Below, in pieces: positions 1 through 64,000 of a DNA stretch of 64,000 bases (positions are counted from its first letter, which is position 1; every line of letters starts with the position of its first letter). Made by a program: the position numbers and the translations under genes. Below the pieces are notes generated by a model. It made no database searches. It was given only the letters and a program-made list of their open reading frames with translations, and was not told the DNA's origin. The DNA comes from Pirellula sp. (GTDB lineage: Bacteria; Planctomycetota; Planctomycetia; Pirellulales; PNKZ01): contig PNKZ01000028.1 in assembly GCA_013822735.1 (NCBI GenBank), positions 1 to 64,000 on the forward strand. The letters run 5' to 3'.

Positions 1-43
1 CTTTGGTCCAGCTTCTCGCTCTAACCTCTAGCTTCTGTTCCCC

Positions 44-238
44 ACTTACGTCGACGGTTATCTATGCACTGCGCAGATAACTCCATCTATCAGCGCACAA
101 CCCCAAAACCCACAAGGGGTGCGCAGATAACTCGAGTTATCTGCGCAGGAAGATTTTGCGAATCGACGTAAGTCGGGAGTACGATCTGGGACTTACGACG
201 ATTTCCGGACACGTCGGCCTTACGGCTCGACGCTCGCC
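44..238 (-). repeat. Composite palindromic intergenic element, copy A (inverse orientation)
   Basis: Reverse complement of this region reads through nearly the same series of palindromes as 26069-26289; contains TGCGCAGATAACTCGAGTTATCTGCGCA at 120-147. Confidence 0.9.
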
Positions 239-255
239 ATGACTCGCGAGGCGCC

Positions 256-1611
256 TTATCCGAAGCAGCGCGGCTGGCCCGTGGCTTCCAGCACGCTCAT
301 CCAGAGGTCGCCGTCGGGATCGACTTGGTTGCGTTTGGAGACCGCCAACGGAATCGGAATATGCACGAACCGACCGTGCCAGCGGCCGACGACCATTTCC
401 GTACGGCCGGCCATCGCGGCGTGCACGGCGTTGTGGGCCAGCCGGATGCAGTAGACGCTGTCGTATGGGTTTGCCGAGACACTGCGAATCGCATAGCTCG
501 GGTCGATGTACTTCAGGTTGAGCTCGGTGCCGGCCTTCGCGAAATCCTCGGCGATTTTCTGCCGCAGGAAGACGCCGATGTCGTGCAGTTTCGTATTCCC
601 GGACGCGTCTGTGCCGTTCGACGCGGCTTCGATCAGGTCCTGCCCTGCCCCTTCGGCAACGACCACGACGGCATGCCCGCGTTGCTCGACGCGCTTTCGC
701 ATAACGGCGAGAAAGCCGTTCGGGCCTTCGAGCTGGAAAGGCACTTCGGGAATTAAAACGAAGTTGGCGTCGTTCTTAGCGAGGGAAGCGTAGCAAGCGA
801 TGAAGCCGCTATGGCGCCCCATGAGCTTCACCAGGCCGACGCCGTTGGGAGCCGCCTTCGCTTCGACGTGCGCCGAGCGGATCGACATCGTCGCTTCGCT
901 AAACGCCGTTTGAAATCCGAAGCTCTGATCGATGTAGGGAATGTCGTTGTCGATGGTCTTGGGAATTCCGACCACGGCGATCTTCTCGCCGCGCTCGGCC
1001 ACGACGCCGGCGATCTTCATCGCGCCGCGGAGCGTGCCGTCGCCGCCGATCACGAAGAGGATGTTGATGTTCATCCGTTCCAAGCAGTCGACGATCTCCT
1101 CCGGATTCTGCTCGCCGCGCGACGTGCCGAGCATCGTCCCGCCTTCTTCGTTGATGCCGCTGACGCTCTCCGGTGTGAGATCAAAAACGCTGCGACCGTA
1201 ACGGGCGATGAAACCTTGATAGCCGTTACGGAAGCCGTAAATGCGTTTGACCCCGTAGTGGAACGTGAGTTCCATCACGAGGCCGCGGATGACGTCGTTC
1301 AAGCCGGGGCAAAGACCGCCGCAGGTCACGACGCCGACGCGGGTTTTCGACGGATCGAAAAAGATTTTCTTGCGCGGACCGGCTGGTTCGAAGCCGGGCA
1401 AGTTGTCGACGGACGAGCCGCGCTCGACGGCCATGTGGACCGTGTCGTCGAATAGCACGCGATCGTGTTCGTCGACGTTATGAATGCTTCGTTTGCGATC
1501 TGCCAATAGCGGGGAGAGGGGCGAATCCAAGCGGCACGCGCCGAGCGATTTCACCAGCATTTCCGAGTTGTCAATCACCATGTCCCGACTCCTATCCGTC
1601 TTATCGACCAC
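256..1611 (-). CDS. ATP-dependent 6-phosphofructokinase (plant/trypanosome-like PFK family)
   Basis: 451-aa ORF; VGVVTCGGLCPGLNDVIRGLV, GGDGTLRGA, GIPKTIDNDIPYIDQSFGF. GGDGT combined with PKTIDND is the pattern of the trypanosome/plant-type ATP-PFK group. Confidence 0.9.
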   Translation of the reverse strand: MVDKTDRSRDMVIDNSEMLVKSLGACRLDSPLSPLLADRKRSIHNVDEHDRVLFDDTVHMAVERGSSVDNLPGFEPAGPRKKIFFDPSKTRVGVVTCGGLCPGLNDVIRGLVMELTFHYGVKRIYGFRNGYQGFIARYGRSVFDLTPESVSGINEEGGTMLGTSRGEQNPEEIVDCLERMNINILFVIGGDGTLRGAMKIAGVVAERGEKIAVVGIPKTIDNDIPYIDQSFGFQTAFSEATMSIRSAHVEAKAAPNGVGLVKLMGRHSGFIACYASLAKNDANFVLIPEVPFQLEGPNGFLAVMRKRVEQRGHAVVVVAEGAGQDLIEAASNGTDASGNTKLHDIGVFLRQKIAEDFAKAGTELNLKYIDPSYAIRSVSANPYDSVYCIRLAHNAVHAAMAGRTEMVVGRWHGRFVHIPIPLAVSKRNQVDPDGDLWMSVLEATGQPRCFG

Positions 1612-1667
1612 GCGGCGAACGCGCTTCGCCGTGCAATGCCATGCCGCCTAACAGATCGAGCGCTTCG

Positions 1668-4424
1668 TCATCCCGTCGTTCGCATACCCGACGCCACGCC
1701 TTGCACGGTGAGCCGCAGCAGGTCGCGAAGTTGCTCCGCTTCGGCAAGGTCGGCCTCGCTGGTCGACAAAGCCCGGCGTCGGCGCATGAATTCAATTTGA
1801 ATCAGGTTCAGCGGGTCGATGTACGGATTGCGGACGTCGATCGAGCTTTGAAACCACGGCGTCGCAGCCAGGAGTTCGGGTACGCCGACCAAGTCGAGAA
1901 TGGCTTGTCGCGTTCGATCGCGCTCGGAAGCGATGCGGAGCCAAATGCGTTTGCGAATCTCGTCCGATTCAGAGAGCTCGGAATACCGTTGGGCGACGTA
2001 CATGTCGGCCTTGGCGAGCGCCAGCGCCGCGTTGTCGATGGCGGCCTGGAAGAACGGCCATTGACGATACATTTCGGCGGCCGTGGCCCACGCTTGCCGA
2101 TCGTGATACTTGACGTCGACGAGAGCCGCGCCGAGGCCGTACCAGGCCGGAATCATGCAGCGATTCTGAGTCCAAGAGAAGACCCACGGAATGGCGCGAA
2201 GGTCGCCGAGCGAGCGCTCGCCGCGGCGGCGCGAGGGGCGCGAGCCGATGGGAAGGTTTTCGATTTCCTCGATCGGCGTCGTCTCGGAGAAGAATTGCAT
2301 GAAGCCGGGCTGGTCGACCAGATCGCGATACGCTTCGAGCGAGCGCTCGGAAAGCGAATCCATGAGCGTGAACCACTCGGCCTTCGGTACGGTACGAGGC
2401 AACGTCGAAGCGGTGAGCACGGCGCCCGTCACTTGTTCGAGATGCCGATAAGCGACTTGGACGTCATCGTAACGCTCGGCCAAGACTTCGCCTTGTTCGG
2501 TGAGACGCAAGGTGCCGTCGAGCGCTTCATTCGGCAGCGAGTGAATGCCGCGCGCGGCAGGACCGCCGCCGCGACCCAAGGAGCCGCCGCGACCATGAAA
2601 GAAGGTGAGTTTTACGCCGCGCAGTTCGGCGGCGTGCTGCAATTCGCTTTGCGAGCGATAGAGGCCCCAGCAGGCCGCCAGATAGCCGCCGTCTTTGGTG
2701 CTGTCGGAATAGCCGACCATGACGATCTGGCGATTCCCTTGCCGCGCCAGGTGCTCGGCGTACTTGGGCTGGTCGAGCATCGCGGCCAGCGTTTGCGGAG
2801 CACGCTTCAGATCGCCGATTTTTTCGAACAGCGGAGCAATTTGCAGATCGGTCTCGGATACGGCTTCGCCTCGCGCGCGGGCCGCGCTTTGCGACCAGAG
2901 CCAAAGCCAAAGCACCGTCATGACGTCGGAAGCCGACTGCGTGAGGCTGATGATGTTCGCCCCGATACAGTTCGGCCCGAATCGCACGAAGGCGCGTTGC
3001 AACGTCTTGTAGAGTTCGAGAGTGTCGACAGCCAATGGCGAAAGGTTCGCCACGGAGATGGCGCCGACGAAACCGAGCGAACTGCTGAGGACGGTAAGTT
3101 TCTCATCTTCCGACATATCGGCGAAGCCGGAGGCGACGTCGCCCGCCGAGAGCAATTCGCTGATGACTTCGAGATAGCGGCGCGAATCTTGGCGGATGTC
3201 GAGTCGCGTGAGATGCAATCCGAATACCCGGACGAGATCGAGCCAGCCTTGCACTTCGTTATCGACCAAGAGACCGTCGCGGTCGGCCTGCAACGCTTCA
3301 CAGAGCGCGACGACGTCGGCCTCGAAATCGGCGCCGGCTCCGTAGTCGCCCGGCGCCGCTTCGCTGAACAGATCGACGACCCGCGATTGCGCGAGTCGCC
3401 ACTCGATCATGCGAATCCAGCGTCGATAGATTTCTCGCGGCCCGACCGCTTCCAGAGTCGGAAGCATGCCCGGCCAACGCGCCGAAGCGGCGTCGAGACG
3501 TTCGCGCAGCAATTCACCGCCGCCGCCGCCTTGCAGGGAGATCGTGAGATGGTCGTACATCTTGCGGCAGAACGACAGATGGTGGTCGATCGCGGCATTG
3601 CGATGTCGGCACAGCGTCGCCGCCGTGACGGGAGCGGTGACGAACGGATTGCCGTCGCGATCGCCCCCCATCCAAGAGCCGAACTGCAGGAACAACGGCA
3701 AGCGAAACGTGTGGTCGGGGTAATTGTCCTTCAGGCTTTGGCGAAGGGCCTGGTAGACCTGAGGTACGACCTCCCAAATGCGGGGCATGATCGACAGGCC
3801 CCGTTCTACTTCGTCGGACACCGTCGGTCGCGAATAACGCAGGAACTCGGTTTGCCAAAGCACGCTCAATTCGCTTTGCAGGCTCGTTTCCAGACGGGCC
3901 CGTTCGCGCGGGAGCAGATCGGTGCGATCGAGTTCTTGCAGCGCAAACCGCATGCGCCGGAGCTTGGCCCGAATGGAGCGGCGTTTGGCTTCGCTCGGGT
4001 GGGCGGTAAACACCAATTCGATGGCGAGTTGGTCGAGAGCCTTTTGAACATCGTCGGCCGTGAGTCCGTGGGCCTTCAATTGTGCGATGGCGGCGCCGAG
4101 CGATTCGGAAATCGGCTTTGGATAGAGTTGCTGCTCGCGCTCGCGCAGTACGCGCACGCGTTGGCGATCTTCGGCAATGTTTGCCAAATCGAAAAAGATG
4201 CTGAACGCCCGAGCGACCGTGCGGGCCTCATCGCAGGAAAGGCGCGAAATGAGTCGGGCCAGTGTTTGTTCGGCCTCCGAAGAACCGCTTCGCCGTTCTC
4301 GCGATGCCAAACGGACCGCTTCGACGAGTTCCAAAGACTCCGGGCCCGCCAAATCGGTGATGACGTCGCCGAGCATATCGCCCAGCATGCGAACATCGCG
4401 GCGGAGCAAATCGGTGCTTACCAC
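1668..4424 (-). CDS. ppc: Phosphoenolpyruvate carboxylase
   Basis: 918-aa ORF; VFTAHPSEAKRRS, GYSDSTKDGGYLAACWGLYRSQ, FFHGRGGSLGRGGGPA catalytic motifs. Confidence 0.97.
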   Translation of the reverse strand: MVSTDLLRRDVRMLGDMLGDVITDLAGPESLELVEAVRLASRERRSGSSEAEQTLARLISRLSCDEARTVARAFSIFFDLANIAEDRQRVRVLREREQQLYPKPISESLGAAIAQLKAHGLTADDVQKALDQLAIELVFTAHPSEAKRRSIRAKLRRMRFALQELDRTDLLPRERARLETSLQSELSVLWQTEFLRYSRPTVSDEVERGLSIMPRIWEVVPQVYQALRQSLKDNYPDHTFRLPLFLQFGSWMGGDRDGNPFVTAPVTAATLCRHRNAAIDHHLSFCRKMYDHLTISLQGGGGGELLRERLDAASARWPGMLPTLEAVGPREIYRRWIRMIEWRLAQSRVVDLFSEAAPGDYGAGADFEADVVALCEALQADRDGLLVDNEVQGWLDLVRVFGLHLTRLDIRQDSRRYLEVISELLSAGDVASGFADMSEDEKLTVLSSSLGFVGAISVANLSPLAVDTLELYKTLQRAFVRFGPNCIGANIISLTQSASDVMTVLWLWLWSQSAARARGEAVSETDLQIAPLFEKIGDLKRAPQTLAAMLDQPKYAEHLARQGNRQIVMVGYSDSTKDGGYLAACWGLYRSQSELQHAAELRGVKLTFFHGRGGSLGRGGGPAARGIHSLPNEALDGTLRLTEQGEVLAERYDDVQVAYRHLEQVTGAVLTASTLPRTVPKAEWFTLMDSLSERSLEAYRDLVDQPGFMQFFSETTPIEEIENLPIGSRPSRRRGERSLGDLRAIPWVFSWTQNRCMIPAWYGLGAALVDVKYHDRQAWATAAEMYRQWPFFQAAIDNAALALAKADMYVAQRYSELSESDEIRKRIWLRIASERDRTRQAILDLVGVPELLAATPWFQSSIDVRNPYIDPLNLIQIEFMRRRRALSTSEADLAEAEQLRDLLRLTVQGVASGMRTTG

Positions 4425-5043
4425 GGGCTAATTCTTTCTCAACTGCAAGACAAGTTGTGGGGCGATGCGGGGGCAGGCGATTCGCGATGCGACGAATTCC
4501 GGCGCTTCCGGCCCAATGTATCAAACGGCGTGCCGACCGGCAGGGCGCGGCGCGCGGAAGCCGTCGAAGGGAAGGCGAAAGAAGGGAGATTTCAACGAAA
4601 AGCGGCTGCGCCAAATCGTTATGTGATTCATTACTTAACGCATAACCCGTGCCGGCTACACGGGCAGCCATGCTCAAGAAGCTTGCAGCTTTCCGTTACG
4701 GCACGACTGATCGACGAAACTCACGCGTCGCACGGCTGGGCATTCTGTGGAAGCTACGATGCGCGCGGGACCCGGCAAACGGGCGTAGAGAAGAGTCTCC
4801 GTTCGTCAGCCACAGATCGACTTTCCAGGTTGTCCCCTTACTTCTTTGCCTCAGCCGCGCCCTGCAATGGAAATTCGTTCATTTGTTTTTTGTAGGCTCG
4901 CAGTTTGCTGCGCCGTTACGCTTCACTTTTTGAGAGAAGCATCGCACGGCACGCTGCTTGCTTCGAGGTACGACACGAAATTATCGCCGAGCATTCGCAG
5001 TTCGACGGGCCTAGCACTACCAACTCTTGCGTGAGCGAATTCC

Positions 5044-7704
5044 ATGGAACCTCTCAGCACCGCGGATCGCGAACTTTTATTGCCGTTGGACGAAGTAAGC
5101 CATCTGGTTTCGACGAACGGCAATCCGGCGGAAACGCTTAGTAACGTAACGGCGCTCATCCAGATGCGGTTCCAAGTGGATGTCTGTTCGCTGTATTTGC
5201 TCGATCCTTCGCGCACGACATTGATGCTGGCCGCGACCGTCGGGTTGCGTCCCGACGGTGTCGGGCGAATTCGCATGGATCTGCGTGAAGGGCTTGTCGG
5301 CCTCGTCGCCGAAAAGATGGAGGTCGTGCAAGTAGAGGATGCGTTCAATCATCCGCGATTCAAGTACTTTCCCGAAGCCGGCGAAGATCTCTACCATTCG
5401 TTCCTCGGCGTGCCGATCGTCGACCGGGGCGCGTTGCAAGGAGTGCTGACCGTTCAAACGGCGGAACCTCGCCGCTTTACTTCCGACGAGATTCGGCTAC
5501 TCACCACGACCGGCTCGCAAGTATCGCCTCTCGTCGCGGAAGCACGAGCCTTGGAGCTGTTTCGCGTGCCGTCGTTCGAACGTGCCGACGAATTAGCCAA
5601 CAACCTCTGGTGGAGTTGGGACGTTGAATCGACGAACATTTATCGCGAGCTCGATCCTTCGCGTTGGCGCGAATTGGTGCACAATCCGATCGAGCTGCTG
5701 CAAGAAATCTCGATCAATTCATTTCAACAGCGGGCCGATGAGCGCGTGTTGCATAGCCGTATCAACTATGCATATCGCCGGATGCACGAATATTTGCATG
5801 CCGACAAAACGTGGAGTTCCGCAAACGCCGGCGTGTTAAAGGGCCGGCCGGTCGCGTATTTCTCCGCGGAATTCGGCATCCACGAATCGGTGCCGATTTA
5901 TTCCGGCGGCCTCGGCATCTTGGCCGGCGATCACGTGAAAAGCGCCAGTGATTTAGGGGTGCCGCTCGTCGGTGTCGGGCTATTCTACGATCAAGGATAT
6001 TTCCGGCAGCGGCTCGATATCGAGGGAATGCAGGAAGAGGATTATCTCGACGTCGATCCGGGCAAGCTGCCGCTGGTTCCGGCAATCGGACCTGACGCGA
6101 AGCAGTTGGTCGTGAGCATCGATACGCGCGGCGGACCGATTCATGCTCGCGTGTGGAAGCTCACCGTCGGTCGCAATACGTTGTTGTTGCTCGATTCCGA
6201 CGTCGAAGGGAACAAGCCTGAGGATCGCGCACTTACTTCGCGCCTATACGGAGGCGATACGCGGGTGCGAATTCGCCAAGAATTGTTGTTGGGCGTCGGC
6301 GGCTATCGGGCGCTGCGCGCGCTGGGCATTAAGCCGGGCGTGTTGCATCTCAACGAGGGGCATAGCGCTTTCGCCTCGCTCGAAGTGATTCGCCGTCGCA
6401 TGGTGCAAGAAGGAATCAATTTCGAAGAGGCCGCACGGCGCGTGTCGAGCCAGATCGTTTTCACGACGCATACGCCGGTGCCTGCCGGGCACGACCGGTT
6501 TACGGCCGAGCAGATCGAAGAACATTTGGGCCCCTTGCGCGAAAGCATGGGGCTCTCGCACGACCAACTCATGGGGCTCGGGCGCGTCGACCCTTACAAC
6601 CCCGGTGAAGAGTTCTGCATGACGGTGATCGCGCTCAAGCTTTCGCGGCGCGCCAATGCCGTGTCGTCGCTGCATGGCGAAGTTTCGCGAAGCATGTGGA
6701 CGAATTTGTTTCCAGGCCGACCGGTGGAAGAGGTGCCCATCGGGCATATTACCAACGGCGTGCACGTGCTGAGCTGGTTGGCGCCGCAGATGCAGCAGTT
6801 GTACGACCGCCACCTCGGTCCGGCATGGCAGAAGAATAGCGGCCAATCGGGCGTGTGGGAGGATGTCGACAAGATCGAAGACGGGGAGTTCTGGGAGACG
6901 CACATCACGCTCAAAGCGCGGATGTTGGAGTTTGTGCGGCGTCGTGCCGTGCGTCAGGCGGAACGCCGCAGTGAAGCTCCGGAGCACGTGTCGCAATTGA
7001 AGCGCGCGTTGAGCATGGATGCCCTGACCATCGGTTTTGCCCGACGCTTTGCGACGTATAAGCGTGCCGATTTGCTATTTCAAGACATCGACCGCGTGGC
7101 GGAACTTATTAGCGATCCGCGCCGACCGGTGCAGTTTGTCTTCGCCGGCAAGGCGCATCCGCACGACAAGCCGGGCAAAGGCATTTTGCAGAAGATCGCG
7201 CAACTGGCGCGCGACCCGAGGTTTGCCGGACGGTTGGTGTTCGTCGAAGACTACGACATCAACACCTGTCGGCACTTCGTGCAAGGAGTCGACGTGTGGC
7301 TCAATAATCCCCGCAGGCCTCTTGAAGCCTCCGGCACGAGCGGACAGAAGGTCGTGCTCAACGGCGGTCTCAACCTTTCGATTCTGGACGGCTGGTGGGC
7401 CGAGGCCTACGACGGCTCGAACGGCTTTGCGATCGGCGATGGGGAAACGCATAGCGACACGGCGACACACGACCATCGCGACGGGGAGGCGCTCTATGAC
7501 ACGCTCAAGAACGAAGTCATTCCGCTGTTCTACGACCGGGATCGCGACGGTTTGCCTCGGGCATGGATCAAGCGGATGAAACGCGGCGTAAGCACCCTCG
7601 GCTGGCGATTTAGCGCCGACCGGATGGTAATGGACTATGTATCGAAGTGCTACGTACCGGCGGCAGGCGGAACGTCGAGCGACATGAGCCGGTCACGCTC
7701 GTGA
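5044..7704 (+). CDS. glgP: Alpha-glucan (glycogen) phosphorylase with N-terminal GAF domain
   Basis: 886-aa continuous ORF; residues ~15-170 GAF-like (MRFQVDVCSLYLLD...EGLVGLVAEK...YHSFLGVPIVDRG); remainder alpha-glucan phosphorylase (LANNLWWSWD, EFGIHESVPIYSGGLGILAGDH, EASGTSGQKVVLNGGLNLSILDGWW). Confidence 0.93.
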   Translation: MEPLSTADRELLLPLDEVSHLVSTNGNPAETLSNVTALIQMRFQVDVCSLYLLDPSRTTLMLAATVGLRPDGVGRIRMDLREGLVGLVAEKMEVVQVEDAFNHPRFKYFPEAGEDLYHSFLGVPIVDRGALQGVLTVQTAEPRRFTSDEIRLLTTTGSQVSPLVAEARALELFRVPSFERADELANNLWWSWDVESTNIYRELDPSRWRELVHNPIELLQEISINSFQQRADERVLHSRINYAYRRMHEYLHADKTWSSANAGVLKGRPVAYFSAEFGIHESVPIYSGGLGILAGDHVKSASDLGVPLVGVGLFYDQGYFRQRLDIEGMQEEDYLDVDPGKLPLVPAIGPDAKQLVVSIDTRGGPIHARVWKLTVGRNTLLLLDSDVEGNKPEDRALTSRLYGGDTRVRIRQELLLGVGGYRALRALGIKPGVLHLNEGHSAFASLEVIRRRMVQEGINFEEAARRVSSQIVFTTHTPVPAGHDRFTAEQIEEHLGPLRESMGLSHDQLMGLGRVDPYNPGEEFCMTVIALKLSRRANAVSSLHGEVSRSMWTNLFPGRPVEEVPIGHITNGVHVLSWLAPQMQQLYDRHLGPAWQKNSGQSGVWEDVDKIEDGEFWETHITLKARMLEFVRRRAVRQAERRSEAPEHVSQLKRALSMDALTIGFARRFATYKRADLLFQDIDRVAELISDPRRPVQFVFAGKAHPHDKPGKGILQKIAQLARDPRFAGRLVFVEDYDINTCRHFVQGVDVWLNNPRRPLEASGTSGQKVVLNGGLNLSILDGWWAEAYDGSNGFAIGDGETHSDTATHDHRDGEALYDTLKNEVIPLFYDRDRDGLPRAWIKRMKRGVSTLGWRFSADRMVMDYVSKCYVPAAGGTSSDMSRSRS

Positions 7705-7743
7705 GGTTCGGCGGCGAAGCATAATTCGTTGCATCAGAAACGA

Positions 7744-7785
7744 AGCGACCCCGCAAGTGATCAATGCGTCGCTTGCGGGGTCGCT
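7744..7785. terminator. Perfect 14-bp-stem hairpin between convergent glgP and gltA
   Basis: AGCGACCCCGCAAG-(14 nt)-CTTGCGGGGTCGCT; lies between two convergent 3' ends; no strong T-run. Confidence 0.6.
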
Positions 7786-7817
7786 GTGATATCGGCTTGT
7801 CAGGGAACGTCCGGCGA

Positions 7818-9128
7818 TTACCGCTCGTTCAACGGCAACCAGGGGCGTTTCACTTCGCCGTTGTAGATCTGCCGCGGACGGGCGATCTTCTTCGAGGACG
7901 AAAGGTGCATTTCCCGCCAGTGGGCGATCCAGCCGGGCAATCGTCCGAGCGCGAAGAGCACGGTGAACATTTCGACCGGGAAGCCCATCGCTCGGTAGAT
8001 GATGCCTGAGTAGAAGTCGACGTTCGGATAGAGCTTCCGTTCGACGAAGTAGGGATCGTTAAGCGCCGCTTGTTCAAGCTCTTGGGCGATGTCGAAGATC
8101 GGATCTTTGATCTTGAGCTTCTTCAGGAGCTTGTCGCAAGTACGCTTAATGATCGTCGCCCGCGGGTCGTAGTTCTTGTACACGCGGTGGCCGAAGCCCA
8201 TCAGACGGAAGCCGGACTTTTTGTCCTTGGCCATGTCGATGTACTTCTTCGAGTTCCCGCCGTCGGCTTTGATGGCTTCGAGCATCTCGACGCAGGCCTG
8301 ATTGGCTCCGCCGTGCAAAGGGCCCCAAAGCGCGCAAATTCCGGCGGAAATCGAAGCGAAAAGATTCGCATCGCTCGAGCCGACCATGCGCACCGTCGAG
8401 GTGCTGCAGTTCTGTTCGTGATCGGCGTGCACGATGAAAAGAAGGTTCAATGCGTCGACGAAGTCGCTGTCGACGTGATATTCCTCGCTCGGCACGGCGA
8501 ACATCATGTAGAGGAAATTCTCCACGTATTCCAAGGCATTCTTGGGATACATGAAGGGCTGACCGACCGACTTCTTATGGCTCAGGGCCGCGATGGTCGG
8601 CAGCTTCGCCATGAGGCGGAAGATCGAGACTTCGACCTCCTCCGGCTTCTTGGGGTCGAGCGAATCTTGGTAGAAGGTGGAAAGCGCGCCGACCACCGAG
8701 CTGAGAATCGCCATCGGATGCGCGTCGCGCGGGAAGCCGTTGTAGAACATTCGCATATCTTCGTGCAGCATCGTGTGCCGACGAAGCGACGAGCGAAAAT
8801 GCTCTAGCTGTTGGGCGTTGGGCAAGTTGCCGTAGATAAGCAAATAGCTTACTTCGACGAAGTCGCACTTCTCGCAAAGCTCCTCGATCGGGTAACCACG
8901 ATAACGGAGAATGCCTTGTTCGCCGTCCAGGAACGTGATGGCGCTTTGCGTTGAGCCGGTGTTGACGAATCCCTCGTCGAGAGTGATATAGCCGGTTTGG
9001 GCGCGTAAGGCGGAGATGTCGACCGCCTTCTCACCTTCCGTACCTTCAATCGTCGGAAGCTCGAGCTCTTTTCCTTCGATGCGAATCTTGGCGACCTCGG
9101 CCATCGAGGCTTCTCCTTGGTGCGTCAA
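7818..9128 (-). CDS. gltA: Citrate synthase
   Basis: 436-aa ORF; HADHEQNCSTSTVRMVGSS, GPLHGGANQACVEML, GFGHRVYKNYDPRA. Confidence 0.97.
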   Translation of the reverse strand: MTHQGEASMAEVAKIRIEGKELELPTIEGTEGEKAVDISALRAQTGYITLDEGFVNTGSTQSAITFLDGEQGILRYRGYPIEELCEKCDFVEVSYLLIYGNLPNAQQLEHFRSSLRRHTMLHEDMRMFYNGFPRDAHPMAILSSVVGALSTFYQDSLDPKKPEEVEVSIFRLMAKLPTIAALSHKKSVGQPFMYPKNALEYVENFLYMMFAVPSEEYHVDSDFVDALNLLFIVHADHEQNCSTSTVRMVGSSDANLFASISAGICALWGPLHGGANQACVEMLEAIKADGGNSKKYIDMAKDKKSGFRLMGFGHRVYKNYDPRATIIKRTCDKLLKKLKIKDPIFDIAQELEQAALNDPYFVERKLYPNVDFYSGIIYRAMGFPVEMFTVLFALGRLPGWIAHWREMHLSSSKKIARPRQIYNGEVKRPWLPLNER

Positions 9129-9280
9129 ATTTCATGCGGATTGGCATACACCGGGCCGACAAAATCGAAGGCCCGACGGGAAAGAAGCAGTGTAACGGTC
9201 GGCCGACGTTTCTTCAAACCGTTTGGCAAGCGGCGTAACGCATGGCACGAATCAGCGCCGCGCAACGGCAGTCGCGACGG

Positions 9281-9826
9281 TTACGAAAGCGGCAACATTT
9301 CGGCATACGAACGATCGAGCAGATCTTCGGCCGACAGTTGAAATGCGGATTGCAGGAATTCGACTTGCGCGCGGCCGGCCGAATCGTTGACTTCGGGACC
9401 AAGGATCGCCTCAAACTCGATGAAATCTCCCAACTCCGTCACAACGTCGAGATGAATTCTCACATTGTTGTAAAGAAAGATTTCGCGCTGCTTCTCAATC
9501 ACGGCACAGATTCCACAAGCAGATGCGAGCGTCTCGCGAAGCTCGGCCGGATGTGCCACCGCGACTAAACGATAGTCGCTGCCCTTCGGGCCAAACTGGT
9601 CGGACCGAGCGTACCAGACGAGTTGCGCCGTGCGGCCTTCGATTTCGCGAAGCTTGAGGCGGCCGTGTCGCACACGAAAGTAAGTGTCACGTTGCCGTTG
9701 CGACTCGGCGGGCGCCGTCGCGAGTGTGGCGGCGATTTGACGCGCCGCCGAAGGATCGCGCAGCCGTGCCTTCAACTCCATGTTGCGGCGCGGGGTGGTT
9801 GCAAACAATCCCGTTGCATCGAGCAT
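9281..9826 (-). CDS. CYTH-domain protein (class IV adenylate cyclase/thiamine-triphosphatase-like)
   Basis: MELKARLRD N-terminal strand, RQRDTYFRVRHGRLKLRE, IHLDVVTELGDFIEFEAIL. True start may be the internal ATG at 9781. Confidence 0.78.
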   Translation of the reverse strand: MLDATGLFATTPRRNMELKARLRDPSAARQIAATLATAPAESQRQRDTYFRVRHGRLKLREIEGRTAQLVWYARSDQFGPKGSDYRLVAVAHPAELRETLASACGICAVIEKQREIFLYNNVRIHLDVVTELGDFIEFEAILGPEVNDSAGRAQVEFLQSAFQLSAEDLLDRSYAEMLPLS

Positions 9827-9928
9827 GAATACGGTCCCGGCGGATACGGCGGTCGAGAATGGCGCGCGAAGCGTGCAATTGTACGCGCGATGATGCCCGC
9901 GAACTCGGGCAATTATTGACCGACATCG

Positions 9929-11323
9929 CTATCGGAGTGATCCGCCGGCCGAACCTGCGGCCGTTTCCACTTGCGGTTTGTCGTAGATGGTCCAAACCGT
10001 CGCATGTTTGCGAATTTCAGCCAGGTACTTCACTCGGGCCGCTTCCTTACGCTGTTCGGTGATCTTCTTGCGGATCTCCGTTTGCGTTTCGGTGAACGGC
10101 TTGCGACCGGCCTCCACGCGTTCGACGACGCGAATGATATGGAAGCCCCGCTCGTCTTCTAATATCGGGCTCAGCGTGCCGACTGGGAGCGTGAACAATG
10201 CTTGGTCCAGAACGTGTGAGACGAGGCTGCCTTTAGTCGTCCATTTGACCGCGCCCCCTTCTTCGGCGGTCGAACCGTGTGAAACCTGTTTGGCGACCTC
10301 GAAGAAGGGTCTGCCGTCGAGCACTTGGTTGCCCGCGGCGGCGATTGCCGCGTAGGCTTCCGCCTTCGTCGGATGTCGATCGAAGCGAATGGAAATCTGT
10401 TCCCAGCGCGCCTTCGCTTCGAACTCATACTCCTTAGAATGCTCTTGGTAATAGCGGAGCATGTCCGCGTGCGTCACTTCTTGCTCGACCTTCACGCTTT
10501 GTGAGAGCCAAGAGTTTTGCAAGACCTGCTCGGCGAAGCTTCTTTTTTCTCGTTCGAGCGTCGTCCCTTCCTTGCGGAGCAACGCGTCGAGCTCTTGAGC
10601 GCTCCCGAGCTTGCGCTCTTTCAGCATTTGCGGAACGACGCTGTTGTAAAATTCTTCGTCAAACTTCTGCATCGCATTATTGTAGCCCTCTTCGGGAATC
10701 TTACGCTTAGCTTCCGCGACGATGATCCGGGTCTCGACAAGTTGCATCGTGCGCATCTTCATTAATTCGTCGAGCTGCGCCTGCACTTCAGGACTGTTGC
10801 GATCTTGCTTGGTGCGAATCAAATAGCTGTTAATTGAAGCCGTGACTTCACCGGCGAGAATGATCTCCCCCCCGACGCGTGCGACGACTTTAGCCCCTTC
10901 GAGCTCTTGCACCGCCGGTTGCCAGGAAATGGGACCGACGGTCGACAACGGCGGTTGCGATGAGAATTGCTGCGTCGTGCTCGTTGATGGAGTGCCGGTC
11001 GACGGAACGACGGGGCCGGGAGGCTGTCCCGAACCGACAAACGGCGACGGCGAGAACGCGCCGTTGGAAACGCCCCCCGGGGTAGGTTCGCCGTTTGTAG
11101 GTGCGGCGGCGTTTTGCGGGAAGAGCGGCGAGGCCGGCGATTGCGCACGGGCCTCATCGGGGCCGAACGAAAGCTGCGTCGGCAGGCCTTCGCGCGGCAG
11201 CCACTGTGCGGCGGCCGCCCAAAGCGTGAGGCTGGCGACGGTCAGATAGAATAGTCGGGTCACGGGCACTCTCATGTGTCCGAGTGGTCCAGGGCCGGCA
11301 TTTGCTTCCTGCAAATGTCGCAA
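9929..11323 (-). CDS. SurA/PpiC-type peptidylprolyl isomerase, exported
   Basis: 464-aa; N-terminal hydrophobic segment, Pro/Ser/Thr-rich linker, C-terminal parvulin motifs (GAVKWTTKGSLVSHVLDQALFTLPVGTLSPILEDERGFHIIRVVE). Confidence 0.85.
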   Translation of the reverse strand: MRHLQEANAGPGPLGHMRVPVTRLFYLTVASLTLWAAAAQWLPREGLPTQLSFGPDEARAQSPASPLFPQNAAAPTNGEPTPGGVSNGAFSPSPFVGSGQPPGPVVPSTGTPSTSTTQQFSSQPPLSTVGPISWQPAVQELEGAKVVARVGGEIILAGEVTASINSYLIRTKQDRNSPEVQAQLDELMKMRTMQLVETRIIVAEAKRKIPEEGYNNAMQKFDEEFYNSVVPQMLKERKLGSAQELDALLRKEGTTLEREKRSFAEQVLQNSWLSQSVKVEQEVTHADMLRYYQEHSKEYEFEAKARWEQISIRFDRHPTKAEAYAAIAAAGNQVLDGRPFFEVAKQVSHGSTAEEGGAVKWTTKGSLVSHVLDQALFTLPVGTLSPILEDERGFHIIRVVERVEAGRKPFTETQTEIRKKITEQRKEAARVKYLAEIRKHATVWTIYDKPQVETAAGSAGGSLR

Positions 11324-11394
11324 CGTCGGCGAGCCGGAAAGCGTTGCGGGGCTCGCGCAGCTACCGTCGTTGCGGGCGGGAGTATAGGAAGACG

Positions 11395-14300
11395 TTAGTC
11401 GTGCTGCAACAGTGATTTAATGAACGCCGTGGTCGCGTCGGCATCCATCGCACGAACGGGCATCGGCACGAACGCGCTCTTGGCGTCGGCAATGCGAATC
11501 GAGCCCTTGAGATGCTTGCTTAGCCGCTCGATTTTCGCTCGATCGTTGTAGCCGAACACCACGAACTTCTCTTCGAGATGAATCGATTCGACGCCCCAGC
11601 GGTGTGCTAGCACGCGCAGTTCCATCCGGGCCACGAGTCGATCGACTGCTTCCGGTCGCGGGCCGAACCGATCGAGCATTTCCGTCGCAAGATCGTTCAG
11701 ATCTTGCAGGGTGGAAACGCGCGAAAGCCGTCGATAGAGGTCGATCTTGTGCCGTTGGTCCGGTACGTAACGTCGCGGCAGGTATGCCTCGCCCGGCAGA
11801 TCGATGTTGACCTCGACGTGCTCCTTCGGAGGCAAGTTCTGCAGCTGTCGCACCGTCTTTTCGAGCAACTCGCAATAGAGTTCATAGCCTACCGTGGCGA
11901 TGTGCCCGCTTTGCTCGGTGCCGAGAATATTGCCGGCGCCGCGAATTTCCAAGTCGCGCATGGCGATGGCGAAGCCGGCACCCATCTCGCTGAACTCTTC
12001 GATCGCGGCCAGGCGCTTGGCAGCCGTGGTGGTCAGCGGCTTGTTTTCGTCGAGCAACATGTAGCAATAGGCGCGATGCTTGTACCGGCCGACGCGCCCG
12101 CGCAGCTGATGGAGATCGGCCAAGCCGTAGTGGTCGGCTTCATCGATGAAAATCGTATTGGCGTTGGGTATGTCGAGCCCGCTTTCGATGATCGTCGTCG
12201 CTAGCAGGCAGTCGAACTTGTGGGCGATGAAATCGAGCATCACCTCTTCCAGTTCCCCTTCCCCCATCTGGCCGTGGCCAATGCAAATGCGCATTTCGGG
12301 CACGATCGATTGCAGCCGATGAGCGACTTGCTTGATGTCCTGGATGCGGTTGTGCACGAAGAACATCTGCCCGTTTCGGTTCAATTCGCGCAGGGCGGCC
12401 GCGCGGAAGATCTCGGGGGTGAAACGCGTAACACGTGTTTCCACGGCCAAGCGGTCGGCCGGCGGCGTCTCCAAGTTGGAGATATCGCGCAGCCCCAAGA
12501 GCGACATATGCAGGGTTCGTGGAATCGGGGTAGCGCTGAGCGTCATTACGTCGACGACGTGCCGGAGCGCCTTAAGTCGTTCTTTCACGCCGACGCCGAA
12601 GCGTTGCTCTTCGTCGATTACGATCAAGCCGAGATTATGAAACTTCACGTCTTGCGACACCATGCGATGGGTGCCGATAACGATGTCGAGCGAGCCGTCT
12701 GCCATGCCGGCGATGATCGCCCGCTCTTCTTTGGGCGTGCAAAACCGGCTGAGCACCGCGATTTTGAACGGGAATTCGGCCATCCGCTTGCGGAACGTAC
12801 GGCCGTGTTGATCTGCCAGCACCGTCGTGGGCACGAGCACCGCCGTTTGAAAGCCCGCATCAACCGCCTTGAAGACGGCCCGCATCGCCACTTCGGTCTT
12901 GCCGTAACCGACGTCACCGCAAATCAGCCGATCCATCGGACGCGGCAAGTGCATGTCTTCTTTGGATGCCTTGATCGCCGCGGCTTGGTCGGGCGTTTCC
13001 GTGTAGGGAAACGACGCGTCGAACTCTCGGCACCATTCCGTGTCTTCTGGAAAAGAGATGCCTTGCCGCACGGCGCGGGCCGCCTGCAGATCGAGCATGT
13101 CGGCGGCCATGTCGAGCACGGCTTCCTGCACCGACGCTTTCTTCTTCGCCCACGTGGCGCCGCCGATCTTCGCTAAGGGAGGGCGAGTTTTTTGGCCGCC
13201 GACGTACTTCTGCACCAAGTCGATCTTCGAGGCCGGCACATAAATCTTCGTCCCGCCGTCGAACTCAAGCTCCAAATGCTCTTCGGCCCGATCGTCTTTC
13301 TCCAGCAAACGCATGCCGCGGTATTTTCCGATGCCGTGCCCGATGTGCACGACGTAGTCTCCCTCGCGAAGGTCGAGAAAGCTGTCGATTACGCGGCCGA
13401 GTCGACGTCGCGAAGGGCGACGCACTTCCTCGCGGTGGAAGAGTTCGCCGCCGCTGATCAGTAGGAGTTTGTCGCTCAGCAGACGAAACCCGCTTCGCAG
13501 AAATCCGATCGGGTAGTGCAATCGCCCGGTTTGGGCAGGTTTGGTCCCGGCAAACACCTCGGCCAGACGCTGCGCCTCGGCTTCTGTCGTGCAAACGATG
13601 AACAGGTCCTGTCCTTCTCCGATGCTCTCCAACTCGCCCCTTACCTTGCCGATATCACCGCTAAATCGCTCGACCGACTCGATGCGGAGGTGGCACGTCG
13701 TTTCGAGCGAGGTGGTCGAAATGGCCGAGGCGGTTACCGAGGGAAACGAGTACATCCGCCGCAGCGCATCGGAAACGGTGTACAGTTCGTCGGGCTTGTC
13801 GAGCCTAGAAAGGTAGTGGCGCCCCTCCTCTTCGAGCTCGTGCGGCTCGACCAGCAAGACCCACGACCCCTTCGGCAGGTAAGCGGCCACATGCTCCCCG
13901 CGCGCCGCATCGGGCCGCAACACGGTGACGTCGACGGTATCGAGCGGCTGCAAACTGCGCTGCGTCGCAAGATCGAACCGCCGGAGCGATTCGATGTTGT
14001 CGCCGAAGAATTCGACGCGCACCGGGTCGAACCAGTCGGGGGCGAACAGATCCAGAATTCCGCCGCGCAACGAGAACTCGCCGGGAAGTTGCACTGCGCC
14101 GGTATGCTCAAACCCTTGTTCGACCAGCCAGCGCGCTAGGGCTTCCGGCTCCATGGTCTCGCCGGCGCGAATGCGGCGCGTTTGAGCGGCCAGCAATTGT
14201 GGGGGCGGCACCGGCTGCAGAATGCTCTGAATACTGGTGACGACGAGCCTGGGCCGATCGGCGTCGCTAAGCCGCTTGAGCAGCCGCATGCGGTCGCCGT

Positions 14301-14631
14301 ACACCTCGTCGCGGACGATCAATTCCGAGGGGAGCGTTTCCCACGCCGGAAACTTTTCGACGCGCAGCTCCGTGAAAACGTTGAGCTCGTCACAGAATTC
14401 GTCGATATCGGCCGGATGCGGACAAACGACGCAAAGCGTGGCCGGGCAATGGCCCACCAGAGCCGCCGCCACGAGCGCGCAGCTCGACCCCCGAACTCCG
14501 TCGAGCGTTGCTCCATGTCCTGCGTGCAGGCTGGCCAATACTTCGTCGAAGCCTTTTTCAGAATCAAGGCGGCGCGCGAGCGATCGTAATCGCTCCGCGG
14601 CGCCGACCTCTTTAGCGGCCACGGCGCACAT
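11395..14631 (-). CDS. mfd: Transcription-repair coupling factor Mfd
   Basis: 1078-aa; GDYVVHIGHGIGKYRGM (RID), LICGDVGYGKTEVAMRAVFKA (Walker A), VIDEEQRFGV (DEEQ), SATPIPRTLHMS, TRCF C-terminal domain. Confidence 0.98.
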   Translation of the reverse strand: MCAVAAKEVGAAERLRSLARRLDSEKGFDEVLASLHAGHGATLDGVRGSSCALVAAALVGHCPATLCVVCPHPADIDEFCDELNVFTELRVEKFPAWETLPSELIVRDEVYGDRMRLLKRLSDADRPRLVVTSIQSILQPVPPPQLLAAQTRRIRAGETMEPEALARWLVEQGFEHTGAVQLPGEFSLRGGILDLFAPDWFDPVRVEFFGDNIESLRRFDLATQRSLQPLDTVDVTVLRPDAARGEHVAAYLPKGSWVLLVEPHELEEEGRHYLSRLDKPDELYTVSDALRRMYSFPSVTASAISTTSLETTCHLRIESVERFSGDIGKVRGELESIGEGQDLFIVCTTEAEAQRLAEVFAGTKPAQTGRLHYPIGFLRSGFRLLSDKLLLISGGELFHREEVRRPSRRRLGRVIDSFLDLREGDYVVHIGHGIGKYRGMRLLEKDDRAEEHLELEFDGGTKIYVPASKIDLVQKYVGGQKTRPPLAKIGGATWAKKKASVQEAVLDMAADMLDLQAARAVRQGISFPEDTEWCREFDASFPYTETPDQAAAIKASKEDMHLPRPMDRLICGDVGYGKTEVAMRAVFKAVDAGFQTAVLVPTTVLADQHGRTFRKRMAEFPFKIAVLSRFCTPKEERAIIAGMADGSLDIVIGTHRMVSQDVKFHNLGLIVIDEEQRFGVGVKERLKALRHVVDVMTLSATPIPRTLHMSLLGLRDISNLETPPADRLAVETRVTRFTPEIFRAAALRELNRNGQMFFVHNRIQDIKQVAHRLQSIVPEMRICIGHGQMGEGELEEVMLDFIAHKFDCLLATTIIESGLDIPNANTIFIDEADHYGLADLHQLRGRVGRYKHRAYCYMLLDENKPLTTTAAKRLAAIEEFSEMGAGFAIAMRDLEIRGAGNILGTEQSGHIATVGYELYCELLEKTVRQLQNLPPKEHVEVNIDLPGEAYLPRRYVPDQRHKIDLYRRLSRVSTLQDLNDLATEMLDRFGPRPEAVDRLVARMELRVLAHRWGVESIHLEEKFVVFGYNDRAKIERLSKHLKGSIRIADAKSAFVPMPVRAMDADATTAFIKSLLQHD

Positions 14632-14707
14632 CGTGCCGGAATTCTAGCGGCCAAGTAGTAAAGCGAAAAGGCGAGCCGCATGTAGGATTGTTCCCGTGAC
14701 TGCCGGT

Positions 14708-14736
14708 TTGCTCTGCGCAGCGGCGCGGCCTATAAT
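14708..14736 (+). promoter_or_regulatory. Putative sigma70-like promoter of the downstream Gfo/Idh/MocA gene
   Basis: TTGCTC (14708-14713), 17-bp spacer, TATAAT (14731-14736), 65 bp upstream of the preferred ATG at 14801. Confidence 0.5.
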
Positions 14737-14800
14737 CGCCGCTTCCCACGACACCCGCACGGCGATCAGGCCGTTTCCTTCTACTTTGAGGACACTTCGC

Positions 14801-15892
14801 ATGCCTTTCGGTTTCGGCATTATCGGTTGCGGCATGATCGCGAATTTCCACGCCAAAGCGATTGAAGACATCAAGGGCGCGAAGCTGGTCGCTTGCTTCG
14901 ACAATTTCGGCGCGGCCGCTGAGAAGCTAGCCGCTACCTATAAATGCAAAGCCTACGCGAAGCTGGAAGACATGTTGGCCGACCCGAAGGTCGACGTCGT
15001 AACGATCGGCACGCCGAGCGGCGCCCACATGGAGCCGGCCATTGCCGCTGCGAAGGCCGGCAAGCATGTAATCGTCGAAAAGCCGCTGGAGATCACGCTC
15101 AAGCGTTGCGATGCCATTATCGACGCCTGCGATAAGGCCGGCGTGAAGTTGGCGACGATCTTCCCCTCGCGATTTCATGATTCGAGTCGCGAAATCAAGA
15201 AGGCGATCGACGCGAAGCGTTTCGGTAAGCTCACGATGGGCGATGCCTACGTCAAATGGTTCCGCACGCAGCAATACTATGATAGCGGCAAGTGGCGCGG
15301 CACGTGGGAACTCGACGGCGGCGGCGCGCTGATGAACCAAGCCATCCATAGCGTCGATTTGCTCACGTGGCTCATGGGCCCTGTCGTGGAAGTCCGTGCT
15401 CAATGGGCCACGCTGGCGCACGAGCGCATCGCAGTGGAAGATACGGCCGTCGCCACGTTGCGCTTTGCCAATGGCGCTCTGGGCGTGATGGAAGCCACGA
15501 CCGCGGCGTTTCCCGGGTATCTCAAGAAAATCGAGATTCACGGCTCCGAAGGCTCGGCGTGTATGGAAGAAGAAGATCTCGTGAAATGGGATTTCGCCAA
15601 GGCCGACAAGCGCGACAAGATGATTCTCGAAGCGATGAACTCGCGCAAGAGCACCGGCGGCGGCGCCGGCGACCCGACGGCCATCGGCCATCACGGGCAT
15701 GCTCGGCAGTTTGAAGACCTGCTCGACGCCGTGAAGAAGAACAAAACGCCGAGCGTCGATGGTCAGGAAGGGCGCAAATCCGTGGAAGTGATCTTGGCGA
15801 TCTACAAAGCGGCCGAGTCGGGCAAGCCGGTCCTGTTGCCGCTCGACAAAGATCCGCCGCTCAACGCGCGCAAAATCAAGATCGACAAGTAA
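14801..15892 (+). CDS. Gfo/Idh/MocA family NAD(P)-dependent oxidoreductase
   Basis: FGIIGCGMIANFHAKAI Rossmann start, GTPSGAHMEPAIAAAKAGKHVIVEKPLEIT. Start moved from 14696 to 14801 because the longer ORF reads through a promoter-like element. Confidence 0.93.
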   Translation: MPFGFGIIGCGMIANFHAKAIEDIKGAKLVACFDNFGAAAEKLAATYKCKAYAKLEDMLADPKVDVVTIGTPSGAHMEPAIAAAKAGKHVIVEKPLEITLKRCDAIIDACDKAGVKLATIFPSRFHDSSREIKKAIDAKRFGKLTMGDAYVKWFRTQQYYDSGKWRGTWELDGGGALMNQAIHSVDLLTWLMGPVVEVRAQWATLAHERIAVEDTAVATLRFANGALGVMEATTAAFPGYLKKIEIHGSEGSACMEEEDLVKWDFAKADKRDKMILEAMNSRKSTGGGAGDPTAIGHHGHARQFEDLLDAVKKNKTPSVDGQEGRKSVEVILAIYKAAESGKPVLLPLDKDPPLNARKIKIDK

Positions 15893-15990
15893 GGTTCCTC
15901 TTCGAGTCGTGCCGAACGATGCGCAGCGCCCATGTCGGGCTTAGCCGCCGCGTCCGCGCGGCGCTCCCTACCCCGACGCGCAAACATTGC

Positions 15991-16314
15991 ATGTGGATCA
16001 CGGTTTGCCAATCCGCCGACGTACCGCCTGGCACGGGGCGTGAGGTCGTCGTCGTCGATCAGATCGTAGCGATCTTCAACGTCGACGGTGCGTTTTACGC
16101 GCTCGACGGCGTCTGTCCGCATCAGGGGGGGCCGCTTGGAAAGGGCTCGCTGCAAGGTTGCGTTCTCACCTGCCCTTGGCACGGTTGGCAGTTCGACGTT
16201 CGCAACGGCGAGTTTCAACTCCACAAATCGATTGTCCAACCGCAATTCGACGTGCGCGTGGTAAACGGCGACGTACAAGTGCGCGTCGTTTCCGAGTTGC
16301 CGAAGCAAACCTGA
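15991..16314 (+). CDS. Rieske [2Fe-2S] ferredoxin-like protein (NirD-type)
   Basis: CPHQGGPLGKGSLQGCVLTCPWHGWQFDV contains both C-x-H and C-x2-H Rieske clusters; start chosen at MWITVCQSADVP. Confidence 0.9.
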   Translation: MWITVCQSADVPPGTGREVVVVDQIVAIFNVDGAFYALDGVCPHQGGPLGKGSLQGCVLTCPWHGWQFDVRNGEFQLHKSIVQPQFDVRVVNGDVQVRVVSELPKQT

Positions 16315-16419
16315 CTCTTCTGGGGTGGAACCTCGCTTGTGACTCTCGGCGTGTTGCGGTAACCTGCCGGCTTGCGATGTTCAGGGCGTCGCACACCGGT
16401 TTGTTTGTTCGAGGTTCGC

Positions 16420-17376
16420 TTGGCGATCGTTTACCGCACGTTTCGCAATTCTGATCCGCCGCATTTGGTCGACATCTGGCGCTCGCAGCCCCCGGAGCGC
16501 GCGCTGGCTCAGCCGATGTCGATCGATATCTTCGATCAACTGATTCTGGCCAAGCAGTATTTCGATCCCTTAGGGTTGATCGTAGCCTGCGACGGCGATC
16601 TTCCCGTCGGCTTCGCTCACGCGGCATTTGGCCCCAACGACGAAGGTTCCGACGTTGCCACGCAGATGGGAGTGACGCATCTCGTGATGACGCGCGCCCA
16701 TTACCAACGCCGCGGCATCGGGCGCGAGCTACTCACGCGCGCCGAAGCGTATCTCCGCGGTCGTGGTGCCGGCGTGCTTTATGCGGGCGGGATCGGACAT
16801 TTAAACGGCTTCTATCTCGGCATGTACGGCGGTAGCGAGTTGCCCGGCGTCCTTGATTCGTCGCACGCGGCCCAAGAATTCTTTCGCTCGGCCGGTTATC
16901 GCGAGATCGATCGCACCATCGTGATGCATCGCGAGACGGCGACGTTTCGTCCCCCGGTCGATCGGCGCCTGATGCAGTGGCGGCGCAATGCTGTTTTGCG
17001 ACTGATCAACGATCCCCCGCCGAACTCCTGGTGGCAGGCGTCGACGACCGTGGACTTCGCCCACCTCCGCTTTGAGCTTGATTTAAAGTTGCCGCCGACG
17101 ACGGCTGCGGCCGGCGTCACGTTTTGGATGATGGAAACCCAGTCGGCGGCCTGGGGCGTGCAAGCGGCCGGAATGACCGACTTGGTCGTGCGCCCGGAAC
17201 TGCAACGCCAAGGCCTCGCGATGTACCTGATCGGCGAGGCGATTCTGCAACTTCGCAATTACCAAATTGCGCTCATCGAAGTGCAAACGATGCTGAGCAA
17301 TCGACCGGCCGTGGAGCTTTACAAAAAGCTCGGTTTTACCGAAGTCGATCAAGGCGCCGTATTCCGCAAGGAATAG
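16420..17376 (+). CDS. Tandem GNAT-family N-acetyltransferase
   Basis: Two acetyl-CoA-binding motifs: HYQRRGIGRELLTRAEAYLR and ELQRQGLAMYLIGEAILQLR. Possible TTG start at 16420; ORF track starts at ATG 16372. Confidence 0.83.
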   Translation: MAIVYRTFRNSDPPHLVDIWRSQPPERALAQPMSIDIFDQLILAKQYFDPLGLIVACDGDLPVGFAHAAFGPNDEGSDVATQMGVTHLVMTRAHYQRRGIGRELLTRAEAYLRGRGAGVLYAGGIGHLNGFYLGMYGGSELPGVLDSSHAAQEFFRSAGYREIDRTIVMHRETATFRPPVDRRLMQWRRNAVLRLINDPPPNSWWQASTTVDFAHLRFELDLKLPPTTAAAGVTFWMMETQSAAWGVQAAGMTDLVVRPELQRQGLAMYLIGEAILQLRNYQIALIEVQTMLSNRPAVELYKKLGFTEVDQGAVFRKE

Positions 17377-17385
17377 GATTCACGG

Positions 17386-18402
17386 CTAGAACCAGTTCTT
17401 CTTGTCGACGACGTTACGCAACGGCTCGCCGCGCACGAACCGGCTCACGTTGTCGAGCAGCGTCGCCAGATGCCGCTCGGCGATACGCGGCGAGCAGGCC
17501 GCTACGTGCGGCGTGATAAGCACGTTCGGCATTTGCCAGAGGCGATGCTCCTTAGGGAGCGGTTCGGTCTCGAACACGTCGAGTGCCGCGCCGGCCAATT
17601 CCCCGGCATCCAGTGCCGCGACGAGATCGTCGAGCCGAACGATGGCGCCGCGACCAATGTTGATGAAGTACGCCGATCGTCGCATTTTGCGAAAGTGAGC
17701 TCGATCAAACATTCCGGCGGTTTCGGGAGTATGCGGCGCGCAAACGACGACAAAGTCGCTGGCTGCCAGCAGGTCGCCGAGTCGGGCCATCGGCCAAAGT
17801 GCCTCGACGCAATCTGGCGCAGAAGTTTGCAGCGGATCGACCGCCAGCACGCGCATCCCGAATGCCGACCCGCGGCGGGCAGTTTCCGCTCCGATCGCCC
17901 CCAGGCCGACGATGCCCAACGTGCAGTCTGCTAGATGCAGGTGGGCCTGGTCGCGCGGCGTCGCCCGGCCGGGGCCGGAGATGAAGTTTTGTCCGGCGTT
18001 TTCCGCATCGCCGATCGGTTGCCAAAGCCGCTGTTGCTGGTGCCGGAGATAAACATGCAGATTTCGAGCGAAGCAAAGAATGTAGCCGAAGACGTGGTCG
18101 GCAATAACGTCGGAGAAAATCCCCCGCATGTTGGTGAGCGTACAAGGGTGCTCCACCAACTCGTCGAAGATGTAGTGTTCCAGGCTCGCGGTGGGGGACT
18201 GCACCCAACGCAATTGCCGGGCTGCCGCAAGTAGGTCCGGCGTGAGCTTACCGAAGAATGCATCCGCGTCGGCGATGACGCTCAGGGCCTCGGCCGTTGT
18301 CTCGGCTTGCACAACTTCGGCTCCCGCCGCAGCCTCGCGCACGGAGGCGGCACGGTCGGCATCAAGAGCAGGGTAGCAGACAAGCTTCATGATCGGCTCC
18401 AA
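17386..18402 (-). CDS. D-2-hydroxyacid dehydrogenase
   Basis: LGIVGLGAIGAETARRGSAFGMRVLAVDP NAD-binding motif, NIGRGAIVRLDDLVAAL, LPKEHRLWQMPNVLITPHVA. Confidence 0.92.
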   Translation of the reverse strand: MEPIMKLVCYPALDADRAASVREAAAGAEVVQAETTAEALSVIADADAFFGKLTPDLLAAARQLRWVQSPTASLEHYIFDELVEHPCTLTNMRGIFSDVIADHVFGYILCFARNLHVYLRHQQQRLWQPIGDAENAGQNFISGPGRATPRDQAHLHLADCTLGIVGLGAIGAETARRGSAFGMRVLAVDPLQTSAPDCVEALWPMARLGDLLAASDFVVVCAPHTPETAGMFDRAHFRKMRRSAYFINIGRGAIVRLDDLVAALDAGELAGAALDVFETEPLPKEHRLWQMPNVLITPHVAACSPRIAERHLATLLDNVSRFVRGEPLRNVVDKKNWF

Positions 18403-18468
18403 ACAAATAGGAGCGAATCATTGGAACGAAACGGGCAAGCCGAATCAACGGCCGGTTTTGGCCTGCGG

Positions 18469-18666
18469 CTAGGCCCGTGCGTCGAACTGCACGCCCTTGC
18501 CGAGCTCTTTGGCAATGTCCGACGCTGCTTGGATCAGTTCGACCATGGCGTCCCCCTGCACTTGGGTCGCATCCAGCGATTTGCGAATGACGGCGACGCC
18601 GATCTGCGCCTGCACTTGGCTTTGTTGCGCTTGAAAGACGCTGCTGATGCCGTCGCTGCTACACAT
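18469..18666 (-). CDS. Small YjfB-like putative motility protein
   Basis: 65-aa; QAQQSQVQAQIGVAVIRKSLDATQVQGDAMVELIQAA matches the remembered pattern of the YjfB family. Confidence 0.65.
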   Translation of the reverse strand: MCSSDGISSVFQAQQSQVQAQIGVAVIRKSLDATQVQGDAMVELIQAASDIAKELGKGVQFDARA

Positions 18667-19086
18667 GGCCTGTCGTCGCCCGAATTCGTCTCGTCGTAAA
18701 CCTCGCCTATCAATAGATAGCTTTCGGTCCGTTCGACCGCATGTGTTACCGACAGTTTTCTCGGCGCAGCCGCAACGGTCGTAGCGATTGCGCCGCGCGA
18801 GGACGTTGCCGATTCACTACCGAAAACAACACCGCTTGTTGCGGTCCGGCATCATGTTTCCATCGCGAAACTTCCTCGAAACGGCGCAAGAAATTGCCAA
18901 ACCTCGCAAAATCCCGTGCGCCGCTTGGTTTTCCGACTCCCGGCACGGTTCAGAACCGCACCTCCGGCACGAGCGGTGCTTTTATCCGAAACGTCACTCG
19001 CCGGTAACTGTCGCATTCCGAGCTTCCTAGGAAGAACGGTTTACCCTTGCGACCTGGTGGGTGTGCGAACACGGGGAAGGTTTGCC

Positions 19087-19428
19087 ATGAAGACTGTTAT
19101 TGCTCGTTTGTGGGTCGAAGATGCCGGTGCCATCGTCTCGGCGGAAATCATGTTGATCGGCACCGTACTGGTGCTCGGCGTCATCGTCGGCCTGAAAAGC
19201 GTGCGTGATTCGGTCGTGACCGAACTCGCCGACGTCGCCCAAGCTTTTGCCAACATCAACCAATCGTACAGCTACAGCGGCGTCAGCGGCCACGGTGCCA
19301 TGAGCGGCGGCGGCAGCTTCGGCGATTCCTTCGACTTCTGCGACAGCAACTCCTACCCGTACGACGGTGCTCAAGAATCGAAGTGCGTGAACGTCGCCGC
19401 CTACGCCTTCTCGGAATCGGGCTACTAA
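19087..19428 (+). CDS. Flp-pilin-like small membrane/secreted protein
   Basis: MKTVIARLWVEDAGAIVSAEIMLIGTVLVLGVIVGL: charged head, Gly/Glu before one hydrophobic helix, then Gly/Ser/Tyr-rich tail with two Cys. Start moved from 18916 to 19087. Confidence 0.6.
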   Translation: MKTVIARLWVEDAGAIVSAEIMLIGTVLVLGVIVGLKSVRDSVVTELADVAQAFANINQSYSYSGVSGHGAMSGGGSFGDSFDFCDSNSYPYDGAQESKCVNVAAYAFSESGY

Positions 19429-19461
19429 GCAGCCGACCGTTTAGAAACGATCAAACTCTCC

Positions 19462-19500
19462 AACCGCGCGGAGCATCAGCTCCGCGCGGTTTTCTCTTTT
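19462..19500 (+). terminator. Strong intrinsic terminator after the Flp-like gene
   Basis: AACCGCGCGGAGC-ATCA-GCTCCGCGCGGTT followed by TTCTCTTTT. Confidence 0.9.
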
Positions 19501-19511
19501 TGCGGCCGTTA

Positions 19512-20372
19512 TTAGGCCAGCAGTTCCGCCTCTGAAACCGGTCCGGGACGTAGACGTCGCCAAATCATTCGCAGTTGTTGGTCGCGCCTGCACCGGACAG
19601 CCGCCGCCGTGCGAAACGTCGCGCCGACGGGACGCCCGACGAACTGCCACTCTTCGGGCTGATCATCCAGCGGCGGCGTAAAGGAAATCGCGGGAACGAC
19701 TTCGCCGGCCGGGTCGTATTCTTTCGGAAATGCAAAAGAGAATTGATCGAGCGGAATGGCCAAGCCCATGCCGCGCGCTTTGATGTACGACTCTTTCAAC
19801 GTCCAAAGCTCAAAGAATCGCTCGCGCTGCCGCGAGTCCGGCAGCTGCCGCAAAGCTGCGACTTCGCTCGGCGAAAAGTACCGGTCTGCCAAATCCAAGC
19901 ACGAGGTTTCGCGCTGGGTCGCTTCGATATCGACGCCCACTTCCAGACTTCGCGAAACGCCGATGAGAGCGCCGCCGCGAGTGTGCGACAGGTTAAATCG
20001 AAGCGAAGCTTCCGCAGCAGGCTCGACGATGCGAGGTTTTCCCCAATCGTTCCAGGCATAAGTCCATGCCGCGGGATTGGTCTTCGAATAACTGCTCAGA
20101 ACGAGACGAAGCAGCCCGTGCGACAAGGCGAAGCTGTCGCGATCTCGCGTGAATAGGAAGCGATCGCGCCGCCGCCGTTCCTCATCGTCGAGTAGGTCGG
20201 CACCCGTCTTCGCAGCGTCGCAGCCGTCGAAGTCCGCAAACGAGGCAAACCAAAGATCAACTGCTTCGGGCATTTCGGTTTCTTTGTTCTTGTCCGCGCG
20301 TATGAAAGTTTTAGGAAAGGTCGGCATCGTCCCGTCCCTCAACGGGGAGCCGGCCGACTCGACGCCGAACAA
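19512..20372 (-). CDS. 4'-phosphopantetheinyl transferase (Sfp type)
   Basis: VGVDIEATQRE ... FELWTLKESYIKARGMGLAIPLDQFSF motifs; true start possibly at MPEAVDLW. Confidence 0.9.
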   Translation of the reverse strand: MFGVESAGSPLRDGTMPTFPKTFIRADKNKETEMPEAVDLWFASFADFDGCDAAKTGADLLDDEERRRRDRFLFTRDRDSFALSHGLLRLVLSSYSKTNPAAWTYAWNDWGKPRIVEPAAEASLRFNLSHTRGGALIGVSRSLEVGVDIEATQRETSCLDLADRYFSPSEVAALRQLPDSRQRERFFELWTLKESYIKARGMGLAIPLDQFSFAFPKEYDPAGEVVPAISFTPPLDDQPEEWQFVGRPVGATFRTAAAVRCRRDQQLRMIWRRLRPGPVSEAELLA

Positions 20373-20550
20373 ATTTACCCCCAGGTCATCCCAACGGCGC
20401 TGCGAAATTACGTCGAAGAAGTTGCCCGGCGTTGTGGGGAGTGAGCCTTTACCACCACCCTGCGGGCTGGTATGGTGCTATCCACATGGTCGGCATTCCC
20501 CCCTGGTCTTACTGGCACAAGAACGGACTATCACGAGCGGTATCGCACCT

Positions 20551-21183
20551 ATGTCGATTCGAGTTCTGATAGTCGACGACCACGAAGTGGTTCGTTCTGG
20601 TCTTAAAAGCATCCTAGAATCTGCGGGATTTGTCGTGTGTGGCGAGGCTTCGTCGCTCGGCGAACTCGTATCGATGGTCCAGCAACTCGCCCCGGACCTT
20701 CTCCTGCTGGACGTTCGCGTGGGCGAGGAAGACGGCCTAAATGTGGTACCCGCCGTAAGAGCCTTAGACCCCCCCGTGAACGTGTTGCTGTTTTCGGCAC
20801 ACGATAATCCGTCGCATGAAGCGCGGGCCTACGCCGACGGGGCCAACGGTTACTTGTACAAATCGGCCGAGGTCGACTTGTTGCTCGACTCGGTCCGTCG
20901 GGCCGCCGCAGGCGAATCCCTGTGGCAACGGACGGATCAGCGTCGGTTAAACAACTTCGTCAAGGCGTCCAAACCGCCGGTCGGCGAACATGCTCCGCTC
21001 ACGCCCCGCGAGCAGGAGATTCTAAAAATCCTCGCCACGGGCGCCACTAACAAGCAGATCTCCGTGAACCTCGGTATCAGCGCCGAGACGGTTAAAGAGC
21101 ATGTGCAACATTTGTTGCGAAAGATCGGCGTCACCGATCGGACGCAAGCGGCAGTGTGGGCCGCCCGAAACAACCTGCTCTAG
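20551..21183 (+). CDS. NarL/LuxR-family response regulator
   Basis: MSIRVLIVDDHEVVRSGLKSILESAGF receiver, C-terminal HTH LTPREQEILKILATGATNKQISVNLGISAETVKEHVQHLLRKIGV. Start moved from 20149. Confidence 0.95.
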   Translation: MSIRVLIVDDHEVVRSGLKSILESAGFVVCGEASSLGELVSMVQQLAPDLLLLDVRVGEEDGLNVVPAVRALDPPVNVLLFSAHDNPSHEARAYADGANGYLYKSAEVDLLLDSVRRAAAGESLWQRTDQRRLNNFVKASKPPVGEHAPLTPREQEILKILATGATNKQISVNLGISAETVKEHVQHLLRKIGVTDRTQAAVWAARNNLL

Positions 21184-21204
21184 GAAGCCGCCCGTTCGTT
21201 GCGA

Positions 21205-21651
21205 CTATTTCACGGCGGCGGGCGTCGTCTTCGCCGCGAGATGCAGAGCCGAGAAGCGTTGCAGCGAGCCGGTCAGTTGCGCCGCGGCGACGTAACCGGT
21301 CACCCGGCCGATTTCGCTTTCGTCGGCTCGAAGAATTATCGTGGTCGGGTAGGCCCGCACCGCCATGCGCCGTTCCAAATCAGGCGCCGATCCGCGAGAC
21401 ACGGTCAAGGCCACGAATGCTCGGTTTACTTCGGCCGCCAGCGCCCCGTTGCTGAGCGTCTGGTTCTTCATCTTCACGCAATACGGACAGTGTGAAGAGG
21501 TCATGTACACCAGCAGCGGCAGGTCTTTTTCCTTAGCAGCGGCGACCGCTTCCGCCACATCGGTATGCCAAGCGATCTCATCCGCCGCGCGAACGAAAGT
21601 GGCCATGCCGAGGACTAGCGCGCAGGCCGTGAGCAAACGAAGTGACGACAC
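21205..21651 (-). CDS. Exported thioredoxin-fold protein
   Basis: Signal-like N terminus (LLTACALVLGMATFVRAADE), YMTSSHCPYCVKMKNQTL (CPYC), AYPTTIIL cis-Pro region. Confidence 0.85.
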   Translation of the reverse strand: MSSLRLLTACALVLGMATFVRAADEIAWHTDVAEAVAAAKEKDLPLLVYMTSSHCPYCVKMKNQTLSNGALAAEVNRAFVALTVSRGSAPDLERRMAVRAYPTTIILRADESEIGRVTGYVAAAQLTGSLQRFSALHLAAKTTPAAVK

Positions 21652-21830
21652 GGCAACCTCCCTGCGGCTTTTAGATTCGCCCGTCCTGGGCGAAGCGAGT
21701 TAGCGTTACTCCAGGGGTATTTATCGACGGCGCATGACACGCCGCCCGCGCCGAAGTTGCACGGCACGACTATCCGGCACCGTCGGCAAAGTTCGCCACA
21801 TCCGATCGGCGGCACTCACTCCGCCGGAAG

Positions 21831-24209
21831 CTACTTCGCCGGTTTGAAGATCGGCGGCGAGACAAAGCAGAGCATCGATCGGGCCGGTACGATCAGCTTG
21901 CCGCTATCGGGCGGCGAGGGGCCGTCGAGCTCTGGAAACACGTCAAACGGGCTTTCCGCGGCCGTGTTGAGGAACAATCGCCACGGTTCCCGGCGGGCCA
22001 ATTGCGGCAGCTTAAACTCCCGCGGCAGCGAGCCGGCGTGAATAAACATCATCACGTGTCGTGCCGGGAATTTCGTGCCGGGCAAGCTCGGAGTCGCCCC
22101 CCACACGCTGATCAGGCTATGGTCAAACGGGTTCCAATCGTGCGGCAGCCCGTCGGCGTTAAACCACGAAACGTCCGGCAAGGTGTGGTCGTCGCCGAGG
22201 AGCCCGCTTACGAAGCTGGCCCGGCGTACCGTCGGTTGCTGCTTGCGGAATTGGATCAACGCCGTCGTGAAGCGAAGCAAATCGGCATGCTTCTGCACGA
22301 GCGACCAATCGAACCACGAGGTCGGATTGTCTTGGCAATAGGCATTGTTATTGCCTCGCTGCGTCCGGCGAATTTCATCCCCTTGCACCAGCATCGGCAC
22401 GCCCTGGCTGAGCATAAGCGTGGCAAGGAAGTTGCGCACCTGGCGATTGCGCCACATGTTCACGTCTTTGCGACGCGTGGGGCCTTCGACGCCGAAGTTT
22501 TCGCAGTAGTTTTGGTTGTCGCCGTCCCGGTTGTCTTCGCCGTTTTCCTCGTTGTGCTTGTACGAGTAGCTTACGAGGTCGCTGATCGTGAAACCGTCGT
22601 GCGAGGTCACGAAGTTGATGCTGTGATACGGCCGGCGACCGCTCGAAGCATACAGGTCGCTTGAGCCGGATAAGCGCGTCGCGAGCGCTCCCAGCGTGGC
22701 GGGGTCGCCGCGCCAGAACCTGCGCACGTCGTCGCGATAGCGGCCGTTCCATTCGGCCCAGCGTCGGTTGGCGAACGAGCCCACTTGGTAGGCGCCCGCG
22801 GCGTCCCACGCTTCGGCAATGATTTTCGTATCCGCCAAGAGGGGATCTTCGGCAATCTGCTCCACCAGCGGCGGGTTCGGCACCAAATCGCCGTTCCGGT
22901 TGCGGCTCAGAATCGACGCTAGATCGAAGCGGAAGCCGTCGACGTGATAGTTGTGCACCCAATACCGGAGGCAATGGAAGATCATCTCGCGGACGATCGG
23001 ATGATTGCCGTTAACGGTGTTGCCGCAGCCGGAGTAGTTCTTGTAGTGCTCGCCGTTGCCCGCGAGCATGTAGTAAACGCTGTTCTCGAGTCCCTTGAAG
23101 CTCAGTGTCGGGCCATGCTCGTTGCCTTCGCAGGTGTGGTTAAACACCACGTCGAGAATGATCTCGATGCCGTTGCGGTGCAGCTCGAGCACCATCTCTT
23201 TGAATTCGCGGCACTGAGCGCCGGGCTCTTTCGACGCGGCATAGCCGCGGTGCGGCGCGAAGAACGCCAGAGGGTCGTAGCCCCAGTAGTTTACGCGCGG
23301 CAGCGTTTCGCCCATCCAGCCTTCGGTCGGGAAGTCGTGCACGGGCATCAACTCGACGGCCGTAACGCCCAACGACTTCAAGTACGGAATCTTCTCGATG
23401 ATGCCGAGGTACGTGCCGGGATGCTTGACGCCGCTCGATTTGCCGGCGGTAAATCCCTTGGCATGCATCTCATAGATCACGCTTTCCGATAGATTGCGCT
23501 TGAGATGCCGGTCCCCCTGCCAGTCGAACGTATCGTCGATCACCACGCACTTCGGCGGCCGAATGATGCCGTCGGTCGAGGGAAGAAACTTCCCGGCCAG
23601 CGAGCGGGCATACGGGTCGATCAGCCGGGCCTTGCCGTTGAAGCGGTGGCCGCGGGCCGGGTCGAAAGGGCCGTCGGCCTGAAAGTGATAGAGCTGTCCG
23701 GCGCCGATGCCCGGCACAAACACGCTCCAAACGTCTCCCCACCGGTCGAGCTCGGGATTCAGGTGGATGATGTCGGCCGGTTCGCGATCGTCGACATGGT
23801 CGTACAGCAGCACGCGCATGGCCGTGGCGTTCTTGCTGACCACGACGAACTGGACGCCCGCCTCCTGGAGCACGGCGCCGTACGGCAATCCGAGCGAAAA
23901 CTGCAGCGGCGGATGAACTAACCCCATCGGACGTACTTCTGCAAAGCTACCGGCGACTCCGGAACTTAATAACATACCACGGTCTCGGGGCACGGCGGAA
24001 AGTGACGTTCTTTGGGGAGCCGAAACGGCCGGTGCCGCCGAACTTGCCGACGGTAACGACTTTGACGCCGCACCGTTGGTTGTCGGGGGTATTCGGTTCT
24101 GTTTCCGCGAAGGCTCGGGCATCTTGATCGGTCGCCGCTGCGAGAAAGTTTGATGGAATCCAGGGGTAGCGATTGCTCCGGCGTAGTTATCCAGAAACGG
24201 TCGTCGCAA
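21831..24209 (-). CDS. glgX: Glycogen debranching enzyme GlgX-type (GH13 isoamylase family)
   Basis: YWGYDPLAFFAPHRGYA, DVVFNHTCEGNEHGPTLSFKG, DGFRFDLASIL, FVTSHDGFTISDLVSY. Start uncertain (MPEPSR or MGLVHP plausible). Confidence 0.93.
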   Translation of the reverse strand: MRRPFLDNYAGAIATPGFHQTFSQRRPIKMPEPSRKQNRIPPTTNGAASKSLPSASSAAPAVSAPQRTSLSAVPRDRGMLLSSGVAGSFAEVRPMGLVHPPLQFSLGLPYGAVLQEAGVQFVVVSKNATAMRVLLYDHVDDREPADIIHLNPELDRWGDVWSVFVPGIGAGQLYHFQADGPFDPARGHRFNGKARLIDPYARSLAGKFLPSTDGIIRPPKCVVIDDTFDWQGDRHLKRNLSESVIYEMHAKGFTAGKSSGVKHPGTYLGIIEKIPYLKSLGVTAVELMPVHDFPTEGWMGETLPRVNYWGYDPLAFFAPHRGYAASKEPGAQCREFKEMVLELHRNGIEIILDVVFNHTCEGNEHGPTLSFKGLENSVYYMLAGNGEHYKNYSGCGNTVNGNHPIVREMIFHCLRYWVHNYHVDGFRFDLASILSRNRNGDLVPNPPLVEQIAEDPLLADTKIIAEAWDAAGAYQVGSFANRRWAEWNGRYRDDVRRFWRGDPATLGALATRLSGSSDLYASSGRRPYHSINFVTSHDGFTISDLVSYSYKHNEENGEDNRDGDNQNYCENFGVEGPTRRKDVNMWRNRQVRNFLATLMLSQGVPMLVQGDEIRRTQRGNNNAYCQDNPTSWFDWSLVQKHADLLRFTTALIQFRKQQPTVRRASFVSGLLGDDHTLPDVSWFNADGLPHDWNPFDHSLISVWGATPSLPGTKFPARHVMMFIHAGSLPREFKLPQLARREPWRLFLNTAAESPFDVFPELDGPSPPDSGKLIVPARSMLCFVSPPIFKPAK

Positions 24210-24498
24210 GGGAAATCTGCTCGAAAATCGCCCTGCCGTTCCGTCGCAACATCTACTCAGTGATCAAGTTTCGCTCCGCGCGCGCTTCGCAAAATGAAAC
24301 GCTTCGTGCTCAAGTTCACCGTGCGATGCAGCTTGAATCACGGCAACTGCTCCCCTCCTTTTGAGTTCGATGTCGCGGCCTCTTCGAGTTCCCAATCTCC
24401 GCTCATCAAACGCTAGCGCCCGGCTGCTAGCTTCTGGAGACTCGCACCATTGAACCGTCAAGTCGGTAGGAATTCGACGTTTTCAGGAGGAACCCGCC

Positions 24499-24723
24499 AT
24501 GTTGATGCTCTCGCGCAAGACGAACGAAGCGATCATGATCGGCGACGACATTCGCGTGACGATCACGCACATCGGTCGCGGTCGCGTGCAAGTGGCCGTC
24601 GATGCGCCGCGCGAAGTCCGCGTCCGAAGGCACGAACTTCTCGACTCTGTCCCGACCAAAGTCGCGACTCCCCGCATCCCCGCCGCCGTTGATTTTGCCG
24701 ACTCCGCGGCGGTCGTCGCGTAG
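24499..24723 (+). CDS. csrA: Carbon storage regulator CsrA/RsmA
   Basis: MLMLSRKTNEAIMIGDDIRVTITHIGRGRVQVAVDAPREVRVRRHEL; AGGAGG Shine-Dalgarno at 24485-24490. Confidence 0.92.
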   Translation: MLMLSRKTNEAIMIGDDIRVTITHIGRGRVQVAVDAPREVRVRRHELLDSVPTKVATPRIPAAVDFADSAAVVA

Positions 24724-24827
24724 AGCGCCGGATGCGCCCAAGCTCGCCGATTGCCGACTAGGTTTAAACGGCGCATCCCCCTATAATGCCCGACTTTCGC
24801 ACCCTCAAAAGCGCGGGACTCGGCCTG

Positions 24828-26015
24828 ATGGACCACGGCGACGCACGCTCCTCCGACAACGACTCCTCCGATCGCGTCGGCCCGGGTGACCATGCTCACG
24901 ACGCTGACTCGGCCCTTCTGGCCCGTATGCGGTTGGCTCTGGTCGACGGCGTCGGTCCTCGGCTTTCGCAAGCTCTGCTCGAGCGGTTTGGTTCGCCCGC
25001 CGAGGTGTTTCAAGCCTCGGAAGAAGAACTCCAGAGCGTCCCCGGCATCGGGCCGAAGCTGAGCGACTCCATTCTTCGCGGCCGGAGCGAGCTCGATCCG
25101 CAAGAAGAACTCAATGCGTGCCGTGCGGCGGGCGTCGCCGTTATCGCCCGGGGGACGCCGCAATATCCGCGCTGGCTCGCCGAGATCACCGACCCGCCGT
25201 CGATCATGTATGTGCAAGGGACGATCAAGCCGCAAGACGCCGTGGCCGTGGCGATCGTCGGCTCCCGGCACGCCACGAGCTACGGCATGCAAACGGCCGA
25301 ACGTCTCGGCCAAGCGCTGGCTCGGGCCGGCGTCACCGTCGTCAGCGGGTTGGCTCGCGGCATTGATGCGGCCGCCCATCGCGGCGCGCTCGACGCCGGC
25401 GGTCGCACGTTCGCCGTGCTCGGCTCCGGCCTATCAAAGATCTACCCGCCCGAGCATCAAGCCTTGGCGCTGGAGATCGTCAATCAAGGGGCGCTCATCA
25501 GCGAGATGCCGCTGCGTGCCGAACCGTTCAGCGGCGCCTTCCCGCAACGCAATCGGATCATCGCCGGGCTGTCCCTCGGCGTGGTCGTCGTCGAGGCGGC
25601 GTTTCGTAGCGGTGCCCTCATCACGGCACGTCACGCGATGGAGCAGAACCGCGACGTCTTCGCGGTGCCGGGCCGGATCGATAGCCGCTTGTCGCATGGT
25701 TGCCATCAGCTTCTTCGCGACGGCGCGAAGCTCGTGGAAACGGTCGACGACATCCTCGAAGAGCTCGGCCCCCTGCCCGAAGCCGCCCCGAGCGCCAATC
25801 CCGACGGCCCCACCATTCACAAACCGGCCGAGCTGCTGCTCAACCCCAATGAAAAGCTCGTGCTCTCCGTCATCGGCGAAGGTGCGCCGACGACGGTCGA
25901 TGTCCTGATCGCTTGCACGGGCCTCGCCGTGGCCCAGGTGCTCACGACGATCAGCGTCCTCGAAATGCGCCGGCTCGTGAAACGTGTCTCCGGCAACGCC
26001 GTGATGCGGCTCTAG
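24828..26015 (+). CDS. dprA: DNA-processing protein DprA/Smf
   Basis: HhH (LVDGVGPRLSQALLERFGS, VPGIGPKLSDSIL), Rossmann (AIVGSRHATSYGMQTAERL, SGLARGIDAAAHRGAL, FPQRNRIIAGLS), C-terminal winged helix. ORF-track ATG 24786 overlaps a TATAAT box, so a downstream start is preferred. Confidence 0.93.
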   Translation: MDHGDARSSDNDSSDRVGPGDHAHDADSALLARMRLALVDGVGPRLSQALLERFGSPAEVFQASEEELQSVPGIGPKLSDSILRGRSELDPQEELNACRAAGVAVIARGTPQYPRWLAEITDPPSIMYVQGTIKPQDAVAVAIVGSRHATSYGMQTAERLGQALARAGVTVVSGLARGIDAAAHRGALDAGGRTFAVLGSGLSKIYPPEHQALALEIVNQGALISEMPLRAEPFSGAFPQRNRIIAGLSLGVVVVEAAFRSGALITARHAMEQNRDVFAVPGRIDSRLSHGCHQLLRDGAKLVETVDDILEELGPLPEAAPSANPDGPTIHKPAELLLNPNEKLVLSVIGEGAPTTVDVLIACTGLAVAQVLTTISVLEMRRLVKRVSGNAVMRL

Positions 26016-26068
26016 ACATTTCTGTAGGGAACGCCCTCCGTGGCATTCCGTATATCGCAATCGTCCGG

Positions 26069-26289
26069 GGCGAGCGTCGAGCCGTGAGGCCGACGTGTCT
26101 GGAAAGCGACGTAAGTCCTAAATCGCGAATCTGACTTACGTCGAATCCCAATTTCGTCGTGCGCAGATAACTCGAGTTATCTGCGCACCCCTTGTGGGTT
26201 TTGAGGTTGTGCGCAGATAGTTTCGGTTATCTGCGCGGTGCATAAAATACCGTCGACGTAAGTCTCAAATCCGAGCAGCGACTTACGTC
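26069..26289 (+). repeat. Composite palindromic intergenic element, copy B
   Basis: Arm GGCGAGCGTCGAGCCGTGAGGCCGACGTGTC (26069-26099), hairpin CGACGTAAGTC/GACTTACGTCG (26107-26143), perfect 28-bp palindrome (26160-26187), CCCCTTGTGGGTTTTGAGGTTGT, second hairpin GCGCAGATA/TATCTGCGC (26211-26236), hairpin CGACGTAAGTC/GACTTACGTC (26254-26289). Confidence 0.92.
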
Positions 26290-26292
26290 AAA

Positions 26293-26395
26293 GTAGTCCG
26301 CCGCTCCGCGGCGGAAATGGGCCTTCCCGATTAATGCCGACGGCCATCGCGCGCGACGACGCAACGTGCTCTTCCGCCACGGATTGGCGGACTAC
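26293..26395. repeat. Inverted repeat GTAGTCCGCCGCTCCGCGGCGGAA ... TTCCGCCACGGATTGGCGGACTAC
   Basis: Long imperfect terminal inverted repeat directly adjacent to composite element copy B, between convergent dprA and M42 peptidase. Confidence 0.8.
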
Positions 26396-26486
26396 GATGA
26401 ATTGCCAAAGATCAACTCGTCACATTAGCAATGTGGACGAGCAATCTCCAGGCAACTTTTGGCCGGCCAAAATCTAGGCTCGACAA

Positions 26487-27545
26487 CTACGGAATGAACG
26501 TATCCGTCGCTTTCAAATCGCAAGCGAACGCCGCGAGCAAATCTGCCGCGCGATCAATGTCGTCGAGCGAAATCATCTCCACCGGGCTATGCATGTAGCG
26601 GTTCGGAATACTCACGAGTCCCGTCGCCACGCCGCCGCGCGAGGTTTGCATCGTGTTGGCGTCGGTCCCCGTCGCACGGCCGCTGGCCGCCGCTTGGTAG
26701 GCAATCTCCGCTTGGCCGGCGACCTTGATGAGTCGCTCGACGACGACGGGGTTCATGTTCGGGCCACGGTAAATCACCGGTCCGCCCCCGAGCTTCACAT
26801 CCCCTTCTTGCTTCTTGTCGATCGTCGGGCAGTCGGTCGCGTGCGTTACGTCGACGGCGACGCCGACGTGCGGATCGACCGAATAGGCGCTCGTCTGCGC
26901 GCCGCGGAGGCCGATTTCTTCCTGCACCGTCGACACCGCGTAGAGCGCACAATCGAGCTTCTTCGCCGAGGCCCGGCGGAGCGCTTCGATCACGACCCAC
27001 AAGCCGCACTTGTCGTCCATTGCCGTGGCCGAGGCCATGTTGTTCAGCATCGGCCGGAAACCGAGGTCCATGGTCACCGGATCGCCAACCTTCACCAGCG
27101 CCGCCGCCTCTTCTTTGTTCTTGGCGCCGATGTCGATCCACAGGTCCTTCGTCTTCACGACCTGCTTGCGCTCTTCGTCGTTCAGCAGGTGGATCGGCTT
27201 GCGGGCGATGATGCCGTTGATCGGCCCGCCTGCGGCCCACACAACCATCTTCTGGCCGACGAGCACTTGCGGATCCCAGCCGCCGATAGTCTGCGAGTAG
27301 ATGAAGCCGTCGGCATCGATGTACTGCACGAGTAAGCCGATCTGGTCGACGTGCCCCGCGTACATCAGCCGCAACGGAGCATCCGGATTCTTTACGGCGA
27401 TGACGTTGCCGTGGCTGTCCGTGGTCACCTTGTCGGCGAACGATTTTACATATCGCCGCACGACCCCCTGCCCCGGCCCTTCAAAGCCCGACGGGCTCGG
27501 CGTGTTGAGAAGCTCTTTGAGAAATTCGAGTGCGGCTGCTTCCAT
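26487..27545 (-). CDS. M42-family metallopeptidase (glutamyl aminopeptidase/endoglucanase family)
   Basis: LLNTPSPSGFEGPGQ, MYAGHVDQIGLLVQYID, MDDKCGLWVVIEAL, STVQEEIGLRGAQTSAY. Start moved to MEAAALEF at 27545. Confidence 0.93.
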   Translation of the reverse strand: MEAAALEFLKELLNTPSPSGFEGPGQGVVRRYVKSFADKVTTDSHGNVIAVKNPDAPLRLMYAGHVDQIGLLVQYIDADGFIYSQTIGGWDPQVLVGQKMVVWAAGGPINGIIARKPIHLLNDEERKQVVKTKDLWIDIGAKNKEEAAALVKVGDPVTMDLGFRPMLNNMASATAMDDKCGLWVVIEALRRASAKKLDCALYAVSTVQEEIGLRGAQTSAYSVDPHVGVAVDVTHATDCPTIDKKQEGDVKLGGGPVIYRGPNMNPVVVERLIKVAGQAEIAYQAAASGRATGTDANTMQTSRGGVATGLVSIPNRYMHSPVEMISLDDIDRAADLLAAFACDLKATDTFIP

Positions 27546-27664
27546 GCGATGTTCGAAGGGGTCAGGGGTGAGGGGCGAGGGGCCGACAAGAACCTGCCGA
27601 CACGAAAAATCCACGACCGTCGATCGCGGAACATGTGCTGAAAAGTATACCGGCGAGCGTCGCT

Positions 27665-27964
27665 CTACGGGACCCGTCTCTTCCAATATCCGGGACGACG
27701 ACGATGGTGACCCACTGCGACGATCCAAACGATGTCGTCGGTCGGCAGGTAGTATAGGCCGTACGGGAATCGGCGCAACAAGCAGACGCGCACCGAGGTT
27801 TTTCGATGTTGCGGACCGCGGAGCGGATCACCGTGGATCCATGCCAAGCAGGCGGCGACTTCGTCGAGCAACTCGGTGCCTAACCCCTGGCGACAAGTCT
27901 CGTAGTAATGGCGTGCCTCTTCAAGCTCGCTCGCAGCTTCGTGCAAGAACTCAAGCTTGCTCAT
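27665..27964 (-). CDS. RelE/ParE-superfamily toxin
   Basis: 99-aa; FLHEAASELEEARHYYETCRQGLGTELLDEVAACL ... VRVCLLRRFPYGLYYLPTDDIVWIVAVGHHRRRPGYW, ParE-like. Confidence 0.85.
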   Translation of the reverse strand: MSKLEFLHEAASELEEARHYYETCRQGLGTELLDEVAACLAWIHGDPLRGPQHRKTSVRVCLLRRFPYGLYYLPTDDIVWIVAVGHHRRRPGYWKRRVP

Positions 27965-28191
27965 GGCTGCCGTCGTCGAAGCTCCGCCATGACCTCATCG
28001 GCGGGTCGGCCGACGGCGCGGCCGCTTTCAATTTCGGAAACCCGTCGCGCGATCTCCTCCTGCCACGCGGCTTCCGCGTCGGCATCTTGGGAATCGTCCA
28101 AAGATTGCAACAACAGTTGGGCCAACTCGGCGCGCTCGTTGGTCGGCAATCTCGAAAGTTGCGAATCAAACAGATCGGAAGCTTGCGACAT
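27961..28191 (-). CDS. Addiction-module antitoxin (TIGR02574/PF09720-like)
   Basis: 76-aa; RLPTNERAELAQLLLQSLDDSQDADAEAAWQEEIARRVSEIESGRAVGRPADEVMAELR; overlaps the toxin by 4 bp (ATGA). Confidence 0.85.
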   Translation of the reverse strand: MSQASDLFDSQLSRLPTNERAELAQLLLQSLDDSQDADAEAAWQEEIARRVSEIESGRAVGRPADEVMAELRRRQP

Positions 28192-28277
28192 GGCCCGACA
28201 CCCTGGGATAGAGAACCCGACTACATTCTACGCCGAAGGTAAACCAGCGCAAACCGCTCGCTTGAATTCTTCCCTTT

Positions 28278-28772
28278 TCACGGAAACGCCATCACACCCT
28301 TCAGCCCTTGCAGCCGTCGCCAAGTGGAGAATTGTCCGAGGTGCCAGGCCGGATGCGTCGCCATGAGGTGTGCCAGCATGTCGCCGATGGTCGGATAGAG
28401 CGGCGTGAAGTACTCGATTCCATGCGGCATCGCCAGCCGGCGCTCCGACGCTTCGACGATGAGCTTCGGGTTGCGCACGAACGCTTCTTCGTTTTTCGCC
28501 AGCAGTTCCGCTTTGCTCGGGTATCGGCTCCGATCGGTCGTCGGAACCGAGCCGGGTGCGAACAGTTCGTCCCACTCCGGCGGACAAATTGTCGGTTGGC
28601 TCAAGAGCTTCGGCACAAAGTCGGCGCACACCGCCAAGTGCCCGATGAACCACGCCGGATGATTGAGGCCCGGCGCGGGGATGTAGGCCATTTGCTCTTC
28701 CGGCACATCTTCGGCCAAGAGCCGGAGATAATGCATGGTGAATCCATACAGCTTGAATTCGCGCTCCATCAT
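28278..28772 (-). CDS. DinB-family protein
   Basis: 164-aa; HPAWFIGHLAVCADFV and LYPTIGDMLAHLMATHPAWHLGQFSTWRRLQGL with the spaced His residues of the DinB fold. Confidence 0.75.
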   Translation of the reverse strand: MMEREFKLYGFTMHYLRLLAEDVPEEQMAYIPAPGLNHPAWFIGHLAVCADFVPKLLSQPTICPPEWDELFAPGSVPTTDRSRYPSKAELLAKNEEAFVRNPKLIVEASERRLAMPHGIEYFTPLYPTIGDMLAHLMATHPAWHLGQFSTWRRLQGLKGVMAFP

Positions 28773-28889
28773 GGCGACTTGCTCCGCGGAAAACGAGAAG
28801 GCTTGCGACTCGGCGAATTATGACGCGCGATGTTGGTTCGCTCAACTACGGCTTTGATTTCCCGATTCGGGCGACAATACTAGAAGTCT

Positions 28890-30788
28890 ATGCATACCCT
28901 CACCAAACTCTCGCCATGCGCCGGCGCGGCACGCGTTTCCGGTACGCGGTTGCCCTGTTACGTGTTCAGTTCCAACGTGGAACTGGCGCGCACCGTGGCC
29001 CAGGCCGTCGCTCGCGTCATTCGCGAACGGGCCGCCGCAGGACAAAAGGCCGTGATCGGCCTCACCACCGGTTCGACGCCGCTGGGGATCTATCGCGAAT
29101 TGATCCGAATGCATCGCGACGAGGACTTGGATTTTTCCAACGTGGTGACGTTCAATCCGGACGAATACTACGGAGTTCCCCAGGAGCAGTTGCAGAGCCG
29201 TCGACATTGGATGCAGGACCACTTCTTCGCGCACGTCAACATTCCTCCCGCGGCGATCCATTTTCTCGACGGAGCCACTCCGCCGGCCGATGTCGACGAT
29301 GCTTGTCGCCGCTTCGACGAGGCGATCGACGAAGCCGGCGGGATCGACATTCAGCTCCTCGGTATCGGGCGCAACGGGCACATCGCCGCCAACGAACCGT
29401 TCGGCTCGCGTCACGGCCGCACGCGCCTTGTGACGCTCGATCCGCTCACGCGCAAAGACGCCGCCGATGATTTCTTCGGCGACGAGAACGTGCCGATGCA
29501 GGCCCTGACGCTCGGCATCGACAAGCTCTTTGAAGCGCGCAAGGTCTTCCTTGTTGCGCTCGGCGGTCACAAAGCGAAGATCATTCGCGAAGCGGTGGAA
29601 GGGCCGGCGATCGAGCGCGTGCCGGCGTCGTTCTTGCAGCAGCACCCGGATGCGACGGTCCTGGTCGACTCGGCGGCAGGCGACCAACTCACCGGCCTGG
29701 CCACGCCGTGGGTCGCCGGGCCTGTGGAATGGACCGATGCGATGATCCGCCGCGCCGTGCTCTGGCTCAGCCTCACGGTGAACAAGCCGCTGCTGAAGCT
29801 CGACGACGACGACTTCCGCTCGCAGAACTTGCACCAACTTCTCGCGCTGCACGGGCCGGCGCACGCCGTGTGCCATCGCGTATTTCGCATGCAGATGGAT
29901 ACGATCAATTACCACCCCGGCGGCAAAGATCCGCAACGCGTGATTTGCTTCAGCCCGCACCCCGATGACGACGTCATCAGCATGGGAGGCGCGTTGATTC
30001 GCTTGGTGGAGGACCGCCACGAAGTGCACATCGCTTATATGACCAGCGGCAATATCGCCGTCTTTGATCACGACGCCCGGCAGGTCGCCCACCTCGTCAC
30101 GGAATACAACCGGCTGTTCGGCATCGACACGGTGCGCACCGGCGAAGTCGAGCGCTGCGTGCATGAGTCGCTCGCCGAGAAGAGGCCGGGCCAGCCCGAT
30201 GGCGACGCCGTGCGCAAGATTAAAGCGCTCATCCGTTGGAGCGAAGCGAAGGCCGGCGCGCAGGTGGTCGGCTGCCGCGAAGAGCATTTGCACTTTCTCG
30301 ATTTGCCGTTCTACCGCACCGGCACCGTCGCGAAGAATCCGGTGGGCGATGACGACGTGCGGATCATTCGCGAACTGCTGGAGCGCGTGCGGCCGGGGCA
30401 GGTTTATATCGCCGGCGATCTTTCCGACCCGCACGGCACGCACCGCGTGTGCGCCGCGGCGATTTTTCGCGCCTTGTGGGAGATGGAACAACAAACCGGT
30501 TCGCGTCCCGAGGCCCTGCTCTACCGCGGCGCTTGGCAAGAATGGGCGCCGCACGAGATCGAGATCGCCGTGCCGCTGAGCCCGCGCGATTTGGAACTTA
30601 AGAAGCAGGCGATCTTTCGACACGAATCGCAAAAAGATTCGGCCCTGTTTCCGGGGAGCGATAGTCGCGAATTCTGGCAACGCGCCGAAGACCGCAATCG
30701 CGGCACGGCCGACGTCTACAACCGGCTCGGCCTGCCGGAATACTACGCCCTAGAAGGCTTCGTCCGCTGGAACGGCCGCCCGCTCTAA
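28890..30788 (+). CDS. nagB: Glucosamine-6-phosphate deaminase fused to PIG-L/LmbE-like deacetylase domain
   Basis: N-terminal NagB (GLTTGSTPLGIYREL, FNPDEYYG, GIGRNGHIAANEPFGSRHG), C-terminal ICFSPHPDDDVISMGGALIRLVEDRHEVHIAYMTSG ... SDPHGTHRVC. Confidence 0.93.
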   Translation: MHTLTKLSPCAGAARVSGTRLPCYVFSSNVELARTVAQAVARVIRERAAAGQKAVIGLTTGSTPLGIYRELIRMHRDEDLDFSNVVTFNPDEYYGVPQEQLQSRRHWMQDHFFAHVNIPPAAIHFLDGATPPADVDDACRRFDEAIDEAGGIDIQLLGIGRNGHIAANEPFGSRHGRTRLVTLDPLTRKDAADDFFGDENVPMQALTLGIDKLFEARKVFLVALGGHKAKIIREAVEGPAIERVPASFLQQHPDATVLVDSAAGDQLTGLATPWVAGPVEWTDAMIRRAVLWLSLTVNKPLLKLDDDDFRSQNLHQLLALHGPAHAVCHRVFRMQMDTINYHPGGKDPQRVICFSPHPDDDVISMGGALIRLVEDRHEVHIAYMTSGNIAVFDHDARQVAHLVTEYNRLFGIDTVRTGEVERCVHESLAEKRPGQPDGDAVRKIKALIRWSEAKAGAQVVGCREEHLHFLDLPFYRTGTVAKNPVGDDDVRIIRELLERVRPGQVYIAGDLSDPHGTHRVCAAAIFRALWEMEQQTGSRPEALLYRGAWQEWAPHEIEIAVPLSPRDLELKKQAIFRHESQKDSALFPGSDSREFWQRAEDRNRGTADVYNRLGLPEYYALEGFVRWNGRPL

Positions 30789-30907
30789 CATCCGTCGCCG
30801 CTCCTCATCTTCCCCGCTTTCGGGCTGCCGGCTACAATGCCGAACTCTCTGCCTTCGGCAGGTGTCTCCCTGTAGCGTCCCCGGCTTTTTCTTATCGAGA
30901 GCGATTC

Positions 30908-32677
<1,770 letters not shown>

Positions 32678-32680
32678 TTC

Positions 32681-32766
32681 TGGGCGAGCGGCGGGGTTCA
32701 TCCCCGCCGTCCTGCTACCGTGCGATCATTAGGCAGACGGCGGGGATCAACCCCGCCGCTCGCCCA
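32681..32766. repeat. GCGGGGTTNATCCCCGC palindromic repeat, copy 1
   Basis: TGGGCGAGCGGCGGGGTTCATCCCCGCCGTC ... GACGGCGGGGATCAACCCCGCCGCTCGCCCA between convergent aspS and acyl-CoA dehydrogenase. Confidence 0.92.
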
Positions 32767-32778
32767 AGTCTTTGAACG

Positions 32779-34536
<1,758 letters not shown>

Positions 34537-34726
34537 GGCTGCATACTCTTACGGGGTGCGATTGCTGCGGGGCCGGCGCGGGCGGGCGCTGTCATTCACG
34601 TGCCGTTATTACTATACTGCGGCAGCCCACGGCCGACGCAATATCAGCCTGTGCGTCGCGGCCCGCTTGCGGTTTCGCAAGCCCCCGGCCCCTGCTCGTT
34701 CAACTCCCCGGGAAAGGATTTCGCTC

Positions 34727-35344
34727 GTGTCGCAAGTGCTCACCGAACAAGTGCTGGTCGTACCGACTCCCGTCTTCCATAAGATCGGACACTTCCAAGG
34801 ATTTTCCGCCGAAGCCGACCGCTACTTGTCGGAAATGCTCCGGCCGGAAAACGTGAGCTACCGCCCGCGCTCCGAAATGGAGCAAGACCCGACCTTCAAG
34901 CAGTTGATTCCCTACGTCATCTTCCGCCATGTCGACGCCGCCGGCGGGACGCACATCTTCCAATACACGCGCGGCAAAGGGCAAGGGGAAGGCCGGCTCC
35001 ACAGCAAGCGCAGCGTCGGCATCGGCGGCCACATTTCGGTCGAAGACACCTCGATTGCCGGGGCCGATCCGTACCAAGAAGGTTTACGGCGCGAACTGGC
35101 CGAAGAAGTAGCGATTGATACGGCGTACACCGAGAGCTGCGTCGGCCTGATCAACGACGATGAGTCGCCGGTCGGGCGCGTGCATCTTGGCGTGGTGCAC
35201 ATCTTCGACGTGGCCGAGCCGCGCGTGAGCCCGCGGGAAACGGAAATCATCGAGTGCGGCTTCCGGCCGATCGACGAACTACTGGCCGATTTAAGCGGCT
35301 TCGAGACCTGGTCGTCGATTTGTCTCAAGGCGCTCTTTGGGTAG
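34727..35344 (+). CDS. NUDIX-like hydrolase/putative phosphoesterase
   Basis: GTG start at 34727 with upstream GGAAAGGA; SVGIGGHISVEDTS ... YQEGLRRELAEEVAIDTAYTESCVGLINDDESPVGRVHLGVVHIFDV (NUDIX-box-like). Confidence 0.75.
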   Translation: MSQVLTEQVLVVPTPVFHKIGHFQGFSAEADRYLSEMLRPENVSYRPRSEMEQDPTFKQLIPYVIFRHVDAAGGTHIFQYTRGKGQGEGRLHSKRSVGIGGHISVEDTSIAGADPYQEGLRRELAEEVAIDTAYTESCVGLINDDESPVGRVHLGVVHIFDVAEPRVSPRETEIIECGFRPIDELLADLSGFETWSSICLKALFG

Positions 35345-35347
35345 AGT

Positions 35348-35435
35348 GTAGGGTGGGTCGAACGAAGTGAGGCCCACGCGGTTATTTGTCGACATCGAGC
35401 ACCGCGTGGGCCTCGCGTTGCTCGACCCACCCTAC
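35348..35435. repeat. Inverted repeat GTAGGGTGGGTCGA...GGCCCACGCGG / CCGCGTGGGCC...TCGACCCACCCTAC
   Basis: ~34-bp imperfect arms around a ~20-nt loop, just upstream of the cysteine desulfurase start. Confidence 0.9.
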
Positions 35436-35451
35436 TCGTTCTTCTCGTGCT

Positions 35452-36660
35452 ATGCCCGACGACTGCATCTACATGGATAACCACGCCACGACGCGGGTCG
35501 ATCCGCGGGTCGTCGAGGCGATGTTGCCCTACTTCACGGAGCAGTACGGCAACCCGGGGAGCATCAATCATCCCTTCGGCTGGGAAGCGAAAGATGCCGT
35601 CGACGGCGCCCGCGCGACCATCGCGCGCGGCATCGGCGCGGGCGAACGCGAGATTGTGTTCACCAGCGGGGCGACGGAGAGCAACAACCTCGCCCTGAAA
35701 GGTGCGGCGGAGAGGGCCCGCAAAAAGGGCAACCACATCGTCAGCTTGACGACCGAGCATAAGTCGGTGCTTGACGTGCTCGACAAACTCTCGCGCCGCG
35801 ACTTCGCGGTGACGCTCGTGCCGGTCGAACAGATCGGTTCCGAAACTTGCGGAGTCGTCGATCTGCAGCGCCTGGCCGATGCGCTCCGGCCCGACACGAT
35901 TCTCGTTTCCGTCATGGCCGCCAACAACGAAATCGGCGTCGTGCAGCCGATCGCCGAAATCGGCCGGCTCTGTTGTGAACGCGGCATCCTGTTTCATTGC
36001 GATGCCACGCAAGCCGTAGGCAAAGTGCCGATCGACGTGGCCGAGATGAACGTCGACCTAATGAGCTTTACGGCCCACAAGTTTTACGGACCGAAGGGAA
36101 TCGGCGCGCTCTACGTACGTCGCTCCGCGCCTGCGGTGCGGCTCGCCGCGCAAATCGACGGCGGCGGACAAGAAGCCGGCTTCCGCAGCGGCACGCTCAA
36201 CGTACCCGGCATCGTCGGGCTCGCTCGGGCCTTGGAGCTTTGTCTCGCCGAGATGTCCGAAGAATCGCCACGGCTCGCATCGCTTCGGGCACGACTTTTC
36301 ACGGGGCTGACCGGCGAGCTCGACGGCGTATCGCTCAACGGCCCCTCCTTCGATCGAGCGGCCGGCGATGGAACGCGGCTGCGGCTCCCCGGCAACCTGA
36401 ATATGAGCTTTGCCTACGTCGACGGCGAGGCTCTCATGATGAGCATGAAACGGCTGGCCGTGAGCTCCGGGAGCGCCTGCACTTCGGCCAATCCCGAGCC
36501 GAGCCACGTGCTGCGGGCCCTAGGGCTCAGCGACGACCTCACGCGGGCCAGCCTCCGCTACGGGTTGGGTCGCTTTAATACGGAAGCCGACGTTGATGCG
36601 GCGATCCGCCTCACGGTCGACGCAGTACGGCAACTGCGCCGCTTGAGCAGCATGGCCTGA
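35452..36660 (+). CDS. Cysteine desulfurase (NifS/IscS family)
   Basis: [87 protein letters not shown]. Confidence 0.95.
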
Positions 36661-36702
36661 TTGCCCGGAAAACGCCGCTCTTTCCGAAATTTGCCGGCGC
36701 GG

Positions 36703-36708
36703 TATAAT
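36703..36708 (+). promoter_or_regulatory. Putative -10 element (TATAAT) upstream of IscA/ErpA-like gene
   Basis: GCGCGGTATAATTTCC, 67 bp upstream of the ATG at 36775; -35 weak. Confidence 0.35.
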
Positions 36709-36774
36709 TTCCACATAAGCGATTGTCAAAAAGCAGTTCACCAACTTTCTTGTTTTCGATACGAGGACACGGCG

Positions 36775-37107
36775 ATGGCAGTTTCAGTGACCGAAAAGGC
36801 CGCAAAAGAAGTGAAGCGCATCATGGAAGAGCAGAAGCTCGACACGGCTGCGTTCCTGCGTCTCGGCGTTGCCGGCGGCGGTTGCAGCGGTTTTGAATAC
36901 AAGATCGGCTTCGACCAAAACTTCGATCCGGAAGCCGACTACAAGGCCGATTTCTTCGGGCTGCCGGTCGTGGTCGATCGCAAGATGGACCTCTACCTCG
37001 ACGGCGCCACGCTCGACTTCTGCGACGACGTCAACGGTCGCGGCTTCCGCTTCGACAACCCGAACGCCTCGAAGGGCTGCGGTTGCGGCAAGTCGTTCAG
37101 CGCGTAG
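36775..37107 (+). CDS. Iron-sulfur cluster insertion protein (IscA/ErpA family)
   Basis: LRLGVAGGGCSGFEYKIGFD and C-terminal NPNASKGCGCGKSF; three conserved Cys. Confidence 0.93.
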   Translation: MAVSVTEKAAKEVKRIMEEQKLDTAAFLRLGVAGGGCSGFEYKIGFDQNFDPEADYKADFFGLPVVVDRKMDLYLDGATLDFCDDVNGRGFRFDNPNASKGCGCGKSFSA

Positions 37108-37164
37108 TTTTGGTAATCGACGCCGCTGTTCCAGACGGCGCTCGCCAATCGGATGACCATATTT

Positions 37165-37195
37165 AGCCCCCGGTCTACGACCGGGGGCTTTTTCG
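37165..37195 (+). terminator. Intrinsic terminator
   Basis: AGCCCCCGGTC-TAC-GACCGGGGGCT followed by TTTT, after the IscA-like gene. Confidence 0.88.
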
Positions 37196-37312
37196 CGCGC
37201 TCGTGTTTTCATCGTGCCGACATCGCTCGCCCCGAACATTCCTGCGACACGCCCCCTCTTGGAATGTATCGTAAGCAAAACGGTTCACATTTCTTGAGAC
37301 ACGGAACGTCGC

Positions 37313-38710
37313 ATGAATCCGCGACAATTAGAAAAGCTCGGCGTGCCGCCCCTCTGCGTACCCGCCGCGCTGCAGGCCATTCATGCCGCCGCCAAGTTAG
37401 ACTTGCTCCGCTCGCTCGACATCAAGAAGTCGATTCGCGCTGTGGTGGAAGACCCGGATGCGCACGTTGACGACGGCGTTTTCGGGTCGCTTGCGCGCGA
37501 GCTCATTGATCATGGCGCCGTTTGGACGCCGCAGTCGGTCGAGTTTCGCACGTGGGGCGCTGCGGGCATCGATGAAGCGTCGGTTCGCCAAATGCAGGAA
37601 GCGTGCTCGCTGCCGCAGGCTGTCGCCGGTGCGCTGATGCCCGATGCGCACGTCGGTTATGGATTGCCGATCGGCGGCGTATTGGCCTTGCGCAACGCCG
37701 TGGTGCCGTATGCCGTCGGCGTGGATATCGCTTGCCGGATGAAGCTCTCGGTACTCGACGTGCCGCCGGCTTTGTTCGATCAAGAAAAGCAGCAATCGCG
37801 CTTCGACGCGGCGCTGGAAAACGGCACGCGCTTCGGCGTCGGCGGTGAATATCGCAAGCCTCTCGAGCACGCGGTGATGGACCAAGATTGGACCGTAAGT
37901 CGCGTGACGCGCGAAAATCGCGACAAGGCTTGGCGACAACTCGGCACCTCGGGCTCGGGAAACCATTTTGCCGAATTCGGCGTGCTAACGTTGGAGCACG
38001 ACGACGCGGAACTCGGCCTGGCAGCCGGCACGTATACCGCATTTTTGACCCACAGCGGCAGCCGCGGCACCGGCGCAGCCGTTTGCTCGGTGTTTAGCGG
38101 AATTGCCCGCAATCAGCTGCCGCGCAAGTACGAGTCGGTCGGCCGATTGGCTTGGCTCGACCTCGATACGCAGGAAGGGCGCGAATACTGGGACTCGATG
38201 AACCTGATGGGAGACTACGCCGCGGCAAATCACGATTGCATCCACCGCAATGTGAGCAACTTGCTTGGAGCCGAGATCATTGCGGGCGTGGAGAATCATC
38301 ACAACTTCGCGTGGAAAGAAACGCACGGCGGCGAGGAACTTATCGTGCATCGCAAGGGGGCGACCCCGGCGGCGGCCGGCGAACTCGGCGTAATTCCCGG
38401 CTCGATGGCCGATCCGGCGTTCATCGTGCGCGGCAAGGGGAACGCCGAAAGCTTGAACTCGGCCTCGCACGGGGCCGGCCGGCAAATGTCGCGCACGGCG
38501 GCCCGTGAGAAGTTTACCTGGCGTTCGACGCAGAAAGACTTGGAGAAGAAGGGAGTGCGCGTACTTTCGGCCGGCGCCGACGAAGTGCCGGGCGTTTACA
38601 AGAACATCCTCGACGTGATGCGCGAGCAGCGTGACCTGGTCGACGTTGTCGGCAGGTTCGATCCGCGCGTGGTGAAGATGTGCGGCGACGGCAGCAAAGC
38701 GGAGGATTGA
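37313..38710 (+). CDS. rtcB: RtcB-family RNA ligase
   Basis: MPDAHVGYGLPIGGVLAL, YAVGVDIACRM, GTSGSGNHFAEFG, HSGSRGTGAAV, NHHNFAWKE, RKGATPA, SASHGAGRQMSR: metal and guanylate-binding motifs look intact. Confidence 0.9.
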   Translation: MNPRQLEKLGVPPLCVPAALQAIHAAAKLDLLRSLDIKKSIRAVVEDPDAHVDDGVFGSLARELIDHGAVWTPQSVEFRTWGAAGIDEASVRQMQEACSLPQAVAGALMPDAHVGYGLPIGGVLALRNAVVPYAVGVDIACRMKLSVLDVPPALFDQEKQQSRFDAALENGTRFGVGGEYRKPLEHAVMDQDWTVSRVTRENRDKAWRQLGTSGSGNHFAEFGVLTLEHDDAELGLAAGTYTAFLTHSGSRGTGAAVCSVFSGIARNQLPRKYESVGRLAWLDLDTQEGREYWDSMNLMGDYAAANHDCIHRNVSNLLGAEIIAGVENHHNFAWKETHGGEELIVHRKGATPAAAGELGVIPGSMADPAFIVRGKGNAESLNSASHGAGRQMSRTAAREKFTWRSTQKDLEKKGVRVLSAGADEVPGVYKNILDVMREQRDLVDVVGRFDPRVVKMCGDGSKAED

Positions 38711-38724
38711 TAGCACGTGATTGG

Positions 38725-38799
38725 GGCGAGCGTCGAGCCGTAAGGCCGACGTGTCTTCTGATTGCAACCACACGTCGGCCTTACGGCTCGACGCTCGCC
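38725..38799. repeat. Inverted repeat GGCGAGCGTCGAGCCGTAAGGCCGACGTGTC ... CACGTCGGCCTTACGGCTCGACGCTCGCC
   Basis: Complete two-arm copy; single arms also occur at 208-238 and 26069-26099. Confidence 0.92.
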
Positions 38800-40013
38800 A
38801 AGACTTCCTTGTAGTGCCGCAGTAGCCCGGCCGCCGATTGCTCGACCGAGAACGCCGCTTCAATGCGCCGTCGTCCTGCGCTTCCCATGCGCCGGGCGAG
38901 CGCAGCGTCGGCCAGGATCGATTGCACGGCCGTGCGCGCGGCGACCACGTCGTCGACCGGCACGAGCAGCGCCCCGTCGTCCGCCGCGTGCGGGAAGATC
39001 TCGCGCGTCCCGCCGACGTCGGTCGCAACGACCGGAACGCCACACGCGGCCGATTCGAGCAATACCCGCCCCAACGGCTCTTGCCGGGCCATGTGCAGCA
39101 GCAACGTAAACTGCGGCAGGATCCGCGGCACGTCGCTGCGCGTGCCCAGATAATGCACGCGATCGGCGATGCCCGCCTCGGCCGCGATCGCATGGAGCTT
39201 GAGCTCGTATTCGACCGTTTCCGGCTTTTCCGAATGCCGCTCGCCGAGGATTGCTAAATGGAGATTCGGATCGCCTTGCAGCAGCGGAGCGACGGCGGTT
39301 AGGGCCGTGTCTTGCCCCTTACGCAGGATGATTTGCCCGATGATGCCGATGAGCTTGACGTTCGACGGTAGTTGCAACTCGGTGCGGAGGTGGTGGTCGG
39401 GTTTACCCCTCACCCCCTGCCCCTCTCCCGCAAGGGGAGAGGGGCGAGTAAACACCGCCTCTCCCGCAAGCGGAGAGGGGCGAGAAAACACCGCCTCTCC
39501 CGCAAGCGGAGAGGGGCGAGAAAACACGGTCTCTCCCGCAAGGGGAGTGGGGAAGAAGATGGTCGTGTCGATGCCGTTGTGCAAGACGTGCGTTCTTGCG
39601 GCGTCGAGGCCTTGGGCGACGTGATGCGCTCGCACGGCTTCCGACACTGCAAGGAGCCGCGTATTCTGGTTGAGTTGCGCGATCTTCGTTGCGCTTAACT
39701 TGACGATGTCGCGTAGGTGGCCGATTGTCGGAACGCCGAGGGTGCTCGTTTGTACGCCGAGGTACAGCGACATCGCCAAGCTGTTGGCGTGGAGCAAACC
39801 ATAATGTCGGCGACTTACAACATCGGCCAATGCATCGTGCCGTCCGACGATCGCAATTGCTCGCTCGCGCAGTGCGTTTGCCAAAGCGCCGTCTTGCGGC
39901 GCTAAAAAGTCAAACTCCCATCCGGCCCCCTGCAGGTGCGGCAGTACCGCCAGGAGGGAACGCTCGCCGCCGTTGAGTGTTGCGTACTCGCAGAGCACCA
40001 GGGCGCGCGGCAT
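38781..40013 (-). CDS. GT-B glycosyltransferase (family 4-like) carrying an in-frame repeat insertion
   Basis: HVLHNGIDTTIFFPTP ... LIGIIGQIILRKGQDTALTAVAPLL, LLLHMARQEPLGRVLLESAACGVPVVATDVGGTREIF (GT4 E-x7-E region); 4 x 12-aa PSPLAGEAVFSR insert. Confidence 0.92.
   Translation of the reverse strand: MPRALVLCEYATLNGGERSLLAVLPHLQGAGWEFDFLAPQDGALANALRERAIAIVGRHDALADVVSRRHYGLLHANSLAMSLYLGVQTSTLGVPTIGHLRDIVKLSATKIAQLNQNTRLLAVSEAVRAHHVAQGLDAARTHVLHNGIDTTIFFPTPLAGETVFSRPSPLAGEAVFSRPSPLAGEAVFTRPSPLAGEGQGVRGKPDHHLRTELQLPSNVKLIGIIGQIILRKGQDTALTAVAPLLQGDPNLHLAILGERHSEKPETVEYELKLHAIAAEAGIADRVHYLGTRSDVPRILPQFTLLLHMARQEPLGRVLLESAACGVPVVATDVGGTREIFPHAADDGALLVPVDDVVAARTAVQSILADAALARRMGSAGRRRIEAAFSVEQSAAGLLRHYKEVLASVEP
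39405..39552 (+). repeat. ACCCCTCACCCCCTGCCCCTCTCCCGCAAGGGGAGAGGGG element with 4 tandem 36-bp units inside a CDS
   Basis: CTCTCCCGCAAG[G/C]GGAGAGGGGCGAG units begin at 39422, 39458, 39494 and 39530 (exact 36-bp period). Confidence 0.95.
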
Positions 40014-40040
40014 AGGCTTGCAACTTTTCTCAATGCCGAG

Positions 40041-40119
40041 GCGAGCGGCAGGGTTTATCCCTGCCGTCTTCTGCTGAGTTCCATGTCACCGGACGGCGGG
40101 GGTGAACCCCGCCGCTCGC
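40041..40119. repeat. GCGGGGTTNATCCCCGC palindromic repeat, copy 2
   Basis: GCGAGCGGCAGGGTTTATCCCTGCCGTC ... GGACGGCGGGGGTGAACCCCGCCGCTCGC between glycosyltransferase and dapA. Confidence 0.9.
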
Positions 40120-40121
40120 AA

Positions 40122-41030
40122 TTACTTCGCCCCGATCAGCCCGTACTTGATCAGCGTCGTGCGGAGCTTGGCTTCTTCGGCGCCGGTGAGTTGCGTCATC
40201 GGCAGGCGGAGTTCGCCCGTGTCGCGGCCGAGCATCCGCATCGCGGCCTTGAGCGGAATAGGGTTGGTCGAGAGGCCGAGCATGTCGCGGCATAGCTGAA
40301 ACAGCTTCTTATGCCACTTCAGCGCTTCGGCGAAGTTGCCGGCGTCGAAGGCCGCGCAGAGCGCGATCATATCTTTCGGCACGATATTGCCGACCACCGA
40401 AATCACGCCGCGCCCGCCGACCGACATCAGCGGCAGCGTCAGGCTATCGTCGCCCGAGAGGACCGTGAGGTTCGTGGCCGCCGTGATGACCGAGGCCTGA
40501 TCCATCTGGCCGGTCGCTTCTTTCACCAGCGCGATGTTCGGCAGTTCGGCCATACGGACGATCGTTTCCGGCTCGATATTTTTGCCGGTGCGGCCCGGAA
40601 TGTTGTAGACGCAGATCGGCAGGCCGACCGCTTCGGCGATCGCCTTGTAGTGTTGATAGAAGCCTTCTTGCGTCGGCTTGTTGTAGTAGGGGGCGACGAT
40701 GAGCAACGCGTCGGCGCCGTCTTTCTCGGCCCGCTTCGAGAGCCGGAGCGCTTCGCGGGTGCTATTCGAGCCGGTGCCGGCCATCACCTTGATGCGGCCT
40801 TTGGCGACATCGACCACTTCGGCGACGACGCGCTCATGTTCATCGTGCGAGAGCGTCGGCGATTCGCCGGTGGTACCGACCGGAACGACGCACTTGGTGC
40901 CGGCCGCGATTTGGAATTCGACCTGTTCGCGTAGCAGCGCGTAATCGACTTCATCGTTCTTAAACGGCGTCGTGATGGCGACCGACAGCCCGGCGTAGGC
41001 TTCACCTTTAGTGCTCATGGAACTCTGCAA
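40122..41030 (-). CDS. dapA: 4-hydroxy-tetrahydrodipicolinate synthase
   Basis: [62 protein letters not shown]. Confidence 0.96.
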
Positions 41031-41078
41031 TCTCTGTAACTGTGTTGTTGCGGTACTGTTTTGTTGTCGTTGCGGGTA

Positions 41079-41792
41079 CTACTGAATGAGCTGCTTCATC
41101 TCGCGCACGGCCTGCTGGAAGCCGACCATGATGGCTCGGGCCACGATGCTATGGCCGATGTTGAGCTCGTCCATGTGCGGAATGTCGGCGACGGCCCGAG
41201 CGTTCTGGTAGTTCAAGCCGTGGCCTGCGTGCAGGGTCATCCCCGCGGCAGCGATCTCCTTCGCGGCGACCGTAAGCTTCACCAATTCCGCCTCGCGCGC
41301 TCGGCCCGGCTTCGCCAAGGCGTAGCAACCGGTGTGGAGTTCTACGGCGTCGGCGCCCAGTTGTTTGCCGAGCTCGATCTGCTTGAGATCGGCATCGAGA
41401 AACAAGCTCACGATCATGCCGGCGTCGTGCAGACGCTTGATGGTTTCGGCCGTGCGATCGCGGGCCGCGATGACGTCGAGCCCCCCTTCGGTCGTGACTT
41501 CCTGGCGATTCTCCGGCACCAGCGTGACCTGCTCGGGCTTCACCTGGCAGGCGATATCGCAGACGGCACGTTCGCAGGCCATTTCCAAGTTGAGCTTTAC
41601 CGTGACCGTTTCGCGGAGCACGCGGAGGTCGCGGTCTTGGATGTGTCGGCGGTCTTCGCGCAAGTGCAGCGTGATGCCGTCGGCGCCGCCGAGTTCGGCG
41701 AGCGCGGCGGCCCACACGGGGTCGGGCTCATAGGTGCGCCGGGCCTGCCGCACGGTTGCGACATGGTCGATGTTGACGCCGAGGTGTGCCAT
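41079..41792 (-). CDS. pdxJ: Pyridoxine 5'-phosphate synthase
   Basis: [70 protein letters not shown]. Confidence 0.97.
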
Positions 41793-41889
41793 GCTGAAAG
41801 TGTCTGAAAGTAAGGGGAAACCGCGATTATATCGGTAGTGCCCGCGGTCACAAGCGGCGAGAATGGTCTCGCCTCAAGGAGACCCGAAG

Positions 41890-42078
41890 ATGGATTTGGT
41901 TCGCTGGCTCACCCTGGCGGCTCTTTCGATGTTTCTGCTCGAAGGGTTCGCGCTGAGCGTATTTCCGCAACAGTTTCAGCAACTGCTCGCCACGGCCGAG
42001 CCGCGCACGCTGCAGGTGCTCGGCGTGGTCGAAACGATGATTGCCATCGGCCTAATCGCCGGAATTCTCAGCGGCTGA
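41890..42078 (+). CDS. Small DUF2065 (YjeT)-like membrane protein
   Basis: MDLVRWLTLAALSMFLLEGFALSVFPQQFQQLLATAEPRTLQVLGVVETMIAIGLIAGIL: two predicted TM helices, LEG...P motif. Confidence 0.55.
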   Translation: MDLVRWLTLAALSMFLLEGFALSVFPQQFQQLLATAEPRTLQVLGVVETMIAIGLIAGILSG

Positions 42079-42357
42079 GCCGAGGCATTCGCGGCCACGG
42101 GGCATTTCCCGCAGCCGCCGATGGTCGTAACGGCTGTGAGGCCCGATACGCGTTTTTGCCCCGCGGCAGCCCGAATTTTTTGCTCCCCAGGCGTTTCTGA
42201 CCTAGGGTTGCTCTTGTCGGCGGACTGCTCGCAAGTTCGCCGCCGCCCGTCCTTCCGGCCTGCCTTCGCCATCGGCCCGGTTGCCGATTCCCGCCTGTCT
42301 GCCGCACCTCACCGACGCTCACCCTTGCTCGACACCTACGACGGTTGCAAGACATCC

Positions 42358-42696
42358 ATGATGACCTGCCAAGACCTTGCCGCGCGCATTGAAGAACTCC
42401 AGCCGGAAGCGCCGCCGCGCGATGTGGCACGGCTCTGCCTGCTGCTCTCCAACATGGTCGAAAACCTCGACAAGTTGTTCGACGACGAGCAACTTTACGA
42501 AGCGTGGGTGCGGGCCGGGCTCCGGCTACAATCGGTCACCGATCAGCACGCCGCGATGACGGAAGACCTGGAAACGCTCGCGCTCAGCAATCCCGACGAG
42601 CTTTCGCAGGACGACTTCTTCACGCTCTTCCGCGCCATCAAGGTGCAGAGCCGGGTGCTCGACTTGTACGTCGGTCAGACCGTGACGACCGAGTGA
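42358..42696 (+). CDS. Conserved-looking hypothetical protein (helical)
   Basis: MMTCQDLAARIEELQPEAPPRDVARLCLLLSNMVENLDKLFDDEQLYEAWVRAGLRLQ...; upstream part of the 42121 ORF lacks coding character. Confidence 0.5.
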   Translation: MMTCQDLAARIEELQPEAPPRDVARLCLLLSNMVENLDKLFDDEQLYEAWVRAGLRLQSVTDQHAAMTEDLETLALSNPDELSQDDFFTLFRAIKVQSRVLDLYVGQTVTTE

Positions 42697-44057
42697 AGCG
42701 GCAGCTCAAAGCGTGCGGGCTCCAGCAGCGCCGGGAGAAGGTCGGCGGCGCCGAGATGCACTTGCAGCGTGCCGCCGACGATATTGCCCGTGGCGACGAG
42801 CGTCGGTGCGCCGTCGACTTCGTGGAGCGTTTCGATCGGCTCCAAGAGTTCCATCCGCCAGGCGCGGCTGCGGTAGGCTCTGAGCGTGCGGCCTTCCGGG
42901 ATGAGCCAATTCTCGCCGACCGGCGTCAGCTCCAGAGGTTCCGGCGGTCCGGCATGTTCGCTGCGCACGGCCGCCAGCGGCAGCAAATTCGTCATCGGGT
43001 AATCGTACCCGTCGGCCCCGCGTAGCGAACGGCCGAGATAGGCACAGCCGCCCCCTTCCGCATAGATGCGGCCGCCGCGACGGGCAAACTCGCGCAACGA
43101 CGTTTGCATGCAAAAGTTCGCTGCTAGTTCCGCGGCATGGCGATCGGTACGGCCGCACCCGAGCAGCAGGACATCGGCCCGCTCCGGAATCGCTTCGTCA
43201 TGCAAAGGCGAAAAATCAACGACGCGAGCGCCGCCGCGCTCGAGCGCTTCGAGTTGATCGGGGAAATAGCCGCGAAACGCTTCGTCGTACGCGACGGCGA
43301 TCGTCGGCCGATCGCTTGCCGAGAGCTTGCGATATTCGACCGGTGCGACCCCTGCGGCGGGAATCGCCGGGCGATCGACGATGAACTCCAACAGTTTCGG
43401 TTCGACGTAACGCGCGAACGACTCGGCCAAGCTGGTGCAGACGGCATGCGGCACCACGCTCCCCGGCGGCAACGACACGAGCGCCTGTCGAATCCCTTCA
43501 TCGCGCGGCAACCCGCCGACGACCGGCACGCCCCACGTTCCTTCCAGGCACGTTTGCACGAGCGCGAACTGCTCGTCGCTCAGAATTCCGTCGACCAGCA
43601 CGCCGTCCACGGCGTCGGGCCGGGGCGGGATTCGGCAATCGGCGGCTTGCGCCGCATCGAGAATCACCAGTCGCGGCAGGTCGAGCAATCGGCACAGGGC
43701 GTCGAGCGAACCGCCGGCACGCGACACGGGATCGCCGACCGAAGATTCAAACTCCCCTTCCACCAGCACAAACTGCGCCTCTTGATAAGCGTCGATGAGC
43801 GTGCGTCGACATGCCTCGCGCGACATCACCCACGCATCAAGGTGCCGCGCCGGGCTCCCTGTAGCGGTGATCGCCCCTTGCAGTCCGCAGTAGCAGGCGC
43901 GCGAATGGTAATGCCGCACCTGCCGCCCGTGTGCGAGGAGATAGCCTGCCAAGGCCCACGCCATCGGTCCGGATGGGTTTGCGATGCCGGCCGATGGTCG
44001 CTGCAGTGAAGTCGTGTTTCCCAAATAGCCGAGTGCCGCGCGCGGGAAACGAGACAT
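42675..44057 (-). CDS. Divergent CobB/CbiA-like (cobyrinate a,c-diamide synthase superfamily) protein
   Basis: IAVAYDEAFRGYFPDQLEALERGGARVVDFSPLHDEAIPERADVLLLGCGRTDRHAAELAANFCMQTSLREFARRGGRIYAEGGGCAYLG resembles the CobB C-terminal region; VPVVGGLPRDEGI; N-terminal P-loop degenerate. Confidence 0.7.
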   Translation of the reverse strand: MSRFPRAALGYLGNTTSLQRPSAGIANPSGPMAWALAGYLLAHGRQVRHYHSRACYCGLQGAITATGSPARHLDAWVMSREACRRTLIDAYQEAQFVLVEGEFESSVGDPVSRAGGSLDALCRLLDLPRLVILDAAQAADCRIPPRPDAVDGVLVDGILSDEQFALVQTCLEGTWGVPVVGGLPRDEGIRQALVSLPPGSVVPHAVCTSLAESFARYVEPKLLEFIVDRPAIPAAGVAPVEYRKLSASDRPTIAVAYDEAFRGYFPDQLEALERGGARVVDFSPLHDEAIPERADVLLLGCGRTDRHAAELAANFCMQTSLREFARRGGRIYAEGGGCAYLGRSLRGADGYDYPMTNLLPLAAVRSEHAGPPEPLELTPVGENWLIPEGRTLRAYRSRAWRMELLEPIETLHEVDGAPTLVATGNIVGGTLQVHLGAADLLPALLEPARFELPLHSVVTV

Positions 44058-44418
44058 ATAGAATCGGCCTTACGGGTGCGAACGAAAACGGTATGTCCCC
44101 TCCATGTGACGGTGTTTGCATTCGGGGCTGCCTGGGGCAAACCCTTCGCAAAAACTCCGCCGATGGGGGTCTCGATAACCGTAATTCTTCGCGCCGCGGC
44201 GCGCCGGTCAAGCCTTCGGCCTTTGAAGCCGACGGCTGGTCAATCGAACCCGCGGGGCGCAAATCCCGCGAAATCCCGCGATTTTCCAGCTGTAAACGCC
44301 GACCGGCCGTGCGACCGACGGGATCCCGGTTGTGGCTCCACACCACGCACAGGACACCCTTCGATCGACGGCCGGTTGCTTTATCGGCGGCAGTCTCAGG
44401 AGAGAGTAACTGAGAATG

Positions 44419-46134
44419 CTACCGTTCGATCACGACGAAGCGGTTGCCTTGCGCCGTTCGCACAAGCATCAACACCCCTTCGTCTTTCGGTTGCGACTCG
44501 AGGGCCTTCTTGAAGCCTTCGACGTCGGTCACATTCACCTTACCGACCCGGCGGATCAGCATCCCTTCGCGGATGCCGGCGGTGTGGGCCGGTCCGTCGG
44601 GAGTGACGTTGGTCACGACCACGCCCGCCGATCCGGCGATGCCGAGTTGCTTGGCTTCGGCAGCCGTCACGTCGGCTACTTCCAGGCCCAGTTCGTCATG
44701 CTCGGCCGATTCGACCTTACCCGGGCTCGGTTCGTCGTCTCTGCCAACGGTCGGGCGTCCGAAGTTTTGCGGCAGCGCCTTCGCGACGACGTTCACAATC
44801 ATTTGCTTGCCGTCGCGGAGCACCGTGGCACGTTGCTTCGTATTCAACTCGGAACGTTCAACGACCTCTTGCAGTTCGCGCGGTCCGTGAACTTTCACGC
44901 CGTTGTAGTCGAGGATCACGTCTCCTTCTTGCAATCCGGCTTCCGCGGCAGGCGTATCCGGATGCACTTCGGTGACGAGCACCCCTTCCCCGCGCTTGGT
45001 GCCGAACTTTTCGGCGAGTTCGGAATTCACCATCTCGATGCCGACGCCGAGGTAGGCCCGTTCGACCTTGCCGCCGGAGATCAATTGCGGCGTGATCCAC
45101 TTGGCCAAGCTCGACGGAACGGCGAAGCCGATGCCGTCGTTGCCGCCGCCGTTGGAGGCGATGGCCGTATTGATGCCGATCACTTCGCCTTCGAGATTCA
45201 CGAGCGGGCCGCCCGAGTTGCCCGGGTTAATGGCGGCGTCGGTTTGCAGAAAGTTGGCCCGTTGCGCGGCGCCGATCTGCCGACCCTTACCGCTGATGAT
45301 GCCCGCGCTGACGGTTTGCTCCAGGCCGAACGGATTGCCGACCGCGATGACCCAGTCACCGATTTCCAAAGCATCGGAGTTGCCGAGCTTGGCGGCCGGA
45401 AGATCGCCGGCCTTTTCGATGCTGATCACGGCCAGATCGGTCTGCGGATCGGTCTTGATGTTGGTCGCCGTGAATTCGCGACCGTCGGCCAGGCGCACGG
45501 TCACGACGTCGGCGCCGTTGACGACGTGGTTGTTCGTCAGAATGATGCCCGACTTGTCGATGATCACTCCGGAGCCGGCGCCGGATTGCCGCGGGGTTTG
45601 CTGCTGCATGCCGCGCTGCATCCGTTCGAGGTCTTCTTCGCTGAAGAATTGTTCGAAGGGAGTTCCTTCAAACGGGTTCTGCCCGTTACGCATGCCGGGC
45701 CGTCCGCGGAGGGCTCCGCCGCCGCGTACGGCGTGCGGTTTGGTTTCGGTTTCGATCGTCACGACCGACGGCAGAATGGTCGCCGCGGCGCTGCGAAACG
45801 CCGACGACAGCTCGTAAGCATGCGACTTCGCCTTTTCGTTGGCCGGCGAATCGATGGCCGGGCCGGCAATGACCGTGCCGCCGGTCGTTGTGGCGGGCAC
45901 TTGCTCGGCCGAGTGCGATTGGCTCCAGAGTAATCCGCCGCCCAGTGCGACGGCCCCGAAGAGCGCGATGGCGGAAGCCGATTTTCCGCGATTTGTGAGG
46001 TGCGACATACGTTCAATCCTCCCTGGATGTGGACCAGTTGACTTGTGCGATATTAAGGAGCGGGCGAACTTGCCTGCTCCTGTCTGCCCATTCTTGAGAA
46101 CGCTTTGCACGTCGCCGGAAACTTTCGACGTCAA
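44419..46134 (-). CDS. DegP/HtrA-type (Do) serine endoprotease with two PDZ domains
   Basis: NNHVVNGADVVTVRLADGREF, TDLAVISIE, TDAAINPGNSGGPLVNLEGEVIGINTAI; PDZ repeats. True start probably at MSHLTNRG. Confidence 0.94.
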   Translation of the reverse strand: MTSKVSGDVQSVLKNGQTGAGKFARSLISHKSTGPHPGRIERMSHLTNRGKSASAIALFGAVALGGGLLWSQSHSAEQVPATTTGGTVIAGPAIDSPANEKAKSHAYELSSAFRSAAATILPSVVTIETETKPHAVRGGGALRGRPGMRNGQNPFEGTPFEQFFSEEDLERMQRGMQQQTPRQSGAGSGVIIDKSGIILTNNHVVNGADVVTVRLADGREFTATNIKTDPQTDLAVISIEKAGDLPAAKLGNSDALEIGDWVIAVGNPFGLEQTVSAGIISGKGRQIGAAQRANFLQTDAAINPGNSGGPLVNLEGEVIGINTAIASNGGGNDGIGFAVPSSLAKWITPQLISGGKVERAYLGVGIEMVNSELAEKFGTKRGEGVLVTEVHPDTPAAEAGLQEGDVILDYNGVKVHGPRELQEVVERSELNTKQRATVLRDGKQMIVNVVAKALPQNFGRPTVGRDDEPSPGKVESAEHDELGLEVADVTAAEAKQLGIAGSAGVVVTNVTPDGPAHTAGIREGMLIRRVGKVNVTDVEGFKKALESQPKDEGVLMLVRTAQGNRFVVIER

Positions 46135-46568
46135 AACAATTCTACGGACCGGTTTGGGCCTGGTTCATCGCTCATGCCGGCAAGCGATGAGCATTGAACC
46201 AGCCCCAAATGCAGCCTGAGAGAGAAGTTGCCGCGCGGCCGGCCATCTTGCACCTGGACGATTCGTAAGGGCGAGGCAGGGAAAAGGGGTCGGGGGGCAG
46301 GGGTGAGTAACGCGGGCTGAATGAATGCAGTTTCGACTTCGCCAACCCCTCGGCCCTGCCCCGCACCGCTTCCTCCGGCGTTGACAAAACTTGGCCCGCT
46401 AATTAGGGTTAGGTCAGTTTCGAACCTCCACCTTTACCTAAATTTGGTTGGGTGCGGGAACGGGCTCCTCGGCGAATCGCGGCGGCGATTCCGGCGACGA
46501 TTCACTGCAAGCAGATCGCGGCGAATCGGCTCGGTGCCTCTTCCCCTATTCAGCCTCCAGCGCACCTT

Positions 46569-47312
46569 ATGGGGATGAATGAAGCGCCCGCTCCCGACCT
46601 TGTCGGCGACGGCGACGAATTGTTTCGTGTTTGTGAAGAGCGGATTGGGTATACGTTTCAGGATCGTTCGCTATTGCGATCGGCGCTGACGCATGCTTCC
46701 GGCGCTCAGCACCGCTTGGCGTCGAACGAACGCTTGGAATTTCTCGGCGACTCCATTCTGGGCGCCGTGATTTGCGAGCTCCTCTTCCATCGGTTTCCCG
46801 AGTACCAGGAAGGGGAACTCACGAAAATCAAATCGGTCGTCGTGAGCCGCATCACCTGCGCCAAGGTCAGCCAGCGGCTCGGGCTCGATGAATTTCTCTT
46901 GCTCGGCAAAGGGATGTCGATCGCCGACGGTCTCCCGCAATCGCTCTTGGCCGACGTATTTGAATCGCTCGTGGCGGCCGTGTATCTCGACGGCGGGCAT
47001 GCGGCCGTGCGCGACATGATCGAACGCCATATTGCCCCGGAAATCGACGTGGCCGTCGACGGAGAGCACGCGGGCAACTACAAGTCGGTGCTTCAGCATC
47101 TTGCGCAACGTGAGTTCGGCACGACGCCGACTTATCAACTTCTCGACGAGAAGGGGCCCGACCATAGCAAGTGCTTCCAGATTGCCGCCGTGATCGGCCG
47201 CAATCGCTATGCACCGGCTTGGGGTCGCAACAAGAAAGAGTCGGAACAACGGGCTGCCCACAACGCACTCTGCGAAATGCGCGGCGAAGAAGTGCCCTAC
47301 CCGGGCGAGTAG
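46569..47312 (+). CDS. rnc: Ribonuclease III
   Basis: ALTHASGAQHRLASNERLEFLGDSILGAVICELLF signature, ADVFESLVAAVYLDGG, C-terminal dsRBD. Start moved from 46452. Confidence 0.95.
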   Translation: MGMNEAPAPDLVGDGDELFRVCEERIGYTFQDRSLLRSALTHASGAQHRLASNERLEFLGDSILGAVICELLFHRFPEYQEGELTKIKSVVVSRITCAKVSQRLGLDEFLLLGKGMSIADGLPQSLLADVFESLVAAVYLDGGHAAVRDMIERHIAPEIDVAVDGEHAGNYKSVLQHLAQREFGTTPTYQLLDEKGPDHSKCFQIAAVIGRNRYAPAWGRNKKESEQRAAHNALCEMRGEEVPYPGE

Positions 47313-47334
47313 CCAAAGTTGCGAACTCCATAGA

Positions 47335-47411
47335 GCGAGCTGCGGGGTTTATCCCCGCGGTCTGAGTTTCACAAACCAAGGAAGACGGCGGCGATAAACC
47401 CCGCCGCTCGC
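47335..47411. repeat. GCGGGGTTNATCCCCGC palindromic repeat, copy 3
   Basis: GCGAGCTGCGGGGTTTATCCCCGCGGTC ... GACGGCGGCGATAAACCCCGCCGCTCGC between rnc and argJ. Confidence 0.9.
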
Positions 47412-47534
47412 AGTTCGTCGATAGGCGAACCTTGGAACTCGCCGCGGTATCTTTAGCCGCGGCGGCTCGCGTGGTACAACGGTCGCTCGGTTTCGGCCTT
47501 GGTACGCTCCCCTTCATCGAGCAAGAAAATCGAG

Positions 47535-48722
47535 ATGGCAGTTCCTCAGGGTTATCGACTCGGCGGCGTTTACTGCGGCATCAAGCGATACGACGACAAA
47601 CTCGATTTGTCGCTCCTCGTTTCCGATCGCCCCGCGGTGGCGGCCGGCGTTTACACGACGAATCTCGTGTTTGCCGCGCCCGTGAAATGGGATCGCAGCT
47701 TGACGCCGGGCCAAGGCCTGCGCGGCGTGGTGATCAACTCCGGCAACGCCAACGCCTGCACCGGCACGCGCGGCGACGCCGATTGCAAGCAGATGGCCGA
47801 ACTCGCGGCGGCGACCTGCGGCGCTCAGGCCGAACAAATGCTCGTGCTCTCGACCGGCATCATCGGCGAATTCTTGCCGACGGCGAAGATTGAGAAGGGG
47901 ATTCGCGACGTCGCCGGGAAGCTCGGCACGGACGAAGCCTCGCTCACGGCCGCCGCTCGCGGCATGCTCACCACCGACACCCGGCACAAAGTCGCGACGC
48001 GATCGCTCAACGTCGCCGGCAAATCGGTGACGATTACCGGCATGGCAAAGGGGGCCGCAATGATCGGGCCGAAGATGGCGACGATGCTCGCCGTCGTCAT
48101 GACCGACGCCGCCTTGGAGCCTGCCGATGCCCAATCGATGCTGGCCGACGTGGTCGATGAGACCTTCAACTGCATTAGCGTCGACGGTCACATGAGCACC
48201 AACGACACCGTGCTTCTGCTCGCCAACGGCGCGGCAAACTCCGCGCCGCTCGCGGGGGACGACCTGTCGGCGTTTCAGGCCGCGTTGTTCGAGGTTTGCC
48301 AAGAGCTCGCCATTGCGATTCCCGCCGACGGCGAAGGGGCGACGCACCTCGTGCAGGTCGAAGTGCAAGGGTGTCGAACGCGCGACGAAGCCCGCTCGAT
48401 CGCCAAGAGCGTGAGCGAGAGTCTTTTAGTGAAAACGGCGATCTGCGGGGCCGACCCGAACTGGGGGCGCATCGTCTCGGCCGCCGGTTACGCAAACATT
48501 CCGTTCGATCCGGCGCGGGTTCATCTCTGGGTGAACAATATCCATCTGTATGAGGACGGCGCGCCGCGGGAGTTTGACCGCAAGGCCGCCTCCGAGAGCA
48601 TCAAGAACAATCGCGACACGCACATCCTGCTGACGTTCGGCGAGGGAGACGAATCGATTCGCTTCTGGTCGACGGATCTCACGGCGGAATATGTGCGGTT
48701 GAATGCCGACTACCATACTTAG
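47535..48722 (+). CDS. argJ: Bifunctional ornithine acetyltransferase/N-acetylglutamate synthase
   Basis: GVVINSGNANACTGTRG, GMAKGAAMIGPKMATMLAVVMTDA (autocleavage KGxxMxxPxMATML), CGADPNWGRIVSAAGY. Confidence 0.97.
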   Translation: MAVPQGYRLGGVYCGIKRYDDKLDLSLLVSDRPAVAAGVYTTNLVFAAPVKWDRSLTPGQGLRGVVINSGNANACTGTRGDADCKQMAELAAATCGAQAEQMLVLSTGIIGEFLPTAKIEKGIRDVAGKLGTDEASLTAAARGMLTTDTRHKVATRSLNVAGKSVTITGMAKGAAMIGPKMATMLAVVMTDAALEPADAQSMLADVVDETFNCISVDGHMSTNDTVLLLANGAANSAPLAGDDLSAFQAALFEVCQELAIAIPADGEGATHLVQVEVQGCRTRDEARSIAKSVSESLLVKTAICGADPNWGRIVSAAGYANIPFDPARVHLWVNNIHLYEDGAPREFDRKAASESIKNNRDTHILLTFGEGDESIRFWSTDLTAEYVRLNADYHT

Positions 48723-48727
48723 TTCCT

Positions 48728-48769
48728 ACCCCTCACCCCCTGCCCCTCTCCCGCAAGGGGCGAGGGGAG
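48728..48769 (+). repeat. Intergenic copy of the ACCCCTCACCCCCTGCCCCTCTCCCGCAAGGGG element
   Basis: ACCCCTCACCCCCTGCCCCTCTCCCGCAAGGGGCGAGGGGAG; same left end as the copy inside the glycosyltransferase gene. Confidence 0.9.
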
Positions 48770-48795
48770 AATAAGTCAGGCGACGGTATCACGTC

Positions 48796-49854
48796 ATGGC
48801 TTCTCCGCTGCGCCTCGCACTCGTCGGCATCGATCATCCGCACGGCGCGCATTGGCGCGCTACGTTGGAGAATTTCCGTGATGCGATTGCGATCACCGCG
48901 ATCGTGCCGGCGTTCGACGGCGCGCTCACAAGCCTGGAAGAGCGTTTCGCCGAGGTGCCTCGCTTTACGACGGTCGACGAACTGATCGCCGGCGGTAGTT
49001 TCGAAGCGGCCCTTGTGACGCTGCCGAACAACGAGGGCCCCACTGCCTTAGTGAAGCTCGCCGAAGCGGGCAAACATTTGCTGAGCGAAAAACCGGTTGG
49101 CGGAAACGCCGCTGATCTCGATGCCGTCGTGGCGGCGGTCGCCAAGCATCGCACCGCCTTTCAAAACGGCTACATGTGGCGCTACGATCTTGGCGCAAAT
49201 CGGCTGCGCGAAATGGTGCGCGAAGATCGCTTCGGCAAACTGATCAGCGTCGAAATGACCTTCGTTACGAGCGATATCCGACGTCGCGGGCCGGACCACT
49301 ATCTCTTCGATCCGGCCGTCAGCGGCGGCGGCTTTCTTAACTGGCTGGGATGCCACTACCTCGATCTGTTGCCCTACGTCACCGAGCGCAGGATCAAGGG
49401 CGTAACCGCTCGGCTCGGCGTCTTCGGGGCCACGCCCGCCGAAGTGGAAGACGGCGGCACCGTGCTCTTGGATCTCGAAGGGGGCGCGTTGGCGACCTTC
49501 ACCGGCGGCTATTGGCTTCCGCGCTGGGCGGGCGAAAGTCATTGGGCGATTCGGGGCACGGAACGCTGGGTACACTGGCATCCGACCCGGCCGCAAACCT
49601 CGGGTGTACTGGAGATTCACGGCCCTCAACCGCAGTGGCATGCGATGGAAGAAACCTTCACGATCGCCGCCGACGATACGCCCGGCTACGGCGGCGCGCG
49701 AGGCGTGGCAGTCGTGGCCGATTGGCTCGCGTCGATCACGAGCGGCGCCCCCTGCCGCAACACGCCCGATTCGACGAGGACGACGCTCGCCATCCTCGAT
49801 GCGGCGTACGAATCGTCGCGCACGGGGCGACGCATCGCCTGTGATCTTGGGTAG
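48796..49854 (+). CDS. Gfo/Idh/MocA family oxidoreductase
   Basis: LRLALVGIDHPHGAHWRATL, LVKLAEAGKHLLSEKPVGGNAADLDAVVAAVAKH. Confidence 0.9.
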   Translation: MASPLRLALVGIDHPHGAHWRATLENFRDAIAITAIVPAFDGALTSLEERFAEVPRFTTVDELIAGGSFEAALVTLPNNEGPTALVKLAEAGKHLLSEKPVGGNAADLDAVVAAVAKHRTAFQNGYMWRYDLGANRLREMVREDRFGKLISVEMTFVTSDIRRRGPDHYLFDPAVSGGGFLNWLGCHYLDLLPYVTERRIKGVTARLGVFGATPAEVEDGGTVLLDLEGGALATFTGGYWLPRWAGESHWAIRGTERWVHWHPTRPQTSGVLEIHGPQPQWHAMEETFTIAADDTPGYGGARGVAVVADWLASITSGAPCRNTPDSTRTTLAILDAAYESSRTGRRIACDLG

Positions 49855-50060
49855 AAACAGGCGCGACCTACCGATGTTGGTCGATCATCGACCACCCACC
49901 GGCCGTTGCGGCTTAGATTCTGCCACCTTGCCACGGTCGATTGTTCGCTGAGCCCACGCACTCTACGATGGGACGCTACGCTTCGCAGCGGAGATTGTTG
50001 TTGCGTCTTCGTCGATCGTGTTGCAGCGGATTCGTCGTGAATTAGGAACGTTTCGTCGTC

Positions 50061-53000
50061 ATGAATAATCTGTTCGGTGCGCGAGTTCTGGTCGGATTGG
50101 GACTCGTGGTACTGGTGATTCTCGGCAGTTGCGGCATCTCCGTATACCGTACGCGGCAACTGCACGACGACGCGGTGTGGGTCGCACATACGCACGAGGT
50201 GATCGGGGCATTGAGCGACGTGTTGTCGCTGATGAAAGACGCCGAAACCGGCCAGCGCGGCTATCTCATTACCAGCGACGCCGCGTTTCTCGAACCGTAT
50301 CTGACGGCCAAGGCGTCGGTTCATAAGCGATTGGAAGACTTGAGCCGCCTCACGGTCGACAACCCGTCGCAGCAAGCAAATCTCGTACGGTTGCGCGAAC
50401 TCGTGGATGCGCGGTTGGCGATTCTCGATCAGAACAAGGCGATTCACGATCAGCAAGGTTTCGCGGCCTCTCGAACGGCCATTTTGGAAGGGCGCGGCAA
50501 GGCCGCCATGGACCTCTTGCGCGCGCATGCGGCGACCATGATCGACGAAGAACGCGGCCTCATGGACGAACGCGCCGGGCAGTTTGCTCGGCAATTTCGT
50601 ACGGCCGTGATTACCGGCATGACCGCGGCCGCAGTCGGGCTGATGATGGTGGCCGTGTTCGTCAACTTGCTCAACAAATCTTTCGAGCAACGCCGAAAGG
50701 CCGCCGAGGCCGTGTTTCGCGAGCGCGAGCAGTTGCACGTGACGCTGGCCAGCATCGGCGACGGCGTGATCGCGACCGATGTCGCGGGCAAAGTAACCTT
50801 CTTAAATCCGATCGCGCAAGCGCTTACCGGCTGGCGACAACAGGACGCCGCGGGCAAGGCACTGGAAGAGGTGTTTCACATCGTCAATGAGACGACGCGC
50901 GAAACCGTGGTAAATCCCGCGTTGCGAAGTCTGAAAGAGGGAACGATCGTCGGGCTCGCGAACCACACGGTGCTCATCGCGCGCGACGGCTCGGAGCGGG
51001 CCATTGCCGACAGCGCGGCGCCGATCCGAGGACTGCAAGGCGACATGCTTGGCGCGGTGCTCGTATTTCGCGACGTCACCGAAGACCGCGCTGTGGAGAA
51101 ACAGCTTGAGGCGAGCGAAGCCCGAAAGTCGGCGATTCTCGAAACGGCGCTCGATTGCATTATCTCGTGCGATCACGACGGCCGCGTCGTGGAGTTCAAT
51201 CCCGCCGCGGAGCGCACCTTCGGCTATCGTCGCGAAGAAGTGCTAGGTCGCGAGTTGGGCGACCTCATTGTGCCGCACGGTTTGCGCGACCGGCATCGTG
51301 GAGGACTGAAGCGACATGTGTTGAGCGGCCAAGGCTCGATCCTCAATCAACGTCTGGAACTCCCGGCCTTGCGAGCCGACGGAACGGAGTTTACGGCCGA
51401 ACTGGCGATCACCCGCATTTCCGGCGAAGGTCCGCCGATGTTCACCGCGTACCTCCGCGACATTTCCGATCGCAAGAATGCGGAACGTCGGCTCGACGAG
51501 CGGCTAAGTCTCTTGGAGCTTTCGGCCGATATCTCGCGTTCGCTCACCAACGGAGAGACGCTCGCGGAAGAGCTGCAAGCTTGTGCCGAAGCGCTCGTGA
51601 AGCACCTGCACGGGGCGATCGCACGCATTTGGACGTACGACGAACCGACGCAGATGCTGCAGTTGCAGGCCGGCGCCGGCCTGAAATCGCAGCCGTACTA
51701 TTCGCATGAGACGATCCCGCTGGGCAAACACAAAATCGGCATGATCGCGGAATCACGCCTGCCGCATATGACGAACTCCGTCGTCGGCGACGAGCGCTTC
51801 GTCGATCAAGAGTGGGTCCGTCGCGAAGGGCTCGTGTCGTTTGCCGGCTATCCCCTTGTGATCGACGAACGCGTGGTGGGCGTCATGGCGCTGTTTGCTC
51901 GCCATCCGCTCCCCGAGCAAACGCTTGCGACGATGGCCGGTATCGCCCGCGATATCTCGCTGGGCATCGACCGCGCCCGGGCGGTGCGCGAACTGCGCGA
52001 CCAGCGTGAATTGCTGCAAGTGACGCTGGCCAGCATCGGCGACGCCGTGCTCACGACCGATGCCGAAGGTTGCGTGCTCTATCTTAACGACATTGCCGAG
52101 CAACTCAGCGGTTGGTCGACCGCCGATGCGCGCGGCCGTCCGGTGGAAGAGGTTTTTCACATCGTTCACGAGGTGACGAACGAGCCGGTGGAGAGCCCGG
52201 TCCGGCGCGTGCTGGCCGAAGGGGTTATCGTCGGCTTGGCCAATCATACCTGGCTCATTTCGAAAGACGGCTCGCGTCGCCCGATCGACGACAGCGCCGC
52301 GCCGATTCGCGACGAACAACGCCGGCTCGTCGGTACCGTGCTCGTGTTTCGCGACGTCACGGAACGCCGCAAAACGGAGCGCCGGCTGCGCGACATTAGC
52401 TCCCGGCTGCAAGCCGCGCTGACGGCGGGATCCATCGGCACCTGGGTCTGGGATATCCCCGCCGACAAGACTTACGCCGATGCGAATCTGGCGCAGATGT
52501 TCGGCGTCACGCCGCAAGCCGCCGAAGGAGGAACGCAGGCCGACTTCTTGTCGAAGGTCCATCCCGACGACGCCCCCGTGGTGGCAGGCCTCGTGCAACA
52601 AGCCATTAAGACCAACGGCCACTACGAAGCCGAGTTTCGCATCGAGCGCGAGGTCGACGGTATTCGCTGGATCGTGGCCCGCGGGGTCGTCGAGTACGAC
52701 GATGGGGGCTCCCCGCGCCAGATGAACGGCGTGGTCGTCGACATCACCGAGCGGAAGCAAGCCGAACAAGATTTCCGAGCGCTCACGGAGGAATCCGAAC
52801 GCAGTCGCCGACTGTACGAGACGATTTTGTCGACGACGCCGGACTTCGTGTACACGTTCAATTTCGAACACCAATTCACGTATGCCAATCCGGCGCTGCT
52901 CAGGATGTTCGGCCGGTCGTTCGACGAGGCCGTCGGCAAAACGTTTCTCGAAATCGGCTATGAGCCCTGGCACGCCGCGATGCACGAACGAGAAATCGAC

Positions 53001-54335
53001 GAGGTCGTGGCTACCAAGGCTTCGATCCGGGGCGAAGTGCCGTTCACAGGCACCCACGGCACGCGCATCTACGATTACATTTTCAGTCCCGTGTTCGCAG
53101 CCGACGGCAGTGTCGAAGCGGTCGCCGGCACGACGCGCGACGTCACCGAACGCAAGCAGCTCGAAGAGCATCTGCGCCGCGTCGCCGCGGAGCTCTCGGA
53201 AGCCAATCGTCGCAAAAACGAGTTCTTGGCCACTTTGGCGCATGAACTGCGCAACCCGCTGGCCCCCATTCGCACCGGCCTGGAACTTCTCAAAATCGGC
53301 AGCAGCGATCGTGCGCTCGTCGAGCAAACGCGCGACATGATGGAGCGCCAGGCCCTGCACATGGTCCGGCTCATCGACGATCTGCTCGACATCTCGCGCA
53401 TCACGCAGGGTAAGCTGCATTTACGTTTAGCCCGCGTGCCGCTGTCGGACGTTATTCGCACGTCGGTCGAAAGCGTGCGGCTCATCATGAGCGACGCCGG
53501 TCACGCATTCGACATCCGTCTGCCGGAAGAGCCGGTCTACCTCACCGCCGATCCCAGCCGGCTATCGCAAGTCGTCTCCAACTTGCTCAATAACGCCGCG
53601 AAGTATACGCCGCGCGGCGGTCGTGTCGAGCTGATCGTCGAGGCTGACGAACGCCACGTCGTCGTCCGCGTGAAAGACACCGGCCTCGGCATTCCGGCCG
53701 AAATGCGCGAGCGCATCTTTGAGATGTTTGCGCAGATCGATCGGCCGCTCGAGCAAGGCTACACGGGCCTCGGCATCGGCCTGACGCTCGTCAAGCGGCT
53801 TGTCGAAATGCATGAAGGTTCCGTGGCCGTGCATAGCGAAGGGGAAGGCCGCGGCAGCGAGTTTGTCGTTCGGCTCCCTCGCGCTGCGGCAAGCGAAGAG
53901 AATCACCGAACGGAGAATACTGCTCCGGCCGTGGAAGTCGGCCCGTTCCGCATCCTCGTCGTCGACGACAACCGGGAAGCCGCGGAAACGTTCGCGGCCG
54001 TGCTTAGGCACTCGGGCCACGAAGTGCGCGTGGCGCACGACGGCGCCCAAGCGGTAAAGCTTGCCGAAAGCGTTCGGCCCGACGTCGTGTTCATGGATCT
54101 CGGCATGCCGCACCTCAACGGCTACGAAGCGGCCGAGCAAATCCGCAAAGCTCCCTGGGGCGAAAACATCGTGCTGGCCGCGCTCACCGGCTGGGGCCAA
54201 GAAGAAGATCGGCGACGGACGACGTCGGCCGGATTCGATTTCCACCTGACGAAGCCCGCCGAGCCGAGCGCCGTTTTGCGGATTTTGCAGGGGGTACGTG
54301 ACCGTCGGACCGACGAAACCTCCGCCGGCGAATAA
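50061..54335 (+). CDS. Hybrid sensor histidine kinase (CHASE3, multiple PAS, GAF, HisKA, HATPase, receiver)
   Basis: N-terminal TM plus CHASE3 ([12 protein letters not shown]), repeated PAS modules, [26 protein letters not shown] (H-box), [14 protein letters not shown] (N-box), C-terminal REC ([18 protein letters not shown]). Confidence 0.96.
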
Positions 54336-54375
54336 CGTCGAATCCGCTGAGGTTAAAACCGGCCCGAAGCGCAAG

Positions 54376-54419
54376 AAAAAGCCCCCGGCCGCAACGCATG
54401 GTTGCTACCGGGGGCTTTC
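54376..54419 (-). terminator. Hairpin terminator serving tRNA-Leu on the minus strand and possibly the convergent kinase gene
   Basis: Minus strand: AAAGCCCCCGG...CCGGGGGCTTTTTC. Confidence 0.75.
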
Positions 54420-54422
54420 CAG

Positions 54423-54506
54423 TGCGGGCGAGAGGAGTTGAACCTCCAAGTCATTGCTGACACTAGAGCCTGAATCTAGCGCGTCTGCCAATTCCGCCAC
54501 GCCCGC
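54423..54506 (-). tRNA. tRNA-Leu (anticodon CAG)
   Basis: Reverse complement GCGGGCGTGGCGGAATTGGCAGACGCGCTAGATTCAGGCTCTAGTG...GGAGGTTCAACTCCTCTCGCCCGCA: acceptor, D-arm, anticodon stem CTAGA/TCTAG with loop TTCAGGC, long variable arm; CCA not encoded. Confidence 0.96.
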
Positions 54507-54861
54507 ATATTCGGCATATCCGGCGCGGGACTTCCGGAGACGCTCTAGGCTTGCGTCTCATCCCCGCCGAATTCGAGTCCTACTTTATAGAAGAGCAAGT
54601 TCGGCTTTTCAAGGCTCGCGCATCACTCGCGTTCGCCGGAATTCGGCCTCGAGCGACGACGGGAACGCTTGAATCCGCCCGTTCGCCTCCGGCGCGGCAG
54701 CGATTGCCCGATTCCCGGCCGCCATTTACTATGGAAGTTTCCCGACCGCCGGTCGGAAACAGGTGGGGCCGGGTTCGCGTACTTCGCGGAGCCGATGCTT
54801 CCCCGCCGCCGCACAAAGGGCCGACGTCGTGGGCGATTCCGAATCGATTCTAAGCCGATTG

Positions 54862-55170
54862 ATGGCGACCATTGAGAGTCGCAAAGCGGCGCCGTCGGAA
54901 TCGTCGTATACCACGAAGCTCTTGACCGGCGGCGTCGCCAAGATCGGCCGCAAAATCACCGAAGAGGCCGCCGAGGTCGTCGAAGCGGCTGCCGAACCGG
55001 GGGACGCCGGTCGCACTCATTTCATCTACGAGTGCGCCGACCTCACGTACCACCTGTTCGTGATGATGGCCCACAACGGCGTCACCCTCACGGAACTCGA
55101 AACCGAACTCGGCCGACGCTTCGGCATCTCAGGCCTCGCGGAAAAAGCCGCGCGGCCGCCGAAGGCGTAG
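54862..55170 (+). CDS. hisE: Phosphoribosyl-ATP pyrophosphatase
   Basis: SYTTKLLTGGVAKIGRKITEEAAEVVEAA ... HFIYECADLTYHLFVMMAHNGVTLTELETELGRRFG; a start slightly upstream (including GDSESILSRL) is also plausible. Confidence 0.93.
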   Translation: MATIESRKAAPSESSYTTKLLTGGVAKIGRKITEEAAEVVEAAAEPGDAGRTHFIYECADLTYHLFVMMAHNGVTLTELETELGRRFGISGLAEKAARPPKA

Positions 55171-55214
55171 GCCGTACTCCCGTACACATATCTGACTAGC
55201 GAATCGAGAAGTTC

Positions 55215-56066
55215 ATGGAAAGTTTGCGGATCGGCGTCCCCAGCAAGGGGCGATTGGCGGAACTCGCGGCGGAGTTGCTGAAGGAAGGGGGCCTCCACTT
55301 CCGCCGGCAAGATCGCAGCCTCTTCGCGCGCTGCAAAGAGTTGCCGATCGACATCACGTTTCTTCGCACCGAAGACATTCCCGTGCTCTGCTCCGAGGGT
55401 GCCATCGATATGGGCATTACCGGCAGCGACCTGATCTCGGAAGCGGGCGTCGACGTTCGCCGACGACTCGATCTCGGCGTCGGTCAGTGCAAGCTTTCGA
55501 TCTGCGTGCCGGACGACTCGACCATTTCCACCCCGAAGCAACTGCACGGCAAACGGGTCGCCACGAGCTTCCCGAACAATACGGCGACATTTCTGAAGCA
55601 GCACGGAGCGCTGGCCCATTTAGTGAACTTGAGCGGTTCGGTGGAAGTGATGATTGCGCTCGGCGTGGCGGATGCCATCGTCGACCTCGTGGAAACCGGC
55701 AGCACCTTAGCGGCGAATCGCCTACGGATTCTCACCGATCTGGGTCACTACGAAACCGTGCTGATTCAAAATCACGATCAGCGCATGACCGAAACGGCCG
55801 ACCGCGTCGTGCGTCGGCTCGAAGGGGTCGTGATTGCCCGCGCCTACTCGTTGCTCGAATACAACGTGCCGCGCGTGAAGCTGGCTGAAGCCGAAGGCAT
55901 TACGCCCGGCTTCCGTTCCCCCACGGTGAGCGCGCTAGAAGATCCGGAATGGTGCGCGGTGCGCGTGATGGTGAAGCGCAGCGAAGTGATCCAGATTATG
56001 GAACGCTTGGAAGCACTCGGCGCCAGCGCCATCTTGGAAACGCAAATCCAGAACTGCCGGCTGTAA
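55215..56066 (+). CDS. hisG: ATP phosphoribosyltransferase (long form)
   Basis: LRIGVPSKGRLAELAAELLKEGG, DMGITGSDLISEAG, VATSFPNNTATFLKQHG, GVADAIVDLVETGSTLAANRL; C-terminal regulatory domain. Confidence 0.97.
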   Translation: MESLRIGVPSKGRLAELAAELLKEGGLHFRRQDRSLFARCKELPIDITFLRTEDIPVLCSEGAIDMGITGSDLISEAGVDVRRRLDLGVGQCKLSICVPDDSTISTPKQLHGKRVATSFPNNTATFLKQHGALAHLVNLSGSVEVMIALGVADAIVDLVETGSTLAANRLRILTDLGHYETVLIQNHDQRMTETADRVVRRLEGVVIARAYSLLEYNVPRVKLAEAEGITPGFRSPTVSALEDPEWCAVRVMVKRSEVIQIMERLEALGASAILETQIQNCRL

Positions 56067-56144
56067 GCGAGCGGCGGGGTTGATCCCCGCCGTCTGCGAT
56101 TCGATGTTAATTGCCGGACGGCGGGGATCAACCCCGCCGCTCGC
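56067..56144. repeat. GCGGGGTTNATCCCCGC palindromic repeat, copy 4
   Basis: GCGAGCGGCGGGGTTGATCCCCGCCGTC ... GGACGGCGGGGATCAACCCCGCCGCTCGC fills the gap between convergent hisG and TlpA-like genes. Confidence 0.93.
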
Positions 56145-56149
56145 TCGAA

Positions 56150-56719
56150 TCAATGAGAAGTCGCCACCGACTGCTCGAGCAGCGTCGCCAGCCGGAGCTT
56201 GATCCGGTCGAACGTCTGAGGATCGTAGCCCAGCACCCCTTCCATCACGCGGCCGTCGCGGTCGACGAGAAACGTCGCCGGAAACACCCCGGTCGAGACG
56301 ACGTTGGCCAAGCCCGCTCGGGTAACTCCCTGCGGATCGGCGTAGACGGGAAGGTCAAAGCCGCGCGCCTTCTGAAACGCCTCGACGTCGGAGCGCAATT
56401 GCGGAACGTCCTCCGCCCCTCGCCCCTGAGAAGAGATACTCAGGAGGCGAAAGTCCTTGCGGCCCCGGTATTGTCGCTCGACCTCGACGATGTGCGGAAA
56501 CTCTTGCACGCACGGCGGGCACCACGTTCCCCAAAAATTAATGAGAACGACTTGCCCCTTGAGGTCGTCGAGCTTTACGTCCTTCGCCGCGGCGTTCAGC
56601 GGCGTGAGCTCCAGCGCGTGAAGTACCGTCGGCGTTCGGGGCTGAAGGGCGAAATAAAGCGCGATTCCGGCCAACAGGGCGACGGGAATCCACTGCCAAG
56701 TCAAGGATTTCATCGCCAT
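56150..56719 (-). CDS. TlpA/ResA-like membrane-anchored thiol-disulfide oxidoreductase
   Basis: N-terminal TM, GQVVLINFWGTWCPPCVQEFPHIVEVERQYRG, GVFPATFLVDRDGRV. Confidence 0.93.
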   Translation of the reverse strand: MAMKSLTWQWIPVALLAGIALYFALQPRTPTVLHALELTPLNAAAKDVKLDDLKGQVVLINFWGTWCPPCVQEFPHIVEVERQYRGRKDFRLLSISSQGRGAEDVPQLRSDVEAFQKARGFDLPVYADPQGVTRAGLANVVSTGVFPATFLVDRDGRVMEGVLGYDPQTFDRIKLRLATLLEQSVATSH

Positions 56720-56902
56720 TTCCCTAATTGCCGTCCGGTAATTTCCTCAAGACGTCCCCCCTGGGGAAACGGTATGATGTTCGCCATCGCTCGGCTAGGG
56801 CGCTGCGGCGCATTTTTTGCTCCCGCTGCTTCCGATTCGTCGCATCGTAGTGCGGCACCGCCGTTCGGGCTCAAGAAGCGTTCGGGTATCAAGAAGCTCT
56901 CC

Positions 56903-58288
56903 ATGACGTTGTCTGTTTGGCTGATTATTCTCTGCATGGTGGGGCTCAATGCCCTCTTGGCCGCTTACGAAATCGCCCTAGCCAGCGTCTCGCTCGGCCG
57001 TCTGAAAGTGCTTTTCGACGAGCATCGCAAAGGGGCCAAGGCCGCGATGCACATGAAGGAGAACATGGAGGCCAGCCTGGCCGTCGTGCAACTCGGCATC
57101 ACGCTGGTCGGCGCCATCGCCGCGGCCACCGGGGGTGCGGGAGCCGATGATTCCATTGCCCCGCTCATCCGTGAACATCTCGACCTCTCGCCCCCCTGGG
57201 CCCACGCCCTCTCGCTCGCGCTGTTCGTCATTCCGCTCAGCGCCGTAACCATCGTCGGCGGCGAACTGATTCCCAAGGTTTTCGCGCTTAAGAACAAAGA
57301 ATGGGTTTGCCTGCGGTTGTCGCCGGCTATGCACATTATGTCGCTGATGACCTACCCCGCCGTGTGGGTGCTCGAAACCAGTTCGACGACGATCCTCGAC
57401 TGGAGCGAACGCCGTTGGCGGCCGCAACTCGACGGCCACAAGCACGAGGTCGCCGAGTTGCAAGAACTACGGGCCATCGTGGCGCTGGCGCGCACGTCGC
57501 GACTGATCGGACGTCAGGAAGAGCGCATCATTCTCGGCGCGGCACGTTTGTCGTCGCGCAAGATGTCGGAAATCATGATTCCGCTCGCCGACATCGTCAC
57601 GCTCGACCTCGACCATACGATGGCCGAAAGCCTGCTGATTGCGCATACCGACATGCACACGCGATTTCCCGTGTGCGAGCATACCGGCGACCTGCAATCG
57701 ATCTGCGGCTATGTGAACTTCAAAGACATCGTTTCCGAATTGCGACTGAGTCCCGACCTCCCCTCGCTCCGCGGCGTGGTACGGTCGCTGCCGTCGCTCG
57801 ATTCCGAACTCACGCTGTCGGCCGGCATGGAATCGATGATCCGCGAGCATACGCACATCGCGCTGATTCGCGATAAGTCGCAGCAGATCGTCGGCATGGT
57901 GACGCTGGAAGACATCATGGAAGAACTTGTCGGCGATATTCTCGACGAATTCGACCGGGCCCCGACGCACTTTGCCTACAGCGGCACCGGCTGGGTGGCC
58001 GGCGGCGGCGTCTCGTTGGAAAAGCTGGAGCAAGCCTCCGGCATCACGCTCGACCGCGCGTCGCTCCCGCCGGAATGCCGCAACATCGACAACCTGATTC
58101 ACCACTTGCTCAATCGCCCCGTACGGGGCGGCGACATCGTGCGCTACAACGGTCTGCGCTACCTCGTCCGCAAAGTGCGCCGCCAGCACGTGCTGGAAGT
58201 GCAAATCACGCGCGAAGATCCGGCCCGTTCGCACGACAGCACGACCACGACGCCGACGCTTGCGAACCGGACGGAAGCAGGCAGCTAA
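56903..58288 (+). CDS. CNNM/CBS-domain protein (HlyC/CorC family)
   Basis: MTLSVWLIILCMVGLNALLAAYEIALASVSLGRLKVL, ASLAVVQLGITLVGAIAAATGG, two CBS repeats, C-terminal CorC_HlyC domain. ORF start 56111 trimmed. Confidence 0.92.
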   Translation: MTLSVWLIILCMVGLNALLAAYEIALASVSLGRLKVLFDEHRKGAKAAMHMKENMEASLAVVQLGITLVGAIAAATGGAGADDSIAPLIREHLDLSPPWAHALSLALFVIPLSAVTIVGGELIPKVFALKNKEWVCLRLSPAMHIMSLMTYPAVWVLETSSTTILDWSERRWRPQLDGHKHEVAELQELRAIVALARTSRLIGRQEERIILGAARLSSRKMSEIMIPLADIVTLDLDHTMAESLLIAHTDMHTRFPVCEHTGDLQSICGYVNFKDIVSELRLSPDLPSLRGVVRSLPSLDSELTLSAGMESMIREHTHIALIRDKSQQIVGMVTLEDIMEELVGDILDEFDRAPTHFAYSGTGWVAGGGVSLEKLEQASGITLDRASLPPECRNIDNLIHHLLNRPVRGGDIVRYNGLRYLVRKVRRQHVLEVQITREDPARSHDSTTTTPTLANRTEAGS

Positions 58289-58311
58289 GGCACTTTTCAT
58301 CTGCTCGTAGC

Positions 58312-58389
58312 TTCGGGTGGCTAGGGCAGAACAAAGTGATGCCCCAGTTCACTGGGGATTTGCCTGCGGCTCAGCCCCAGCCACCCGAG
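58312..58389. repeat. Inverted repeat TTCGGGTGGCTAGGGC ... GCCCCAGCCACCCGAG
   Basis: Imperfect long palindrome between CNNM gene and second CYTH gene. Confidence 0.78.
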
Positions 58390-58420
58390 ACAACGTCCTC
58401 GCAAACGCTTTAGGTCTGCC

Positions 58421-58978
58421 ATGAAGCTCGAAGTAGAACAAAAGTACCGCGTGGAAGATCCGGCCGTGCTCCGCGCTCGGCTTGAACAGTTGGGCGCGCA
58501 ATTCGCGCCGGCCGTGCGGCAAGTCGACGCCTACTTCAATCATCCGGCGCGCGACTTCGCTCTGACCGATGAAGCGTTTCGCATTCGCAGCATCGGCGAC
58601 GAGAACCTGCTGACATACAAAGGGCCGAAACTCGACCGTACGGTGAAGACCCGTTGCGAACTCGAGCAACCGATCGTCGGCGGAGCGGCCGCGGCGGAGC
58701 AGTTCACCGAGTTGTTGCTGGCGCTTAGCTTTCGACCGACGGCCAAGGTGACCAAGTCGCGCGAGTCGGCGAGTATTAATTGGCGCGGGGTGGAAACCGA
58801 AATCGCTTGGGACGAAGTCGAGGGGCTCGGGACGTTTCTCGAATTGGAACTCGTCGTCGAGCGCGAAGCGATGGACGCTGCGAAGTCGCAGATCCTGGCC
58901 CTGGAAAAAGAGCTCGGCCTGACGACCATCGAACGCCGCAGCTACTTGGAAATGGTGCTGGCGGCGACTTCAACATAG
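58421..58978 (+). CDS. Class IV adenylate cyclase-like CYTH protein (CyaB family)
   Basis: MKLEVEQKYRVEDPAVLRARLEQLGAQFAPAVRQVDAYFNHPARDFALTDEAFRIR: ExExK-type motif. Confidence 0.88.
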   Translation: MKLEVEQKYRVEDPAVLRARLEQLGAQFAPAVRQVDAYFNHPARDFALTDEAFRIRSIGDENLLTYKGPKLDRTVKTRCELEQPIVGGAAAAEQFTELLLALSFRPTAKVTKSRESASINWRGVETEIAWDEVEGLGTFLELELVVEREAMDAAKSQILALEKELGLTTIERRSYLEMVLAATST

Positions 58979-59244
58979 GTGCTTGATTCTTCGTGTGGGC
59001 ACGACCTCTTGAACGGAAAAATCGCCGCCCTTGGTCCGTCGATTGACGGACGTGTCGTTTTTATTTGACAGCTTACGCTTCCGACCTAGAGTTGCGTTGG
59101 AGTTCATGCTCCGGCTCTTCTTTCCAAACGGACGGAAAGCGACAGCCCCTCGAATCCACCACACGGTTCGTCGCGGCCCCACATCGAAGACTTCGTGCTT
59201 CGTGATCACTACGAGCAAGCGTATCGCTTGCAAGTGAGGGGGCT

Positions 59245-59919
59245 ATGTTCTATTGCTTCGCCCGAGTTCTTCCGCGCAGCCGGCGAATTGCTTCGACTCT
59301 TGGGTGCTGTTTTCTTGCCTCTGCGTTCTCCGCAGCGGCCCTTCTAGCCGCTGAGGGAGATTCCGCTCCCGGCATCGTGCGCATCGAAGAGGATTGGGAA
59401 TTGCAAGTCGCGATTCCCGATCCCGACAGCGACGCCCCGCAGATCAGCGTCGTGTTCGCACCGACGGCCAACGTCGATTGGGCCTACGCCGAGTTCGACG
59501 TCAATCACCATAGCCAGCCCGGGTTCATTCCCGGCGGCCTGCAGCTGCAGGTCTGGAGCGGCGGCGTACCGATCATCGCGAACAACGATCCGGACGGCGG
59601 GATTATTTCGCAACCGGAAGAACGGGTTCGCTGGACGCAAAGCATGTCGCTTAAAGACGGCGTGCTGACGTTTGCCGTCGAGCGCGGCACGTCGACGACG
59701 TGGGGCTCGTTCGGCGGCGACGGAAAGCTCACCATTCGCACTGCCGCGCCGCTTACCGACCTCAACGGCTACGACACGGCCGTATCGTTACGCAATTCCG
59801 GCGTCGGTTATGCCGCCAATCGCGTGAAAGTTCTCAAGATTGTCGCCGTGCGGCGCTACACTGCCGACGGTCGAGTTCTTACTACCGACGAAGATCAGAT
59901 CTGTTTTGAACATGACTAA
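59245..59919 (+). CDS. Exported hypothetical protein upstream of the TadG-like gene
   Basis: N-terminal signal-like hydrophobic stretch (TLGCCFLASAFSAAALLAAEGD), ordered 200-aa beta-rich-looking body; same strand as the following Tad gene. Confidence 0.6.
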   Translation: MFYCFARVLPRSRRIASTLGCCFLASAFSAAALLAAEGDSAPGIVRIEEDWELQVAIPDPDSDAPQISVVFAPTANVDWAYAEFDVNHHSQPGFIPGGLQLQVWSGGVPIIANNDPDGGIISQPEERVRWTQSMSLKDGVLTFAVERGTSTTWGSFGGDGKLTIRTAAPLTDLNGYDTAVSLRNSGVGYAANRVKVLKIVAVRRYTADGRVLTTDEDQICFEHD

Positions 59920-59979
59920 TGCTCCGTTTCGTTTGTCGGAGGGGCCGGCTTGCCCGGAATATCTCAAAAGGGGCCTGAC

Positions 59980-61134
59980 ATGGATCGCCGAAGTACCGTA
60001 TCGCGTCGCGGAGTCGTACTCTTTCTGACGCTGTTCCTCATGGTGTTCCTCCTGGGGATTGTCGCCTTCGCCGTCGATCTCGGCTTCTACGTCAATACGA
60101 AGACGGAAATGCAACGTGCGGCCGATGCGGCTGCGATTGCCGCGGCATGGGACCTGATCGAGCAGACGCCGCCGGGAGGTTCGCGCTCTCTCAGCAATGA
60201 AATCAGCATCGCTCGTGATCGGGCGGTCGAGTTCGTGAGCTCCAATGCCGTCTCGGGGGGCGCGGCAATCAACGGCAACCTCTCGAATACGCCTTCCGGC
60301 GACGTGGTCATCGGCTACTTAGCAAACGATTCACAAACGTCGGCCGCGATGGAATACGGCAATCAGAATCAGTTCAATGCCGTGCAGGTGACCGTGCAGA
60401 AGAATACCTCTCGCAACGGCGAAGTGCCGCTCTTCTTTGCCCGTGTTTGGGACCGAGTCGGACTGGCTGCGCAAGGCACCGCCACCGCCGCGCTGGTCAA
60501 CAACTTCGGCGGGTTCGCCGTGCCTTCGGACGGTACAAATCTGCAGATTCTGCCGTTCGCGCTGGATGAAGACACCTGGAACGCGCTGCTCGCCGGCTCG
60601 GGCTCCGACAACTACAAGTGGAACGCAACGACCGGGCGCGTGGAAACTTCCGGCGACGGCGTTCTTGAGGTGAACTTGTATCCTCAAGGTACCGGTTCGC
60701 CAGGGAACCGAGGTACCGTCGACATCGGCAGTTCCAACAACAGCACGGCCGATTTATCGCGGCAGATCGTCCACGGCATCTCCGCGTCGGACATGAACTA
60801 CATCGGCGGTTCGCTGCAGTTCGATAGCCAAGGGACGCTCTCGCTCAACGGCGATACGGGCATCAGCGCGGGCGTAAAAGACGAGCTCGCGTCGATTATC
60901 GGCCAGCGCCGGATCATTCCCATTTTTCAGAGCGTCACCGGACCTGGGAACAACGCACAGTATTCCATCACGAAATTCGTCGGCGTTCGAATCATGGCGG
61001 TGCAGCTCACCGGCAAGATGAGCGGAAAGTATCTGATCGTGCAACCCGCCAACATGGTCGCATTAGGCGGTATCCCTAAGTCGGGTACGCAGTCAACGTA
61101 CTCGATCTATTCGCCGGTACGTTTGGTGCACTAA
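59980..61134 (+). CDS. TadG-like pilus-assembly protein (TadE/TadG N-terminal domain)
   Basis: RRGVVLFLTLFLMVFLLGIVAFAVDLGFYVNTKTEMQRAADAAAIAAAWDL is the typical TadG N-terminus. Confidence 0.82.
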   Translation: MDRRSTVSRRGVVLFLTLFLMVFLLGIVAFAVDLGFYVNTKTEMQRAADAAAIAAAWDLIEQTPPGGSRSLSNEISIARDRAVEFVSSNAVSGGAAINGNLSNTPSGDVVIGYLANDSQTSAAMEYGNQNQFNAVQVTVQKNTSRNGEVPLFFARVWDRVGLAAQGTATAALVNNFGGFAVPSDGTNLQILPFALDEDTWNALLAGSGSDNYKWNATTGRVETSGDGVLEVNLYPQGTGSPGNRGTVDIGSSNNSTADLSRQIVHGISASDMNYIGGSLQFDSQGTLSLNGDTGISAGVKDELASIIGQRRIIPIFQSVTGPGNNAQYSITKFVGVRIMAVQLTGKMSGKYLIVQPANMVALGGIPKSGTQSTYSIYSPVRLVH

Positions 61135-61317
61135 AGCTGGCCGGCCTGGAAAAGGGCCGCTCATTGGAATTCGCTCGGCACTTTGTCCCGAGTTCCTCCC
61201 CTCGCAACTTTTGCCGGACGCGGCGCGAGTGGAAACCGTACTTTGCTTGACCAAGAATATCTTGGCCGCGGCCGTCGTGATCGATGCTTGCCTTTCGGCG
61301 TCTCCCCTGGTGACCCG

Positions 61318-62577
61318 TTATCGGCCCGGCGAATCTTTCAAGAGTTCGAGCCGGAGCATGTTCAGGGCTTGCTTCGCGGCGCGCGGCTTCAAGATGGCCG
61401 AGTGACCGGTATACGGCACGGTTTTCACAGTGACGCCGTCGCGCGCGGCGAGAGCCAACGCAATGCGCGGCGGCTCGGTACTCTCGGGAGCATCGACGCT
61501 CACGCCCCCCACGGCCAAGCCGAGATCGGCATGGAAGCGCTCGCGTAAGGCTTGCGCCAACGCCGAAGTCGTGCCGCTCCAAACGGCGTCGTCGTTCATT
61601 ACCGCCGATTCATCGCCGATGGCGTGGCGAGCTGTGGCGGCGCTCGTGATGATGGTCGACCCGAGGAAGTAGCTTGCCGCGTCGGGCACGTCGTTGAGCC
61701 ACCGTGTGAGGAGCCCGACGGTTCCCCATTCGCCGACGGCCAACGTGAGATCGCTTCGCGCGAGCAATCGGACGACGGCATCTTGCAATTCGTCGTCTTC
61801 CTCACCGAATACCAATTCCCCTAGGCATTCGTAAATTGTCGCGGCGGTCGGTTCCATCGCGGCCCGGCATTCGGCGTCGTCGCGACCGCCGGCGGTGATG
61901 CGTAGCGTGATGGTCGCTTCATGCACCGTGATGCCGACGCTCGGCACCCGGCCGCGGCGAATGAGGTCGGGGAGCATTTGTTCTAGGTCGCTTTCGCCGA
62001 CGCCGAAACACTTGATGCGCCGATGCCTGATGACGCGCGGCTCCGGCTGCATCGCCTGCACGGCGGGGCCGACCGTTGCGGCCCACATCTCTTTCATCTC
62101 GGCCGGCACCCCCGGCAGGGCAAACACCCGCGACGGCGTGCGACCGGCCCGCGGCACGTCGAGGTCGATACCCGGCGCGGTCCCCTGAGGATTCGGGATT
62201 ACGCGGCTCCCTTCCGGGAAGTAGGCCTGCACTTTATTACGCTCCGGCATCGGCCGCCCGCGCCGCGCGAAGAGGCTTTCGACGTGGGCTAGCGCGGCTT
62301 CGTCTAACACGAGCGGCTTGCCGACGGTCGCTGCGAGCACGTCGCGCGTCAGGTCGTCGGCCGTGGGCCCCAAACCTCCGGACGAAATGACGACGTCGGC
62401 CCGCTCGACGGCGGCTTGAAACACGCGGGTGTTGGCCTCGAGGTCGTCGGCGACCGTCGTATGGTACGCGGTTTCCACGCCGAGTTCGCCGAGCCGTAGG
62501 CTCAGCCACTGCGAATTCGTGTCGAGCCGTTGGCCGCTGGTGAGTTCGTCGCCGATGGAGATCACTTCCGCCCGCAT
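61318..62577 (-). CDS. cinA: CinA-family competence/damage-inducible protein
   Basis: MRAEVISIGDELTSGQRLDTNSQWLSLRLGELG, VVISSGGLGPTADDLTRDVLA, FALPGVPAEMKEMW, C-terminal CinA deamidase-like region. Confidence 0.93.
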   Translation of the reverse strand: MRAEVISIGDELTSGQRLDTNSQWLSLRLGELGVETAYHTTVADDLEANTRVFQAAVERADVVISSGGLGPTADDLTRDVLAATVGKPLVLDEAALAHVESLFARRGRPMPERNKVQAYFPEGSRVIPNPQGTAPGIDLDVPRAGRTPSRVFALPGVPAEMKEMWAATVGPAVQAMQPEPRVIRHRRIKCFGVGESDLEQMLPDLIRRGRVPSVGITVHEATITLRITAGGRDDAECRAAMEPTAATIYECLGELVFGEEDDELQDAVVRLLARSDLTLAVGEWGTVGLLTRWLNDVPDAASYFLGSTIITSAATARHAIGDESAVMNDDAVWSGTTSALAQALRERFHADLGLAVGGVSVDAPESTEPPRIALALAARDGVTVKTVPYTGHSAILKPRAAKQALNMLRLELLKDSPGR

Positions 62578-62642
62578 TCAGTCCTCGTACGAATTAGAAA
62601 GGAGAAGCGCGTTACACGTCGCCGTGCGAAGGCAAGGTCGCG

Positions 62643-63431
62643 CTATTGCGGGACGTCGAACTCGACGCCGCGCGGCAGGCTATAGAGCCCGCGCACGTTG
62701 ATCCGTTGAATTGCGCTCCAGGCGATGACGGAGAGCGTGGCCGCGCCGTTGGGCTCGGCCAGTGTGAAGACGCCGTGACTCAACCCAGCGGATTCCGGAG
62801 CAAAGCCGTTGGGGACGAGCACGCCGCTATCGAGATGCAATTCCACGGCGCTGCCGAGCGCGCGATATTTCCAAAGTTCGGCGAACAGCGCGCCGATTCC
62901 CTTGGCGCCCCCTTCGTCGCCGCCGTTGAACGAGAAGCCTTGCGGCGCTTCGGCGCTCGCCAGCATCGCCGAGAGTTGCAATTCCGGAGTTGACGGGTCG
63001 GACTCTTCTTCGGAGCTCGGCACCAAGAAACGCTCATGACAAACGGGGCACTCCCCCGGTTGGCCGACGAGCGTCGCAGGGCCGCAAAGGTGGTGCCCCT
63101 CGGGACACATGAAAACCACTTCGTCGCTGCGCGGCTCGCCGGCGCCGTCGGCGTCGAGGCTGCGGATGCCCGTCGTATCCGATTCGACCGGCGCCGCCAC
63201 GGAAGCCTCGGCGACAGGCTCGGCCACGGGCGCTTCGGCGACCATGGCAGGTGCGGCGGCTGCGGCGGCAGGGCCCGTCAGAATGTTCACCTTTGGACCG
63301 GAGCCCGGCCCGCTGCTTTTTTCCGGGATGCGAAACTTCGCACCGCAATGAGGGCATTTGCCGGCCTTCCCCGCCAGCGAGTCGGGGCACGTCAGTTTGT
63401 GACCGTTCGGACAAAGAATCGTGATGGGCAT
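62643..63431 (-). CDS. Zinc-ribbon-containing hypothetical protein
   Basis: MPITILCPNGHKLTCPDSLAGKAGKCPHCGAKFRIPEK and an internal second module MCPEGHHLCGPATLVGQPGECPVCHERFLVP. Confidence 0.75.
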   Translation of the reverse strand: MPITILCPNGHKLTCPDSLAGKAGKCPHCGAKFRIPEKSSGPGSGPKVNILTGPAAAAAAPAMVAEAPVAEPVAEASVAAPVESDTTGIRSLDADGAGEPRSDEVVFMCPEGHHLCGPATLVGQPGECPVCHERFLVPSSEEESDPSTPELQLSAMLASAEAPQGFSFNGGDEGGAKGIGALFAELWKYRALGSAVELHLDSGVLVPNGFAPESAGLSHGVFTLAEPNGAATLSVIAWSAIQRINVRGLYSLPRGVEFDVPQ

Positions 63432-63614
63432 CTTGGCGTGAGCGATCGATGTGAAACGTGTTGGAGGTGCTGCTGTATGCTAACTCGCCGCCGCACGGGC
63501 GACAACGAAAACCCTCGCCGCGCGCCCCGCGCGCGCCGCTTGACTTTCCCCGGGTCGGCATCGACACTTACTGCTCTACTCGCATTGTCGCGCCATCGCC
63601 GTTGAGCCGTCAGC

Positions 63615-64000
63615 ATGCCCATTCCGGTCGTTTGCCCCGGTTGCAAAGCCTCGTTTAACGTCAGCGATAAGTTCGCCGGCAAGCAAGGGCCTTGCCCGAA
63701 GTGCAAGTCGATCATCACCATCCCGAAGCCGGATCCCGCCAAGAAGCCGGTCGAAGAGGTGAAGATCGGCGAGCCCGAGCCGGCCGCCGGCGGTAAGAGC
63801 AAGACCGGCCGCCCGTCGTCGAAGCCGATCCTGCGGACCGACTTGAAACTCTCGCCGGTCGCCATCGGCTCCATCGTCGCAGTGATCGTCACGCTGTTCG
63901 TTGCGGCGTATTTCGCGCGCGGCATGGTCATGTCGCCTTATCCGCTCACCGGCGAGCAACAGCTTTTGCCCGAGCTGAAAGAGCCGTACGACGCCCAAAT
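63615..64000 (+). CDS. Zinc-ribbon/TM hypothetical protein (truncated by window end)
   Basis: MPIPVVCPGCKASFNVSDKFAGKQGPCPKCKSIITIPKP then TM segment PVAIGSIVAVIVTLFVAAYFA; open at 64000. Confidence 0.75.
   Translation, partial: MPIPVVCPGCKASFNVSDKFAGKQGPCPKCKSIITIPKPDPAKKPVEEVKIGEPEPAAGGKSKTGRPSSKPILRTDLKLSPVAIGSIVAVIVTLFVAAYFARGMVMSPYPLTGEQQLLPELKEPYDAQ

Follow-up and report, generated by a model that had tools for sequence, protein, structure and literature searches.

The window analysed here, a 64,000-nucleotide stretch of a Pirellula sp. contig read as a whole, contains a non-coding block of nested palindromes that occurs twice, which raises the question of what such a block is and how it came to be repeated. 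The first-pass annotation, made from the letters of the window, had described two copies in opposite orientation and preferred a structured RNA/DNA element or a non-autonomous mobile element to a chance origin. A BLASTN self-comparison of the window confirmed the pair: positions 44-238 (minus) aligned with 26069-26263 (plus) over 195 bp at 85.6% identity (E 1.5e-61), far above chance, and both copies have a perfect 28-bp palindrome (26160-26187 and 120-147). The core consists of hairpin A (11-17-11), site B1 (28 bp), a 22-bp spacer, site B2 (28 bp) and hairpin A', and the 39-bp geometry of hairpin A is identical in other copies and in other species. Both window copies keep this order as claimed, but they are not both complete, as hairpin A' of the copy at 44-238 is missing its right half; the contig starts 43 bp away, the promoter module of this copy falls outside the contig start, and its predicted RNA would read on the plus strand.

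The limits of the element had to be redrawn on both sides (Table 1). The palindromes make up the rear part of an element of about 400 bases, and a conserved module carries it beyond the annotated end at 26289 to about 26472. The left arm GGCGAGCGTCGAGCCG (26069-26099; GGCGAGCG...), counted earlier as part of the element, is a separate adjoining repeat, since it also occurs without the element at 38723-38756 and 38770-38799. In the form GGCGAGCGTCGAGCCGTRAGGCCGACGTGTC this repeat was seen at those two sites, at 26069-26099 and at 205-238, and it forms an inverted pair as well. Several further intergenic palindrome families (TTTAGCCCCCGGTCGGCGACCGGGGGC, GGGAACGCCCTCCGTGGCGTTCC, GTAGTCCGCCGCTCCGCGGCGGA, TTGTAGGCACACTCCGTGTGCC and TAGGGTGGGTCGAGCAAAGCGAGGCCCACGCGG) cluster with the element, in the left flanks of L004-L025, at 26293-26395 of L001 and in the right inserts of L005, L011 and L018. 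The insert at 26293-26395 is replaced by other inserts, or absent, in other copies.

Table 1. Coordinates of the element and adjoining features in the window
Feature	Position	Strand	Remarks
Whole element	26069..26472	-	non-coding transcription unit (predicted), read right to left
Hairpin A, 11-17-11, GCGACGTAAGT ... ACTTACGTCGA	26106..26144	-	
Site B1, TGCGCAGATAA-CTCGAG-TTATCTGCGCA, 11-6-11	26160..26187	-	perfect palindrome; arms covary across subfamilies
22-bp conserved spacer CCCCTTGTGGGTTTTGRGGTTG	26188..26209	-	near-invariant, n = 30 copies
Site B2, 28 bp	26210..26237	-	imperfect palindrome; outer arms as in B1
Hairpin A', 11-17-11, TCGACGTAAGT ... ACTTACGTCAA	26253..26291	-	
Optional insert	26293..26395	.	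between inverted repeats 26293-26316 / 26372-26395 (GTAGTCCGCCGC...)
boxA-like antiterminator GATCTTTGGCAATT	26400..26413	-	
Predicted -10, TAATGT	26422..26427	-	consensus
Predicted -35, TGGAGA	26445..26450	-	consensus; 17 bp from -10
Upstream box TTTTGGCCGGCCAAAA	26457..26472	-	adjoins -35; conserved in all subfamilies
Second copy	44..201	+	A' arm 44-54, B2 70-97, spacer 98-119, B1 120-147, A 163-201
Adjoining separate repeat GGCGAGCGTCGAGCCGTGAGGCCGACGTGTC	26069..26099	.	outside the element

The two copies proved to be members of a large family. In the window's own genome (G000; 6.88 Mb, 38 contigs) BLASTN scored 40 copies, and a covariance model built from 30 copies found 57 core sites. The arm CGACGTAAGT alone occurred 208 times against 4 for its reversed control, an excess that exposed a second subfamily, F2, with other arm sequences and 148 bp between its ends. 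The central 29-mer of F2 had 31 matches at up to three mismatches and its control none, a count that is a lower bound. With three sites matched by both searches, the total is at least 85 copies, given here as about 85-90. It is virtually certain that the element is real and multi-copy, and a single pair in the genome, the finding that would have spoken against the annotation, is not what was observed.

The family has a narrow host range. Matches among 118 relatives were confined to two species of the same genus, and a strict pattern run over 84,980 GTDB species recovered only the MAGs UWPOB_PLAC3 and MAG-44, which are those same two species. The same pattern had no match in IMG/VR, and a phage origin was dropped on that ground. 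These two species have subfamilies of their own, F3 (arm TGCGCATCTAT; cores in G003) and F4 (arm TGCGCACTTC; copies L106-L134 in G001 and G003), which have in common with the G000 families the A arms, the TGCGCA-N16/17-TGCGCA geometry and a spacer beginning CCC(C/T)T, and no cores were found in the sister species G002. Rfam covariance models gave no match at gathering score and otherwise chance-level hits, and literature searches returned no description of the repeat. By its distribution among these sequences, the family is restricted to one genus.

Homology extends to the right of the core into a module 170-440 bp away, of constant polarity and ending TTTTGGCCGGCC. Read on the opposite strand, this module is a promoter by consensus match, with a GGCCGGCCAAAA box, a -35, a spacing of 16-18 bp and a -10. 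The -35 is TGGAGA in F1, TGGAAA in F2 and TTGAAC in F4, and the -10 is TANNNT in F1 and F4 and GATAAT, GAGAAT or GACAAT in F2; the geometry called in this way is shared by four subfamilies in three species. The upstream box TTTTGGCCGGCCAAAA may be an UP element or a regulator site, and GGCCGGCC may likewise serve the genus as a box of the regulator or UP type. Solo GGCCGGCCAAAA promoters were noticed near other genes (L139, L142 and L144), and the modules lacking a nearby core (L142, L144) lie, by eye, upstream of gene starts as expected of promoters. About 9 nt past the -10 stands GATCTTTGGCAATT or GGTTCTTTGACAATTTGG, a boxA-like antiterminator. Neither module nor boxA had been noticed before, nor had the separateness of the left arm or the further subfamilies; the module and boxA give the element a strand and would make it a transcription unit. 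We think it probable that it is transcribed from this module, and its geometry would place the promoter at about 26422-26472, with a 321-nt RNA that starts near 26415 and ends near 26095.

The boxA assignment is borne out by numbers and position. The 12-mer TCTTTGRCAATT occurs 34 times in G000 (control 0). Elements account for 29 of these: 27 are no more than 500 bp from a core, where 0.47 would be expected, and two adjoin a promoter module where a contig ends; the five outside elements include one in the 23S rRNA operon and two in tRNA arrays. It reads toward the core in 23 of the 27, the four exceptions being F2 copies with boxA on the opposite side. Of the 34 boxA sites listed for G001, 21 have an exact A hairpin no more than 450 bp away, against 0.28 expected, and in all 21 the hairpin is downstream; the rrn leader of this species contains TGTTCTTTGACAATTTGG, the same boxA. 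For comparison, the gamma-proteobacterial consensus is GYTCTTTAANA (PMC5725501). Totals of the 12-mer were 34 in G000, 58 in G001 and 4 in the element-free sister G002. boxA is not universal in the elements, since G003 has only 4 of the 12-mers despite its F3 cores and F4 has the promoter without boxA; in F2 and F3 it is degenerate in most copies. Taken together, a boxA that closely matches the one in the genus's rrn leader, a promoter upstream of it and a product predicted to be untranslated are what a boxA-controlled stable RNA would present, and an element with its own promoter and an antitermination signal of the rRNA/tRNA type most likely makes a structured non-coding RNA.

Several boxA sites were of note elsewhere. 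Those between tRNA genes in two long tRNA arrays (L199, L200) suggest antitermination of tRNA operons in this planctomycete. A boxA-like site was also seen at 1036-1047 of L202, upstream of a gene for an HU-like DNA-binding protein. G010, of the same order, has 20 of the 12-mers, well over other relatives outside the genus, and may hold a comparable family.

With confidence a little above even, we lean towards a genus-restricted, dispersed, non-autonomous and insertion-polymorphic family in which each copy would be a small non-coding RNA gene. In sequence terms, a promoter, often with an rRNA-type boxA, stands at one end and points into four palindromes around a conserved linker. That the RNA is functional in its own right we rate slightly below an even chance. 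The structural evidence can be read in more than one way. The B arms of 14 site sequences contained 26 double-changed cells, a value reached in 0 of 500 shuffles; because the arms are symmetric, this covariation suits a DNA palindrome or site as well as an RNA hairpin. Within F1 alone covariation was nil, and the long nested hairpin folded by RNAalifold for F1 is without it. A strand test by G-U versus A-C mismatches at first seemed supportive and was dropped, as it depends on a few inherited positions.

These observations bear on a rather unlikely alternative, that of a DNA-only miniature transposon or recombination element, whose palindromes would be pairs of half-sites for a transposase or tyrosine recombinase and whose transcription would be incidental. 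The 11-6-11 layout of B resembles a Xer/dif site, that of A being 11-17-11, and the four half-sites that make up the two B sites change in concert from one subfamily to the next. F2 measures exactly 148 bp in 24 copies although its spacers are saturated, those copies having been gathered by a fixed-length pattern that length variants would escape, and such fixed lengths may suit a rigid DNA-protein geometry better than RNA loops. Insertion polymorphism and the F1 fold lacking covariation also agree with it. It leaves unexplained a promoter retained in every subfamily and a boxA, elsewhere mainly a feature of rRNA and tRNA operons, pointing inward in 21 of 21 cases in G001 and 23 of 27 in G000. 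Mapping of the end motifs CGACGTAAGT and GGCCGGCC found no enzyme or other gene between ends, and so no autonomous element bounded by terminal inverted repeats, in the 20 regions examined, a part of the genome made up of loci with a distant or missing partner, several copies running off contig ends. An integron attC and a group II intron domain V were dropped by eye, having no matching core motifs, and a CRISPR array because the spacer is conserved among copies while the palindromes differ.

Many of the 76 contig ends of the assembly fall inside elements, between A' and the promoter module: on the core side at C28:1 (window 1-43), C31:1, C4:1, C14:1 and the ends of C18, C22 and C25, and on the promoter side at the ends of C19, C15 and C32 and at C33:1. 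A long insert, identical repeats or hairpin dropout could have broken the assembly there, and a fuller copy could hide at such breaks.

The flanks of six G000 loci were placed in the sister genomes, where the empty sites that the annotation had advised looking for were found. L011 is empty in G001 and G003, where only a few bases separate the convergent stop codons, and G001 also lacks an element at L017. At L022, G002 and G003 have an empty site and G001 holds another subfamily. At the 3' end of dprA, the site of the window copy, G001 has an F2-like element (L169) and G002 and G003 have none. Differing subfamilies also occupy the shared loci L137/L110, L156/L111, L036/L130, L027/L132 and L009/L058. 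Evidently, loci are gained and lost and occupied loci change subfamily, by conversion or by re-insertion. We regard the loci as very probably insertion-polymorphic. The annotation's reading is supported in part: the ~85-90 copies, polymorphic loci and arms covarying between subfamilies bear out a structured or mobile element as against chance. No target-site duplication was visible by eye in F2 flanks, where the palindromic ends obscure it.

Gene context, assigned with a home-made gene caller, showed that copies prefer convergent gene junctions: of 30 F1 copies, 11 were convergent, 8 codirectional and 2 divergent, with the remainder at contig ends. Loci that serve the host between convergent genes, as regulatory antisense RNAs or 3'-end transcription insulators selected site by site, would account for this preference; the predicted RNA would enter the 3' end of the facing gene, and different species have elements at the same loci. 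Harmless insertions show a convergent bias too, however, many loci are empty in sisters, G002 has none at all and no common function was noticed among the flanking genes, so that we hold this explanation to be quite unlikely.

High copy number, palindromes, an intergenic 3' location and species-specific variants are also what REPIN/BIME-type repeats moved by a RAYT transposase would show, and RAYT genes had been suggested as a source. None of the 24 RAYT-like (Y1_Tnp, PF01797) loci in the four genus genomes (G000-G003) is flanked by core motifs, the element is a composite of about 400 bp with its own promoter, and no GTAG-type REP hairpin was noticed on informal inspection; this origin is very improbable.

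Some copies have open frames on the transcribed strand. In F2 (L031-L050, L137-L156) one frame is free of stops in 24 of 24 copies (NRRK..AL..NAH...VRVGALTNKGAH...VRTGQGALRGLTSI), and in F4 (L106-L134, without boxA) GGAG...ATG comes after the promoter, and the frame at this ATG (MENRRKCSKI...) is open in 19 of 19. Remnants or copies of a protein-coding gene, with the GGAG as a ribosome-binding-site-like motif, would explain these frames but are barely credible, because F2 and F4 have no third-position excess, synonymous excess or codon periodicity in any frame and F1 is open in 0 of 21 copies in all three frames of the transcribed strand.

For the small RNA gene that we favour, the following course can be proposed. 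Housekeeping RNA polymerase would start in the module, and NusB/S10 loaded by boxA would let it complete a heavily folded, untranslated RNA of about 300-400 nt. The repeated palindrome arms, one arm in both B sites and a universal arm in A, would serve as binding sites, in the form of RNA hairpins or of DNA, for a putative trans-acting protein, which would also copy elements into tolerated sites between convergent genes; no mobilising gene was found in the regions examined. A more far-reaching version is tentative and on the doubtful side: a class of bacterial mobile elements each of which is a stable-RNA gene in its own right, with an rRNA-type promoter/antiterminator cassette and ~85-90 transcribed copies, whose species-specific hairpin arms co-evolve with a trans-acting RNA/DNA-reading protein that copies or converts elements, subfamilies being replaced at the same loci. 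Dispersed repeats of bacteria are usually described as inert palindromes, and here a large population with fast turnover bears the antiterminator of rRNA and tRNA operons. If transcribed, it would tie up a sizeable amount of Nus factors and constitute a large RNA pool. Because one subfamily replaces another while the locus stays the same, the family makes a clear case for studying the spread and conversion of repeats in bacteria, and the findings suggest that, in Planctomycetota, boxA can be a mark of genes for non-coding RNA.

Among known systems, REPINs are pairs of short REP hairpins, promoterless and RAYT-linked (PMC8049555). The element resembles them in its tens to hundreds of short, palindromic, non-autonomous, intergenic and long-lived copies per genome, but differs in having a promoter, boxA, no RAYT linkage and four palindromes at fixed spacings, in an A-B-spacer-B-A architecture plus promoter module instead of two inverted REP hairpins. 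With MITEs it shares terminal-type inverted repeats, the lack of coding capacity and clean empty sites in sisters (L011, L017, L022); unlike them it is directional, with promoter and antiterminator, and no parent element was found in the regions examined. The likeness to Xer/dif is limited to the 28-bp, 11-6-11 layout of the B sites, which here are paired, dispersed in tens of copies and variable in arm sequence. boxA leads rRNA, tRNA and CRISPR-array transcription units (PMC5725501, PMC7862264), and the element, as predicted from sequence, has the same succession of promoter and boxA before a structured or repetitive untranslated RNA, with a boxA identical to that of the genus's rrn leader; in contrast to those units it is short, dispersed in ~85-90 copies and insertion-polymorphic, and it is itself neither rRNA, tRNA nor CRISPR. 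The element behaves like a REPIN or MITE population and is built like a boxA-led stable RNA gene, but it has no RAYT link, no known parent transposon and no matching Rfam family.
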